From positions 1 to 44,760 of IMG/VR virus record IMGVR_UViG_3300031227_000101: 44,760 nucleotides of DNA, one strand, 5' to 3'. Of the stretch, positions 1 to 44,760 are shown piece by piece (the first letter of the stretch is position 1; each line of letters begins with the position of its first letter). Source of the stretch: a virus. The translations under genes were made by a program, and so were the position numbers. Below the pieces are notes generated by a model. It did no database searches, was not told the DNA's origin, and saw only the letters and a list, made by a program, of their open reading frames with translations.

Positions 1-40
1 AGACAAGTTTACCTTTCTCGTTTACTCTAGGATATAACAT
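1..40 (-). CDS. ClpP-like protease, 5' fragment in the terminal repeat
   Basis: The first 13 codons of the ClpP-like gene (complete at 44021-44623) are duplicated here by the terminal repeat. The ATG is at 40-38 with an AGAAGGT ribosome-binding site just upstream. This is not a separate gene. It shows that the leftward operon is continuous across the ends of the window. Confidence 0.85.
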   Translation of the reverse strand, partial: MLYPRVNEKGKLV

Positions 41-177
41 ATTACCTTCTTTTTTGCCCTTTATTTATTATAATATAATTTTATTATTTTCCCATCAGGT
101 TTTTCCCACTCAGAATACATCTCCCCAAAACCCCCACCTGCAAAGAACAAGCCTAAGTATCTGTAACCTCTTCGGTT
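1..177. repeat. Terminal direct repeat, left copy
   Basis: The first 177 bases are repeated at 44584-44760 with one difference (T at 50, C at 44633). The repeat carries the 5' end of clpP and most of a 50-aa gene, so the two ends join into a continuous leftward operon. This fits a circular or terminally redundant phage genome assembled past its own start. The mismatch argues against a simple k-mer overlap and suggests population variation or a sequencing error. Confidence 0.9.
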
Positions 178-213
178 GTACAATCTCACTCTTTTTTGCC
201 AAAGTGCCATCAT
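61..213 (-). CDS. Small basic hypothetical protein (50 aa)
   Basis: This short reverse-strand ORF begins MMALWQKRVRLYNRRGYRY and ends KIIKLYYNK. Its ATG (213-211) overlaps the TGA of the RNase H gene in an ATGA arrangement. An AGGAGGT lies 12 bases upstream, inside RNase H, so translational coupling is likely. The protein is rich in Arg and Tyr and has a central glycine patch (AGGGFG). I recognise no domain. Most of the gene lies in the terminal repeat and it sits directly upstream of clpP, separated by about 20 AT-rich bases. Confidence 0.7.
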   Translation of the reverse strand: MMALWQKRVRLYNRRGYRYLGLFFAGGGFGEMYSEWEKPDGKIIKLYYNK

Positions 214-563
214 CTATTTTTCTTTACCTCCTCAAGTTTTATACCTGCTAAATTCCTTTCTCTCGGAATCCAATGGATTTCTCCATTAACTTCTTTTAGT
301 AACAACCGTACACGGTCTCGGTAAGGTCTAAGCCTACTGTGACATTTCCATGAGCCTTCTACCTGTTTAGTCATAAGCTGCGAGTCTGTTAATAGGGTAA
401 GCCCCCTTAGCTTTCTGCTCTTAGCCATTGTTAAGGCTGTAATAGCAGCTTTGTACTCGCCAACATTGACGGTCACAGGCTCCTCATAGGGCAAGACAAC
501 TGGTTCTTCTGCCTCGAAAACGTAACAAGCTTCTTTAAGAGAAGTATCACAATACAGAATCAT
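210..563 (-). CDS. Ribonuclease H-like protein
   Basis: This 117-aa protein has the RNase HI core: Asp6 in the first strand (YCDTS), Glu36 in GEYKAAITAL and Asp60 in LLTDSQL. The expected last acidic residue of the usual 'W.PRE.N..AD.LA' motif is replaced by Gly (IPRERNLAGIKLEE). Family members cleave RNA in RNA/DNA hybrids, for example primers or R-loops in phage replication. The C-terminal change could weaken activity or be compensated by the nearby Glu residues. It follows the 342-aa gene by three bases and overlaps the 50-aa gene downstream. Confidence 0.8.
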   Translation of the reverse strand: MILYCDTSLKEACYVFEAEEPVVLPYEEPVTVNVGEYKAAITALTMAKSRKLRGLTLLTDSQLMTKQVEGSWKCHSRLRPYRDRVRLLLKEVNGEIHWIPRERNLAGIKLEEVKKNR

Positions 564-566
564 TTA

Positions 567-1595
567 TTATATCCATTCGTAGACATGGAATGTTCCCCAG
601 CTACAAGGCTTGTCTTCCGTTACAACTTTGTACTTGTCTCCTGCCACAGTACTCTTTGTTGTTTTCATTCCTATATTGCCTACAAGAGCCTTACCATACC
701 AAATATCTAGGAAAAAAGAACCGCTTGCAGCAAACTTGAAAGTACACTCTTTTGTTATATCCACCCATTCTTCTTTCTTAGGGGCAAGCTCCATCTCAGG
801 AGCGTGGGCAGACCAAGTAATCTTCCCCTTACAAAACGTGGGGAACCTAACCTCCATTTTATCTCCTTCGATACACTCCACTACACCAACATCATCAAGT
901 TCCAACTCGTCCCATGAATACTTAGGATTATGCACATCTGCTTTTACCCTAACCTTGTCACCAATCGAGAAAGAACTAGGAGACTCTGATTCCTTTACAA
1001 CTCCTTCAACGTAAACTGCTTCCACACGTAGCTCCTCGCCTATTTCACTAATAGCTCCTAAAGGTCTTACTTGTAAGACAACAGAGGGTTTCTTCACTGA
1101 ATACATAGAATCCCCCTTTGCATGGTTTTTTGCCTGTTGTAATGCCAAAGAGTCATAGCAGTAAATACCTTGGGAACCTTTAAGAGAGTCAGTAACCATA
1201 CCAATTCTGTATTGTAGCGGAGTTCCTATTGGATTAGCCCATGATATAGAAAGTGACTGCCCTATAAAACAAGAGGAGTAAGTACCATCTCCATTATCGT
1301 GAGCTACTTTATAAAGTAGAGGGGCATTGGCTATCTCTCTAAATTCTGCTGCTGCTGTTAATCTTGGCTCGTATATTTTCACTTTCTTTCTCATTATTTT
1401 GTCCCCATTAAGTTCCGTGCCAGTATATTCTAGCTCTCCTTCATCTACTAGGCTTTGGCAACATTCGTCCCAATCGTCTGAGAAATGCTCTCCATGCCAA
1501 CGGTGTATGCAGCCATCTACTGTAATGTCCTTTCCTTCACCCGCTAGTTCTAATATTTTTCTTGTTATTTCCTTAGTCTCTTTTGGCCTTATCAT
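567..1595 (-). CDS. Hypothetical protein with possible SH3/MIB-like barrel (342 aa)
   Basis: I do not recognise this protein as a whole. The N-terminal 70 residues look helical and could be a winged-helix fold (EITRKILELAGEGKDITVDG). Residues about 210-270 (IGDKVRVKADVHNP, then DDVGVVECIEGDKMEVRFP and W..H..EMEL) resemble a small beta-barrel of the MIB/HERC2 or SH3 type. The gene has its own promoter (1616-1646) with an AGGAGG site spaced well for the ATG at 1595. It is therefore probably an early gene with its own expression control, and RNase H follows it. Confidence 0.6.
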   Translation of the reverse strand: MIRPKETKEITRKILELAGEGKDITVDGCIHRWHGEHFSDDWDECCQSLVDEGELEYTGTELNGDKIMRKKVKIYEPRLTAAAEFREIANAPLLYKVAHDNGDGTYSSCFIGQSLSISWANPIGTPLQYRIGMVTDSLKGSQGIYCYDSLALQQAKNHAKGDSMYSVKKPSVVLQVRPLGAISEIGEELRVEAVYVEGVVKESESPSSFSIGDKVRVKADVHNPKYSWDELELDDVGVVECIEGDKMEVRFPTFCKGKITWSAHAPEMELAPKKEEWVDITKECTFKFAASGSFFLDIWYGKALVGNIGMKTTKSTVAGDKYKVVTEDKPCSWGTFHVYEWI

Positions 1596-1615
1596 CTTAT
1601 TAACCTCCTACATAT

Positions 1616-1646
1616 ATTATACCGACACTTACCCCCCTGTTGTCAA
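1616..1646 (-). promoter_or_regulatory. Sigma70-type promoter with conserved 19-nt spacer (copy A)
   Basis: On the reverse strand TTGACA (1646-1641) and TATAAT (1621-1616) are separated by 19 bases. The spacer end GGTAAGTGTCGG is shared with copies at 6948-6978 (+) and 42787-42817 (-). Both hexamers are perfect. The sequence after the -10 box, ATATGTAGGAGGTT, is also shared with the copy at 42.8 kb, so promoter and ribosome-binding site were duplicated as one cassette. It drives the 342-aa gene. Confidence 0.8.
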
Positions 1647-1954
1647 GTTTTCATTTCCACCTCCTCAAACTCCTGCTCTAGCTCGGTCATGCCTGAGTCT
1701 CTGCTATGAGTGCCCCAATCTCCTTTGCTTACATAGGGCAAGTCCCCCATAGGAACCCATGCTGGTAGCTTATGTTTTAGTGGTGTGTATAACACAGTTC
1801 TCTCCACCACCAAGTAAGCGTTAATATTACACTTGTTAGCTACTTTGTCTCGACTTTTACGGGCAGCCTCAAAGTCAGCACAGCCTACATCACGGCAGCG
1901 ATAAGCTAGACCGTTGATAGTTCTAATAGTTACGCTTTCCTCAATCGGTATCAT
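1643..1954 (-). CDS. Hypothetical protein (103 aa)
   Basis: This is an unrecognised small phage protein with a beta-like N-terminus (EESVTIRTINGLAYRCRDVGC) and an acidic C-terminus (ELEQEFEEVEMKT). The start overlaps the end of the upstream 128-aa gene by 14 bases, which is typical of coupled phage genes. Its stop lies within the -35 box of the promoter for the 342-aa gene, so it closes the first leftward gene group. Confidence 0.6.
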   Translation of the reverse strand: MIPIEESVTIRTINGLAYRCRDVGCADFEAARKSRDKVANKCNINAYLVVERTVLYTPLKHKLPAWVPMGDLPYVSKGDWGTHSRDSGMTELEQEFEEVEMKT

Positions 1955-2327
1955 TGGAAGCCTCCTCTATGGCGTGCTGTATGGCTTGCTTTATAGTTTG
2001 GATTGCTCCATCAAACCCTATGTGAGTACCAGCATTCTCCGTGTGGAGATATTCTCCCTCATCATTAATTACTCTGTATGTCAATGGGAAAGGATTCTCT
2101 ATTCCCTCCAGCATTTCTACTAACTGTCTCAAGGTGTCAGGAACAGTATAAGATAACATGTTCCCAGCTTCTTCTCTGCATATATTAGCTACCATAGGGT
2201 CAGCAACGCTCCAACCATGTCTATAAGGATAATGTGGTTCACGTTCAGTTTCCCATATCTTCTTTGCTACTCTCTCAATAAGCTCATTACTCAACACCTT
2301 AAACTTGATTGGTTCTTGTTTATTCAT
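1941..2327 (-). CDS. Hypothetical protein (128 aa)
   Basis: This is an unrecognised, probably soluble helical protein. It has a helical N-terminal part (LSNELIERVAKKIWETERE) and a C-terminal helix (IQTIKQAIQHAIEEASNDTD). It overlaps the 135-aa gene upstream by eight bases and the 103-aa gene downstream by 14 bases, so the three are probably translated together. No catalytic motif is visible. Confidence 0.6.
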   Translation of the reverse strand: MNKQEPIKFKVLSNELIERVAKKIWETEREPHYPYRHGWSVADPMVANICREEAGNMLSYTVPDTLRQLVEMLEGIENPFPLTYRVINDEGEYLHTENAGTHIGFDGAIQTIKQAIQHAIEEASNDTD

Positions 2328-2727
2328 AATTCAACATCTCACAGAGAGCATCAAATACAGCTACCCCAGGGTCTTCGGATGAACCGTGTGCGTCTTCGAG
2401 GTCTACAAATCCATCCTCATCCATTGAGCTGTATTGTAGGTGGCAGTTATATATTTCTTCATCGCATGGCTCTAACGCTATCCACATTATATAGGGGTAT
2501 TTCCCTCGTACTCGGAACGCAGGCACAGCATACTTGCATATAAGGTTGTTGAGGTCTACTTGGGGAAGGGTTTTTCTATGCCTACCGTTTGGATATTCCC
2601 ATCCAGCATATATTTTAACTTCACCATTCCTAAGTTCGTTTATAAATCTACCTCGAAACCCCAACTGTTCCCAAAGCCATTTAATCTTTTCTTCGGTTAT
2701 CTTTTGTACGTGTTCATCCCGTTCCAT
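2320..2727 (-). CDS. Hypothetical protein (135 aa)
   Basis: This is an unrecognised protein. The sequence contains a DLNNLICKYAVPAF stretch and a C-terminal acidic part ending VFDALCEMLNYE, a style I associate with small phage accessory proteins of unknown role. Its ATG at 2727 lies inside the end of an overlapping 51-aa gene and is preceded by GGAGGTAAAGAA. There are no membrane segments. Confidence 0.6.
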   Translation of the reverse strand: MERDEHVQKITEEKIKWLWEQLGFRGRFINELRNGEVKIYAGWEYPNGRHRKTLPQVDLNNLICKYAVPAFRVRGKYPYIMWIALEPCDEEIYNCHLQYSSMDEDGFVDLEDAHGSSEDPGVAVFDALCEMLNYE

Positions 2728-2852
2728 TTCTTTACCTCCATTCTTTCTTTTTTCTTTTTCCTTGGAATTCTTTTATATTTAGGGCAGGACACGACTTCAA
2801 ACCATTGCTTACAATCGTGAATACAAGTTTTACACAATTTGTCTATTTTCAT
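2697..2852 (-). CDS. Small Cys-rich basic protein (51 aa)
   Basis: This short ORF begins MKIDKLCKTCIHDCKQW after an excellent AGGAGGTTAGTA site. It has four cysteines in the first 25 residues (CKTCIHDC and a later SCPK), suggesting a small zinc-binding knuckle. A lysine-rich tail (RIPRKKKKERM) follows, which could bind nucleic acid. The last ten codons overlap the next gene in another frame, and the stop is at 2697-2699. It lies directly after the amidotransferase gene. The function is unknown. Confidence 0.6.
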   Translation of the reverse strand: MKIDKLCKTCIHDCKQWFEVVSCPKYKRIPRKKKKERMEVKKWNGMNTYKR

Positions 2853-2862
2853 TACTAACCTC

Positions 2863-3735
2863 CTACAACTGACAAGCTACCTCTATTCCAAGGGGAGAAC
2901 GACCAGTGAAGTATTCAAAACAAGAATGACAGACACAGCTAGCCTCTTTACTAGGAAGAACATACAAAATAGGACTCGGTAGTAGGCAATAGTCACATTC
3001 TTCTTCGGTATATTTAGGATTACCTGCCCTGTTTTTGTGCTGGCTGTACCTCCTGTACGCAACAACCTCTGCATCGTAGTCCCCTCCATAGTCACCGCCA
3101 TAGGCTCTAAACCCCTTGTATCCCTCGTTGCTAAACCATAGCCCTTTATCGGATATAAAATCACCAATAAACTCTATACCTTCATTAGATAGTAAAGCAA
3201 ACTTGCTTATAGTATATTCTTCTATTAGTTTTTTGACTGGTGGGCAGTGGACAGCAGCACCCATATCAACAAGGTAGTCTTTGATAAACTCTTGGGCATC
3301 ATTTATATCTTTTTGGATGGGGACTTTTTGGTTAGTACCTTGTTGGTTGGGGGCACGAAGTTTAGTAGCATATTCGTAGATAACCCCATTGTGTGCTAAG
3401 GCACAATCAGTTACTACATCCAGACTATCTAATTCTCCTTGGTCTTTTGTAATCGGGAACGGATGGCAAAAACGGGGCACAACTCCTCCTGTGACCGCTG
3501 CCCGAAACTGAATAATCATCTCAGTCTCTTTAACTAGTACATTACCCAGCAAGTGTCTCATATTGTCTAGCACAGAAAACATATCTTTGTGGTTCATTGC
3601 CCCCTTGAGTATTCTAACCTTGCCTTCATACTGAAAGGCTATACCGAATCCATCTGGATAATCATTGAACCACTGCTTTAGTTTTTTGTTCTTGGGCAAT
3701 CTAATTCCTTTTGGTTTAGCTATTATCAGACACAT
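2863..3735 (-). CDS. Class II (Ntn-type) glutamine amidotransferase
   Basis: This 290-aa protein begins MC, so Cys2 becomes the N-terminal nucleophile after Met removal, as in GATase-II enzymes. Supporting motifs are DGFGIAF (about 28-34), QFRAAVTGG (76-84), CHPFPI (90-95) and ALAHNGVI (112-119). The enzyme would release ammonia from glutamine. The C-terminus adds cysteine pairs (near 247/250 and 267-272) that probably bind zinc. The gene starts inside the end of the amidoligase gene with a GGGAGGT site, so the two are translated as a pair and the ammonia is probably used by that ligase. Confidence 0.85.
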   Translation of the reverse strand: MCLIIAKPKGIRLPKNKKLKQWFNDYPDGFGIAFQYEGKVRILKGAMNHKDMFSVLDNMRHLLGNVLVKETEMIIQFRAAVTGGVVPRFCHPFPITKDQGELDSLDVVTDCALAHNGVIYEYATKLRAPNQQGTNQKVPIQKDINDAQEFIKDYLVDMGAAVHCPPVKKLIEEYTISKFALLSNEGIEFIGDFISDKGLWFSNEGYKGFRAYGGDYGGDYDAEVVAYRRYSQHKNRAGNPKYTEEECDYCLLPSPILYVLPSKEASCVCHSCFEYFTGRSPLGIEVACQL

Positions 3736-4933
3736 GGGCAGACCTCCCTATAGACTCTGAAAATAACATTACTGGTGACTCATCATCAATAGCTTCTTTT
3801 ATTTCTGTTCTAGGATGGGCTTGGCAATACGTAACGTAACGGGGCAGGTAACGGTAACGTTTCTTGCTAACTAATTTTAATAATTCTTCCCAGGTAGTTT
3901 TTTGTAATTGCTTAGTGCTGCAATTTTTGGCTGTTCTAATTAAGAAGTTTACAAGCTCCAAGCTAGCTATAAGAGTGCTATATTTTAGTGTGCTTCTAAA
4001 GATACGAATCTCGATTGTGTCTCTGTTTGTGAGGTTCACAGCGTAAAGCCTATCATAGTTCTCCTCTAGTTCTTTTATTTTGTTTTTAGCGGGCATATTG
4101 TAAAGCGTGCGATTATATTTTTTTGCACTGCGTCTGAGTAAATACTCAGAGGTTCTACCGAGTCTAGCTAACTCATCTCTAAACTTCTCAAACAAATAGA
4201 TAAGACGTAATTGATACAGTTCAGAGTGCTTTCCACTAAAGAATCTACGGTTAAAATGTACGTGTAGGGCAGCTGTCTTTGTTTTTGCTCCATGCCCGTT
4301 GTTATCAAGCACAATTTGTAACATCTTGCCCCAAGGAAACTTATCTTTGTGGTAGGCTAATGTGCAGGGGTGGCTGACAATCTCAAATCCATTATTAAGA
4401 CTACCATCTTCCTCTAGCCAAAACAAGCTCTCCTCATCAGAAATATCCACTAAGGCTTTAGCAGCCTTTGCAGTCCACATAGTAGAAGGATAATTGTCGG
4501 TTTCTAGCTCGACTCCTAAATATAGTCTTTTCCTATTAGTCCCCTCTGGATGGAAGTACAAAGTGTCTCTTGGTGAACCTTCATGGTAAGGATGTATAAT
4601 GCTATCTTCTTCTTCTCCGTTTTCTTCCTGGCAATCTCGGCAGCAACCGCTGCCGTCTAGGTCACCTTCGTGAGTGTTTATTCCACAAAGGCGACAAGCA
4701 TGATAGTTTTCAGCACAATTATCACACAGGCAGGAACCACAACTATTAACATGGTCAGCATGGTCACTACTATTGACTCTATCAAAACTCTGTCTACAGT
4801 CTTGACACGTTCTAACTCTAGCACGTTGACATTGCAGACACCAATATTCGTCTATACCGTCTACCTTTATTGTCTCTACTCCAAAAAAAAGAACCCTTCC
4901 ACAACATACACATCTTTCTTTTACAACTGGCAT
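3716..4933 (-). CDS. Zinc-ribbon plus glutamine-synthetase-like amidoligase
   Basis: This 405-aa protein has two parts. Residues 1-101 hold about 16 cysteines in CxxC pairs (8-11, 32/35, 43/46, 65-73, 80/83, 97-101), a multi-zinc module. Residues 136-330 match the amidoligase_2 (COOH-NH2 ligase) type: LGVELETD (139-146), EDGS (175-178), EIVSHPCTL (184-192), LHVHFNR (223-229) and NLTNRDTIEIRIFRSTL (300-316). Such ligases are predicted to form amide bonds using ATP, often with a GATase-II partner, which here is the next gene. The substrate is unknown; it could be a host protein, a cell-wall peptide or a small molecule. Confidence 0.8.
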   Translation of the reverse strand: MPVVKERCVCCGRVLFFGVETIKVDGIDEYWCLQCQRARVRTCQDCRQSFDRVNSSDHADHVNSCGSCLCDNCAENYHACRLCGINTHEGDLDGSGCCRDCQEENGEEEDSIIHPYHEGSPRDTLYFHPEGTNRKRLYLGVELETDNYPSTMWTAKAAKALVDISDEESLFWLEEDGSLNNGFEIVSHPCTLAYHKDKFPWGKMLQIVLDNNGHGAKTKTAALHVHFNRRFFSGKHSELYQLRLIYLFEKFRDELARLGRTSEYLLRRSAKKYNRTLYNMPAKNKIKELEENYDRLYAVNLTNRDTIEIRIFRSTLKYSTLIASLELVNFLIRTAKNCSTKQLQKTTWEELLKLVSKKRYRYLPRYVTYCQAHPRTEIKEAIDDESPVMLFSESIGRSAHVSDNS

Positions 4934-4984
4934 TTTTTTACCCTCCTCGTTTATTCAGTCCCAACTGTGGGGTTTCAACCCCCT

Positions 4985-5088
4985 CCTCTGTATCTTAATA
5001 TATACAGAGGGAGAGGTGTAGAAATTCCCACAAAGCTAGTTCGATGATTTTTGAGCCTAGATTAGTTCTACACCCCCCTCCTGCCCAT
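4985..5088 (-). promoter_or_regulatory. Structured leader with mini-ORF upstream of the amidoligase
   Basis: Between the 40-aa gene and the amidoligase there is a perfect AAGGAGGT site followed by a six-codon ORF (MGRRGV, 5088-5068). Its stop overlaps the arm 5066-5074, which pairs with 5015-5023 (nine bp). A second hairpin follows, 4985-4993 with 5002-5010 (nine bp, CCTCTGTAT type). A mini-ORF followed by hairpins resembles an attenuator or translational leader. No T-run typical of an intrinsic terminator follows, so the mechanism is uncertain. Confidence 0.4.
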
Positions 5089-5097
5089 TTTACCTCC

Positions 5098-5220
5098 TTA
5101 ATATCCTTTCAGTACTCGATTACAGTTCGGGCAGCGTATTGGGTAGGCTATCGCAAATCTACCAGGTGATATTTTCCTGAGAGTTACGTGCCCACAGATA
5201 CACATTCGCCAATATAACAT
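5098..5220 (-). CDS. Small zinc-ribbon protein (40 aa)
   Basis: This short ORF (begins MLYWRMCICGHV, ends IRCPNCNRVLKGY) has two cysteine pairs, CxCGH and CPNC, spaced like a minimal zinc ribbon. The ATG shares one base with the TAA of the upstream 82-aa gene (TAATG), and the end of that gene encodes its AGGAGGTAAGTA ribosome-binding site. It is clearly coupled to that gene. The role is unknown; small zinc ribbons in early phage regions often modify host proteins or bind nucleic acid. Confidence 0.7.
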   Translation of the reverse strand: MLYWRMCICGHVTLRKISPGRFAIAYPIRCPNCNRVLKGY

Positions 5221-5468
5221 TACTTACCTCCTTTTGCTTTGGCTAAAGCCTTCTTCATTCTTAGAACATCGGCACTTGAGGGAACCGTTCTTGTTACTAC
5301 TCGCTCACCCTCGACCTCTTGTGCAGCACACACGCCTTTTAGTGCCTCATACATCTCAGGTGCAGCAGTGTGCTTGGGGCAATACGAGATTTCATAAGTG
5401 CCCATATTGTCCGTGAGTATTTCACACCCACAATCATATGCTTTCTCGCTCCAATTCATATAGTTCAT
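5220..5468 (-). CDS. Small Cys-containing hypothetical protein (82 aa)
   Basis: The N-terminus has a CGC...C..H cluster (YDCGCEI then YCPKH) that could bind a metal. It is followed by AAPEMYEALKGV, a pattern I associate with small phage proteins of unknown function. The C-terminus is basic (KALAKAKGGK). The ATG at 5468 has a GGAGATAAGAG site. A probable promoter lies at 5506-5535, so this gene may start a transcript that also carries the 40-aa zinc ribbon and the amidoligase pair. Confidence 0.65.
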   Translation of the reverse strand: MNYMNWSEKAYDCGCEILTDNMGTYEISYCPKHTAAPEMYEALKGVCAAQEVEGERVVTRTVPSSADVLRMKKALAKAKGGK

Positions 5469-5505
5469 CTCTTATCTCCTCTCTGTCTATTTCCTATCAC
5501 TATCT

Positions 5506-5535
5506 AGTCTACCACGAAGCTAATAAGTTTGTCAA
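5506..5535 (-). promoter_or_regulatory. Probable promoter for the 82-aa gene
   Basis: Reverse-strand TTGACA (5535-5530) is followed after 18 bases by TAGACT (5511-5506). The -35 is perfect and the -10 is weak. The spacer lacks the GTAAGTGTCGG core of the three strong promoters. The position about 40 bases before the ATG at 5468 is reasonable. Confidence 0.45.
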
Positions 5536-5574
5536 GTTGAGCCTGTATGAGTTCAATGCCCTCGGAGTTTAGAT

Positions 5575-5766
5575 TTAACTTCCATAACCTTCAGGCCAAT
5601 CAGATGCTAGTAGATTCCTCCCCTTCTTTGTTTTGGGACATATCATTCTCCATACATCTGCCCCATTACTCATACTGCCCATTCTCGTTAGATAGTGGCT
5701 CTTTCCACACTCAGGACATTTTCTTTTAGGGGGGTATTTGTGGTAATGTAACCATCCTGCTGACAT
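5575..5766 (-). CDS. Small zinc-ribbon-like protein (63 aa)
   Basis: I take the ATG at 5766 (MSAGWLHYHKYPPKRK), not the TTG at 5781, because TTGGAGGTAGACAGA immediately before it is a good ribosome-binding site. The sequence contains CPECGKSHYLTRMGS followed by MICPKTKKG, resembling half of a zinc ribbon. It belongs to the run of very small leftward genes that share a TTGGAGGTA leader. The function is unknown. Confidence 0.6.
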   Translation of the reverse strand: MSAGWLHYHKYPPKRKCPECGKSHYLTRMGSMSNGADVWRMICPKTKKGRNLLASDWPEGYGS

Positions 5767-5783
5767 TCTGTCTACCTCCAAGT

Positions 5784-5894
5784 TTATTTATTCTTGAGTT
5801 CTTTCTGTGTTAGTTCGACCTTTAGTTTTCCCTTGCCCTTTAGTTTTCGGTAATAGTCCGATGTGAATTTGATAGTTTCCTCAGTTGCGTTCAT
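5784..5894 (-). CDS. Very small basic protein (36 aa)
   Basis: This short ORF begins MNATEETIKFTSDYYRK and ends LTQKELKNK. It has the same TTGGAGGTAAAC leader as its neighbours with ideal spacing. It is lysine-rich and probably helical, with no recognisable domain. The small gap between the neighbouring genes is filled by this ORF, which supports it being real. Confidence 0.55.
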   Translation of the reverse strand: MNATEETIKFTSDYYRKLKGKGKLKVELTQKELKNK

Positions 5895-5917
5895 GTTTAC
5901 CTCCAAGTTTAATTATT

Positions 5918-6175
5918 TTAGTCTTCTACATACTCAAAAGTAGAAGATAAGCTAGTTCTAGTTTTTAGATGTCGTTTTGCATTGGCTAGAGTAAGTTTAT
6001 CGGTTCGACTTAAAGCTACGTGGAACCAGTGGTTAGCTTGCCAGGAACCTACCCTGACAAATTGCCCTTTGCTGTCTGTTCTTGGACTACCCTCAATTCC
6101 CCAATAGAATACTTGTTTTGTTCCTCCATCCCAATAATCATCAACGGGTCGTTTTAAGGTTTGTTTGAGTTTCAT
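5918..6175 (-). CDS. Hypothetical protein (85 aa)
   Basis: This is an unrecognised protein rich in aromatic residues (DDYWDGGTKQVFYWG, QANHWFHVALS) with a basic middle and an acidic C-terminus (FEYVED). The start has the repeated TTGGAGGTAAAAC ribosome-binding sequence. It lies among small early genes that probably act on the host. Confidence 0.6.
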   Translation of the reverse strand: MKLKQTLKRPVDDYWDGGTKQVFYWGIEGSPRTDSKGQFVRVGSWQANHWFHVALSRTDKLTLANAKRHLKTRTSLSSTFEYVED

Positions 6176-6196
6176 AGTTTTACCTCCAAGTTTATT

Positions 6197-6370
6197 TTAG
6201 GCTAATCCAAATCGCCTCATTATTTTAACTTTAGGCCAATCCCTCATACGCCTGGCATGGCTAGAGTTAGCTCCGAGTTCAAGGGCAGGCTCATATTTAA
6301 CCTTGCGAGCTTCGTTGGTTTGGGCAAAGTTTACCCTGCTACTAAGCCAGCTCGATGGTTCGTTGGGCAT
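6197..6370 (-). CDS. Small basic hypothetical protein (57 aa)
   Basis: This ORF (begins MPNEPSSWLSSRVNFAQ, ends VKIMRRFGLA) fills an otherwise empty 260-base gap between two genes on the same strand. It has a modest AGGTTAGG site upstream. The C-terminal half is rich in Arg and Lys (ARRMRDWPKVKIMRR), consistent with nucleic-acid or membrane contact. No domain is recognised. Confidence 0.5.
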   Translation of the reverse strand: MPNEPSSWLSSRVNFAQTNEARKVKYEPALELGANSSHARRMRDWPKVKIMRRFGLA

Positions 6371-6441
6371 AGTACACCTAACCTTTTTATTATTTAACTT
6401 TATTGTGCTTAGAAACTTCTAGGGGTACTCCAGGACTGTGA

Positions 6442-6651
6442 CTACTTTGTAGCTTTGAAGGCTCCTGCTAGGGCTATGGAATCAATATACAGCTTCGAGT
6501 AGGGTTGAACTATTGCGTTCTTAGTGGCTGGCTGAAAGTGTAGCAGGACTGGTTTACCATCTTTACGAGTGCCTGCTTCGTTAGTTTGAGTAAGAGTAAA
6601 CTTCTTCGCCTGCCCGTCTACTGTGAATTTGACTTCGGCTTCTATTTTCAT
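6442..6651 (-). CDS. First leftward gene, small beta-rich protein (69 aa)
   Basis: This is an unrecognised 69-aa protein with alternating hydrophobic residues (KIEAEVKFTVDG, KKFTLTQ, VLLHF), suggesting a small beta fold. It is the first gene after the leftward promoter at 6769-6798. Its GGAGTACC ribosome-binding site is complementary to a leader element, and a 16-bp inverted repeat flanks the gene. It is probably among the first proteins made and its translation appears controlled. Confidence 0.65.
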   Translation of the reverse strand: MKIEAEVKFTVDGQAKKFTLTQTNEAGTRKDGKPVLLHFQPATKNAIVQPYSKLYIDSIALAGAFKATK

Positions 6652-6655
6652 TTTT

Positions 6656-6703
6656 GGTACTCCTTAATCTTATTTTTGTTTCTCTAATGGAGTACCCCTA
6701 GAA
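6656..6703 (-). promoter_or_regulatory. Hairpin that would hide the ribosome-binding site of the 69-aa gene
   Basis: In the leftward RNA, GGTACTCC from the leader (within 6703-6688) pairs perfectly with GGAGTACC (6663-6656). The latter is the Shine-Dalgarno sequence five bases before the ATG at 6651. The loop is about 24 nt of A-rich sequence. This would repress initiation unless the leader arm is held by the distal arm at 6417-6432 or by a factor. Confidence 0.55.
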
Positions 6704-6947
6704 GGCTCTAAACTCTATTCTGTTGTTAAGGTGCTGTGTCCCTGTGGCTCACTCCTGAACCCACACCTATCATATCATGTCTAGAATAGCCCTGTCAACC
6801 CCCTAAATCGTGCCTGTAGGCGTGAACGAGTTTTATCAAACTACACGGAATCGTGTGAAAACAGGCGTAAATGTCTGTAATAACTACTCGTTACCGTGTA
6901 AATTGTTGTGGATGGTGGTACAGAATGATAAACGAAGCTAGTTGAGC
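6704..6947. promoter_or_regulatory. Divergent control region between the two arms
   Basis: No gene is visible between 6652 and 6998. The stretch contains the leftward promoter and a palindrome ACACG-GAAT-CGTGT at 6843-6856. Further CGTG/CGTGTA half sites occur around 6808-6830 and 6890-6902, and AACGAG (about 6824) and CTCGTT (about 6887) form an inverted pair. These are plausible binding sites for a regulator or a replication origin element. Nothing decides between them here. Confidence 0.5.
6769..6798 (-). promoter_or_regulatory. Leftward early promoter
   Basis: Reverse-strand TTGACA (6798-6793) and TATGAT (6774-6769) have an 18-bp spacer. The box pair lies about 120 bases upstream of the first leftward gene. 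It faces away from the rightward promoter at 6948-6978, making this the divergent control region of the genome. Confidence 0.65.
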
Positions 6948-6978
6948 TTGACAGTGTAAGGGTAAGTGTCGGTATAAT
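6948..6978 (+). promoter_or_regulatory. Rightward structural promoter with 19-nt spacer (copy C)
   Basis: TTGACA (6948-6953) and TATAAT (6973-6978) are perfect and lie 19 bases apart. The 13 bases before the -10 box (GGTAAGTGTCGG preceded by G) match promoter copies A and B on the other strand. It lies 20 bases before the TerS-like gene and is the only strong promoter I see for the 28-kb rightward arm. Confidence 0.8.
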
Positions 6979-6998
6979 GATAGTAGGAGCGTATTGTA

Positions 6999-7337
6999 AT
7001 GGAAGAGCAATCCAAACTCGAAAAGAACGCCACGCCTATCAGAGACAAACATGGTAGATTCTTAAAGGGTACACCACCCAATAACCCACATGGAGGCCGC
7101 CCTCTGGGAAGTGTCAGCCTGGTAACAATGCTTCGAGAACACCTCCAGGCCTGCCCCGAGGATGCAACGGCTATCGTCCAGGCATTGATAAGAATGGGCA
7201 AGGGCAGGGAGCTATACGCAATCAAAGAGATAATGGATAGAGTGGATGGGAAGGTCGCAGATACTCATAAGATAGAGAGTGATGCACCTGTATACCTAGT
7301 GTTTAAGCCTGCTAAAGAGTTGCTTAGTATAGAGTGA
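6999..7337 (+). CDS. Putative small terminase subunit / DUF5681-like
   Basis: This 112-aa protein begins with a basic stretch RDKHGRFLKGTPPNNPHGGRPLGS, typical of the DUF5681-like proteins found next to phage terminases. A helical middle region follows (MLREHLQACPEDATAIVQALIRMGKG). By position, as the first gene of the packaging module, it is the best candidate for the DNA-recognition (small) terminase. AGGAG lies before the ATG. The assignment rests on position and the N-terminal motif. Confidence 0.6.
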   Translation: MEEQSKLEKNATPIRDKHGRFLKGTPPNNPHGGRPLGSVSLVTMLREHLQACPEDATAIVQALIRMGKGRELYAIKEIMDRVDGKVADTHKIESDAPVYLVFKPAKELLSIE

Positions 7338-7340
7338 GGC

Positions 7341-7356
7341 TACACGGTTGCGTGTA
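7341..7356. promoter_or_regulatory. Operator-like palindrome TACACG-N4-CGTGTA
   Basis: This is a perfect 6+6 inverted repeat just after the TerS-like gene. A near copy (ACACG-N4-CGTGT) lies at 6843-6856 in the divergent control region. The two sites flank the first rightward gene and have the same four-base spacer, suggesting binding by one dimeric protein. Confidence 0.45.
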
Positions 7357-7452
7357 AGGAAGTGACACGGCGTTTGGGTTGGTCGAAGGGGAAATCCTTA
7401 GCCTATATAAAATTTTAAGTTTTAATGCTTTTTATGTAAAGTCAGAATTGAA

Positions 7453-7665
7453 ATGAGAAGATTAGTTGGAAATTGTGAATGTTATTCTCCTAGCAAGGTA
7501 GGCACGTTGTGTCCTTGGCGTTCAGATGAGACAAAGATAAATAAGAAATGTGAAAGCTACAGAGAGGATTGTGGGAATTATCAGGGGACACAACACCCAG
7601 GGTACTCCAATACAGGTGGTTGCTACACTCAAGATGAGTGGGAACATAAATGCGGTGGATGCTGA
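7453..7665 (+). CDS. Small Cys-rich protein (70 aa)
   Basis: This ORF has eight cysteines in 70 residues (CECYS near the start, CPW, CESYREDCGNY, GGC and a final CGGC). I see no good ribosome-binding site, so expression is uncertain. Cys-rich content is shared with the next gene at 8080. The residues could form disulfides or bind metal. It lies between the TerS-like gene and the structured RNA region. Confidence 0.45.
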   Translation: MRRLVGNCECYSPSKVGTLCPWRSDETKINKKCESYREDCGNYQGTQHPGYSNTGGCYTQDEWEHKCGGC

Positions 7666-7740
7666 AAGGAAGTATAAGTAGTGTGTTATAACGAAGGAGA
7701 ACAGCTACGAGTTTTTAGAGATAGTTGTGGCTGAATAAGC

Positions 7741-7958
7741 TGCTACGCAGGGCTAAGGCGGCTTCTGGGGTTACGATGAGTAGCCTGCCCAACGGCAAGT
7801 GTTGAGGGCAAACAGGGGTGCTGTGTTCCCATAAAAAGTAGATGACTTTAACAAGTATGACTACTGCGGAGGGAACAAGACTTGGGCAAGAAGACATGGG
7901 TAGTAGGGGAGAAGTCCCCGAATCCTAATGCGGTTTGCCCCAACTATCTTTCATAGTT
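7741..7958 (+). ncRNA. Candidate structured RNA upstream of the terminase
   Basis: This non-coding stretch contains many compact stems: 7747-7755 with 7781-7788 (8 bp, one bulge), 7824-7830 with 7871-7877 (7 bp) enclosing 7837-7841 with 7861-7865 and 7845-7848 with 7853-7856. Further stems are 7884-7889 with 7935-7940 enclosing GGGGA/TCCCC at 7906-7919, and 7942-7947 with 7953-7958 (6 bp). A competing hairpin TGCC/GGCA sits at 7786-7797. No ORF of note crosses it. It does not match tmRNA, RNase P or a group I/II intron core by eye. Confidence 0.45.
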
Positions 7959-7960
7959 AC

Positions 7961-8063
7961 AGGAGGTATTCTTTATGTTTACCCCTGAAATGGATTGGTG
8001 ATTCGCAAGAATCGGGCAGAAAATTGACTCATAAAAAAGAGTTGGTGGGGACTCAGAAGTCAA
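7961..8063 (+). promoter_or_regulatory. Leader with mini-ORF and competing hairpins
   Basis: A perfect AGGAGGT (7961-7967) precedes an eight-codon ORF, MFTPEMDW (ATG 7975-7977, stop TGA at 7999-8001). The stop runs into a hairpin GATTC-GCAA-GAATC (8000-8013) with a GNRA-type loop. Downstream GAGT (8039-8042) can pair with ACTC at 8027-8030 or at 8051-8054, and TTGACT (8024-8029) can pair with AGTCAA (8058-8063). The arrangement resembles a translational attenuator for the gene at 8080 and the terminase. Confidence 0.4.
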
Positions 8064-8079
8064 AAAAGGAAGGTGAACA

Positions 8080-8457
8080 ATGGCAATAGGGCACACAGTA
8101 TCTGACAATTACGTATCAGTTAATTGGGGGGAAACAACAGACAATTACGTACCAGTTGATTGGGTAGATGGGGCTGCAAATTCAGCTTCGTCTGGTAACA
8201 CGACCTTTACTTATTACTGTACTAGCTGCCCCTATATAGGTATTTGCAAAGACGAGGGCGGGAAATGCCAGACCTGCAAGCATGGTGCAAAGAGAAGTTA
8301 TTATGAACCTCTGCCCGAACCCTGTCCGTATCCTTATCCTTGGTATCCTTATCCCAATCCATACTGCCCGACTTATCCATGTAACCCTGTTATAACTTGG
8401 GGTGGCCCTGATGCAATATATTACGACAATGACACTGATACTACAAAACTATGCTGA
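8080..8457 (+). CDS. Cys/Pro/Tyr-rich hypothetical protein (125 aa)
   Basis: This is an unrecognised protein. Residues 8-30 contain an imperfect duplication (SDNYVSVNW, TDNYVPVDW). The middle has cysteine pairs (YYCTSCPYIGIC, KCQTCKHG) that could bind metal. The C-terminal third is very rich in Pro, Tyr and Cys (PEPCPYPYPWYPYPNPYC) and probably unstructured. AAGGAAGGTG precedes the ATG. It overlaps the start of the large terminase by seven bases, so translation is coupled. Confidence 0.6.
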   Translation: MAIGHTVSDNYVSVNWGETTDNYVPVDWVDGAANSASSGNTTFTYYCTSCPYIGICKDEGGKCQTCKHGAKRSYYEPLPEPCPYPYPWYPYPNPYCPTYPCNPVITWGGPDAIYYDNDTDTTKLC

Positions 8458-9725
8458 GTCGAGAAAGCATAACTAAGGATATAGGCTATACAGACATCTT
8501 TGCTCGTAATCGTGATTCTAAAGCATTAAGTGTAATCAACGTTGGCGGGGCAAGGTCTAGTAAGTCATATTCTATTGCCCAACTGATAATTTCAAAGTTA
8601 CTAACAGAAGACCACAAGCTAATCGGGATATGCCGTAAGACTTTTCCTGCCCTTAGAATGACAGCAATGAAGCTCATTGTAGATTTGCTAAAAGATTATG
8701 GGATATACAAAGAAGCTAATCATAATAAGTCGTTTAGTACCTATAGTCACGGCTCGAACTTGATTCAGTTCTTTGGTTTAGATGAGTCTGAAAAGATTAA
8801 GTCTACCGAGTTCAACTACATCTGGATGGAAGAAGCCAATGAATTCGACTACGAGGACTATGTTGCCCTTAAACTGAGGCTGTCAGGGCAGACAAAAGAA
8901 GGGGAGCGAAATCATATATACCTTAGTATGAACCCCATTGATGCCCATAACTGGATTGCAACCAAGGCAGTTAAGGAAAGTAATGCCGAGTTAATCAAAT
9001 CTACCTTTCAAGATAACCCTTACCTGAGCCAAGAGTATATCAATCTGCTCTTAGACCTTATAAACCAAGATGAAAACGCTTATCGTGTATACGTTCTAGG
9101 GGAATGGGGTCTTCTGGAGGGCAAAATCTATAGCAATTACACTGTAATTCCAGAAATGCCCAATATGATGGGGGCAAAATGGGCTTACGGGCTTGATTTT
9201 GGTTTAATGCACCCTTCAGTAATTGTTAAAGTATACCTACTAAATGACAAAGTATATGTCGAAGAGCGTCTGTACCAGTCAGGACTAACTAATGCTGATA
9301 TTATTGAAGCTTTCTCGCACGAAGAGCGTGGGGACATCTATGGAGACCCCTCTTCAAAGCAACAAATAGCTGAAATACAGCGAGCAGGTTATACTGCCTT
9401 TGAAGGACACAAGGGAGTTAAGGAGTCAATAGACTTATGCCGTAGACAGGCTATCTATGTGCCCCAAGAAAGCGTGCATTTAATAAAGGAACTGCAAAAC
9501 TACCACTGGAAGAAAGATAAGAACGCAATGGGTGAAGAATCATTCATAGACGAGCCTGTTAAGTACAATGATGATGCTGTTGATGCCATGCGGTATGGTA
9601 TCTGGGGCATTGTTTCTAGGTATGGGTTTCCAACCCAAAGACCTCGTTCCTCAGAGCCTATTAGGGCTTTGCATTTTTTGGGCAGCACTGGAAATAAACT
9701 TCTGGATAGATGGATGAAAAAGTAA
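8451..9725 (+). CDS. terL: Terminase large subunit
   Basis: This 424-aa packaging motor is of the PBSX/Terminase_3-6 type. The ATPase half has a Walker A-like GGARSSKS (32-39) and Walker B IWMEEA (124-129). The nuclease half has YGLDFG (near 247), IYGDPSS and DDAVDAMRYG near the C-terminus, which supply the acidic metal ligands. It pumps DNA into the prohead and cuts concatemers. It follows the TerS-like gene and the RNA-rich leader, and overlaps the portal gene by 16 bases. Confidence 0.93.
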   Translation: MLSRESITKDIGYTDIFARNRDSKALSVINVGGARSSKSYSIAQLIISKLLTEDHKLIGICRKTFPALRMTAMKLIVDLLKDYGIYKEANHNKSFSTYSHGSNLIQFFGLDESEKIKSTEFNYIWMEEANEFDYEDYVALKLRLSGQTKEGERNHIYLSMNPIDAHNWIATKAVKESNAELIKSTFQDNPYLSQEYINLLLDLINQDENAYRVYVLGEWGLLEGKIYSNYTVIPEMPNMMGAKWAYGLDFGLMHPSVIVKVYLLNDKVYVEERLYQSGLTNADIIEAFSHEERGDIYGDPSSKQQIAEIQRAGYTAFEGHKGVKESIDLCRRQAIYVPQESVHLIKELQNYHWKKDKNAMGEESFIDEPVKYNDDAVDAMRYGIWGIVSRYGFPTQRPRSSEPIRALHFLGSTGNKLLDRWMKK

Positions 9726-11560
9726 TGCCAGCAAAAAAGAAGATAGTAGTAGCTAAAGACAACAGACCCACAGTTGCAGAAATATTAGAGCTTTATGATG
9801 ACTGCACAAGACGATATGCGGAGTCAGGGCTGTTCTCACAGTTTGAAGAAGACGAGCAATACTATGAGCTAGATTTTAGAGATAAACTCCTCCTGCCCAA
9901 AGAATTCGCAGCTGAGGGTGTTGTCCTGCCCACAGCTAGAGATATTGTAGACACCTGTGTTGACCATACAGATGTTTTTAATCCTCGTGTATGGGTTAAT
10001 AAGAAAGGAACATCACCTAAAGCTAGTGACGAAGCAAATATGTTACGCAAGTTCGGGTTGGGTGTTCTATATAGAAACAACATGGAAGCCAGTATTGCTC
10101 CTATTCGAGTTGGGGCAAAGCATTTCTGGATGAGTGGTTTAACTATATTTAAGGATGTCTGGGATGCTGACCGTTGGATGGACAAACCAAACCGTGATGA
10201 AAACGAAGATGAAGCAGCCTACGCTGAAAGAATAGATAAATGGAGGGCAACTAAAGACGACTCTATTCCTATTGTTATTAAAAATATTAACCCACGTAAT
10301 ATTATGCTTGACCCCTACTATGATGGTGGGATGTTTGTGTTTGAGGAACGAGAAGAGCTTTGCTTCAATGTAAAGCAGACCTATGATTGGTGGACTAATC
10401 CACTAGGTAAGAAAATAACTGATAGAGTTGTACACATTTCTTTTTGGACTAAGGACTGGAGATGTGAACTATATGATAAAGAACCTGTACTTAGATTAGG
10501 CAATGGAGTTGTAAAACATTCTTATGGTTTTATCCCGTATGTGGCTATTGATACAGGACTAGGCAATATGTCTGCCGATAATGACCTCAAAAAGAGGTAT
10601 GTAGGCGTTCTTAGATATATCCATGATGTGCTTATATCTGAATCAAGAGATTATTCGATTGGAGATGTAATCTTAAAGAGAACTGCTTTTCCTTGGGGAG
10701 TAATAAAAGGGCCAAACGCAAGTGCTGTATCTGAGGTATTTCAAAAGTTCGGAGAATACACAGATATAGGAGATGCAGAACTAATAGATATGGCTCCAAA
10801 AGTACCACCCGATGCCCTACTGTCTTGGCTAGGTGTTGCTGCGGACTATCTTGCCGCCCACGCTGCCCCTGCCTCTGTTAGAGGTATGGGAGAGACAGGT
10901 GTAAGAGCTGCTGCCGACAGACGGCTGCTAATAGCAGAAGCCTCAACAAGATACACTTACAGCAACGAGGCATTTAGGCATGGAGTGGCTAAAGTATTAT
11001 CGAACTGTGCTCGGATTATGAAGTACGTTATTCCAGGAAACTTCTCTGTTTGGGCACGTACTCCTAATGATGAGTTTGATATTGAGATAGACAAGAAGCT
11101 AATGAAAGAACCTTTTACCTTCTATGTAGAGTTTTCTCCTGTAAGTGAAGAAGATGAATACCGCAGGCACGATGATTTAGAAAGGCTATATAAGTCAGGA
11201 ATATACACAAAGAAACATGCTAGGCAGCAAATGTCTAATGTAGACCCAGAGGCTTTAGAGATTGAAGAAGAAGTAGAGAAACTTAACAATGACCAAAACC
11301 TACAACAGATTACTTCTCAGGCTGCTGCGGCAGAACTCACTAAGGCTCTAGCTCCTTATATGCCTCCTCCTGCTCCTCCAGCACAAGGTATGCAGGGACA
11401 GGAGGCAGGAGCAGAACCAGGAAGAAGAATGGCTCCTCCTATACCAAACAGAGCACAGCCAGGCTCGGCTGAAGAGCTGCAAAACCAAATGCAGAACGCA
11501 AGAAGCCAAACCCCAATGGTTCCAGGGCAGGGTCAGGGAGGCGGAGGTTTTAGGCAATGA
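9710..11560 (+). CDS. Portal protein
   Basis: This 616-aa protein directly follows terL, which is the classic portal position. Portal-like features are the long alpha/beta body (RDIVDTCVDHTDVFNPRVW, NPRNIMLDPYYDGG, GNMSADNDLKKRYVGVLRYIHDVLISESRDYS) and a helical region around 330-420. A Pro/Gly/Gln-rich disordered tail of about 70 residues completes it. The portal forms the dodecameric DNA entry vertex bound by TerL. The gene overlaps TerL and the next small gene (ATGA). Confidence 0.85.
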   Translation: MDEKVMPAKKKIVVAKDNRPTVAEILELYDDCTRRYAESGLFSQFEEDEQYYELDFRDKLLLPKEFAAEGVVLPTARDIVDTCVDHTDVFNPRVWVNKKGTSPKASDEANMLRKFGLGVLYRNNMEASIAPIRVGAKHFWMSGLTIFKDVWDADRWMDKPNRDENEDEAAYAERIDKWRATKDDSIPIVIKNINPRNIMLDPYYDGGMFVFEEREELCFNVKQTYDWWTNPLGKKITDRVVHISFWTKDWRCELYDKEPVLRLGNGVVKHSYGFIPYVAIDTGLGNMSADNDLKKRYVGVLRYIHDVLISESRDYSIGDVILKRTAFPWGVIKGPNASAVSEVFQKFGEYTDIGDAELIDMAPKVPPDALLSWLGVAADYLAAHAAPASVRGMGETGVRAAADRRLLIAEASTRYTYSNEAFRHGVAKVLSNCARIMKYVIPGNFSVWARTPNDEFDIEIDKKLMKEPFTFYVEFSPVSEEDEYRRHDDLERLYKSGIYTKKHARQQMSNVDPEALEIEEEVEKLNNDQNLQQITSQAAAAELTKALAPYMPPPAPPAQGMQGQEAGAEPGRRMAPPIPNRAQPGSAEELQNQMQNARSQTPMVPGQGQGGGGFRQ

Positions 11561-11742
11561 AGTCTGCAAAGCTAGAAGCAATACAACAAGTACAAGAGAT
11601 TAAGAAAAAAGCCCTTGAACGATGGATAGTAGAAACTATTGAGCCTATCACAGAACAGATAGAGAAAGATAGTAGAGAAATATTTAACAAGGTATATACA
11701 AAGGTGAGAAAGTTAGAGGAGGAGGTAGACACATGGGCATGA
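11557..11742 (+). CDS. Small coiled-coil protein (61 aa)
   Basis: This is a highly charged, probably all-helical protein (EAIQQVQEIKKKALERWIVETIEPITEQIEKD) with heptad-like spacing. It overlaps the portal stop as ATGA and overlaps the next gene by ten bases. It could be a small virion or assembly factor attached to the portal. No family is recognised. Confidence 0.6.
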   Translation: MKSAKLEAIQQVQEIKKKALERWIVETIEPITEQIEKDSREIFNKVYTKVRKLEEEVDTWA

Positions 11743-13322
11743 CATACGAACAAGCAGCGGCTAAAGCAAAGAAATCAGGTGGGTCTCCAGCATGGGGGCA
11801 AGAACAAGGTTGGTATGTTATGAGTGGTCAAAGTGCTCCTGCCTTTGATGTACGCTCACCTATGCCGCTTGATTATAAGTTGCCTTCTGCCCCTTCGCAA
11901 CCTCCTAGTAATCAACCTTCACCGTATCAAACTCCATCTGGGACTAGAGAATATTGGCAGGAGCAGAACATTGGTCGAACCCTACCTGGGATGACGACTT
12001 GGGCTGAGGGGTCTACTCAATTACCTGGAGGTGGTTGGACACCTTCTCCACAGCAATATACTCCTCCACAAACAACGCCTAACTGGATGGAAGGAGCACA
12101 AGATTTTATTGGAAACATAATAGGTGGAACTCCTGCCTATGCTGCTACGCAGCCTCAATCTCCATACCAAACTCCATCACCTCCTGCTTTTGATGTACGC
12201 TCGCCTATGCCCCTTACAGGACAGCAAGCACCGCAGCCAGGTGTTTCTCCTCCTCCTGAACAGCCTTATCCAGCAGAACCAGTAGGAGGTGGGATGAGGT
12301 TTCCAGGACAGACTCCTCCTGGAGTTGGATTTATTGCTCCTTGGACAGAACAAGCTCGTTACACTGACCCTACAACTGGTCAATATAAATATACTCAGCA
12401 AGAAGGTGCTCCTGAACAAATAGCTGCTGGAGAAAAATACGGGCAGCTTCCCCAAGGTACTGCTGAGTCTGGTACTTCTTCAGCTTGGAATAATCCCCAA
12501 GACATACCTCCTGAGTTGCTCCAAGAATATGATTGGGAATGGTTCAATTACGAAGACCCTTTATTGGGTTCAACTCCAATGGTTAGGCTGAAGGCAAAAG
12601 CATCCATGACTCCTTACCAAGAGTGGCAAACACAGCAGGGGCAAGGAGAGCAAACTCTACCAACTTACCCAAAGCCAATGGGAGATGAGCCATCAGACCC
12701 TTACGGAAGAAAAGCTTGGTGGAATATTCGTCTTAGTGGATGGGAATACCCCCCTGATTGGGGTGTTGACCCAGCTACTTTAGAGTCTGGTTACGCTCCT
12801 CCTGGGACTGAACCCCAATGGAAGCCAGGAGAATTTGGGTTGGAAGAGCAGGCGTTAGCTCAACAAGAAGCACAACAGCAGGCACAGCAACAATACCAAC
12901 AGCAGCAATTAGAATGGCAACAGCAGCAGTTTCAACAGCAACTTGGATTTCAGGAACAGGCTAGGTTAGCTGCCTTAGCTGCACAGCCGCAAAGCTGGAT
13001 GCAATATCATGCCCTTGAGGGTACACAGCCCCAAGTTCAACCTTGGATGTTGCCCTTAATGTCACAACAATACCCAGAATTACAAGCTGGAATGGGAATC
13101 CCAGGCTGGGCGACAGGACAGGAAGGCGGACAGCCAATGACAGGACTACCCGAATTACTAAATCCTTCTGCCCAATATCTGTCTAGAATGGGGCCACAGA
13201 ATTTAGCACAATACAGTGGTTATCAACAGGCTCGAACTGGAGCCATACCAGAGCAGACTAATTGGATGCAACAGCAATTAGCTCCTGGTGGATGGGGCGG
13301 TGGACTGCAATATACGAGGTAG
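11733..13322 (+). CDS. Pro/Gln/Gly-rich virion-associated protein (529 aa)
   Basis: This is a low-complexity protein, largely Pro, Gln, Gly, Tyr and Trp, with a long Gln-rich coiled stretch near residues 375-410 (QQEAQQQAQQQYQQQQ). A segment of about 12 residues, PAFDVRSPMPL, appears twice (about 35-47 and 150-162), each next to an SPYQTPS motif. Such disordered proteins between portal and internal virion proteins may be ejected or line the head. No enzymatic motif is seen. Confidence 0.65.
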   Translation: MGMTYEQAAAKAKKSGGSPAWGQEQGWYVMSGQSAPAFDVRSPMPLDYKLPSAPSQPPSNQPSPYQTPSGTREYWQEQNIGRTLPGMTTWAEGSTQLPGGGWTPSPQQYTPPQTTPNWMEGAQDFIGNIIGGTPAYAATQPQSPYQTPSPPAFDVRSPMPLTGQQAPQPGVSPPPEQPYPAEPVGGGMRFPGQTPPGVGFIAPWTEQARYTDPTTGQYKYTQQEGAPEQIAAGEKYGQLPQGTAESGTSSAWNNPQDIPPELLQEYDWEWFNYEDPLLGSTPMVRLKAKASMTPYQEWQTQQGQGEQTLPTYPKPMGDEPSDPYGRKAWWNIRLSGWEYPPDWGVDPATLESGYAPPGTEPQWKPGEFGLEEQALAQQEAQQQAQQQYQQQQLEWQQQQFQQQLGFQEQARLAALAAQPQSWMQYHALEGTQPQVQPWMLPLMSQQYPELQAGMGIPGWATGQEGGQPMTGLPELLNPSAQYLSRMGPQNLAQYSGYQQARTGAIPEQTNWMQQQLAPGGWGGGLQYTR

Positions 13323-13325
13323 TAA

Positions 13326-16300
13326 GTGCCTAATTTAATTGACCCTAATTTAAGAAAGAAGCTCCAAGATTACCAGCCTCCTATGCCTGGTAAGTATCCA
13401 CCAACAGCTATCCAGCCTAAAGTTAATCCGATAGCTCCTTGGATGGGGCAACTACCTTCTTATGCTCCTTGGCTTCAGCAAGGTACACCTGCCCAAAATC
13501 TTATGCAGGGAGTACAGGGTTTAACGGGTGGTTACGAAGATTTCGCAAAAAGAACAGCAATGGCAGCCAGCCAACCATTTCGTCCTGAACCCACTGAGCC
13601 TTCACAGAGACCGCCTACACCTGAAGAGAAAGGTAGAGGAGTTTTTGCATATCAGTCTACGGGGGCAGAAGAAAAAGCTTATGAGGAATGGGAAGCTCCT
13701 AGTATAAGCACAGAAGGAGCACATTTATTCAAACTTCCTTGGACACCTGAAGACACGAAGCCTTGGGAGTTGAGTGTTAAGACGCCATTAGAAGAGCTGG
13801 CATACTTGCCTTTATGGATGACGGGGGGCAGGGGAGCAACTGCTCCTGCTAAGGCGGCTTTAGGAGCGATAGAGAAGAGAACACCGCAGGCAGTAAGAAC
13901 AGCCTTGAGAGAAGAAGCAGGCGTGCTAGGACGTGCCAAGACTCCTACTGAGGAAGTTGTTAATTTTGTTCATTATGGTAGAGAGCCTGGGGTAACTAAA
14001 CTATCGCCAAAGTTTCACGGCACTGGTATTGCTGGTACAGAAAAAAGAACAGCAGCAGAGTACCCTGAGTTATTTCAAGAACGGTTATATGCGTACAAGC
14101 CAACCCATACTAAAGACGTTAAGCTATCAGAAAATATGTACATTGGGACTCTCAAGAAAGATAAAATTCTACAGCCTAATAGTGAAGAAGCCACTAAAGT
14201 ATGGAGCAGTCTCCGCAAACGATTAGAAGCAGGGGGTTATTCTCTTGCAGACAAGCGAGCTGCAACCGAAATGAGAATAAAACTAGCTAAGGAAGCTGGC
14301 TACGAGGCAGTTGATTTAGGCGAAAATGGTTTTATTATCCTTTCTGAACAAGCAGTGAAGGAAGTACCAAGAGGACTTGCTAAGAATATTGTAGCTGCCC
14401 ATCAGGTACAAGGTGGCAGTACATATAGTCTTGGTGCAAAAGAAGCCAAAAAAGGATATGCTTTATCTGTGAATCCTGAGAGAACAATGTCTATTCCATC
14501 AAGAGATTTGCAAGAAGCACAAGTCCTGTCGTTTATGAGTAAAAACGTAGATTTATTAGGAAAGCCTAATAAGTATGTCGGAACTTGGTATGATGACGTT
14601 GCTAAAACGACAGAACTCGATGTAGTTACCGTAGAAGCTAATATAAACAAAGCAACTATGCTAGCTGAAGAACATGGTCAAAAGGCTATATTTGATTTGG
14701 GCACTAATACTGAAATTAGAACAACATTGGGGGCAGCACAAGAAGCAGCAGCACCGTATATAGGACTACCTCTAAGAGAACGGGCTATAAAAAAGCTTAC
14801 TGATGTTCTTAAAATTGAAAAACCTTTAATGAGAGAAACAAAAGAATTACAACATATAGCTTTACGAGCAAAAGCAGCTAGAATAGGGAGAGCCTTAGAA
14901 GCTACAGGTGAACCTGAATCTGTTTTAACTGGGGCAGGAAAACTACGAGCAGGAAAGCTACCAGCAGCTAAAGGAGAAAGGTCACTTAGAACACAGATTG
15001 AGCCTGAAGAAACCAGTGAGCTTTTCGGAATGATTAAAGAACACCCTACTCTACGTGGGTTTGAAAAATTAGACACAACAGACGCTTTTGTTAAACTTCT
15101 TGATACAAACCAACGCCTAACAAAAAGTGAAATAAAGCTATTAAGTGAGGTCTTCGGCCCTGAATTTGCGGCTCGTTTTAGAACACTAGGGCAGAGGGTT
15201 GTTAGAGGGCTATTGGAAGGGGCAGGACTTCTTAGAGGTCTTGTGGCTTCTGGTGAACTTTCTGCAACACTTCGACAGGGAGCACCTCTACTTTCTAGGA
15301 GACCGTACCTGTTTCCAGGTATGATGAAGGAACAAGCTAAATATTTATTTAGTGCCAAGAACTTAGAAAAGGCTGATGCTCTAATGAAGGCACATCCTAA
15401 GTTTAAGCTTTGGGTTGAATCCAAGGGGTACACAGCCCCTATACCTGGAAAAGCTGCTGCCCTGTGGAAAGCAGAAGAAACCTTTATGAGTAACTGGTTT
15501 AGACATATTCCTGTTATTGCTCAAACTGAAAGGGCTTATGTTGGAGGATTGAACTGGTTGAGGTTTAATTCATTTCTACATGGGGAGAAACTTCTTACAA
15601 AACAAGGACTTGCTACAGAAGAAAGCCTACAGGGATTAGCTAAACTTATCAATCTTGCTTCTGGGCGTGGTGAGGCAAAGTTCTTAAATAGTGAAATTGG
15701 GCCAGTATTAAATGCTCTTTTATTCTCACCAAGATACCAGCTTTCTAGGATGCAACTACCAAAGATGTTGTTTAGTAGCAACAAGGCTGTTAGCAAAGAG
15801 GCATGGAAGATGATGGCTTCTCATCTAGCTTTTGGCACAAGTGTTATCTCTGCCCTAGTTCTAGCTGGTGGAGAATTTGAAATAGACCCACGTTCTTCAG
15901 ACTTTGGAAAGGTCAAAATAGGGGAAACACGACTTGATTTTTGGTCTGGCTTTGCCCAATATACACGCTTTGTGGCTCAATTAGCTTCTAACCAAAGAAA
16001 GAAAACAACGACAGGGGAAATAGTAGACCTTAATAGATTTCAAACTATGATAAGGTTTGGGCAGTCCAAACTCTCTCCTGCTGCTGGGTTAATTAACGAT
16101 ATTATGACAGGGCAAACATTTCTTGGTGAGGAGATGGCTTGGGATGAAGAAACTATGCAGCGAGAGGCTTTCAGACGCACAGTACCTTTCTGGTGGCAGG
16201 ACATGGTAGATGCCATAACTGAAGAAGGCTTGCTCGGTGGATTAGTAGCCTCTCCAGGGTTCTTAGGAGTAGGTGTAGTAACCCATACTCCATTAGAGGG

Positions 16301-16613
16301 GCCAGGGGCTAAACAAAGTATGCCGCAACAAATTACTAAGCAAATAGAGGATGGAATATATAGTAGGTATCCTGCTAATGTGAGACAGCAATTAGAACAG
16401 CTTAAATCTTTGGAATCGTCAGACAAAGCCAAAGCCCGTGAGTTTCTGTATCAACATCCTGAGCTAATGAGTATAAGAATGGAAATAGCACAGGCTAAAC
16501 AACAAGCTTTAACACAGCAAGGGCAGGGAGAAATGCAACAAAGACAAACTGAAATGCAACAGGCTATGCAACAAAGGCAGGCTGAGATACGACAAAAACT
16601 GGGAGGTGGATAG
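13326..16613 (+). CDS. Large multidomain internal virion protein with ART-like patch (1095 aa)
   Basis: It begins at GTG with GAGGT upstream. Residues about 1-110 are Pro-rich. At about 215-350, FHGTGIAG, then YKPTHTKDVKLSENMYIG, then AGYEAVDLGENGFIILSEQ, resembles the ADP-ribosyltransferase-like domains of phage polyvalent proteins. Next comes a conserved-looking beta region (GGSTYSLGAKEAKKGYALSVNPE, later GQKAIFDL). The C-terminal half has amphipathic and hydrophobic helices typical of ejected polyvalent proteins, and the end is a Gln-rich coil. It is probably carried in the head and injected with the DNA. The catalytic role is inferred. Confidence 0.65.
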   Translation: MPNLIDPNLRKKLQDYQPPMPGKYPPTAIQPKVNPIAPWMGQLPSYAPWLQQGTPAQNLMQGVQGLTGGYEDFAKRTAMAASQPFRPEPTEPSQRPPTPEEKGRGVFAYQSTGAEEKAYEEWEAPSISTEGAHLFKLPWTPEDTKPWELSVKTPLEELAYLPLWMTGGRGATAPAKAALGAIEKRTPQAVRTALREEAGVLGRAKTPTEEVVNFVHYGREPGVTKLSPKFHGTGIAGTEKRTAAEYPELFQERLYAYKPTHTKDVKLSENMYIGTLKKDKILQPNSEEATKVWSSLRKRLEAGGYSLADKRAATEMRIKLAKEAGYEAVDLGENGFIILSEQAVKEVPRGLAKNIVAAHQVQGGSTYSLGAKEAKKGYALSVNPERTMSIPSRDLQEAQVLSFMSKNVDLLGKPNKYVGTWYDDVAKTTELDVVTVEANINKATMLAEEHGQKAIFDLGTNTEIRTTLGAAQEAAAPYIGLPLRERAIKKLTDVLKIEKPLMRETKELQHIALRAKAARIGRALEATGEPESVLTGAGKLRAGKLPAAKGERSLRTQIEPEETSELFGMIKEHPTLRGFEKLDTTDAFVKLLDTNQRLTKSEIKLLSEVFGPEFAARFRTLGQRVVRGLLEGAGLLRGLVASGELSATLRQGAPLLSRRPYLFPGMMKEQAKYLFSAKNLEKADALMKAHPKFKLWVESKGYTAPIPGKAAALWKAEETFMSNWFRHIPVIAQTERAYVGGLNWLRFNSFLHGEKLLTKQGLATEESLQGLAKLINLASGRGEAKFLNSEIGPVLNALLFSPRYQLSRMQLPKMLFSSNKAVSKEAWKMMASHLAFGTSVISALVLAGGEFEIDPRSSDFGKVKIGETRLDFWSGFAQYTRFVAQLASNQRKKTTTGEIVDLNRFQTMIRFGQSKLSPAAGLINDIMTGQTFLGEEMAWDEETMQREAFRRTVPFWWQDMVDAITEEGLLGGLVASPGFLGVGVVTHTPLEGPGAKQSMPQQITKQIEDGIYSRYPANVRQQLEQLKSLESSDKAKAREFLYQHPELMSIRMEIAQAKQQALTQQGQGEMQQRQTEMQQAMQQRQAEIRQKLGGG

Positions 16614-16768
16614 TGCCCTATGGGAAGCATAGAAGAGGGGATAAGTGGGTAGTAACAAATATTGAGACAGGTGATGTTAAAGGTACTCACGACTCAGAGG
16701 AAAAGGCTAATAAGCAAATAAGACTACTCTACATGGTTAAACATGGCGGTACGCCAAGAAATAAATGA
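16613..16768 (+). CDS. Small conserved phage protein (51 aa)
   Basis: A GTG start at 16613 shares its G with the TAG of the upstream gene and has GGAGGTGGATA in front. The protein (PYGKHRRGDKWVVTNIETG, then KGTHDSEEKANKQIRLLYMVKHGG) is of a type often seen among phage head genes: a short beta hairpin (WVV.N.ETG.V.GTH) followed by a helix (EKA..Q.RLLY). The function is unknown. Its stop overlaps the HNH gene (ATGA). Confidence 0.65.
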   Translation: MPYGKHRRGDKWVVTNIETGDVKGTHDSEEKANKQIRLLYMVKHGGTPRNK

Positions 16769-17229
16769 ATAAGAAAAGAGGACAGAATCCAGATAGAAGA
16801 GCTTACATGAAGGCTTATAGAATAGAACATGCTGAACAGATAAAAGCTAGTAGAAAGGCTTACAAGAAAAAGAAAGACCCAAGCAAATGTCATAACTGTG
16901 GTAAAACGAATGATAGACTGCCCCATCTACTTTGTTCTATATGTAACCCCAAAGTTCAAGAACAACAACGAAGAAAACATAATAGGTTAAAACTTGATGT
17001 CATAACCCATTATGGGGGGATTTGTACTTGTTGTGGAGAAAGTCATATAGTTTTTCTATCTATTGACCACATCAATGGAGGAGGTACACAACATAGAATA
17101 AGAATAGGGGGTCATCTATATGAATGGCTAATAAAAAATAATTATCCAACGGGCTTCCAAGTATTATGCTTAAATTGTAATTTTGCTAAGCATTTATATG
17201 GAAGGTGTCCTCATCAAGATAATAACTAA
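16765..17229 (+). CDS. HNH homing-type endonuclease
   Basis: This 154-aa protein has a basic N-terminal region (RAYMKAYRIEHAEQIKASRKAY), a zinc pair (CHNCGKTN...CSIC) and a second pair CTCCGE. The HNH core follows: SIDHINGGG, then GFQVLCLNCNFAKHLYG. Such free-standing nucleases cut DNA near their own gene and spread as selfish elements. It sits between head genes with an ATGA overlap, so it may have been inserted without disturbing the operon. Confidence 0.8.
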   Translation: MNKKRGQNPDRRAYMKAYRIEHAEQIKASRKAYKKKKDPSKCHNCGKTNDRLPHLLCSICNPKVQEQQRRKHNRLKLDVITHYGGICTCCGESHIVFLSIDHINGGGTQHRIRIGGHLYEWLIKNNYPTGFQVLCLNCNFAKHLYGRCPHQDNN

Positions 17230-17241
17230 CAGGAGGTTTTA

Positions 17242-18027
17242 ATGGACACAGCAGATGTTCAACTAGGAACAGTTTCTCAAGAAGAAGGAACAGTTTCGCA
17301 GGCTACTGCACCAGAAACAACCCCAGAGCCAGTAGTAGCACCAGTTTTAACACCAGAACAAGAAGCCAAGGTGCAAGAATTAGTTGCTCAAGCAACTACA
17401 AAAGTAGTTGAAGAAGCACGAAAGACAGGTAGACAGGAACTACAGAGTCAACAAGATAGAAATAGGGCAGAGGTAGCTAGGATTGAGAGGAGAGCACTGA
17501 CAGCAGAGGCTTCAACGGGAGCTGTGATGAAACAACTTCAAGCCACTGACCCTGAGATGGCAAAAGAAGTAGAATTTGCTAATCTCAAGGCTAGGGAAGC
17601 CACACGAGTTGTTCAAGACCAAGAAGGGGTTTTGAAACAACAACAGGAAACTGTGTACTCTTCGCTACAAAGCCACCTACAGTCTTTGGGAATTGACACT
17701 AAAGACCCTAGAATTGATTGGGCAATGAATACTAATAATGCTACAGAAGGTAGGAGCAGATTTGATGCTTCTGTTGCCCAGATAGTCAATGAAAACAAAC
17801 AAGTTACGACAAGTGGCTTGGAGCAACGACTGAAAGAACTAGAAGCCAAGATAGGGCAGGCAAACATAGCAAACATCGAAGCTAATTCAGTCGCAACTAC
17901 CCCTTCACCTGGAGTGGTAGCAGGTTCAGATGCCGAATTTCTGACGTTATTTGGTTCTGGCAAAATCGTGCAGTCCGCAGAAGCAGACCGTCAACGATAT
18001 GATAAAATAATGACAACTTACGAATAA
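17242..18027 (+). CDS. Capsid assembly scaffolding protein
   Basis: This 261-aa protein lies directly before the capsid gene with a strong AGGAGG site. It is rich in Glu, Gln, Ala and Thr, with an acidic, unstructured N-terminus and a long central coiled coil (about 35-135, VQELVAQATTKVVEEARKT). This composition and position are typical of scaffold proteins, which guide capsid assembly and then leave the prohead. No protease signature is seen. Confidence 0.75.
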   Translation: MDTADVQLGTVSQEEGTVSQATAPETTPEPVVAPVLTPEQEAKVQELVAQATTKVVEEARKTGRQELQSQQDRNRAEVARIERRALTAEASTGAVMKQLQATDPEMAKEVEFANLKAREATRVVQDQEGVLKQQQETVYSSLQSHLQSLGIDTKDPRIDWAMNTNNATEGRSRFDASVAQIVNENKQVTTSGLEQRLKELEAKIGQANIANIEANSVATTPSPGVVAGSDAEFLTLFGSGKIVQSAEADRQRYDKIMTTYE

Positions 18028-18042
18028 CAAGGAGGAAATTAA

Positions 18043-18921
18043 ATGGGCGTTGGATGGACTATTACTGGTTCGGTTGCCGACAGTCTTGATGATGTTAGAA
18101 GTGCGGCACGAATAATAAGGGAAGATAAGGGCATTATGCCCCAACTGGTTGAAAAGCAAACACTCGGAGAGGGTATCGGGCTATCTTGGCAGGAACTATC
18201 CTACTCGCAATTAACTGCTCAGGCAATAACTGAAACGACTACGCTTGAAAATCCACAACAAATAGCTGATTCTTTGCTAACTATCACTCCCACGATTGTC
18301 GGTATAGAAACTTTCATTACCGATAGAGTAAGGGCAAGGATAACCAAAAAGGGTCTAGCTAAGATGGGGCAGCTAGGGCAGAACGCTATGCAGCGTAAAA
18401 AGGATGAAGATGGCTTGGCTATTTTCTCTAGTGCTACTGGTACTGCTGACCCTGGGGCAGGCAATACCCTAACTTCAGGATACATTGCTTCAGCCTCGGC
18501 TAATATCACGAGTAACGCTACGGAGCCTGGAAGCAAACCAATCAGGTGCGTACTACATGGCTTCCAAATCAAAGACCTTTGGGATGAGTTGGTATCTGGC
18601 GTGGGAACTTATGTTCTTACTCCTGGTGACACTGCTGATGTCTTCAAACATGGATTTGCCCTGCCTATTGCTGGTTGTGAGGTTTATGAGGATGGAAATA
18701 TCTCTGTAAATTCCTCAACCGATGACGCAATAGGTGGCGTATTTGCTAAAGAAGGTATCATACTCGTTCAAGGAAAAGCACCAAGGATAGTAGCAGTCAG
18801 AAACGAGAAGCGAGGCGGTGGGGGCGAGCACGTTTATCATTATGATGAATATGCTTATGGTGAACGGCAGTCTGTTTGGGTCTATATGATGACCTCAGAT
18901 GCGACTGCACCCACAAGTTAG
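18043..18921 (+). CDS. Major capsid protein
   Basis: This 292-aa protein after the scaffold gene has AGGAGG eight bases before the ATG. The mixed alpha/beta sequence with an N-terminal helical arm, a segment ITPTIVGIETFITDRVRARI, a GKAPRIVAVRNEKRGGGG loop and a beta-rich C-terminus fits an HK97-fold shell protein. Position and expected high expression support this, although I cannot assign the exact subfamily. Confidence 0.8.
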   Translation: MGVGWTITGSVADSLDDVRSAARIIREDKGIMPQLVEKQTLGEGIGLSWQELSYSQLTAQAITETTTLENPQQIADSLLTITPTIVGIETFITDRVRARITKKGLAKMGQLGQNAMQRKKDEDGLAIFSSATGTADPGAGNTLTSGYIASASANITSNATEPGSKPIRCVLHGFQIKDLWDELVSGVGTYVLTPGDTADVFKHGFALPIAGCEVYEDGNISVNSSTDDAIGGVFAKEGIILVQGKAPRIVAVRNEKRGGGGEHVYHYDEYAYGERQSVWVYMMTSDATAPTS

Positions 18922-18954
18922 ATTGACGTAATAAAATAATACTGAGGTTGAAAA

Positions 18955-19273
18955 ATGAATAATGTAGCTGAAGCTGCATATTTGGCTGGTTTTGTTGATG
19001 GGGAAGGGCACATAAATATTAGTAAGCGGGGGGTCTAGAGTGAACCAGCGTAGAGAAATATGGTCACAGGTACATGGCACTATACCCAAAGATTATTTAG
19101 TCTATACTTTGAATGGGCAACCAAGTGATTTGAGACCAGAAAATCTAGCGGCAATCCCTAGATACCCAAAACACACAGGGGAGTTGATTGCTCCCTATAT
19201 CATGAGGATAAAAAATTTAGAAAAGGAGCTAAAGCTCCTGAAGGAGAAAAATAATGGCAATCGTACAAGGTGA
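18955..19273 (+). pseudogene. Frameshifted homing endonuclease remnant (LAGLIDADG start, HNH-like end)
   Basis: An ATG at 18955 gives MNNVAEAAYLAGFVDGEGHI, a LAGLIDADG motif, but stops at TAG 19036-19038. The following frame (from 19040) continues with REIWSQVHGTIPKDYLVY and NGQPSDLRPENLAAIP, which resembles the end of an HNH domain plus a helical tail. Removing one G from the run of six (19028-19033) would fuse both parts into about 105 codons. The mixture of families and the small size suggest an internally deleted, decaying element between two head genes. Confidence 0.6.
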
Positions 19274-20018
19274 AGTTGGGCGAGTTAGGATGTTCGAGGA
19301 CTTCCTTGGAGCAGAGGTTCCATTGGCACTAGAAACCCACTTCGAGAATCTTGGTCAGTTTGTTATAACTGGTGAGGGCATTGAGGTATCAGATGGTGGC
19401 TCGATGCTAGTCTTGGACTCTGGTGGACTTAATGGTGTTGGGCGGTTTACTTGTGACGACACGACAGACAAAGATTCTATGGCAATCCGAACAGCTATTT
19501 GCCTCGATGTTGGTTTAATGGGTACGCTAGTAATGGAGTGCCGAATCAAATCTGAGACGATAGCCCTTCAACAGAATTGGTTTGGACTTGTCAACATTTC
19601 CAATGCAGATGACTGTATTGAGGATGAGATTGTTGACACCAGCTCTGGTGGAACCACGATTGATGACCTTACGGCTACCTCTATGTGCGGATTTCTTAGA
19701 ACATCTGAGATAACCGCCAATACTGAATGGCACGCAATCTGGCAGGGGGGTACGGCTACGGGGCCTGCGACAACTACTGCTGCGGAACTTGGTGTAGATT
19801 ATGTAGCAGGAGACTACCAGATACTTCGGCTTGAAGTTGACCCCAATGGGACTGCCCGTTGGTATATAGATGGAGTTCTATTGAAGACCTTAGCGGGGGC
19901 TGCATCAACAACTACAGACATGGCAGCTATACTTATGGTCGAGAGCCAATCTACTGCTGCGGCAGCAATGGATGTAGACTATATCTTGGTTAGGGCAAAC
20001 CGAGACTGGACGGTATAA
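19254..20018 (+). CDS. Putative beta-sandwich head protein (254 aa)
   Basis: This beta-rich protein has the style of concanavalin-like lectin folds: WFGLVNISNADDCIEDEIVD, TEWHAIWQGG and YQILRLEVDPNGTARWYIDGVLL. It lies just after the capsid gene with an AAGGAG site that overlaps the remnant nuclease. A virion surface or capsid-associated role is likely from position. No catalytic residues are evident. Confidence 0.6.
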   Translation: MAIVQGEVGRVRMFEDFLGAEVPLALETHFENLGQFVITGEGIEVSDGGSMLVLDSGGLNGVGRFTCDDTTDKDSMAIRTAICLDVGLMGTLVMECRIKSETIALQQNWFGLVNISNADDCIEDEIVDTSSGGTTIDDLTATSMCGFLRTSEITANTEWHAIWQGGTATGPATTTAAELGVDYVAGDYQILRLEVDPNGTARWYIDGVLLKTLAGAASTTTDMAAILMVESQSTAAAAMDVDYILVRANRDWTV

Positions 20019-20027
20019 GGAGGAAAA

Positions 20028-20474
20028 ATGGCTAAGAATATCGCAGCATTAAATTGGGCTGAACACTATGCCGATGTAGAAATTACATCAGCAGAACTTT
20101 TAGACCTTTACGCTACAGCAAAAGAATTAGTAGCAGCCCCAGGGCCAGGCAATATTTTGCAATTTGAATCAATATTGCTTGCCTACGACTACGGGACTAC
20201 TGAATACACCATATCAGGTTCGGGTAGCTTTGGGGTATATTACACTAACGTTTCTGGTCAGCGAGTAAGTGAGACTAGGCCAACTACTGGTTTCATTGAC
20301 CAAACTGCTGACATAATAACTCTTATGCCCTCTCCAAACACTGCGGGTGGAGGTAGTGCTAGTCTTACCGCTAATGCACCTCTCATGCTTTGCGTTGCAT
20401 CGGCTAGTCCAACTGCGGGGAATGGCGTGCTACATGCTAGAGTAATCTATAGGGTTATTGCTACTGGACTATAA
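20028..20474 (+). CDS. Putative head decoration or minor capsid protein (148 aa)
   Basis: This Ala/Thr/Gly-rich beta protein has an excellent AAGGAGG site. Segments such as LLAYDYGTTEYTISGSGSFGVYY and VLHARVIYRVIATGL suggest a small beta-barrel. It follows the lectin-like gene and precedes two strong RNA hairpins, so it may end the highly expressed head block. The function is inferred from position only. Confidence 0.5.
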   Translation: MAKNIAALNWAEHYADVEITSAELLDLYATAKELVAAPGPGNILQFESILLAYDYGTTEYTISGSGSFGVYYTNVSGQRVSETRPTTGFIDQTADIITLMPSPNTAGGGSASLTANAPLMLCVASASPTAGNGVLHARVIYRVIATGL

Positions 20475-20481
20475 ACAAGTA

Positions 20482-20553
20482 GCCTGCCCTAACGGGCGGG
20501 TATTACCTTCCTTGCTGGCGTGGGGAGGGTTTACAAAGCTCTCCCCATGTCAG
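20482..20553 (+). terminator. Tandem strong hairpins after the head genes
   Basis: The first stem is 20482-20489 with 20494-20501 (GCCTGCCC type, loop TAAC). The second is 20515-20527 with 20541-20553 (13 bp including two G-T wobbles, loop about 13). Neither is followed by a classic T-run, so they may act as attenuators or mRNA stability elements rather than full terminators. They separate the abundant head proteins from the lower-expressed genes downstream. Confidence 0.5.
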
Positions 20554-20597
20554 TTAAAAAATAGTAAGAAACATATTAAATATAAGCGAGGTACAAA

Positions 20598-20873
20598 ATG
20601 GCAGCTAGAGTAATGAGTAGTGGAGTGAAATCGGCTGATGTTGCAATAAAAGCTGGTTCTGGGGTAGTGCATTGGATTACTATATGTGCTGCTGATGCTT
20701 CTGTAGTTGGAATTGCTGATTCAACCACTAACAGCACAACTTATATATGGGAGGCATCAATGGCTGCTGCTGGTGATTTCCATGCAGTATTTGCACCTGC
20801 CCTACAATGTGACTCTGGAATCTGGCTTGATGTACTCAGTGGTACAGTTGTTGTAACGGTAGGGTATCTTTAG
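20598..20873 (+). CDS. Small beta-rich virion protein (91 aa)
   Basis: This short protein is rich in Ala, Val, Ser and Thr and ends SGTVVVTVGYL, a pattern of a small beta-sandwich. GAGGTAC lies upstream of the ATG. It may be a decoration or fiber-associated protein. No recognised family. Confidence 0.5.
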   Translation: MAARVMSSGVKSADVAIKAGSGVVHWITICAADASVVGIADSTTNSTTYIWEASMAAAGDFHAVFAPALQCDSGIWLDVLSGTVVVTVGYL

Positions 20874-20898
20874 ACAACATAGCTAGTAGTAAAAGCAA

Positions 20899-21111
20899 AT
20901 GGCAAAGATAAAACACGCTAATGTAGGAACTGGAGTAGAGACACTTGGAGAGTGGATGGGGGAAGACCTACATACAGTAGACACAGAGGATGGTATTTTA
21001 TTAGTAAGTGTTCCTCCAAGTGGATACCATAAAATATACAACCTCTACGCAGAGAAAACAGGCGAGAAATACCATTTGAAAATGGATTACGAAGAAATAC
21101 CAGAATCTTAA
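20899..21111 (+). CDS. Small hypothetical protein (70 aa), paralogous tail with next gene
   Basis: The C-terminal half (LLVSVPPSGYHKIYNLY...MDYEEIPES) resembles the end of the next protein (IVVSEPAIGEYKVKGI...YDYEETAES), suggesting a duplicated small domain. The ribosome-binding site is weak. Its role is unknown, but its place in the appendage region suggests a virion component. Confidence 0.5.
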   Translation: MAKIKHANVGTGVETLGEWMGEDLHTVDTEDGILLVSVPPSGYHKIYNLYAEKTGEKYHLKMDYEEIPES

Positions 21112-21126
21112 AGAAAGGAGAAAGTT

Positions 21127-21489
21127 ATGGGAAAAGTAACAGCTGCAGTAAGTATTGGGCAGACAGCGTGGGATACCCTGTTTGATAGCACTACCAAAGA
21201 TAGTGACGACCTAACTGAAGGCTCAACCAACAAGTATGACACAGGTGCTCCTCCGACTGACTTAGCAGACCTTGATTCCACAGCAGCTACTAAACTAAGC
21301 GGCATTGATGAAGGTGCGACAGTTGACCAGACTGCTGCCGAGATACAGACAGCCATAAAAGCTATGGCCTGGGCAGATAGAGACATTGTTGTGTCTGAAC
21401 CAGCAATAGGAGAGTACAAGGTAAAAGGCATACATCGTAATGCTGCTAGTGAACTAGAATACGACTACGAAGAGACTGCGGAATCTTAG
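21127..21489 (+). CDS. Small tail-appendage-like protein (120 aa)
   Basis: This protein contains tail-fiber style low-complexity segments (TGAPPTDLADLDSTAATKLSGIDEGATVDQTAAEIQ broken by short gaps) and a C-terminal domain shared with the 70-aa protein upstream. A good AAAGGAG precedes the ATG. The sequence style is that of appendage linkers. Exact placement in the virion is unknown. Confidence 0.55.
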   Translation: MGKVTAAVSIGQTAWDTLFDSTTKDSDDLTEGSTNKYDTGAPPTDLADLDSTAATKLSGIDEGATVDQTAAEIQTAIKAMAWADRDIVVSEPAIGEYKVKGIHRNAASELEYDYEETAES

Positions 21490-21498
21490 GAGAGTAGT

Positions 21499-21738
21499 AT
21501 GGGCAAACTGACTGAGGCAATAGTTGTAGCTGGTGTGAGTCAGGCTACTTTCGGGGCACATACTCATAATTACCGCAAACTAACACAGATAGGTGTCTCA
21601 AGAGATGAAGATTATGACCCTGCTGTAAAGACTACAGTAATAGATGATACCGAAACTATGGGGGCAGCAGGAAGGAATCTTGACCTTGAGGCAATAGCGG
21701 TAACTGTGGCAACACAATCAACAGGAGTGCCCAACTAA
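21499..21738 (+). CDS. Small hypothetical protein (79 aa)
   Basis: The N-terminus MGKLTEAIVVAGVSQ resembles that of the preceding protein (MGKVTAAVSIGQT). The rest is short and Thr-rich with no known domain. The TAA stop shares one base with the ATG of the DTL-repeat protein, so they are translated in sequence. Confidence 0.5.
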   Translation: MGKLTEAIVVAGVSQATFGAHTHNYRKLTQIGVSRDEDYDPAVKTTVIDDTETMGAAGRNLDLEAIAVTVATQSTGVPN

Positions 21739-22010
21739 TGCCCTTTCCGTATATATTTCCATTCGTATTTGATGAGTTCTTACAGCGTTTTGTAATCGTA
21801 GAAGAACTAAAAGATACTCTAATGTTCTTTGATGTAACCGACACATTGATGTACCTAAACTTCAGGGATACTTTAAGAATGAACAATTATGCGGACACAA
21901 TAACAATAGTTGACATAGTGGATACGTTAATCGCCTCAGACAAAGAGGACACACTAGAGCTTACAGAAATACAAGATACGTTGGTGTTTGCCAACATAGG
22001 AGAGGAGTAG
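21738..22010 (+). CDS. DTL nonapeptide-repeat protein (90 aa)
   Basis: After about 24 residues the protein consists of seven consecutive 9-residue units beginning with Asp-Thr-Leu (one has DTI), often followed by an Asp or Glu three residues later: DTLMFFDVT, DTLMYLNFR, DTLRMNNYA, DTITIVDIV, DTLIASDKE, DTLELTEIQ and DTLVFANIG. Such a strict period suggests a small beta-solenoid or regular fibrous element, perhaps binding a cation with the Asp residues. The N-terminus MPFPYIFPFVFDEFL is very hydrophobic. The family is unknown to me. Confidence 0.65.
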   Translation: MPFPYIFPFVFDEFLQRFVIVEELKDTLMFFDVTDTLMYLNFRDTLRMNNYADTITIVDIVDTLIASDKEDTLELTEIQDTLVFANIGEE

Positions 22011-22012
22011 AT

Positions 22013-22309
22013 ATGCCTGCACCTTATTATACAGGGGATGATGTGCCCTTAAAATTTACTATTACTGATGCTGACGGAGATGTAAATCCTGTTAGTTGTG
22101 CAGTTCATATCTTAAAACCTAAGAATGAACTTGTAGACGATTCAGAAGCAGCCATAGACGGCAACGAAGTTAGCTACAATGTACCAGGAACCGTAACAGA
22201 CGAAGCAGGCACTTACAAAGCTTATTTCGTAGTGGCATTACCAAGCACTTTGGAGAGAACACACAAAATAGAGTTCTCAGTGCTAATAAACCCAGAGGTA
22301 AATAGATGA
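22013..22309 (+). CDS. Ig-like beta-sandwich protein (98 aa)
   Basis: The pattern of alternating strands (DDVPLKFTITDADGDV, SCAVHILKPKNELVDD, EVSYNVPGTVTDEAGTYKAYFVV, KIEFSVLI) is that of an immunoglobulin-like domain, as in small phage baseplate or decoration modules. It lies right after the DTL-repeat gene and overlaps the next gene (ATGA). Confidence 0.6.
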   Translation: MPAPYYTGDDVPLKFTITDADGDVNPVSCAVHILKPKNELVDDSEAAIDGNEVSYNVPGTVTDEAGTYKAYFVVALPSTLERTHKIEFSVLINPEVNR

Positions 22310-22626
22310 CACAGCTATTAGTTAAAGCGGACACAGTAATGGGCAGCGAAAAATGCTTAGGTCTTTACGAGACTGTTGAGCAAGCCCCAAACTTTGAGGG
22401 ATTCCACAGGTATCAAGTAATAATAGTAAAGCGTGATGGCAACCTTGCCGAAATCAGACGAGATATGGGCAAGGCATTAGATTGGAAGGGGGTGAGATAC
22501 TTAAACATACCTTCTTACTGGGAACATTCAGTTGAAGAGGTTATAGACCTCGCTGAAGAACTGAGAGAGTATAAGCAACTAGACATTAAAGACCTATTAC
22601 AATTAGACAACTTCAAACATGCGTAA
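22306..22626 (+). CDS. Hypothetical protein (106 aa)
   Basis: This is an unrecognised mixed alpha/beta protein with a central strand pair (YQVIIVKRDGNLAEI) and an acidic helical end (EEVIDLAEELREYKQLDIKDLL). The start overlaps the Ig-like gene as ATGA. A role in connector or tail assembly is possible from position, but nothing specific is visible. Confidence 0.5.
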   Translation: MTQLLVKADTVMGSEKCLGLYETVEQAPNFEGFHRYQVIIVKRDGNLAEIRRDMGKALDWKGVRYLNIPSYWEHSVEEVIDLAEELREYKQLDIKDLLQLDNFKHA

Positions 22627-22668
22627 ATAAAATTGTGGAAACATGAACTTTTATCTAAGGAGGATAAA

Positions 22669-23418
22669 ATGGAGGATACACAACAAGTAACTACCCCTGT
22701 TACGGATGAGAACGAGAAACTTATCCAAGAAATGCTTAGGGTAGTAGACAAAGTAGAATTACCAAGCGAACTAACAAGGGAACCAGTTTTACATAAAGGA
22801 GACGAAACACTACCTGCCCCAATGGTTGTACAGCATGTATCAAGTGCTGGTTATGTAAATATTTGGGAAACTAGAACACATGAGCCAGCAATCTGTCTGT
22901 ACTATATGCTGCCCAGTAGACTGCGACAGCGTAGAGAAGATGGGTCATATCGTTGGACAGTAATAGACCCAAAGATACTCCCTAAGAGGGGTACATATAA
23001 GTGCTTACTCCATGCGGATTCACCCGACAGAGCACACTATAGCGAGTTGGGGTTTAGAACATGCAGAAAAAGTAACCTTAATAATCCCTACCAAGTACGA
23101 CAACACATGTTAAAGAAACATAAAGCTGAATGGGCAGCAATCGAGGAAGAACGTAAGGAAAGAGAACGTCAAGAAGACAGACAGATACAGCAACTTCTTC
23201 TGAAGCAGATGGTCAAACCAGAACCAACAGAACCAGAAATAATGTCTATTACCCCTGCATGGCTAGAAGAAGAAGCAAAACAGGTAGAACCAATAGTGGA
23301 AGAAAATGCAGAAGAACCTAGAAAACTATTAGACTATGAGTATCGCTGCAAGTATTGTAAAACAATACACAGAAAGACTAGCAGAATAGGACAGAAGCAC
23401 CTTAAATACAAGGAGTAG
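22669..23418 (+). CDS. Zinc-finger-containing hypothetical protein (249 aa)
   Basis: I choose the ATG at 22669 (MEDTQQV) because AAGGAGGATAAA precedes it. The middle region has C..H and C...H...H spacing (KCLLHADSP, then FRTCRKSN and VRQHMLKKHKAEW), like a C2H2-type finger. The C-terminus adds YRCKYCKTIHRK. A Glu/Gln-rich coiled stretch lies between them. The virion role is unclear; zinc binding is inferred from the spacing. Confidence 0.55.
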   Translation: MEDTQQVTTPVTDENEKLIQEMLRVVDKVELPSELTREPVLHKGDETLPAPMVVQHVSSAGYVNIWETRTHEPAICLYYMLPSRLRQRREDGSYRWTVIDPKILPKRGTYKCLLHADSPDRAHYSELGFRTCRKSNLNNPYQVRQHMLKKHKAEWAAIEEERKERERQEDRQIQQLLLKQMVKPEPTEPEIMSITPAWLEEEAKQVEPIVEENAEEPRKLLDYEYRCKYCKTIHRKTSRIGQKHLKYKE

Positions 23419-23422
23419 GTAA

Positions 23423-24736
23423 ATGACTACAACTCTACTGGCGGCAGAAGCAGAACTATCCAAACAGATAGGTGATTATTGGACAGGGACAACTACCAGT
23501 GATGGGGCTGCTGGTGGCACAACTCTTATAGATACTGCACTTAAAGCCAAGCAAAATGGTTGGGTAACTAAAGAGACCTATGATATGTTGACAGAAGAAT
23601 CAGTGAGTGCTGCTGACATTTACGAGGAACGGCTAGTCTCTAGTCTGGATAATAGCAGTGGAGCTTTGACAGTCCTAGCACATGGGGGTAAGATAGAATC
23701 AGGGATAAACTATCGTGTACACAGGCTGTTTTCAGCTAGTGCTAAACGCATTGCCTTAGTTGCTGCTGCCCGTAGAGTTTTTCCTTTTTTGCATGGCTCA
23801 ATATGGGACGAGTCCCTAGTCAGTGGTAATTGGCTCAAAGATGGTTCGTTTGAAGTATGGACATCTGCCACTGCCCTAACTCATTGGACTACCTCAGGTT
23901 CAACGCTTGCCCAAACTTCAACCTCTCTTTACTACGAACACGGAGGGTATAGCTGTAAGCAAAGTACGGCTGTAGGATATATACAGCAGTCAATATCAAA
24001 CTTTGACGACCTGAAGTATCTACGAGGTAAGGCAGTAACTTTCTCAGTTAGAGGCTGGAGTGATGCCGCAAGCTGCTTGCGAATATCAATAAATGATGGG
24101 GTAAATGATGAAACCTATTCTAGCTATCACGATGGCGATTCGGCTTGGACTAAGCATAGTGACCCATTAAAAGTTACTCAAGTAATTGCCGACAACGCAA
24201 CTGATATAACCTTCAAAATATACCACGCAGTTGCAGCACCAGGGCAGGCGAGCTATGTAGATGACGGAAGGGTAATCTCAGGGCATCGTGGCAAGCTTTA
24301 TATTGGAAACTTAGGATTGGCTCAGGATAAACCACATAAAGTAGAAATCGAGCCAACTTCCTACAGTCAAGACGAGGAATGGCTGGGAGTAAGAGATTAT
24401 GTTGTAGACGGAGACGGCTACCTTTATATACCGACAGACTACGCAACCAACCGTAGACTACGTATAAGGGGCACAGGGTATCTAGACTTCTTAGCTTCTG
24501 GAGTTAGCTCAACTGACTGGACGGCTACTATCGCTATAGATTCTCCACAGCTAGACATATTAGTGGCTGAGGCTGCCCTATACCTATATACTACAATGGC
24601 TCTGCCCAATGCTGAATCTGGAGAGAGAGAAGCCTACCAAGAGATGATGGCTTTTTGGGAGAAGCAATCAACTACTGTTAAAAGTAAATTTAGAATGAAG
24701 TCTCCTGGGGTAGTAATCCACTGGGGTGTTCATTAA
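23423..24736 (+). CDS. Connector-like protein with inserted carbohydrate-binding-type domain (437 aa)
   Basis: The N-terminal part (about 1-125) and the C-terminal part (about 330-437, with LDILVAEAALYLYTTMALPN) are helical and typical of phage head-completion or adaptor proteins. The middle starts NWLKDGSFEVWTS and contains YIQQSISNFDDLKYLRGKAVTFSV, which matches the jelly-roll style of CBM4/9-like domains. The result would be a connector bearing a surface sugar-binding module. AAGGAG precedes the ATG. Confidence 0.6.
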   Translation: MTTTLLAAEAELSKQIGDYWTGTTTSDGAAGGTTLIDTALKAKQNGWVTKETYDMLTEESVSAADIYEERLVSSLDNSSGALTVLAHGGKIESGINYRVHRLFSASAKRIALVAAARRVFPFLHGSIWDESLVSGNWLKDGSFEVWTSATALTHWTTSGSTLAQTSTSLYYEHGGYSCKQSTAVGYIQQSISNFDDLKYLRGKAVTFSVRGWSDAASCLRISINDGVNDETYSSYHDGDSAWTKHSDPLKVTQVIADNATDITFKIYHAVAAPGQASYVDDGRVISGHRGKLYIGNLGLAQDKPHKVEIEPTSYSQDEEWLGVRDYVVDGDGYLYIPTDYATNRRLRIRGTGYLDFLASGVSSTDWTATIAIDSPQLDILVAEAALYLYTTMALPNAESGEREAYQEMMAFWEKQSTTVKSKFRMKSPGVVIHWGVH

Positions 24737-24933
24737 TGGCTAAGAAATTAGTACCTAAACGAAAGACAGATGTTAGCCAAGAAGAACACATAAGCAGTCG
24801 CTATAGTGGTTTGGATTACCAGAGTGTGCACAATGAGCAAAACATAAACCAAGGCATGACATTCGCTGATTTCGTTAATGGTATCTTTACTCATAGGCTC
24901 GGCATACCTTATGGTGTAGACAAATATGGCTAA
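24736..24933 (+). CDS. Short paralogue of the next gene's N-terminal domain (65 aa)
   Basis: The sequence MAKKLVPKRKTDV...SRYSGLDYQSVH...HRLGIPYGVD parallels the first 65 residues of the following protein (MAKYLIPKRKEEI...SRFLSSDYTLTH...NRLQIPAGTD). It looks like a copy of the attachment domain that lacks the distal part. The TAATG start is coupled to the connector gene. It could be a stand-alone adaptor for appendages. Confidence 0.6.
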   Translation: MAKKLVPKRKTDVSQEEHISSRYSGLDYQSVHNEQNINQGMTFADFVNGIFTHRLGIPYGVDKYG

Positions 24934-25339
24934 ATACCTAATACCAAAGCGTAAAGAAGAAATTATTGCCGATGAAAACGAGACCAGTAGGTTTCTATCT
25001 AGCGACTACACGCTAACCCACATACAAGAAATCTACAATACGCTTCAGTATTGGGTGTCTTTCCTCGATGGGAAATATTCTAATAGGCTACAAATTCCTG
25101 CTGGAACCGATATGACCGATGGAACCACAGGGCAGATTTGGATAGAGGGAACTAAACTTCATTATATAGATGAAAACGAGGCGGAGCAGAACCTAATGAA
25201 CTTTGACCAAGACCTAAACACTACCGACTCAGTAGAGTTTAGCGAGGTATTGCTAACTCCTAAAGCTTCTTCAGCAGGGGCAGAGGGCACAATATATTAT
25301 GATTCAGATGATAATCATTATCATTTGAAGGTTAGTTAA
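24926..25339 (+). CDS. Tail appendage protein with C-terminal tag (137 aa)
   Basis: An N-terminal domain is shared with the 65-aa protein, then comes IWIEGTKLHYIDENEAEQNL...FDQDLNTTDSVEFSE. The end carries the tag LTPKASSAGAEGTIYYDSDD. The C-terminal 65 residues are nearly duplicated in the next protein, including a 37-base identical stretch (25275-25311 and 26379-26415). It belongs to the array of paralogous appendage genes. Confidence 0.65.
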   Translation: MAKYLIPKRKEEIIADENETSRFLSSDYTLTHIQEIYNTLQYWVSFLDGKYSNRLQIPAGTDMTDGTTGQIWIEGTKLHYIDENEAEQNLMNFDQDLNTTDSVEFSEVLLTPKASSAGAEGTIYYDSDDNHYHLKVS

Positions 25340-25363
25340 TACAATAATAAATAGAGTAAGTAA

Positions 25364-26443
25364 ATGGCAGAGTTATATGACATTGATGTAGTTGGACATG
25401 GACTCAATAAACCTGACATAACAGGAATTGAGCTTAACCCTACTGCTGATGGTAGCGAGATAGAGATTTATTCACCAGCTGGGGAACATTGGAGTGAGGT
25501 GTTGTCCGAAGATACCGTTTGGATTTCCTCTGATGAAGACCCTGGCTCTATATATGGGCATTGGGAAGGAAACTTTGTACGGACTGACCGAAATGTAGGC
25601 CAAAAAAGAGACCTGTATATTATAGAAAACATAGAGGTGCTCCCCCTTTTTCTGCGTCTTCACTACAAAGCAAGTAGAACAGAATATCCCTACGGGCAAA
25701 TACGCTCCACCCTTAAAACGTATGGGACAACATATTACTCTAACTCTGTAGGTTTATCAGATGCTCTTTGGTATTTTACTTGCGACTGGCTAGTAAATCC
25801 TTATACAGAGGAACTTTGGACGATAGCTGAGATAAATGCTATAGAAGCAGGTGTATCAATAGGAAATACAGCTACTTGGGGAAGGAACGCCTGTGATTGG
25901 TTTTGTGTTGAGGGGGTTACACTTGCTATCCCAACAGTAACAACACAAGATGTAACAGAAATACATAATATATGGGCAGTTGGAAACGGCAATATTACTG
26001 CTATAAACGGGGCATACGCAGATAAACGTGGAATTTGTTGGAAAACTTCAAGCGGGCCAACTGTAACTGATAGTATAGGTGAGGACTCTGGCACATTTAA
26101 TACTGGAGCATTTACTAATTACATTACACCACTCCTGCCCGAAACCACCTATTATGTAAAAGCCTATGCTCATAACTCTAAAGGGTATGGATACGGAGAA
26201 GAAGTTACATTTAAGGCATACTCACAAGAAGGTGGATATATTTGGGTAGAAACTACTAAGTTCCATTTTATAGACGAAATCGGAACCGAACAGAATTTAC
26301 AAACCTTTGACCAAGACCTGAACACAACAGATAGTGTTGAATTTAGCGAACTACTATTGACCCCCAAGGCTTCTTCTACAGGGGCAGAGGGCACAATATA
26401 TTATGATTCAGATGACAATCACGTACACGGAAAGATAGCTTAA
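25364..26443 (+). CDS. Tail appendage protein with FN3-like domain and C-terminal tag (359 aa)
   Basis: The N-terminal part is a novel beta region (ELNPTADGSEIEIYSPAGE). Residues about 190-285 resemble a fibronectin type III repeat (IPTVTTQDVTEIHN...PLLPETTYYVKAYAHNSKG). The C-terminus repeats the module of the preceding gene (FDQDLNTTDSVEFSELLLT and GAEGTIYYDSDDNH). Probably part of the receptor-contacting apparatus. The start has only a weak ribosome-binding site. Confidence 0.65.
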   Translation: MAELYDIDVVGHGLNKPDITGIELNPTADGSEIEIYSPAGEHWSEVLSEDTVWISSDEDPGSIYGHWEGNFVRTDRNVGQKRDLYIIENIEVLPLFLRLHYKASRTEYPYGQIRSTLKTYGTTYYSNSVGLSDALWYFTCDWLVNPYTEELWTIAEINAIEAGVSIGNTATWGRNACDWFCVEGVTLAIPTVTTQDVTEIHNIWAVGNGNITAINGAYADKRGICWKTSSGPTVTDSIGEDSGTFNTGAFTNYITPLLPETTYYVKAYAHNSKGYGYGEEVTFKAYSQEGGYIWVETTKFHFIDEIGTEQNLQTFDQDLNTTDSVEFSELLLTPKASSTGAEGTIYYDSDDNHVHGKIA

Positions 26444-27666
26444 TGGCAGATGCAAAATTCATATTAGATACAGACGTTGATGATGTTCCTATAGATGCAG
26501 CGACAACAGACCCTATATCATCTAATTGGGCATACGACCACAAAATACAGATGATAGACGGGCCACTGTCGCCAGGGCTATTAACAGGTGGTATTATCTC
26601 CGAAGGAACAGTAGGAACGATTACGGTAACTGCCCTAACTGCTCTTTTAAGAACGGGCACAGACGTAAATAGTCCACTGATATATGTGACTCTTGCAGAA
26701 CAGGCTAACCAATCATTGACTGCTGCCGATACTACCTATCATGTGGGCATAGCCTATGATTCAGGAAATCCAACCACCCCTACCTTCTCGATACAGGCAG
26801 GGAACTTTAACAGGACAACCGAAATAGGTATCGGCAAGTGCATGAAGGACACCTCCGACCCTGTTGAGGTTCATTTCCAAAACGGTGGTATGCGACATGC
26901 TGATGGAATATCAAAACTGCAACGGAGAGCAACTTCATTAAGGTCAACCGAGCTTGCTTCAGGATGTGCTATAGGTGACGTTGGTGGAGCCAGTCGGCAA
27001 TTTACAGTAGAGAAAGGCGTAGTGTATCATGGAATACATAGACTTACACCGTTTGCAGATTCACCATATAATCCTTTTAATTCAAACGATGATAAATTCA
27101 CCTATGTCTACGGTGATACGTCTAACGGGTTTACCTTCTCTGATGGCACAGACACAGCAATAAACAACACACAATACTACGATGGGGCAGGTGCTCTCGC
27201 CACAGTAACACCTAGCCGTTATGCTTGCCATTGGGTTTACATCCATCCTGATGATAATCATGTGTATGTAATGTACGGGGAAACTAACGGAAAGTTAGCA
27301 GTAGCAGAGCAGGCTCAACCAACTTCTGACTTGCCACAAGTGTTAGATGACTTTGGGCTTTTACTTGGTTGTATTATCATCGGGAGAGATGCTACTGCCT
27401 TTGCTACAATCCAGATGGTGACAGACACAGTATTCACAGGGACAGCAGTAGCAGACCATGCACAGTTAGCAGGACTGACTGAGGATGACCACACTCAATA
27501 TATCAAAGATTCTGAATTTACACAGGATAGCAGTATGTTAGTAGGTACTGGTAACGAAACCTTTGCTGAAGAGACTGGAGCTATATTAAGAACAAGTATA
27601 GGCAGTCCTTCAACTGCCGAGGCTAGTGTGACAGCTATGGTGTGGGCGATAGTATTAGGGGGATAA
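26443..27666 (+). CDS. Tail fiber-like protein (407 aa)
   Basis: It begins ADAKFILDTDVDDVP and PISSNWAYDHK, a fiber-type start. A long beta region follows, and the C-terminus has HAQLAGLTEDDHTQYI, the 'aspartate/histidine' motif common in trimeric phage fibers. The stop of the previous gene shares a base with its ATG (TAATG). It lacks the GTIYYDSDD tag of its neighbours. Probably a main fiber or spike subunit. Confidence 0.7.
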   Translation: MADAKFILDTDVDDVPIDAATTDPISSNWAYDHKIQMIDGPLSPGLLTGGIISEGTVGTITVTALTALLRTGTDVNSPLIYVTLAEQANQSLTAADTTYHVGIAYDSGNPTTPTFSIQAGNFNRTTEIGIGKCMKDTSDPVEVHFQNGGMRHADGISKLQRRATSLRSTELASGCAIGDVGGASRQFTVEKGVVYHGIHRLTPFADSPYNPFNSNDDKFTYVYGDTSNGFTFSDGTDTAINNTQYYDGAGALATVTPSRYACHWVYIHPDDNHVYVMYGETNGKLAVAEQAQPTSDLPQVLDDFGLLLGCIIIGRDATAFATIQMVTDTVFTGTAVADHAQLAGLTEDDHTQYIKDSEFTQDSSMLVGTGNETFAEETGAILRTSIGSPSTAEASVTAMVWAIVLGG

Positions 27667-27669
27667 GCC

Positions 27670-28206
27670 ATGTTTGTTTTAGAAAACGGGGATAAAATCA
27701 GAGGAGATGCTTCTGCTACTACAGTAATAGATTACACACTGCATGGATTAGACAATAATGTTCTCAAGCAGTTAGCAGATGGGCAACTGGCTGATGCAAT
27801 AGGAGATTTATACACAGCGGACTCAACAGATGTTGTTAGTGCTATTACCCTTGTGAACACAGATTCAGCAGCGAGGACAGTTAATCTTTACATAACGCCT
27901 AGTGGAGGAACAGCTAGAAGAATTGTACCAAAAGATTTATCTCTTGGGAAAGGATATTCACTTTACACAGATGGTACTAAACTTACAGTTTTAACGCCAG
28001 CAGGTGCAATATCATATACTGTAACCCCAACAGACCACGGAGATTTAGAGGGGCTAGGAGATGATGACCATGAACATTATGTATTAGCTGACGGAACTAG
28101 GGCAATAGTAGAATTAACCCTGACACCTCAGGCATCGTCTACTGGTGCTGAAGGTACAATATATTATAACTCAGGTGATGACCACGTTTATGTATGTGTC
28201 GGATAA
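27670..28206 (+). CDS. Tail appendage protein with C-terminal tag (178 aa)
   Basis: A beta-sandwich-like region (IGDLYTADSTDVVSAITLVN, ARTVNLYITPSGGTARRIVP) is followed by the fiber motif HGDLEGLGDDDHEHYVL. The array tag ends it, LTPQASSTGAEGTIYYNS. The tag equals those in its neighbours with small changes. This joins the head of one fiber type to the shared C-terminal unit and supports modular exchange. Confidence 0.65.
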   Translation: MFVLENGDKIRGDASATTVIDYTLHGLDNNVLKQLADGQLADAIGDLYTADSTDVVSAITLVNTDSAARTVNLYITPSGGTARRIVPKDLSLGKGYSLYTDGTKLTVLTPAGAISYTVTPTDHGDLEGLGDDDHEHYVLADGTRAIVELTLTPQASSTGAEGTIYYNSGDDHVYVCVG

Positions 28207-28215
28207 GGAGGAAAT

Positions 28216-28374
28216 ATGATAACAATTCGTCTAACTAAAAGTCCAGTCAAAGTCTTTGTTGGAGGAGACCCAGCGAAGAAGCAAATCCCCACAGCCACAT
28301 ATGAAACCGCAAAACCAGTAAGCGTAGTGGTTGATGAAGAAAAGGGGACAGTAGTAATAATGGAGGGTATATAA
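28216..28374 (+). CDS. Small beta-hairpin protein (52 aa)
   Basis: This short ORF with an excellent AAGGAGG site starts MITIRLTKSPVKVFVGG and ends VVVDEEKGTVVIMEGI, pure alternating strand sequence. It fills the gap between two appendage genes, and its TAA is immediately followed by the next ATG. It may be a small structural subunit of the appendage. Confidence 0.65.
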   Translation: MITIRLTKSPVKVFVGGDPAKKQIPTATYETAKPVSVVVDEEKGTVVIMEGI

Positions 28375-28860
28375 ATGGCTGAGTGGAAAAAATTAGCATT
28401 TCTGGATGAGTGTGCCAACTTATCCACAGAAACACCGTTAGATATTGGGACTACGGCAGCACAGGGAACGGGAAGTGCAGCCTCAAAGGATGACCATGTT
28501 CACGAACTCGGCACTGGCTGTGTGGATGATACTACATTGGTATTAACAGCTAGCGTAGCCGATGTCAAGGATTTGGGTGTTACCTACGAGAAACTCGGTG
28601 CCAGCCTTGTCAGGGCAGAATATGGAGTTGCAGAAACGACAGGTCAGTTCGGTGTGGACTATGGTGGTGCTATAGGTATCGTGTCCAATGAACTAGGCAT
28701 TGTAGATGATGGCATTAAGGCGGTTCACATAGACAAGACAGCTAATGCAGTTACCTTTGCCAATTTCCTATTAACACCAAAAGCTACGGGTGGGGGCACT
28801 ACCGTAGGTTCGCTTTTCTATGATTCGGATGACGACCATCTATATGGATACATAACGTAA
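28375..28860 (+). CDS. Tail appendage paralogue 1 (161 aa)
   Basis: First of three tandem paralogues. It starts MAEWKKLAFLDECANLS, has the KDDHVHELG motif near residue 40 (fiber-like D/H motif), then repeats of aliphatic strands. It ends with LTPKATGGGTTVGSLFYDSDDDHLYG. The shared order with the next two genes shows gene duplication. It probably builds or decorates fibers. Confidence 0.65.
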   Translation: MAEWKKLAFLDECANLSTETPLDIGTTAAQGTGSAASKDDHVHELGTGCVDDTTLVLTASVADVKDLGVTYEKLGASLVRAEYGVAETTGQFGVDYGGAIGIVSNELGIVDDGIKAVHIDKTANAVTFANFLLTPKATGGGTTVGSLFYDSDDDHLYGYIT

Positions 28861-28872
28861 AGGAGGTACGAA

Positions 28873-29364
28873 ATGACTTGGAAAACACTGGTTTATTTAG
28901 CAGATGTAGCAGCCCTATCAGATGATGCTCCAGCAGAAGTCACCAATGATGCTATTGCTGGCGTTGGTACAGATGCGTCTAGGGACGACCACGTTCACAT
29001 TATAGGTACTAATGCAGTAGACGATAGTACCATTGGAGTTGCTGCTGGTGTTATGTCACTAAAGGATGACGGGATTGTTTTAACTAAACTAGGCAGCGAT
29101 TTATGCACGGCTAATTCGGGCATAAAACAGCATACCGACCAATCTCTGATGATTGACTTTGACGATACTTCGGTGGGCATAGTTAGCACCAAACTTGACG
29201 TAAAAAGTGGAAGTGTCTCTGCTGCCCTGATAGATGCCACTGCAACAGACTTTGTCTTTAGTCAAATCATCTGTCAGCCAAAAGCATCGCCAAGCGGAAC
29301 CACGGAGGGTGGGCTTTATTACGATAGTGACGATGACCATTTTTATGTCTATCAAGTTGTCTAA
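28873..29364 (+). CDS. Tail appendage paralogue 2 (163 aa)
   Basis: It starts MTWKTLVYLADVAALSDDAP with the RDDHVHIIG motif and ends with a variant of the tag (PKASPSGTTEGGLYYDSDDD). A strong AAAGGAGGT is present. Same domain order and length as its neighbours, with divergent middle sequence, suggesting that the middle part is under diversifying selection or mixes after duplication. Confidence 0.65.
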   Translation: MTWKTLVYLADVAALSDDAPAEVTNDAIAGVGTDASRDDHVHIIGTNAVDDSTIGVAAGVMSLKDDGIVLTKLGSDLCTANSGIKQHTDQSLMIDFDDTSVGIVSTKLDVKSGSVSAALIDATATDFVFSQIICQPKASPSGTTEGGLYYDSDDDHFYVYQVV

Positions 29365-29375
29365 GGAGGAATACA

Positions 29376-29876
29376 ATGGCTTGGGAAAAATTAGCATATA
29401 CAGATGATGGTATAGCTTCTCTATCAGATGCAGTACCACAGGATGTAATTCCTACGGAAGCTCCTGGTGCTGGTACAGATGCCTCCAGGGATGACCATTC
29501 CCACGAAATAGGCGGGGCTTCAGTAGAGACTTGCCTAGAGATGAGTTCTGCGAAGGTTCAGGTTGTAGATGACAGTATTGTGTTAGCCAAGAAAGCAGCT
29601 TCAGGTTGGATAGTTGCCAATGAGGGTTTGCAGGAAGACGGTGCTACCCATGCACTAGAAGTAGATTTAAGTGCTGCCACGTTGGAGCTTGATGGCTCTA
29701 ATCAGGTCTCGGTTGTAGATGCCTCCATAGATGCAGCCAAGATTGATGAAACTATTGATGACTTGGAGTTTGATGAGTTAGTTCTAACCGTAGGCACAGC
29801 ACCAACGGAAGTACAGGGTGCGGTTTACTACGATGCAACAGCTAATGCTATAAAAGTATGTACGGCATCGGCATAG
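29376..29876 (+). CDS. Tail appendage paralogue 3 (166 aa)
   Basis: It starts MAWEKLAYTDDGIASLSDAVP with RDDHSHEIGG and ends with the most divergent tag (APTEVQGAVYYDATANAIKV), which resembles the tail ends of common phage fibers. AAGGAGG precedes the ATG. It is the last tagged member of the array. Confidence 0.65.
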   Translation: MAWEKLAYTDDGIASLSDAVPQDVIPTEAPGAGTDASRDDHSHEIGGASVETCLEMSSAKVQVVDDSIVLAKKAASGWIVANEGLQEDGATHALEVDLSAATLELDGSNQVSVVDASIDAAKIDETIDDLEFDELVLTVGTAPTEVQGAVYYDATANAIKVCTASA

Positions 29877-29883
29877 GTGAATT

Positions 29884-30162
29884 ATGTCTTCAGAATCAGT
29901 AGAAGATAAGGTCAATAAAATGGCTCAGTTCATCCACGCAAATGACTGGCAGAAGATGGAAGGGCTGCACAACTACATCATTGAGAAGATGGTAGAGCTA
30001 AACCTTTGCCGTCAGGGTTGCTTGATGACTTTACGTATTCTAGAAACGGAAATAATCAATGATGCTCTCAGGACAATTTCTGTTGAGAACCGTCCTGCAG
30101 CAGCCACTTCCCCACCGATTAAACCGACAACTAAAAAGCGTAAGGTAAAGGTGACTAAATGA
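29884..30162 (+). CDS. Small helical protein (92 aa)
   Basis: A helical protein (VEDKVNKMAQFIHANDWQKM...LHNYIIEKMVELNLC) ending in a basic tail (PTTKKRKVKVTK). It overlaps the next gene as ATGA. Among beta-rich fiber genes it could be a fiber assembly chaperone. This is inference from position and helix content. Confidence 0.5.
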   Translation: MSSESVEDKVNKMAQFIHANDWQKMEGLHNYIIEKMVELNLCRQGCLMTLRILETEIINDALRTISVENRPAAATSPPIKPTTKKRKVKVTK

Positions 30163-30821
30163 CGTGGAAACAAATACCCTTTACAGTAGATGTGCCTACT
30201 AAGGCAACAGTGGTTTCTAAGGCACTATTTGACGCTCATAGTGTTCTGTTCGCTACAGATGATGGTGACCCAGCAGCTTTGACAGTGGGTGAACAGACTG
30301 TAGTTGGTAGGATTACATCAGGGAATGTTGCTGCCCTAACAGTGGCTCAGTTGCAGACACTGGCGTTATCCGCTGCCCTACCAGAGAACGTAGGGCTTAT
30401 ATTAGACGCTGCTTTAAGTGCCGACCAGAAATGGAGTGGGATAGTAGAGGCTGGAGTTGCTGGAGCAACCTTAAACTTTGGTGACTGTATTTACCATGAT
30501 GTAACTGATGGTCAATGGCTACTAGCTAAGGCTGATGCTACTTTAACATCAGGGGCGGTCAAATTGGGAATCAATGTAACTGTAGCCGAAGCATCTGACG
30601 CTGGGGCTATTACCGTGTTGTTATTTGGTAAGGTTAGAAGTGATGCAGACTATGACTTTACGGTTGATGCACCTGTGTTTGTAAGTGCTGCTACTGCTGG
30701 AGATTTAACTTCCACACGACCTACAGGGACTACCGACTTTGTGGTTAGAATTGTGGGCTATGGGAATACAGCCGATGAATTGTTCTTCTGCCCAGACAAA
30801 ACCTATTTGGAGCTAGCCTGA
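30159..30821 (+). CDS. Beta-rich appendage protein (220 aa)
   Basis: It starts MTWKQIPFTVDVPTK, like the tandem paralogues. The C-terminal half contains ITVLLFGKVRSDADYDFTVDAPVFVSAATAGDLTS, a domain style found in phage fiber and decoration proteins (a short beta-barrel with 'apvyvs..tpG.lt'). It lacks the GTIYYDSDD tag. It shares bases with the beta-propeller gene start (TGATG). Confidence 0.6.
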   Translation: MTWKQIPFTVDVPTKATVVSKALFDAHSVLFATDDGDPAALTVGEQTVVGRITSGNVAALTVAQLQTLALSAALPENVGLILDAALSADQKWSGIVEAGVAGATLNFGDCIYHDVTDGQWLLAKADATLTSGAVKLGINVTVAEASDAGAITVLLFGKVRSDADYDFTVDAPVFVSAATAGDLTSTRPTGTTDFVVRIVGYGNTADELFFCPDKTYLELA

Positions 30822-32749
30822 TGACACTCTTTGAACCCAAAGAAGAACCCGTAAAGTCGAGACTCAATAAGATAGTCTGGAATGAACGGCAGATAACAGA
30901 GAAGCCAGATATTAAATTATCTGATAAAGACTTCCTGATGGATACCATGCCGTTCAACTCCTTACTGAAAGAGAGGCTGACTGACGCATACCCTCTTCAA
31001 TACCAGTGCGAGGGGAAGTATATCTCTTTTAAGCCCGTAGGGGGAGCTGCTGTCTCAGGCGTTCTTGGCGTAGACAAACAGGCAGTTACTTATAAAGACG
31101 GGCTAGGTTCTGGAATTGATATAGAGGTTCAAGTAAGTCAGTCCCATTGGCGGAAGATAATCCACATAAACTCTCTAGCCTCTCTTGGTGATATTTCAAA
31201 ACAGAAGTTTGTCGAGTTTAAGTTCGAGGTAGATTCTGACTTTGGTATTGGTGAATGTGTTAACGAGAAACCACGCATCAAGCTGGGAGAAGACTCTTAC
31301 ATTGAGGTAGCTCAGGTATGGGATAGTAGACCACTTGAATATACCGAGGAAGAATTAGCAGAGTTCGAGAAACTCGATATTGAAATACCCGAAATAAAAA
31401 ATAGCGTAAAGGTAGATAGCTTCTTTAAGTACGAAGGTGAGAAGCTATATTTTACAAAGCGGATATCTGTTGAGTGGCTATTAAAAGCTATCTTCCCAAT
31501 CTGGACTGATACAGATATTACTTGGGGGGACACTCCTGTTGATTTTGGTGGTGCTACCGTCACAGTAGATTATATTGAGTGTTGCGAGATAGATTCCGAC
31601 AAGTTTGTTGTAGCTTTTCGTGACGTTGATGATGGTTATGCTGGTAAGGCACGGGTAGGCACGGTATCGGGGACTACAATCACGTGGGGGGCTATCAGTG
31701 AATTTTGCGGTGATGTTCTTCCCAGGCATAGCCTCGGTCTATGCAAACTTGATACCGATAAGTTTGTTGTTGTTTATCCAGATGATGCTTTGGGTGATGA
31801 TGGTTTTGCCAGGGCAGCTACCGTTGATGATGACCCAGACCCTTTAACAATACATTGGGGCACAGCAAAGGAAATTGAAACTAGTGATATGGAGCAACCG
31901 TCTGCCTGCCAGTTAGGGACTGATAAGTTCGCTACCGCTTATAACGATGAAGGTAATTCAAATAAAGTAACCACGAGTGTTTGTACTGTATCAGGCACAA
32001 CTATTAGTACGCCAGGAATTGTGGTTATTGATGATAACGGTGGTGAGTATTCTCGTACTGCTTGCTGTAAGTTGGACACTGACAAGTATGCAATAGTATA
32101 TATTGCGGATGCTGATGGTGACAAGTTAAAGGCAGTTGTCTGTACTGTTTCAGGGACAACTCCAAGTCCTGGAGATATTGTTACATTAGATGCCAATGAC
32201 TGTACTGTTGTTGTGGGCAATAATTCTTGCGGTCAGCTAGATACCGATAAGTTTGCCGTTTCATGGCTAGATTATACTGATGCCTTGGGCGAAACCTGTG
32301 TTTGCACCGTTTCAGGTACAACTATAACCCCAGGGGATGAGCAAACCTTCAATGCTGCCGCCGCCGCATATTACACAGCCTTAGCTGTAATAGACTCTAC
32401 TCACTATGTAATTATCTATTACGATGCTGGCAACTCAGGTACGGGGACTTCCGTTTACTGCACTGTTTCGGGCACAGATGTTTCGTCTGGTGACGAGGAA
32501 GTATTCCACGATGCTAAAACTTATTTCAATGCCATTTGTTTAATAAGTGCAAACAAGATAGTAGCCTGTTATCGAGATTATAGTGATGTCAACTACATCG
32601 GTGAGGCAATAGTTGGGGATATAGCAGGTGTAAGTGGCTGGACTACCATAGCCAAAGTAAATGGAGTCGGACAGGCGGATATAAAGGCATACCCTACCAG
32701 TGCAACATTAAAAGCTGCAATAGGCAAGATTGTGGGAGTGGCGGTATAA
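30821..32749 (+). CDS. Tail protein with probable seven-bladed beta-propeller (642 aa)
   Basis: The first ~235 residues are a mixed domain. From about 250 to 625 there are seven repeats of ~50 residues. Typically each reads L-D-T-D-K-F-V-V-x-Y-x-D, then a second part VSGTTI-x-G (for example EIDSDKFVVAFRD, KLDTDKFVVVYPD, QLGTDKFATAYND, KLDTDKYAIVYIA, QLDTDKFAVSWLD, VIDSTHYVIIYYD, LISANKIVACYRD). This is a propeller pattern, suitable for binding a receptor or glycan. The last residues (IGKIVGVAV) resemble the end of the next, frameshifted gene. Confidence 0.7.
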   Translation: MTLFEPKEEPVKSRLNKIVWNERQITEKPDIKLSDKDFLMDTMPFNSLLKERLTDAYPLQYQCEGKYISFKPVGGAAVSGVLGVDKQAVTYKDGLGSGIDIEVQVSQSHWRKIIHINSLASLGDISKQKFVEFKFEVDSDFGIGECVNEKPRIKLGEDSYIEVAQVWDSRPLEYTEEELAEFEKLDIEIPEIKNSVKVDSFFKYEGEKLYFTKRISVEWLLKAIFPIWTDTDITWGDTPVDFGGATVTVDYIECCEIDSDKFVVAFRDVDDGYAGKARVGTVSGTTITWGAISEFCGDVLPRHSLGLCKLDTDKFVVVYPDDALGDDGFARAATVDDDPDPLTIHWGTAKEIETSDMEQPSACQLGTDKFATAYNDEGNSNKVTTSVCTVSGTTISTPGIVVIDDNGGEYSRTACCKLDTDKYAIVYIADADGDKLKAVVCTVSGTTPSPGDIVTLDANDCTVVVGNNSCGQLDTDKFAVSWLDYTDALGETCVCTVSGTTITPGDEQTFNAAAAAYYTALAVIDSTHYVIIYYDAGNSGTGTSVYCTVSGTDVSSGDEEVFHDAKTYFNAICLISANKIVACYRDYSDVNYIGEAIVGDIAGVSGWTTIAKVNGVGQADIKAYPTSATLKAAIGKIVGVAV

Positions 32750-32760
32750 AGGAGACCACA

Positions 32761-32984
32761 ATGGCAGATAAACAGAAACCCAGGCGATATACCGAGGTGG
32801 TGGCGAGCCTTGAGACTACCGCACAGAAACCAGTGAACCTGTCAAGGAAGCAGGCTGGGCTAACATCAAGAACATAAGAGTAGGTACAGGAAGTATTACC
32901 GCAACCGACTTATCTCATATTTGGTTTGGTACTACATCTGTTGCGGTGGCTGATATAGCAGAATTCGGCGGAGTAGCAGTATAA
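32761..32984 (+). pseudogene. Small tail gene with apparent -1 frameshift (74 aa when repaired)
   Basis: An ATG with AAAGGAG starts MADKQKPRRYTEVVASLETTAQK and runs to TAA 32875-32877. The -1 frame gives SEPVKEAGWANIKNIRVG...DIAEFGGVAV to TAA 32982-32984, clearly coding-like and with the same VAV end as the upstream protein. Adding one base in the AAA at about 32826-32828 would make one continuous ORF. It may be a mutation, a sequencing error or a frameshift site. Confidence 0.55.
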
Positions 32985-33006
32985 GGTCAATAGAATAGGA
33001 GTAAAT

Positions 33007-35055
33007 ATGGGTGTATTTGGAAAAGAAGACCACCAAATAAAAATAGGCTCTACCACAAAAGACCTTATCATTATGCAAGACGATGAGAAGCGAGTCTTAT
33101 ACAAAATTGAAGAAGACATCCCAGAACACCAAGACCCCTTGCTCGTCACGCAAACTAACTGGATAGATGGGCAGGGCAGGCATGATGTAACCCAGGGGGA
33201 CGAAGATATGTATTTCGAGGGAGCGTCCATTGATACCACACAAGATGGTCGCCTTATCCTTGGGCCACTTATCAACGAGGTAAAAGAAGATGATGATACA
33301 GATTTAGATTCTGCCCCTGTTTGCTTTTTGTGGTTTGCTAGAACAAGTGAGTTGCTTTGTGGTACTAGCGGTAAGATTTACAGGTATGTTAAAGATGACA
33401 CAGGAATAGATACAGACGAAGCGTTAGACACAACAGAAGTAGCAATTACCTGTGATGCTGACGCTAGTTCAGCCATTCTAGCAAACTCTATTATAATTGC
33501 CGACAGCGAGTTAATGTTTGTTACCAGTGTAGCTACAACTACTCTAACAGTAGTAAGAGGATTCAGAGGCACTACTGCTGCTGAACACGACACAAATAAA
33601 GACCTCTACATATACAAATGGACAGCGGCTACAACCGCAGTAGCAGGTGTTACTGACATGGTAGAATTTAATCGTGTAGCCTACGCTGCAATAGGCTCCT
33701 CAGCTAAATATTACTACTCTACAGATGGAGACACATGGACACAATCTGCCCTGACTGACGCATACGCAGATAAATTCTTGTCTGCCCCCAATGAAGCAGG
33801 AACAGCTAATGTTATGTGGAAGACTAGGGCAGCAACAGCAAACCCAAACGAGGTAACAAACATAGCAGACCCAGCAGGGGCAACTCAATGGGGTTCTCCT
33901 GCCTATGTAGGCGATACCTCTAATGTGATAACCAATATCTTTCTAGATAACGATGACTTCATGGTGGGTAAAACAGACAATCTATATTACTACGCCCCTA
34001 ATGGTGGAGTCCACCCCTTGATGGAAGAACTGAAGCACAATAGAGATACTCAGAATTTCAAATATGTTACCCGTTGGCAGGCTGGCACTTACTTTTCCTT
34101 AACTGATAGCCTCGGAGAGATAATAGGGCAGAGCAAGTTCTCTCGAATGGGGCCGTTGACGGGCATAGATGATATAGGCAAGGTGGGAACGTGTGTGGGG
34201 TTAGCCTCGGATGATGATTGGCTCTATGTGGCTATGGATGAGGGAACCAACACTATAATCTACAAAGGAAGAGAAGTTAGAAAGAAAGGGGCACTGCGTT
34301 GGCAATGGTGTCCTTTTATAAACTTGGGTACAAAGACCTGTGCAACACTAAAGGTTGTCCAACACTCCTCGAAAGATAAGAGGCTATGGTTTGGTTATAC
34401 TGATAACACAGCCTTTGTTATATTATCAGAAGACCCAACAGCCGACACTGATGCCCGTTTTGCTTCTGCGGGATGGGTAAGGATGTCGTACAATTACGGG
34501 ACTAATCAATATTGGGATAAGATGTTTCAATCAGTAGTAACCGAGACCGAAGGCTGCTCTGCTGATGTAAACGTGACACCAAAGTACCGTTCAGATGCAG
34601 CTACATCCGCTACTACTTTAACAGCCGCTATCACGACTAACGGCACAGTAAAGACTAACCTATCTTCTGCCCTATCCTGCAAGAGAATACAGTTCGAGCT
34701 TCATTTTACTACAAATGTTAGTGCGAGCACATCAGAAGTTAAGCTATTCCAAGCGAGGGGCATCGAGAAGCCAGAGACAATTCGGATACATGAGGTTACT
34801 TACAACGTAGACTCTGACAGAACTCGACAGGCAGACACACTAAAGACATTTTTAGAGGGGGGCAGGACTTCTACTTCACTTATACGGTTTGCCGACCTAC
34901 GATTTAGTGATACAGTAGCAGATAGTGGAGGCTATTGCTGGGTAATTATGGAGCCTGGGTATCCCAAGTTCTATGAGCATCTACACGAAAAGGGCAGAGT
35001 ACCCATGCTAGCAGCTACACTACGACTCAAAGAAGTATCGTTTACACTAAGCTAA
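33007..35055 (+). CDS. Large tail structural protein (682 aa)
   Basis: This beta-rich protein has propeller-like segments (ELLCGTSGKIYRYVKDD, VAYAAIGSSAKYYYSTDGDTW, DNDDFMVGKTDNLYYYAP, DDWLYVAMDEGTNTIIY). An inserted domain with LTVVRGFRGTTAAEHD is a module common in phage tail proteins. The C-terminus is a separate beta domain. AGGAG precedes the ATG. It is probably a tail tip or spike-associated protein. Confidence 0.65.
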   Translation: MGVFGKEDHQIKIGSTTKDLIIMQDDEKRVLYKIEEDIPEHQDPLLVTQTNWIDGQGRHDVTQGDEDMYFEGASIDTTQDGRLILGPLINEVKEDDDTDLDSAPVCFLWFARTSELLCGTSGKIYRYVKDDTGIDTDEALDTTEVAITCDADASSAILANSIIIADSELMFVTSVATTTLTVVRGFRGTTAAEHDTNKDLYIYKWTAATTAVAGVTDMVEFNRVAYAAIGSSAKYYYSTDGDTWTQSALTDAYADKFLSAPNEAGTANVMWKTRAATANPNEVTNIADPAGATQWGSPAYVGDTSNVITNIFLDNDDFMVGKTDNLYYYAPNGGVHPLMEELKHNRDTQNFKYVTRWQAGTYFSLTDSLGEIIGQSKFSRMGPLTGIDDIGKVGTCVGLASDDDWLYVAMDEGTNTIIYKGREVRKKGALRWQWCPFINLGTKTCATLKVVQHSSKDKRLWFGYTDNTAFVILSEDPTADTDARFASAGWVRMSYNYGTNQYWDKMFQSVVTETEGCSADVNVTPKYRSDAATSATTLTAAITTNGTVKTNLSSALSCKRIQFELHFTTNVSASTSEVKLFQARGIEKPETIRIHEVTYNVDSDRTRQADTLKTFLEGGRTSTSLIRFADLRFSDTVADSGGYCWVIMEPGYPKFYEHLHEKGRVPMLAATLRLKEVSFTLS

Positions 35056-35063
35056 GGGCTAAT

Positions 35064-35351
35064 ATGATAGGAGAATTCTATCAATGGTTTTGGTTCCACA
35101 CAGAGTTTTGGCTAACGCCTGTAAACAGACGACCATATACCTTTATAATGCGTGACTGGATTCATAATCATGTGCCCCAATTTGTGTGTGGCCTTGGGGT
35201 CTGGTTCAGTTGTGTGTTTGTGTTTAATTTATTTCATCCTGTTCCATCCTCTATTGTGGGCTTCTTGTCTGCCTTCTTGTTAGCTCACTTGATTTGGGGC
35301 AGCAGATATATAGAGGGTCAGCAAGAAAATCCGCAATATCTAGGAGACTAG
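35064..35351 (+). CDS. Small membrane protein, possible holin (95 aa)
   Basis: The C-terminal two-thirds contain two hydrophobic segments (about 39-56 QFVCGLGVWFSCVFVFNLF and 62-78 SSIVGFLSAFLLAHLIW) with a short turn. The N-terminus is aromatic. The position at the end of the structural arm suits a lysis gene, but I recognise no family. The ribosome-binding site is weak. Confidence 0.5.
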   Translation: MIGEFYQWFWFHTEFWLTPVNRRPYTFIMRDWIHNHVPQFVCGLGVWFSCVFVFNLFHPVPSSIVGFLSAFLLAHLIWGSRYIEGQQENPQYLGD

Positions 35352-35352
35352 C

Positions 35353-35601
35353 ATGATTGATAAAAGACAATTCCTCAACGCCCTTGAACTCGAAGAACGA
35401 ATAGGCAATATGAGTAACAGAGAGCTTATGGAGTTCACAGCAAGGCAAACTTACGATGTCTGTTTTCTTTCTGGTAGCAATGAACGAAGGATTGTAAAAT
35501 TAGAAAAAAGAGGCTTTAAGTTTATAAGTATGGTAGGAGCTATTGGTACATTCATTGGGGCAATCGTGCTAGCAGTTATAAATTACTTTGGTGGACGATA
35601 G
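35353..35601 (+). CDS. XhlA-like small membrane protein, possible holin (82 aa)
   Basis: A charged helical N-terminus (RQFLNALELEERIGNMSNREL) is followed by one C-terminal membrane helix (FISMVGAIGTFIGAIVLAVI) and a short tail. This is the layout of XhlA-type lysis-associated proteins. It is the last rightward gene. No endolysin gene is recognised next to it. Confidence 0.55.
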   Translation: MIDKRQFLNALELEERIGNMSNRELMEFTARQTYDVCFLSGSNERRIVKLEKRGFKFISMVGAIGTFIGAIVLAVINYFGGR

Positions 35602-35607
35602 AACTTT

Positions 35608-35708
35608 GTAGTAGGGGCTGGAACGAGAGTTTGCCAACTTGAGTCAGCCTTATCTCGCTTTTACCATTAACGCTTGTGAGCGAACCCCCACTACTTCGTA
35701 GCTGGCAA
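35608..35708. ncRNA. Candidate structured RNA in the convergent region
   Basis: Between the converging arms the plus-strand sequence can fold into a three-way junction. P1 is 35608-35617 with 35686-35694 (9 bp, one bulged A), P2 is 35624-35628 with 35653-35657, and P3 is 35671-35674 with 35679-35682. The P2 loop TTGCCA (35631-35636) can pair with TGGCAA at 35703-35708, like a pseudoknot. No T-run follows. It may be a two-way terminator or a small RNA. The rest of 35602-35791 shows nothing else. Confidence 0.35.
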
Positions 35709-35791
35709 GCATATTTACTTTATATGCCCACCCCCTAATGACAAGCTACTCACTCGAAAGAGTTTTGGCTAGGTCACTAAGGGGCAGTTGA

Positions 35792-36007
35792 TTACCAATG
35801 ATTATCTTGAACCATATAGGGCATATCCACACCGCTTAATTTAAAGTGCATCTGGAGTGAAAGATTCACTACCTCCGCAGTAGCCAAGTCTACATAGGCT
35901 CCTTGACCATACATTCGGAGTGGGTGCAGAACCTTGTTTAGACTCAGCCTGTACTGCCCTACTATTTTATCAAACTCAGATTCATCTAGGTCAATGTCTG
36001 TTGTCAT
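35792..36007 (-). CDS. Hypothetical protein (71 aa)
   Basis: This is the last gene of the leftward arm. The small protein begins MTTDIDLDESEFDKIVG and has no recognised domain; the middle is helical (ATAEVVNLSLQMHFKL). It starts ten bases after the HD hydrolase stop with only a weak ribosome-binding site, so it probably depends on upstream translation. Confidence 0.5.
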   Translation of the reverse strand: MTTDIDLDESEFDKIVGQYRLSLNKVLHPLRMYGQGAYVDLATAEVVNLSLQMHFKLSGVDMPYMVQDNHW

Positions 36008-36016
36008 TTCCAGTGC

Positions 36017-36565
36017 TCATCTGCCCCTCCAAACTTCAAAATAAGTTAGAAAACTAGCTTCGGCATCTTGAGCAGTCCAAGGATAGATTGTATCCTCTAG
36101 AGGCTCTGGTAATTCAAGCCAATCTGTTGTGTCTATGCCCAAATCTCTGGCTTCAGTAGCTAACAAACAGTCATCAGCTTGCCGAATAGAAAAGCCATAG
36201 CTAAGAGGAAGTCTAAATTTTGTGTTTATAGCGGCTTGGACACCATCAGCAATATGTTTATAACCTATTATATCTAGCTTAATCGGTCTAGGAACATCAT
36301 GTAGATAGGCTTCATGTGCATCATGCAACAAAGCAGCTAATTTGTGGTCACGGTCTACTTCCTCAGCTACCCTTACAGAATGTTCCGCCACAGAGTAAAA
36401 CTCTCTACAGTGCCCTCCAAACCGACAAGTAAGAGATAAAGCATGAGCAATATCATGTATATTTATTTCTTCTTCAGAAGGGTTTAGATAGTGAAACTTT
36501 GTTCCACTAGGGTAGGCTGTAATCCAGTGACCTTCATACTCATTCTGACCTTCGTACACATTCAT
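36017..36565 (-). CDS. HD-domain phosphohydrolase (YfbR-like)
   Basis: This 182-aa protein has the metal-binding histidine and aspartate pattern of HD hydrolases: EFYSVAEHSVRVAE (His about 61) and ALLHDAHEAYLHDVPRP (HD about 81-82), with a further Asp in the C-terminal helix. Phage members of this type resemble 5'-deoxynucleotidases and may adjust the dNTP pool. It belongs with the replication genes. Confidence 0.8.
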   Translation of the reverse strand: MNVYEGQNEYEGHWITAYPSGTKFHYLNPSEEEINIHDIAHALSLTCRFGGHCREFYSVAEHSVRVAEEVDRDHKLAALLHDAHEAYLHDVPRPIKLDIIGYKHIADGVQAAINTKFRLPLSYGFSIRQADDCLLATEARDLGIDTTDWLELPEPLEDTIYPWTAQDAEASFLTYFEVWRGR

Positions 36566-36574
36566 GTTTTTCTC

Positions 36575-37342
36575 CTAGAGCTTTGGTATACTTTTAAGAT
36601 ATGGGAAGCTGATACAAGCGAGTTTCTCCAAAACTTCTACATCAACTATATTATGTTTAACTATTTCATCCATTGCTTCCCTACTACCATCATACGCAGC
36701 AGACATCCACAGCCCACCCTCTACCTGCCCTTTGGCTCCCACATCAAAAAACCTAACTAGATTCTGTAGCCGTCTACTCGATACCTGAAAGTTGTTTTTA
36801 GCAATCCGCCATGTGTCTATCCCAAACATAGGGGGCAGAGGTTCTAGATTATGCTTAACCATCTTAGCTCTAAGGTAGGGCAGGTCAAACTTTTGGCTAT
36901 AGTGCCCAATAACAATGGCGTGTTTTCTTAGCTCTTTAGCAATGTCCCTTGTTATCTTTGAATCGTCTGCCCGATAGTGCTCCCACTCTGGATAGTCATC
37001 TGCCCTAAAGACGATAGATTCTTGACCAAATGGCTTGATACAGGCAGCCAGAAGAACAGAGAAATCTGCTTTTAAGTTTGAAGTCTCTAGGTCGAAACAC
37101 ACGAAGTCTAAATTGACCGCTGGATTCATAGCAAGTAGTTCAGGTGTAGTCACTGTCATTCTAGGTTCTTCGTTTACATGCTTCCGTGTAGGAACTTCTC
37201 CTTCAGACCTCCAATGTTTTGCTGTATCGTAAGTAACTTCTTTTAGCTTCGCCAAAGCTACCTTTGCATCATGGTTCGCTTCATCCCAACGTTGACACCA
37301 AATCTCAAAATCTTCGCCCTCTGGTTTTTTCTTTATTGTCAT
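36575..37342 (-). CDS. RNase H-fold 3'-5' exonuclease
   Basis: This 255-aa protein has the DnaQ/YprB-like exonuclease signature: VCFDLETSNL (Asp/Glu, about 80-89), IVIGHYSQKFDLPYLRAK (about 136-153, third Asp) and HNIVDVEVLEKL (last Asp). The polymerase upstream has its own exonuclease domain, so this second enzyme may repair ends or trim replication products. It follows the 74-aa gene. Confidence 0.8.
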   Translation of the reverse strand: MTIKKKPEGEDFEIWCQRWDEANHDAKVALAKLKEVTYDTAKHWRSEGEVPTRKHVNEEPRMTVTTPELLAMNPAVNLDFVCFDLETSNLKADFSVLLAACIKPFGQESIVFRADDYPEWEHYRADDSKITRDIAKELRKHAIVIGHYSQKFDLPYLRAKMVKHNLEPLPPMFGIDTWRIAKNNFQVSSRRLQNLVRFFDVGAKGQVEGGLWMSAAYDGSREAMDEIVKHNIVDVEVLEKLACISFPYLKSIPKL

Positions 37343-37367
37343 TTAACCTCCAATTCTATATCACTGG

Positions 37368-37592
37368 CTACTTCATCATTGCAACTTTCCCATCACTACC
37401 GTATGGAGTGCAAATTATCTCCCCATAAGGATAGTAAGCCCCATCACGGGAATTCAAACCATAATTACAGTAAACACGCAAAGCAGTTCCATCTGAAAAC
37501 TGTAACCAAGTTTTGCTACCATCATATTCCACACTCTGAATGGTTTTGCTCTCAATATGTTCCTTAATATGTCCGTCAAATATAAATCCCAT
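37368..37592 (-). CDS. Hypothetical protein (74 aa)
   Basis: This small beta-rich protein (HIESKTIQSVEYDGSKTWLQFSDGTALRVY) with a strong GGAGGAG site sits between the polymerase and the exonuclease genes. The pattern of alternating strands suggests a small barrel. The role is unknown. Confidence 0.55.
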   Translation of the reverse strand: MGFIFDGHIKEHIESKTIQSVEYDGSKTWLQFSDGTALRVYCNYGLNSRDGAYYPYGEIICTPYGSDGKVAMMK

Positions 37593-37650
37593 TATCTCCT
37601 CCTTTCAGCATATATTATCTGATACTTCTTCTACTCAGAAGCACTCTGCA

Positions 37651-39405
37651 TTAACTACATTCCTTCCAATTATTTCCGACTGTAACTGCTACGGGGAATT
37701 TAACCCCGTTAATTTCTGTTATAGTAGGTACATACTCCCTTAACCACTGTGCATAATCCTCTGCCTCCTTAATTAAAACCTCAAAGATAAGTTCATCATG
37801 TACTTGAAGCAGGAGAGGGGCAGACTTCTTATGCAGTTCAATCATGGCTATCTTAACAATCTCTCCTGTCATTCCCTGTATAGGCATATTGATAGCCTCT
37901 TTGATACCCTCCTCCTGTATTCTTTTTTGGTTTACGTACATTGCATCAATCCTGCGAGTACGCCCAAAGTAGTTAGTTACCTTCTTCTCCTCTATAGCAA
38001 TCTCCTTCATCTCATCTTGGTACTTCTTAACTCCAGGGAACTTACTAAAGTAAAGTTTCATAAACTCTCTTGCCTGCCCAATAGTACAATGTAACTGCTG
38101 CGAAAGTGTCCAAGCCTGTGCTCCATACTGAATAGCAAAGTTAGCTGTCTTAGCGTCATCATACTTAATGCCCATTTGGTCAGCAGTAACTTGGTGTATC
38201 TTCTTGCCTTTGCCTAGCTCAGTTATTAGAACAGGGTCTTGTGTAATAGCTGCTAAGCCTCGCCACTCAAGTTGGTCGTAGTCAAGTCTAACTAGCTTCT
38301 TACCTTCCTCGGCAATAATGAGCTTTCTCATATCACCTTCTTTGTCCACATTCTGTAGGTTAGGTCGAGCACAGGATAGCCTGCCCGTAGAGGTTGATAC
38401 TTGTTTGAACTCAGGATGAACCCTATCGTTCTCGTCTCTCATCTTTACATAGTTTTCGACATAGGTTCCTTTGTCTTTGTATAGTTCTTTATAAGCTAAA
38501 ATTTGCTCTACAAGAGGGTTGTGTACCATCTCAAGAACTCCAGCATCAACAGACGGTGCTCCACCCTCAGTAAACTTCCAAGGCTCAATACCAAGATTAC
38601 CATAAACGTAGCTTTGTAAGTCTTGTGTGTGGAACGCTAAATGTTGTGTTATCTCGTCAAAATCTGCTAGTCTATTGTCAAGCTCTCTAGCAAACTGAAC
38701 CAAGTAATCAGAATCAATCTGGACTCCTCTATCCTCCATAGCCATCAAAACAGGAAGAAGAGGCATATCAATATCAAAGTAGTGTTTGGGCAGAATGGGC
38801 AGCCACTTCTCAGCAAGTAAATAGGTAGCGACAGAATCTTTTGCGTTGTACTCTGGAACCTCCTCTGGGTTTTGACTAACCTCAAACCACCGCTTCATCT
38901 GCATCCCAAGGTGTCTTCGGGCAAGGTATTTAAGACCAAGCCCCCCAACCATGTCTGCCCCACTCTTAGCCTTAGAGGAGTCCTTTGGTGCTTGCTTGCC
39001 TAAACCAAGACAGTACGCCATTATCATTGTGTCGTGAAGGTACTTAGGAACTTCCATCCCCTGAGCCTGTAGCTCACGTATATCGTATTTTGCGTTGTGA
39101 AAGACAATAGGGCAGTCTCCCCACTGGACTTGCCTGCCCTTACCATAGAAAGGAGCAACAGTTAAACTTCCTTCTCCATCACGGTAAGCTACTGACCACT
39201 GCCCAATCCCACCTTTTCCATCTGTCTCTGTGTCCATAGAGGCTAAAGGCATACCTTGGAGGTTCAGCTTCTTGGTGTTGTAAATCTTGAAATCACTCGG
39301 CACTTTCTCAGGCAAGTTTTCCCAATCGTCTAGCATATCTGCCCAAAGACGAGGGTTATGGAGACAAGCCGCTGGGTGATATTGGCTAATTATTTGTAAG
39401 TTCAT
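37651..39405 (-). CDS. polA: DNA polymerase I family (family A), with exonuclease domain
   Basis: From the ATG at 39405 (585 aa, GGGAG upstream) the domains are: residues 1-30, which match the end of a uracil-DNA glycosylase (QYHPAACLHNPRL); a 3'-5' exonuclease at about 50-200 (MDTETDG, FHNAKYDIREL, YNAKDSVATYLL); and the polymerase. The latter has TGRLS (340-344), motif A LDYDQLEWRG (Asp375), motif B KTANFAIQYG (Lys419, Phe423, Tyr427) and motif C VHDE (535-538). Phe423 is at the E. coli 762 position. It copies the phage genome. Confidence 0.95.
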   Translation of the reverse strand: MNLQIISQYHPAACLHNPRLWADMLDDWENLPEKVPSDFKIYNTKKLNLQGMPLASMDTETDGKGGIGQWSVAYRDGEGSLTVAPFYGKGRQVQWGDCPIVFHNAKYDIRELQAQGMEVPKYLHDTMIMAYCLGLGKQAPKDSSKAKSGADMVGGLGLKYLARRHLGMQMKRWFEVSQNPEEVPEYNAKDSVATYLLAEKWLPILPKHYFDIDMPLLPVLMAMEDRGVQIDSDYLVQFARELDNRLADFDEITQHLAFHTQDLQSYVYGNLGIEPWKFTEGGAPSVDAGVLEMVHNPLVEQILAYKELYKDKGTYVENYVKMRDENDRVHPEFKQVSTSTGRLSCARPNLQNVDKEGDMRKLIIAEEGKKLVRLDYDQLEWRGLAAITQDPVLITELGKGKKIHQVTADQMGIKYDDAKTANFAIQYGAQAWTLSQQLHCTIGQAREFMKLYFSKFPGVKKYQDEMKEIAIEEKKVTNYFGRTRRIDAMYVNQKRIQEEGIKEAINMPIQGMTGEIVKIAMIELHKKSAPLLLQVHDELIFEVLIKEAEDYAQWLREYVPTITEINGVKFPVAVTVGNNWKECS

Positions 39406-39847
39406 CTTCCAACTCCCATTCAAACAAAGTGCCGTGCATAGTCCTGACACCATCAGGGCAAAACAATTTCAATGGCGTACTGCCTAAGCTAATCACATAC
39501 TGAGGTTTAACCAACCTAATCTCTCGCCAGAGAAAGTCAACACAAGCCTTAATCTCTTTCTTCTTAGGGTCACGATTAGCGGGAGGACGACAGCGACAAA
39601 CATTACTAAAGTAGCAATCATTAGGGTCTATCTGGGCAAGAGATAGTAACTGGTTCAACTTCCTGCCTGCCATACCAACAAAGGGAACTCCCTGCTCATC
39701 TTCTTCTCTCCCTGGAGCCTCACCAAGTAAAAAATATTTAGCCCCAATATCTCCTAATCCAGGGACAGGTTGTGTGGCATTAAAGCGAAGCTCGCAGCGT
39801 TGGCACTTTAAGATGTCTGATTCTAGTTGTTCAAGAGAGTCCATCAT
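39386..39847 (-). CDS. Family 4-type uracil-DNA glycosylase, C-terminus missing
   Basis: The ATG at 39847 overlaps the previous stop (ATGA); residue numbers below count from an in-frame ATG three codons earlier. Iron-sulfur cysteines are C18, C21, C87 and C105. Motif GEAPGREEDEQGVPFVG (45-61) is the uracil-binding water-activating site, and NVCRCRPPANRDP (85-97) is conserved. The protein stops after HGTLFEWELEDELTNN, before the family's HPS/HPA loop. That missing part (QYHPAACLHNPRLW) is encoded in the +1 frame at the start of polA, suggesting a frameshifted fusion. Confidence 0.8.
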   Translation of the reverse strand: MMDSLEQLESDILKCQRCELRFNATQPVPGLGDIGAKYFLLGEAPGREEDEQGVPFVGMAGRKLNQLLSLAQIDPNDCYFSNVCRCRPPANRDPKKKEIKACVDFLWREIRLVKPQYVISLGSTPLKLFCPDGVRTMHGTLFEWELEDELTNN

Positions 39848-40074
39848 AACCCCCATTCTTTGAGCTTGGCTTGGAGTTTATTCTCCCAAATATAATATCC
39901 ATAAGCGTCCACTCCAAAGGGAGTTGTTCTGTTCTCCTTTATCCACTCCACCACTTCCCTTATCCCTGCCTTGAATGAGATTTCAGCTTGGGCTTCAGCA
40001 GAGCCTTGCAACCCGTTTTCCTGTGCGATTTTAAGCACTTGGTCTGGTGCTATCACTGTATCTTTAGCTTCCAT
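39844..40074 (-). CDS. Hypothetical protein (76 aa)
   Basis: A small helical protein (PDQVLKIAQENGLQGSAEAQ, GIREVVEWIKENRT) ending ENKLQAKLKEWGL. This resembles short phage proteins found next to recombination genes, but I know no function. It starts directly after the TAG of the 53-aa gene (AAGGAGGAATAG upstream) and overlaps the UDG start. Confidence 0.55.
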   Translation of the reverse strand: MEAKDTVIAPDQVLKIAQENGLQGSAEAQAEISFKAGIREVVEWIKENRTTPFGVDAYGYYIWENKLQAKLKEWGL

Positions 40075-40236
40075 CTATTCCTCCTTTAGCCATAGCTTTA
40101 GTTCCTCTAGGCTCAGGTCTACCTCAATAGCACCGTCAGCAAGGTTGGTGAGGGTTATCTCCCCTGCTTTTGTCACCTCTATACTCCACTTACCAGGAGC
40201 AGATATAGTTAATTTTATTCCTAACGTGCCAGCCAT
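40075..40236 (-). CDS. Small beta/alpha protein (53 aa)
   Basis: This short ORF begins MAGTLGIKLTISAPGKW and ends LSLEELKLWLKEE. Its ATG follows the TAG of the ATPase gene directly, with GAGGAGGAATAG overlapping that gene's end. It fills the gap between two genes and is read in a tight series, which supports it being real. Function unknown. Confidence 0.6.
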   Translation of the reverse strand: MAGTLGIKLTISAPGKWSIEVTKAGEITLTNLADGAIEVDLSLEELKLWLKEE

Positions 40237-40938
40237 CTATTCCTCCTCGAACAGCATAGTCACAAGCTCATCATAGGTAAAGTCATTAAAAGTCTTTCCG
40301 CTTACATCACGGTCAAACCTATTAGATTTAAGCGTAGACACCATGATAGTTTTATTAGTGAACTTAGTAACCATTTCAATGTTAATGTCAGCAAAGCCCT
40401 CAGTTTGCTCCCAACCAGAAAGAACTATCTCCCCTGTCGGCTCTGGCATCTCTCCTCCACGCTTTGCCCACTTCTCCCTCATATATTGGATAGTTGCAAG
40501 GTTGACACCATTAGTTTTTGCTAAATCAAAGATAGCCTTCATCCGTAGATTACGCACAAGGTAGTCCTTAGTAGCTAGCTTTTGTTTGGTGGGCTTTAGT
40601 TGTTGGATAGCCTCCAAAGCTGCCTGCCTAATAACTTGCTCAAGGGCAGTAGCAGTGTCAATAACTAAAGTCTCGTAAGTACCCCCAACAACATCAGTTT
40701 GGTACATCTGGTAAAACTCCTCCCAGACAGGCAGTGCCCAAGCGTCAGCATCTTCATCGTCAATAATGGGTAGGGAGAAATTCACTACAGTTATATCCTT
40801 GTCAGGAAACTTCCCCCTCACGAAGTCTGCCCCTAAATCAAAGGAATAAATCTTTATTGGGTCGGGGAACGTGCAAGCAAAATGAGTCTTGCCTACTTTG
40901 GGCAGTCCACTAATCGAAACAATTATATTTGGTATCAT
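40237..40938 (-). CDS. Sak4-like RecA-fold ATPase (recombination)
   Basis: I take the ATG at 40938 because AAAGGAGGTATA precedes it and it forms TAATG with the upstream gene. The protein (233 aa) has Walker A GLPKVGKT (11-18) and Walker B TLVIDT (about 105-110), with a RecA-like core. Phage members of this group act as single-strand annealing or recombination ATPases. It is next to the Cas4-like nuclease and the SSB-like protein, a common recombination set. Confidence 0.75.
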   Translation of the reverse strand: MIPNIIVSISGLPKVGKTHFACTFPDPIKIYSFDLGADFVRGKFPDKDITVVNFSLPIIDDEDADAWALPVWEEFYQMYQTDVVGGTYETLVIDTATALEQVIRQAALEAIQQLKPTKQKLATKDYLVRNLRMKAIFDLAKTNGVNLATIQYMREKWAKRGGEMPEPTGEIVLSGWEQTEGFADINIEMVTKFTNKTIMVSTLKSNRFDRDVSGKTFNDFTYDELVTMLFEEE

Positions 40939-41237
40939 TATACCTCCTTTACCAACAGTTCCCAAGCTGAATAGCCCTCTTCTTCTAGTGCTTGTTTAAC
41001 TAATAATCTGCACTCAGCCAGCTCTGTTCCTACTACAGCATCCCACAATTTGTTTATAAAGTTGCCGTTTATCTTTTTGTCTGCCTTTACCGCTACACCT
41101 TGAGAGTGTTGATACTTCATAATTAGGTCTGCCGCTGACCAATAAGCATTATCATATCTTTCAGTTTCTTTCTTTATTATCTGTGCTGTCTCTTCCCTTA
41201 TCTTTTCTTGCTTAGTAATACTTTCTCCTTTAGCCAT
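40938..41237 (-). CDS. Hypothetical helical protein (99 aa)
   Basis: I choose the ATG at 41237 (MAKGESITKQEKIREE), preceded by GGAAGGAGTGCTT. The sequence is largely helical and charged, ending YSAWELLVKEV. It lies in the recombination cluster and its stop shares a base with the start of the ATPase. The function is unknown. Confidence 0.55.
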   Translation of the reverse strand: MAKGESITKQEKIREETAQIIKKETERYDNAYWSAADLIMKYQHSQGVAVKADKKINGNFINKLWDAVVGTELAECRLLVKQALEEEGYSAWELLVKEV

Positions 41238-41349
41238 AAGCACTCCTTCCTCCACTTGCAGGTGGTTTTTGGTTTTTAATAATAACATACAAAACAACTA
41301 ACGCCAAGACAGAAATCCATGCGAAAGCTAAAAACAGATGTGGAGTCAC
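41230..41349 (-). CDS. Very small membrane protein (39 aa)
   Basis: A GTG start (41349-41347) overlaps the TGA of the nuclease gene as GTGA, with AGAGGTAAGCG before it. The sequence TPHLFLAFAWISVLALVVLYVII is one clear membrane helix, followed by a short basic, Gly-rich tail (KNQKPPASGGRSAYG). It could anchor replication factors or modify the host membrane. No family is recognised. Confidence 0.5.
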   Translation of the reverse strand: MTPHLFLAFAWISVLALVVLYVIIKNQKPPASGGRSAYG

Positions 41350-42002
41350 CGCTTACCTCTTCTAATAGCCTTTTGAAGCTCGTAGATGTCCTGACAATGC
41401 CTAAACAACTCCCAATGTAGGTCTGTGTTTTCCACAACCCTGTCCTCGAAGCCTTCAATCTCATCTTTACCAAAACGAAGTATGCGGATTGCCTCGACCT
41501 CGTGCCCATGCTCTACCAAAAGTTCTTTGTAAGCAGCCACCTGAGAGAAGGCTTCATCATAGATGGTTTTCCCTGTTTTCCAATCCAGTAAAGTAAGAAC
41601 ACTATCTACTTCGCCATAGAAGTCTGGAGTACCCCCAAAACCATAGACTTCAGAGACAAGCGGCTCTTCCATCACAATAGGATTAAGAATATGTTGAACT
41701 TTCCACTCATTGAATTTAGCCATAGGAATACTAGCTTGCTCAATTTCATTTGGGGTGTAGTCCCTCATAAACGCTTCATCGTAAGGTTTATTAGATAGTT
41801 CCACATTTATCATGTAATGAGCAAGTGTTCCAATCCTGCCCGCCTCGTCCTTTACTTTGTTAAAGTCCAACCCCTCAACACCAAGCTTCCATGCCCAAGG
41901 AACAAGGGCAGGTTTATTCAGGATTCCCAAGTAAGTAGTGACCGAAGGAACTCTAGTGCCATCTAGCTTTTTGTAAACTGTGTGTATTTGTTTGTTAGAC
42001 AT
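41346..42002 (-). CDS. Cas4/RecB-like PD-(D/E)XK nuclease
   Basis: This 218-aa protein has the nuclease core: GTLAH (His62), GGTPDFYG (Asp127), LLDWKTGK (Asp140, Lys142) and QVAAY (Gln154 to Tyr158). There is no cysteine cluster of the Cas4 type. Phage enzymes of this kind process DNA ends for recombination together with a Sak4-like ATPase, which is the next-but-one gene. It overlaps the SSB-like gene upstream by eight bases. Confidence 0.85.
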   Translation of the reverse strand: MSNKQIHTVYKKLDGTRVPSVTTYLGILNKPALVPWAWKLGVEGLDFNKVKDEAGRIGTLAHYMINVELSNKPYDEAFMRDYTPNEIEQASIPMAKFNEWKVQHILNPIVMEEPLVSEVYGFGGTPDFYGEVDSVLTLLDWKTGKTIYDEAFSQVAAYKELLVEHGHEVEAIRILRFGKDEIEGFEDRVVENTDLHWELFRHCQDIYELQKAIRRGKR

Positions 42003-42702
42003 TTTCCTCCTTAACTCGGAACTTGCCTTCTACAATGTCCATCCCTAACATCTCTGCTAAAGTTCCATCCTGCAAAGCCTGTTTGAATTCAGGGAACTGC
42101 TTTATCCTATCACTGCCCACCAGCTCACGTAAAGCAGCCTTTTTATTTAGACCATTTATACGACCTTTAATAAACACTTTCAGGTTCTCCGAGTCGGCTG
42201 AGTCATCGGGAACAAAACAATAGGCTGAGGGCAGACCTTCTTTAGTTACTGACAATACATCTTGGTGTATTTTCTGCCCATCTTCGTCCAGCATCGGTTT
42301 TTTTGTGTCTGGGTCAATTTTGTACTGGCTAAACAGGAGCCTTGCTTGCTTTTCTAGGGTAACGTATTCACCAATAAATCCAGAGGGCTTCCTGCCCATC
42401 TCAGCGGCAGAGTCATACCAACATTTACGGTAAACTCCGTTAGCACTAGGATTTGCCCCTTCTTTAGCATAGGAAATATAGAAATTAAACTTGCCATCCT
42501 TGAGGGAGAATAATTCCTCATCCCCAAACATTTCTAGTACGATAGTATCCTCTGTGCACACTTGTACTACCTGCTTTTCTGCGTTCTCCCAAGCAACAGG
42601 AGGGTCTACTACGTCAATACTAACAAGTAGTCCTCTAATCTTTTTTATTCCTTGAAAACCCCCTATTGAAAACTGTTTCTCATCCTCTTGTGGTAATGCC
42701 AT
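41995..42702 (-). CDS. Putative single-strand DNA-binding / recombination accessory protein
   Basis: This 235-aa protein has a beta-rich N-terminal half (IRGLLVSIDVVDPPVAWE, KFNFYISYAKE, YVTLEKQARLLF) consistent with an OB-like fold, and an acidic, helical C-terminal part. It lies first in the operon with the Cas4-like nuclease and the Sak4-like ATPase, where phage SSB-like proteins are common. It has promoter B (42787-42817) with a mini-ORF leader. The assignment is by context. Confidence 0.5.
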   Translation of the reverse strand: MALPQEDEKQFSIGGFQGIKKIRGLLVSIDVVDPPVAWENAEKQVVQVCTEDTIVLEMFGDEELFSLKDGKFNFYISYAKEGANPSANGVYRKCWYDSAAEMGRKPSGFIGEYVTLEKQARLLFSQYKIDPDTKKPMLDEDGQKIHQDVLSVTKEGLPSAYCFVPDDSADSENLKVFIKGRINGLNKKAALRELVGSDRIKQFPEFKQALQDGTLAEMLGMDIVEGKFRVKEENV

Positions 42703-42745
42703 TTCTTCTCCTTATTGTAATTCTTTTATTTTTGTTAGTGTATTT

Positions 42746-42769
42746 CTAATAGCTTCTGCGCAACCTCAT
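42746..42769 (-). promoter_or_regulatory. Leader mini-ORF (MRLRRSY) after promoter B
   Basis: The duplicated promoter/RBS cassette ends in AGGAGG (42780-42775), and five bases later a seven-codon ORF (MRLRRSY) runs from 42769 to 42746. The real gene starts at 42702 with its own AAGGAG. The mini-ORF may be a relic of cassette duplication or a translational leader. Confidence 0.35.
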
Positions 42770-42786
42770 AACAACCTCCTACATAT

Positions 42787-42817
42787 ATTATACCGACACT
42801 TACCCCCCCGTTGTCAA
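42787..42817 (-). promoter_or_regulatory. Sigma70-type promoter with conserved 19-nt spacer (copy B)
   Basis: Reverse-strand TTGACA (42817-42812) and TATAAT (42792-42787), spacer 19, with the GGTAAGTGTCGG core and the downstream ATATGTAGGAGGTT shared with copy A. It drives the SSB-like, nuclease and ATPase genes. Both hexamers are perfect. Confidence 0.8.
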
Positions 42818-42945
42818 GTCCTCTCTTTATGCTGTGGTTTTAGGGCACTAACCTTCCAATATTCTGTGTAAAGTTTGAACACTAGAGAGGTAATAATAAG
42901 GTTAGCTATCACGCACCCAATACAGACTATTGCTATAATGTTCAT
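42814..42945 (-). CDS. Small membrane protein (43 aa)
   Basis: I choose the internal ATG at 42945 (MNIIAIVCIGCVIANLIITS), because GGAGATAGC precedes it and because a longer reading would overlap the helicase. One membrane helix (IIAIVCIGCVIANLIITSLVF) is followed by a basic C-terminus (LKPQHKERT). Its end overlaps the -35 box of promoter B. The function is unknown. Confidence 0.5.
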   Translation of the reverse strand: MNIIAIVCIGCVIANLIITSLVFKLYTEYWKVSALKPQHKERT

Positions 42946-42961
42946 TTCGTAGCTATCTCCT

Positions 42962-43960
42962 TTAACTCTTACAATAATGTCCCCACTGTGACCGCACAAC
43001 CTTGTCTTCGTTCACCAACTCTTTCAACGCTTTGTAAACAGACGTGTTACTCCCAATGCCCTGCTCAAAAATAGTGGCAGGAGTAACGTATTCCTTAACC
43101 TTAACAATAAAAGAGAACACCTGCTGCTTAACCGTAAGAACCTGCCCCGTAACATGAAACTCAAAGTCCTCTCCGAGTTCAGCTAAAATAGGCTCAGGGG
43201 GCAGTTGGGCATGGCGCAGAAAAATAGGTCGAATCTTAACTTTAAGAGCCTCTCCTGCTTTTGAAGTACGTTGCATTTGAAGGTAAGAGTCTACCCAATC
43301 TTCAAGAACGCTAGTGCCTCTACCCCTCTTAGACAAATCCTTGCCTGCATGGTGTATGATAAACAAAGAGCAGTTAAAAGCCTCAATGACAGAATCAAGA
43401 AAGTCCAGGATGCCTCTAACGTCAGTGCTGTCGTTCTCTTCACCCACAATAGCTTTATACCAAGGGTCAAGAATAAGAACAGCAGGCTCAACTGCCTCCA
43501 TAGCTCTCCATAACTGTGCCTGCCCCCCTTTAGTGTCCAACTTTAGAGAGAAGGTAGTACCTACAAAGACATTATCATAGTCCTTGCCTGTGTTTTTTAG
43601 CCTAGCTTGCAATATCTCCTCTCCTAGCTCGAACTGAATATACAAAACAGTTCCTCTAGCTGTGGGTATGCCCAAGAAAGGATTACCAGAAGCAACACAA
43701 CGAGACAGTTGCAAGCTAAGAAAAGACTTACCGCTTTTTGGAGGAGCGTACAGCATACTCTTGCCTCGTTTGGGCAGCCAATCTTTAACATAGAAAGGTA
43801 CATCGGGCAGACTGGCTCTTGTAAACAAGTTGGCAGGGAAGATAAAACCTCCTACAGGCTTGATAAAAGATTGAATTACCTCCTCTTCAAGCTCACTATA
43901 GTATATAAAACGGTCTTCCTTGGTAGTAGGGTCTATTATCCATATCCCTTGGTTAGGCAT
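42962..43960 (-). CDS. RepA-like AAA ATPase / replicative helicase
   Basis: This 332-aa protein has Walker A APPKSGKS (72-79), Walker B AVLILDPW (about 159-166) and the LFIIHHAGKD motif (about 194), as in hexameric RepA/AAA_25 helicases. The last ~65 residues (TPATIFEQGIGSNTSVYKALKEL) look like a winged helix for DNA contact. It would unwind DNA for the phage polymerase. A 23-aa gene overlaps its start. Confidence 0.85.
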   Translation of the reverse strand: MPNQGIWIIDPTTKEDRFIYYSELEEEVIQSFIKPVGGFIFPANLFTRASLPDVPFYVKDWLPKRGKSMLYAPPKSGKSFLSLQLSRCVASGNPFLGIPTARGTVLYIQFELGEEILQARLKNTGKDYDNVFVGTTFSLKLDTKGGQAQLWRAMEAVEPAVLILDPWYKAIVGEENDSTDVRGILDFLDSVIEAFNCSLFIIHHAGKDLSKRGRGTSVLEDWVDSYLQMQRTSKAGEALKVKIRPIFLRHAQLPPEPILAELGEDFEFHVTGQVLTVKQQVFSFIVKVKEYVTPATIFEQGIGSNTSVYKALKELVNEDKVVRSQWGHYCKS

Positions 43961-44024
43961 CTATGCCTCCACCCCTAAGAGCTTCATAAAACCATTGCTT
44001 CTGTTTTTTCGTGGGTTCGCTCAT
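43953..44024 (-). CDS. Tiny ORF between clpP and the helicase (23 aa)
   Basis: The ATG (44024-44022) overlaps the clpP stop as ATGA, and the ORF (MSEPTKKQKQWFYEALRGGG...) overlaps the helicase start by eight bases. GAAAGGTGGG is upstream. It may be a real micro-protein or a translational coupler between the two larger genes. Confidence 0.35.
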   Translation of the reverse strand: MSEPTKKQKQWFYEALRGGGIDA

Positions 44025-44623
44025 TTTACCCACCTTTCAAAGACATCAGAAGTCATTATCTCATCTGCCAAGCCGTAAGCAATAGCCTCCTCTGGCTCCA
44101 TCCAAAAGTCGTGGTCTATATCTGCCAATATCTCATCGTGGCTCTTGCTTGCCCCGCACTCTATAAGAATGTCTATTGTTTTCTGCTTGTACTTCTGAGC
44201 CTCTCGCTGGCAAATTTCCAAGTCTTTATGCTCTAAAGAAACATCTCTAAAGTAAGTAGAGGGCAAGTGAAGCATAACCTTGGCATGAGGAGACAAATAA
44301 CGTTTAGAGCCAGCAGCCAAGGGTATCACAGCAGCGGAAGCACAATAACGACCATAGGTTTCTATAGGGGATTGGAGTAAACGCATTGTGTCATAAAACA
44401 AAAACGCTGCGTCTAAATCTCCTCCAGGGCTTGTGATAATGAACTTAATAGGCTCATGTGAAATTGAGTCTAAAGCCATCATAAGCATAATAGATTCCAT
44501 CTCGTTTGAGATTGCTCCTGAAAGCGTTAAAATCCGATGGTCTTTTGCTAAATGCTCTCTCGCCCCAACCATTTGGTCTTCAAAGACAAGTTTACCTTTC
44601 TCGTTTACTCTAGGATATAACAT
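44021..44623 (-). CDS. clpP: ClpP-like serine protease
   Basis: This 200-aa protein has the ClpP signature: SPGGD (65-69, oxyanion/strand), CASAAV with Ser96 as nucleophile, MLHLPS with His119, and a late Asp in DHDFWMEPEEAIAYGLAD (about 173). ClpP forms barrel proteases fed by Clp ATPases. Here it is within the leftward replication arm, far from the capsid genes, so a role in controlling host or phage proteins is more likely than prohead maturation. No ATPase partner is seen in the genome. Confidence 0.85.
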   Translation of the reverse strand: MLYPRVNEKGKLVFEDQMVGAREHLAKDHRILTLSGAISNEMESIMLMMALDSISHEPIKFIITSPGGDLDAAFLFYDTMRLLQSPIETYGRYCASAAVIPLAAGSKRYLSPHAKVMLHLPSTYFRDVSLEHKDLEICQREAQKYKQKTIDILIECGASKSHDEILADIDHDFWMEPEEAIAYGLADEIMTSDVFERWVK

Positions 44624-44760
44624 ATTACCTTCCTTTTTGCCCTTTATTTATTATAATATAATTTTATTATTTTCCCATCAGGTTTTTCCCACTCAGAATA
44701 CATCTCCCCAAAACCCCCACCTGCAAAGAACAAGCCTAAGTATCTGTAACCTCTTCGGTT
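44584..44760. repeat. Terminal direct repeat, right copy
   Basis: This is the second copy of the 177-base repeat found at 1-177, with C at 44633 in place of T at 50. It ends inside the reverse-strand 50-aa gene that is complete only in the left copy. The window is therefore one genome length plus 177 bases of redundancy. Confidence 0.9.

Follow-up and report, generated by a model that had tools for sequence, protein, structure and literature searches.

A zinc-ribbon amidoligase paired with a class II glutamine amidotransferase in a phage genome: a candidate glutamine-dependent amide-forming enzyme

Pairs of genes encoding an amidoligase and a glutamine amidotransferase were predicted in 2009 (Iyer et al. 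2009, as cited in PMC10580990 and PMC11318856), and phage genome papers have repeatedly listed them as cell-wall modifiers. They are already known in many phages, such as the LUZ24-like phage UFV-P2 (PMC3890496), RIO1-like podoviruses (PMC5498523) and OM43 phages (PMC10580990), and our literature search found no experiment or biochemical test that shows the acceptor of such a pair. In cells, MurT/GatD is known to amidate peptidoglycan glutamate and to raise lysozyme resistance (PMC3267633). A preliminary description of the DNA analyzed here, made from its letters alone, had invoked a comparative genomic prediction for two overlapping phage genes, and that prediction can be traced to Iyer et al. 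2009 through the two papers that cite it. The pair reported here is genuine and soundly assigned, and it is of an ordinary kind. What is new is the documentation of its zinc-rich architecture as a family trait, the finding that the pairing is both broad and strong, and a link to a glutamate racemase in a related contig, which turns the old prediction into a specific test.

The window is the whole virus record IMGVR_UViG_3300031227_000101, 44,760 bases in length. A 177-bp direct repeat is present at both of its ends (1-177 and 44584-44760, with one mismatch), and therefore the record, which is not flagged as having end repeats, is probably a complete phage genome of about 44.6 kb with circular permutation or terminal redundancy. 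From about 8 kb onward the plus strand is occupied by terminase, portal and structural genes, and DNA-metabolism genes lie on the minus strand at 36-45 kb and 0.2-0.6 kb. The amidoligase/amidotransferase pair, at 2.9-4.9 kb, is also on the minus strand, in the same block as genes for a PolA-type polymerase, an exonuclease, a uracil-DNA-glycosylase-like protein, an AAA ATPase, a ClpP and an RNase H-like protein (all names except AAA and ClpP were assigned from sequence motifs alone), with terminase and portal on the opposite strand, which agrees with the early-type region previously proposed for the pair. In this otherwise small phage, the block includes a ClpP-type protease (44021-44623, minus strand; PF00574, E 7e-31). 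Among named terminases, the best matches to that of the phage are no more than 36% identical. A separate contig (L286) has a terminase 70% identical to that of the window, and roughly 2 kb away from this terminase the contig breaks off within the gene for a divergent zinc-ribbon protein (7198-7736) that matches the N terminus of the ligase family. No match to the PADLOC models of anti-phage defence was obtained.

Both overlapping open reading frames of the preliminary description are present on the minus strand. The first, at 3716-4933, encodes an amidoligase of 405 aa, in which three N-terminal zinc ribbons (residues about 8-101) are followed by a glutamine synthetase (GS)-like Amidoligase_2 domain (about 137-345), and the motifs attributed to it were located at residues 140-144 (GVELE), 175-178 (EDGS), 224-229 (HVHFNR) and 300-310 (NLTNRDTIEIR). 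PF12224 (Amidoligase_2) matches the protein above its curated cut-off (26.2 versus 22 bits, E 9e-6), and the protein belongs to PHROG 16683, an entry with no function (E 1.4e-46). A single-protein search of IMG/VR with this ligase found nothing, the patterns used being too specific. Among eight distant phage homologues, G140, E142, E144, D176, S178, E184, V186, H224, H226, N300, T306, E308, R310 and the start Met are invariant, and an alignment of 46 homologues yields a nearly identical set in which the ATP/metal ligands (ExE, E/D and E eight residues apart, HxH and ExR) are all kept. In the mapping to E. coli GS, E142xE144 corresponds to E129xE131, D176/E184 to E212/E220, H224xH226 to H269xH271, and E308xR310 to E357xR359, and YbdK, a glutamate-cysteine ligase-like carboxylate-amine ligase, has motifs at equivalent places (LGIELE, GQHVHV and TVEVR). 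Since GS and YbdK, each aligned to the family profile by hhalign as a single sequence, gave low probabilities (4.0 and 3.5%, respectively), this mapping is based on motif order, spacing and fold instead. The loss of ATP/metal ligands considered in the preliminary description is thus not seen, every one being retained relative to E. coli GS.

Structure prediction led to the same superfamily. An AlphaFold model of the ligase built with 46 sequences (mean pLDDT 84) was matched by Foldseek to YbdK, GS, Dop and PafA with a probability of 1.00, which confirms the Amidoligase_2/GS superfamily fold; the TM-scores to PDB structures are modest, at 0.3-0.4, partly owing to the additional zinc region. In BFVD, 54 viral models match the ligase at E <= 0.001, many of them named amidoligase. 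PHROGs 16683 and 22302 are GS-fold amidoligases, and a function class is now available for both.

The multi-zinc N-terminus that had been read from the sequence consists of three tandem four-Cys ribbons (C8/C11/C32/C35, C43/C46/C70/C73 and C80/C83/C98/C101), and all twelve cysteines are invariant among the five closest aligned homologues. At least four CxxC pairs precede the core in 77 of 116 non-redundant ligases. The profile of this block scores against eukaryotic LIM domains (E 2.5e-4), a result to be expected of zinc ribbons in tandem. A separate CxxC pair set is present in the C-terminal part of the amidotransferase, a feature not previously mentioned, and at least two such pairs occur in 85 of 193 longer homologues. 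A probable role of the ribbons is to bind either the acceptor or the partner subunit.

The second gene (2863-3735, minus strand) encodes a class II (Ntn-type) glutamine amidotransferase of 290 aa. The catalytic Cys2 noted earlier directly follows the start Met and is invariant in 52 homologues, as are R78, H115-N116-G117 and D146; R78, N116-G117 and D146 align with motifs of GFAT-1. The Pfam GATase_4 model scores below its cut-off (15.5 versus 23 bits, E 0.009) for the window protein, whereas one homologue, in contig L011, exceeds it (25.9); this cut-off is a detection threshold rather than a defining trait, and fold and family-profile searches are decisive. The family profile matches GFAT-1/GlmS chains (E 3e-9) and the predicted structure, with a core pLDDT of about 97, matches the GFAT-1/GlmS fold with a probability of 1.00, so that the class II assignment stands despite the Pfam miss. 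The loop near the glutamine site reads QFRAAVTGG and departs mildly from the HFRxATHG of the family. The two genes overlap by 20 nt (3716-3735), and the GGGAGG ribosome site of the amidotransferase lies inside the end of the amidoligase gene, an arrangement that suggests translational coupling.

Upstream of the amidoligase start codon, a leader with a long imperfect hairpin is predicted at 4934-5097 (minus strand). The fold of 4934-5100 has a z-score of -2.72 and none of 200 shuffled sequences was as stable; no Rfam family matched the leader. The structured leader of the preliminary description therefore exists, but it is preceded by a gene missing from that account, a 40-aa ORF (5098-5220, minus strand) for a small zinc-ribbon protein (CxC...CxxC) that has no Pfam match. 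This ORF has a strong ribosome site, AAAGGAGG before its ATG, and comes directly after an 82-aa ORF (5220-5468, minus strand) with a weak match to PHROG 1273, which is upstream in the same transcription unit as the pair. Sigma-70-like matches in the region occur at chance frequency (18 found versus 16.1 expected).

The association of the two enzymes is both broad and strong. Relatives were taken from two ligase-seeded scans of IMG/VR (best 80 of 402 and best 80 of 365) and from a genome scan (best 80 of 298; Ruminococcus, Oscillospiraceae and other Clostridia). Across phage contigs, Clostridia genomes and phage records, an amidotransferase is adjacent to 228 of 251 amidoligases among the best-ranked relatives of each scan, a total that takes in 31 amidotransferase-seeded loci biased toward pairs by construction (a ligase was in the fetched stretch at all 31 of these viral loci in IMG/VR). 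After redundancy removal at 60% identity, 103 of 116 ligases have an adjacent amidotransferase, with a median gap of 3 nt, and in bacterial genomes the same holds for 78 of the best 80 of 298 loci. The pairing is not due to chance, and the outcome that the preliminary description had named as damaging, homologues never found next to a GATase, is absent. The ligases without an adjacent amidotransferase are concentrated among accessory second copies and in the phages and plasmids of C. difficile, and those of the C. difficile group also lack zinc ribbons; it follows that the partner is dispensable in some cases or that host ammonia suffices. No fused amidoligase-amidotransferase protein was found among the homologues. 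In seven phage contigs the amidoligase is present in two or three copies, which surround one or two amidotransferases. The mirror-tree correlation of the two proteins is 0.49 (best of 1000 shuffles, 0.06); it was rejected as proof of a complex, as any linked co-inherited genes would give the same result.

The pair is not confined to phages. Among the Clostridia loci (best 80 of 298), a small serine resolvase is a neighbour at 47 and a 96-aa protein family at 46, which indicates that the pair also travels as mobile cargo outside phages; it is carried by mycobacterial plasmids too. Phages and Clostridia genomes alike thus commonly hold the paired genes as cargo. Single genomes of Ruminococcus flavefaciens and Butyricicoccus contain several copies of the pair, often with the small serine resolvase and the conserved 96-aa protein next to them, which looks like transposable cargo. 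No third gene encoding an acceptor is general to the family, the next commonest neighbour cluster after the two enzymes being within three genes at 19 of 120 loci.

Considering the fold, the retained ligands and the partner gene, it is very likely that the pair carries out glutamine-dependent amide synthesis. The amidotransferase would hydrolyze glutamine via its N-terminal cysteine to release ammonia, the GS-fold amidoligase would use Mg-ATP to convert the acceptor carboxylate to an acyl phosphate, and attack of the ammonia on this acyl phosphate would give the amide. That the acceptor is a glutamyl carboxylate appears probable, and the best single candidate may be the D-glutamate of the host peptidoglycan precursor, in which case the pair would be a phage analogue of the cellular MurT/GatD and could alter the wall of the infected host, for instance as a protection from lytic enzymes or superinfecting phages. 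Taken as a whole, the reading in which both genes together specify a single amide-forming enzyme that depends on glutamine and acts on a glutamyl carboxylate, with peptidoglycan D-glutamate as the candidate, is one that we favor by a small degree.

The preference for a glutamyl acceptor comes from gene context. The closest homologue found, a 17.7-kb contig (IMGVR_UViG_3300015370_000073, hereafter L010), has enzymes 46% and 49% identical to those of the window and shares two early genes with it, one of them RNase H-like. Its ligase (1450-2625) and amidotransferase (3423-4301) are separated by a third gene (2609-3442). Its overlaps with these two genes are 17 and 20 nt, respectively, and the NCBIfam equivalog model TIGR00067 assigns it as glutamate racemase (181.6 bits versus a cut-off of 146.65). 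At another locus (L092), a Peptidase_C26 gamma-glutamyl hydrolase-like gene, a phiEco32-type COOH-NH2 ligase and a second class II amidotransferase lie beside the pair, and GGACT (gamma-glutamylamine cyclotransferase) is present in 4 of 20 related phage records. These neighbours favor a glutamyl chemistry. The window record itself has neither a racemase nor GGACT, and no racemase was seen at the other pair loci, roughly 240 in number. Racemases in a 'phages' collection were not counted as phage genes; one with annotation adjoins hemH on a bacterial-like contig.

On this basis a larger proposal can be made, namely that the pair and the L010 racemase form a viral D-glutamate amidation module that rewrites host peptidoglycan during infection and is used by phages and other mobile elements independently of MurT/GatD, although we regard it as rather doubtful. 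The racemase could equally be an unrelated insertion, such as a gyrase inhibitor, that is uninformative about the pair, and we give this the same limited credence. MurI proteins of several bacteria inhibit DNA gyrase (PMC10886550), so the L010 gene need not signify a supply of D-Glu, and there is only one such case; however, the gene overlaps both of its neighbours in an operon-like manner, is intact with both catalytic-cysteine motifs retained (ACNT and GCTHY), and is the sole full-length racemase gene in an IMG/VR pattern scan, the other five matches being at contig ends. Because of the single racemase event and the gyrase inhibition by MurI, peptidoglycan as the target is held tentatively, at somewhat less than an even chance.

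The main alternative to a wall precursor is a protein or peptide. The ribbons may serve to dock a protein of the host or of the phage, whose Glu/Asp side chains or C terminus the ligase would amidate or link in a PafA/Dop-like manner. The ligase fold also matches PafA and Dop, LIM domains are protein-binding modules, and most family members carry such a ribbon block, for which binding of a macromolecule is a more natural fit than binding of a small precursor. No small substrate-like gene is conserved across the lineages of the 120 loci, however, and the racemase would have no role, and we consider modification of a protein improbable, though worth keeping in mind. For Phage-ZRK32, it has been proposed that such genes supply the amino-acid metabolism of the host with ammonia or amides as an auxiliary metabolic module, and a growth-promoting phage with amidoligase, amidotransferase, glutathione synthase and GGCT genes was reported together with a role in nitrogen metabolism, but the genes themselves were not tested there (PMC10945688). 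Hosts already own GS and GlmS, the zinc ribbons would be left unexplained, and the pair is also cargo of resolvase-linked Clostridia elements and mycobacterial plasmids, all of which make such a module quite unlikely. Least probable, with very little credence, is amide formation on a modified tRNA or DNA base by way of nucleic acid-binding ribbons, as the zinc ribbons of RNA-binding proteins appear only among weak profile matches (E above 0.7) and genes for base hypermodification or tRNA modification are not consistently linked. A glutamyl acceptor thus remains our preferred reading, and the tight L010 operon with glutamate racemase offers a concrete and cheap hypothesis of a D-glutamyl acceptor as well as a natural three-gene construct.

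Compared with the known phage pairs (phiEco32, LUZ24/tf, RIO-1, Marvin gp105-gp106 and gp05-gp06 of the OM43 phage MEP401), the window encodes the same two families, which are mostly side by side in those phages as well, and the pairs of MEP401, Marvin and ctgrD200 were confirmed by alignment. Mycobacterium phage Marvin gp105 (L002, 5920-7281) is annotated as 'glutamine amidotransferase domain protein' but is the amidoligase, gp106 being the amidotransferase. What sets the window pair apart is the three zinc ribbons on its ligase and the cysteine pairs on its amidotransferase. The LUZ24-type peptidoglycan-modification cassette includes GGCT/GGACT, ATP-grasp and COOH-NH2 ligase genes, whereas the window pair has no such neighbour matches. 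PHROGs 2443 and 7469 are named amidoligase, in contrast to PHROGs 16683 and 22302, which have no assigned function. YbdK, GS and PafA/Dop share the fold and metal ligands of the window ligase and lack its zinc ribbons; in addition, GS uses free ammonia and PafA/Dop act on Pup, unlike the chemistry proposed for the window pair. The glutaminase domain of GlmS/GFAT has the Cys, Arg, Asn-Gly and Asp residues and the fold of the window amidotransferase, which differs in that it stands alone without a sugar isomerase domain and has an altered loop before the Arg motif. The outline of MurT/GatD, which amidates peptidoglycan D-Glu in S. aureus, is similar, with an ATP-dependent ligase and a glutamine amidotransferase encoded together. 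MurT is a Mur-ligase relative and GatD is of the CobB/CobQ type (class I), both with folds different from and unrelated to those of the window proteins. By fold, the phage pair is thus not a member of MurT/GatD, but by analogy it may work alike.
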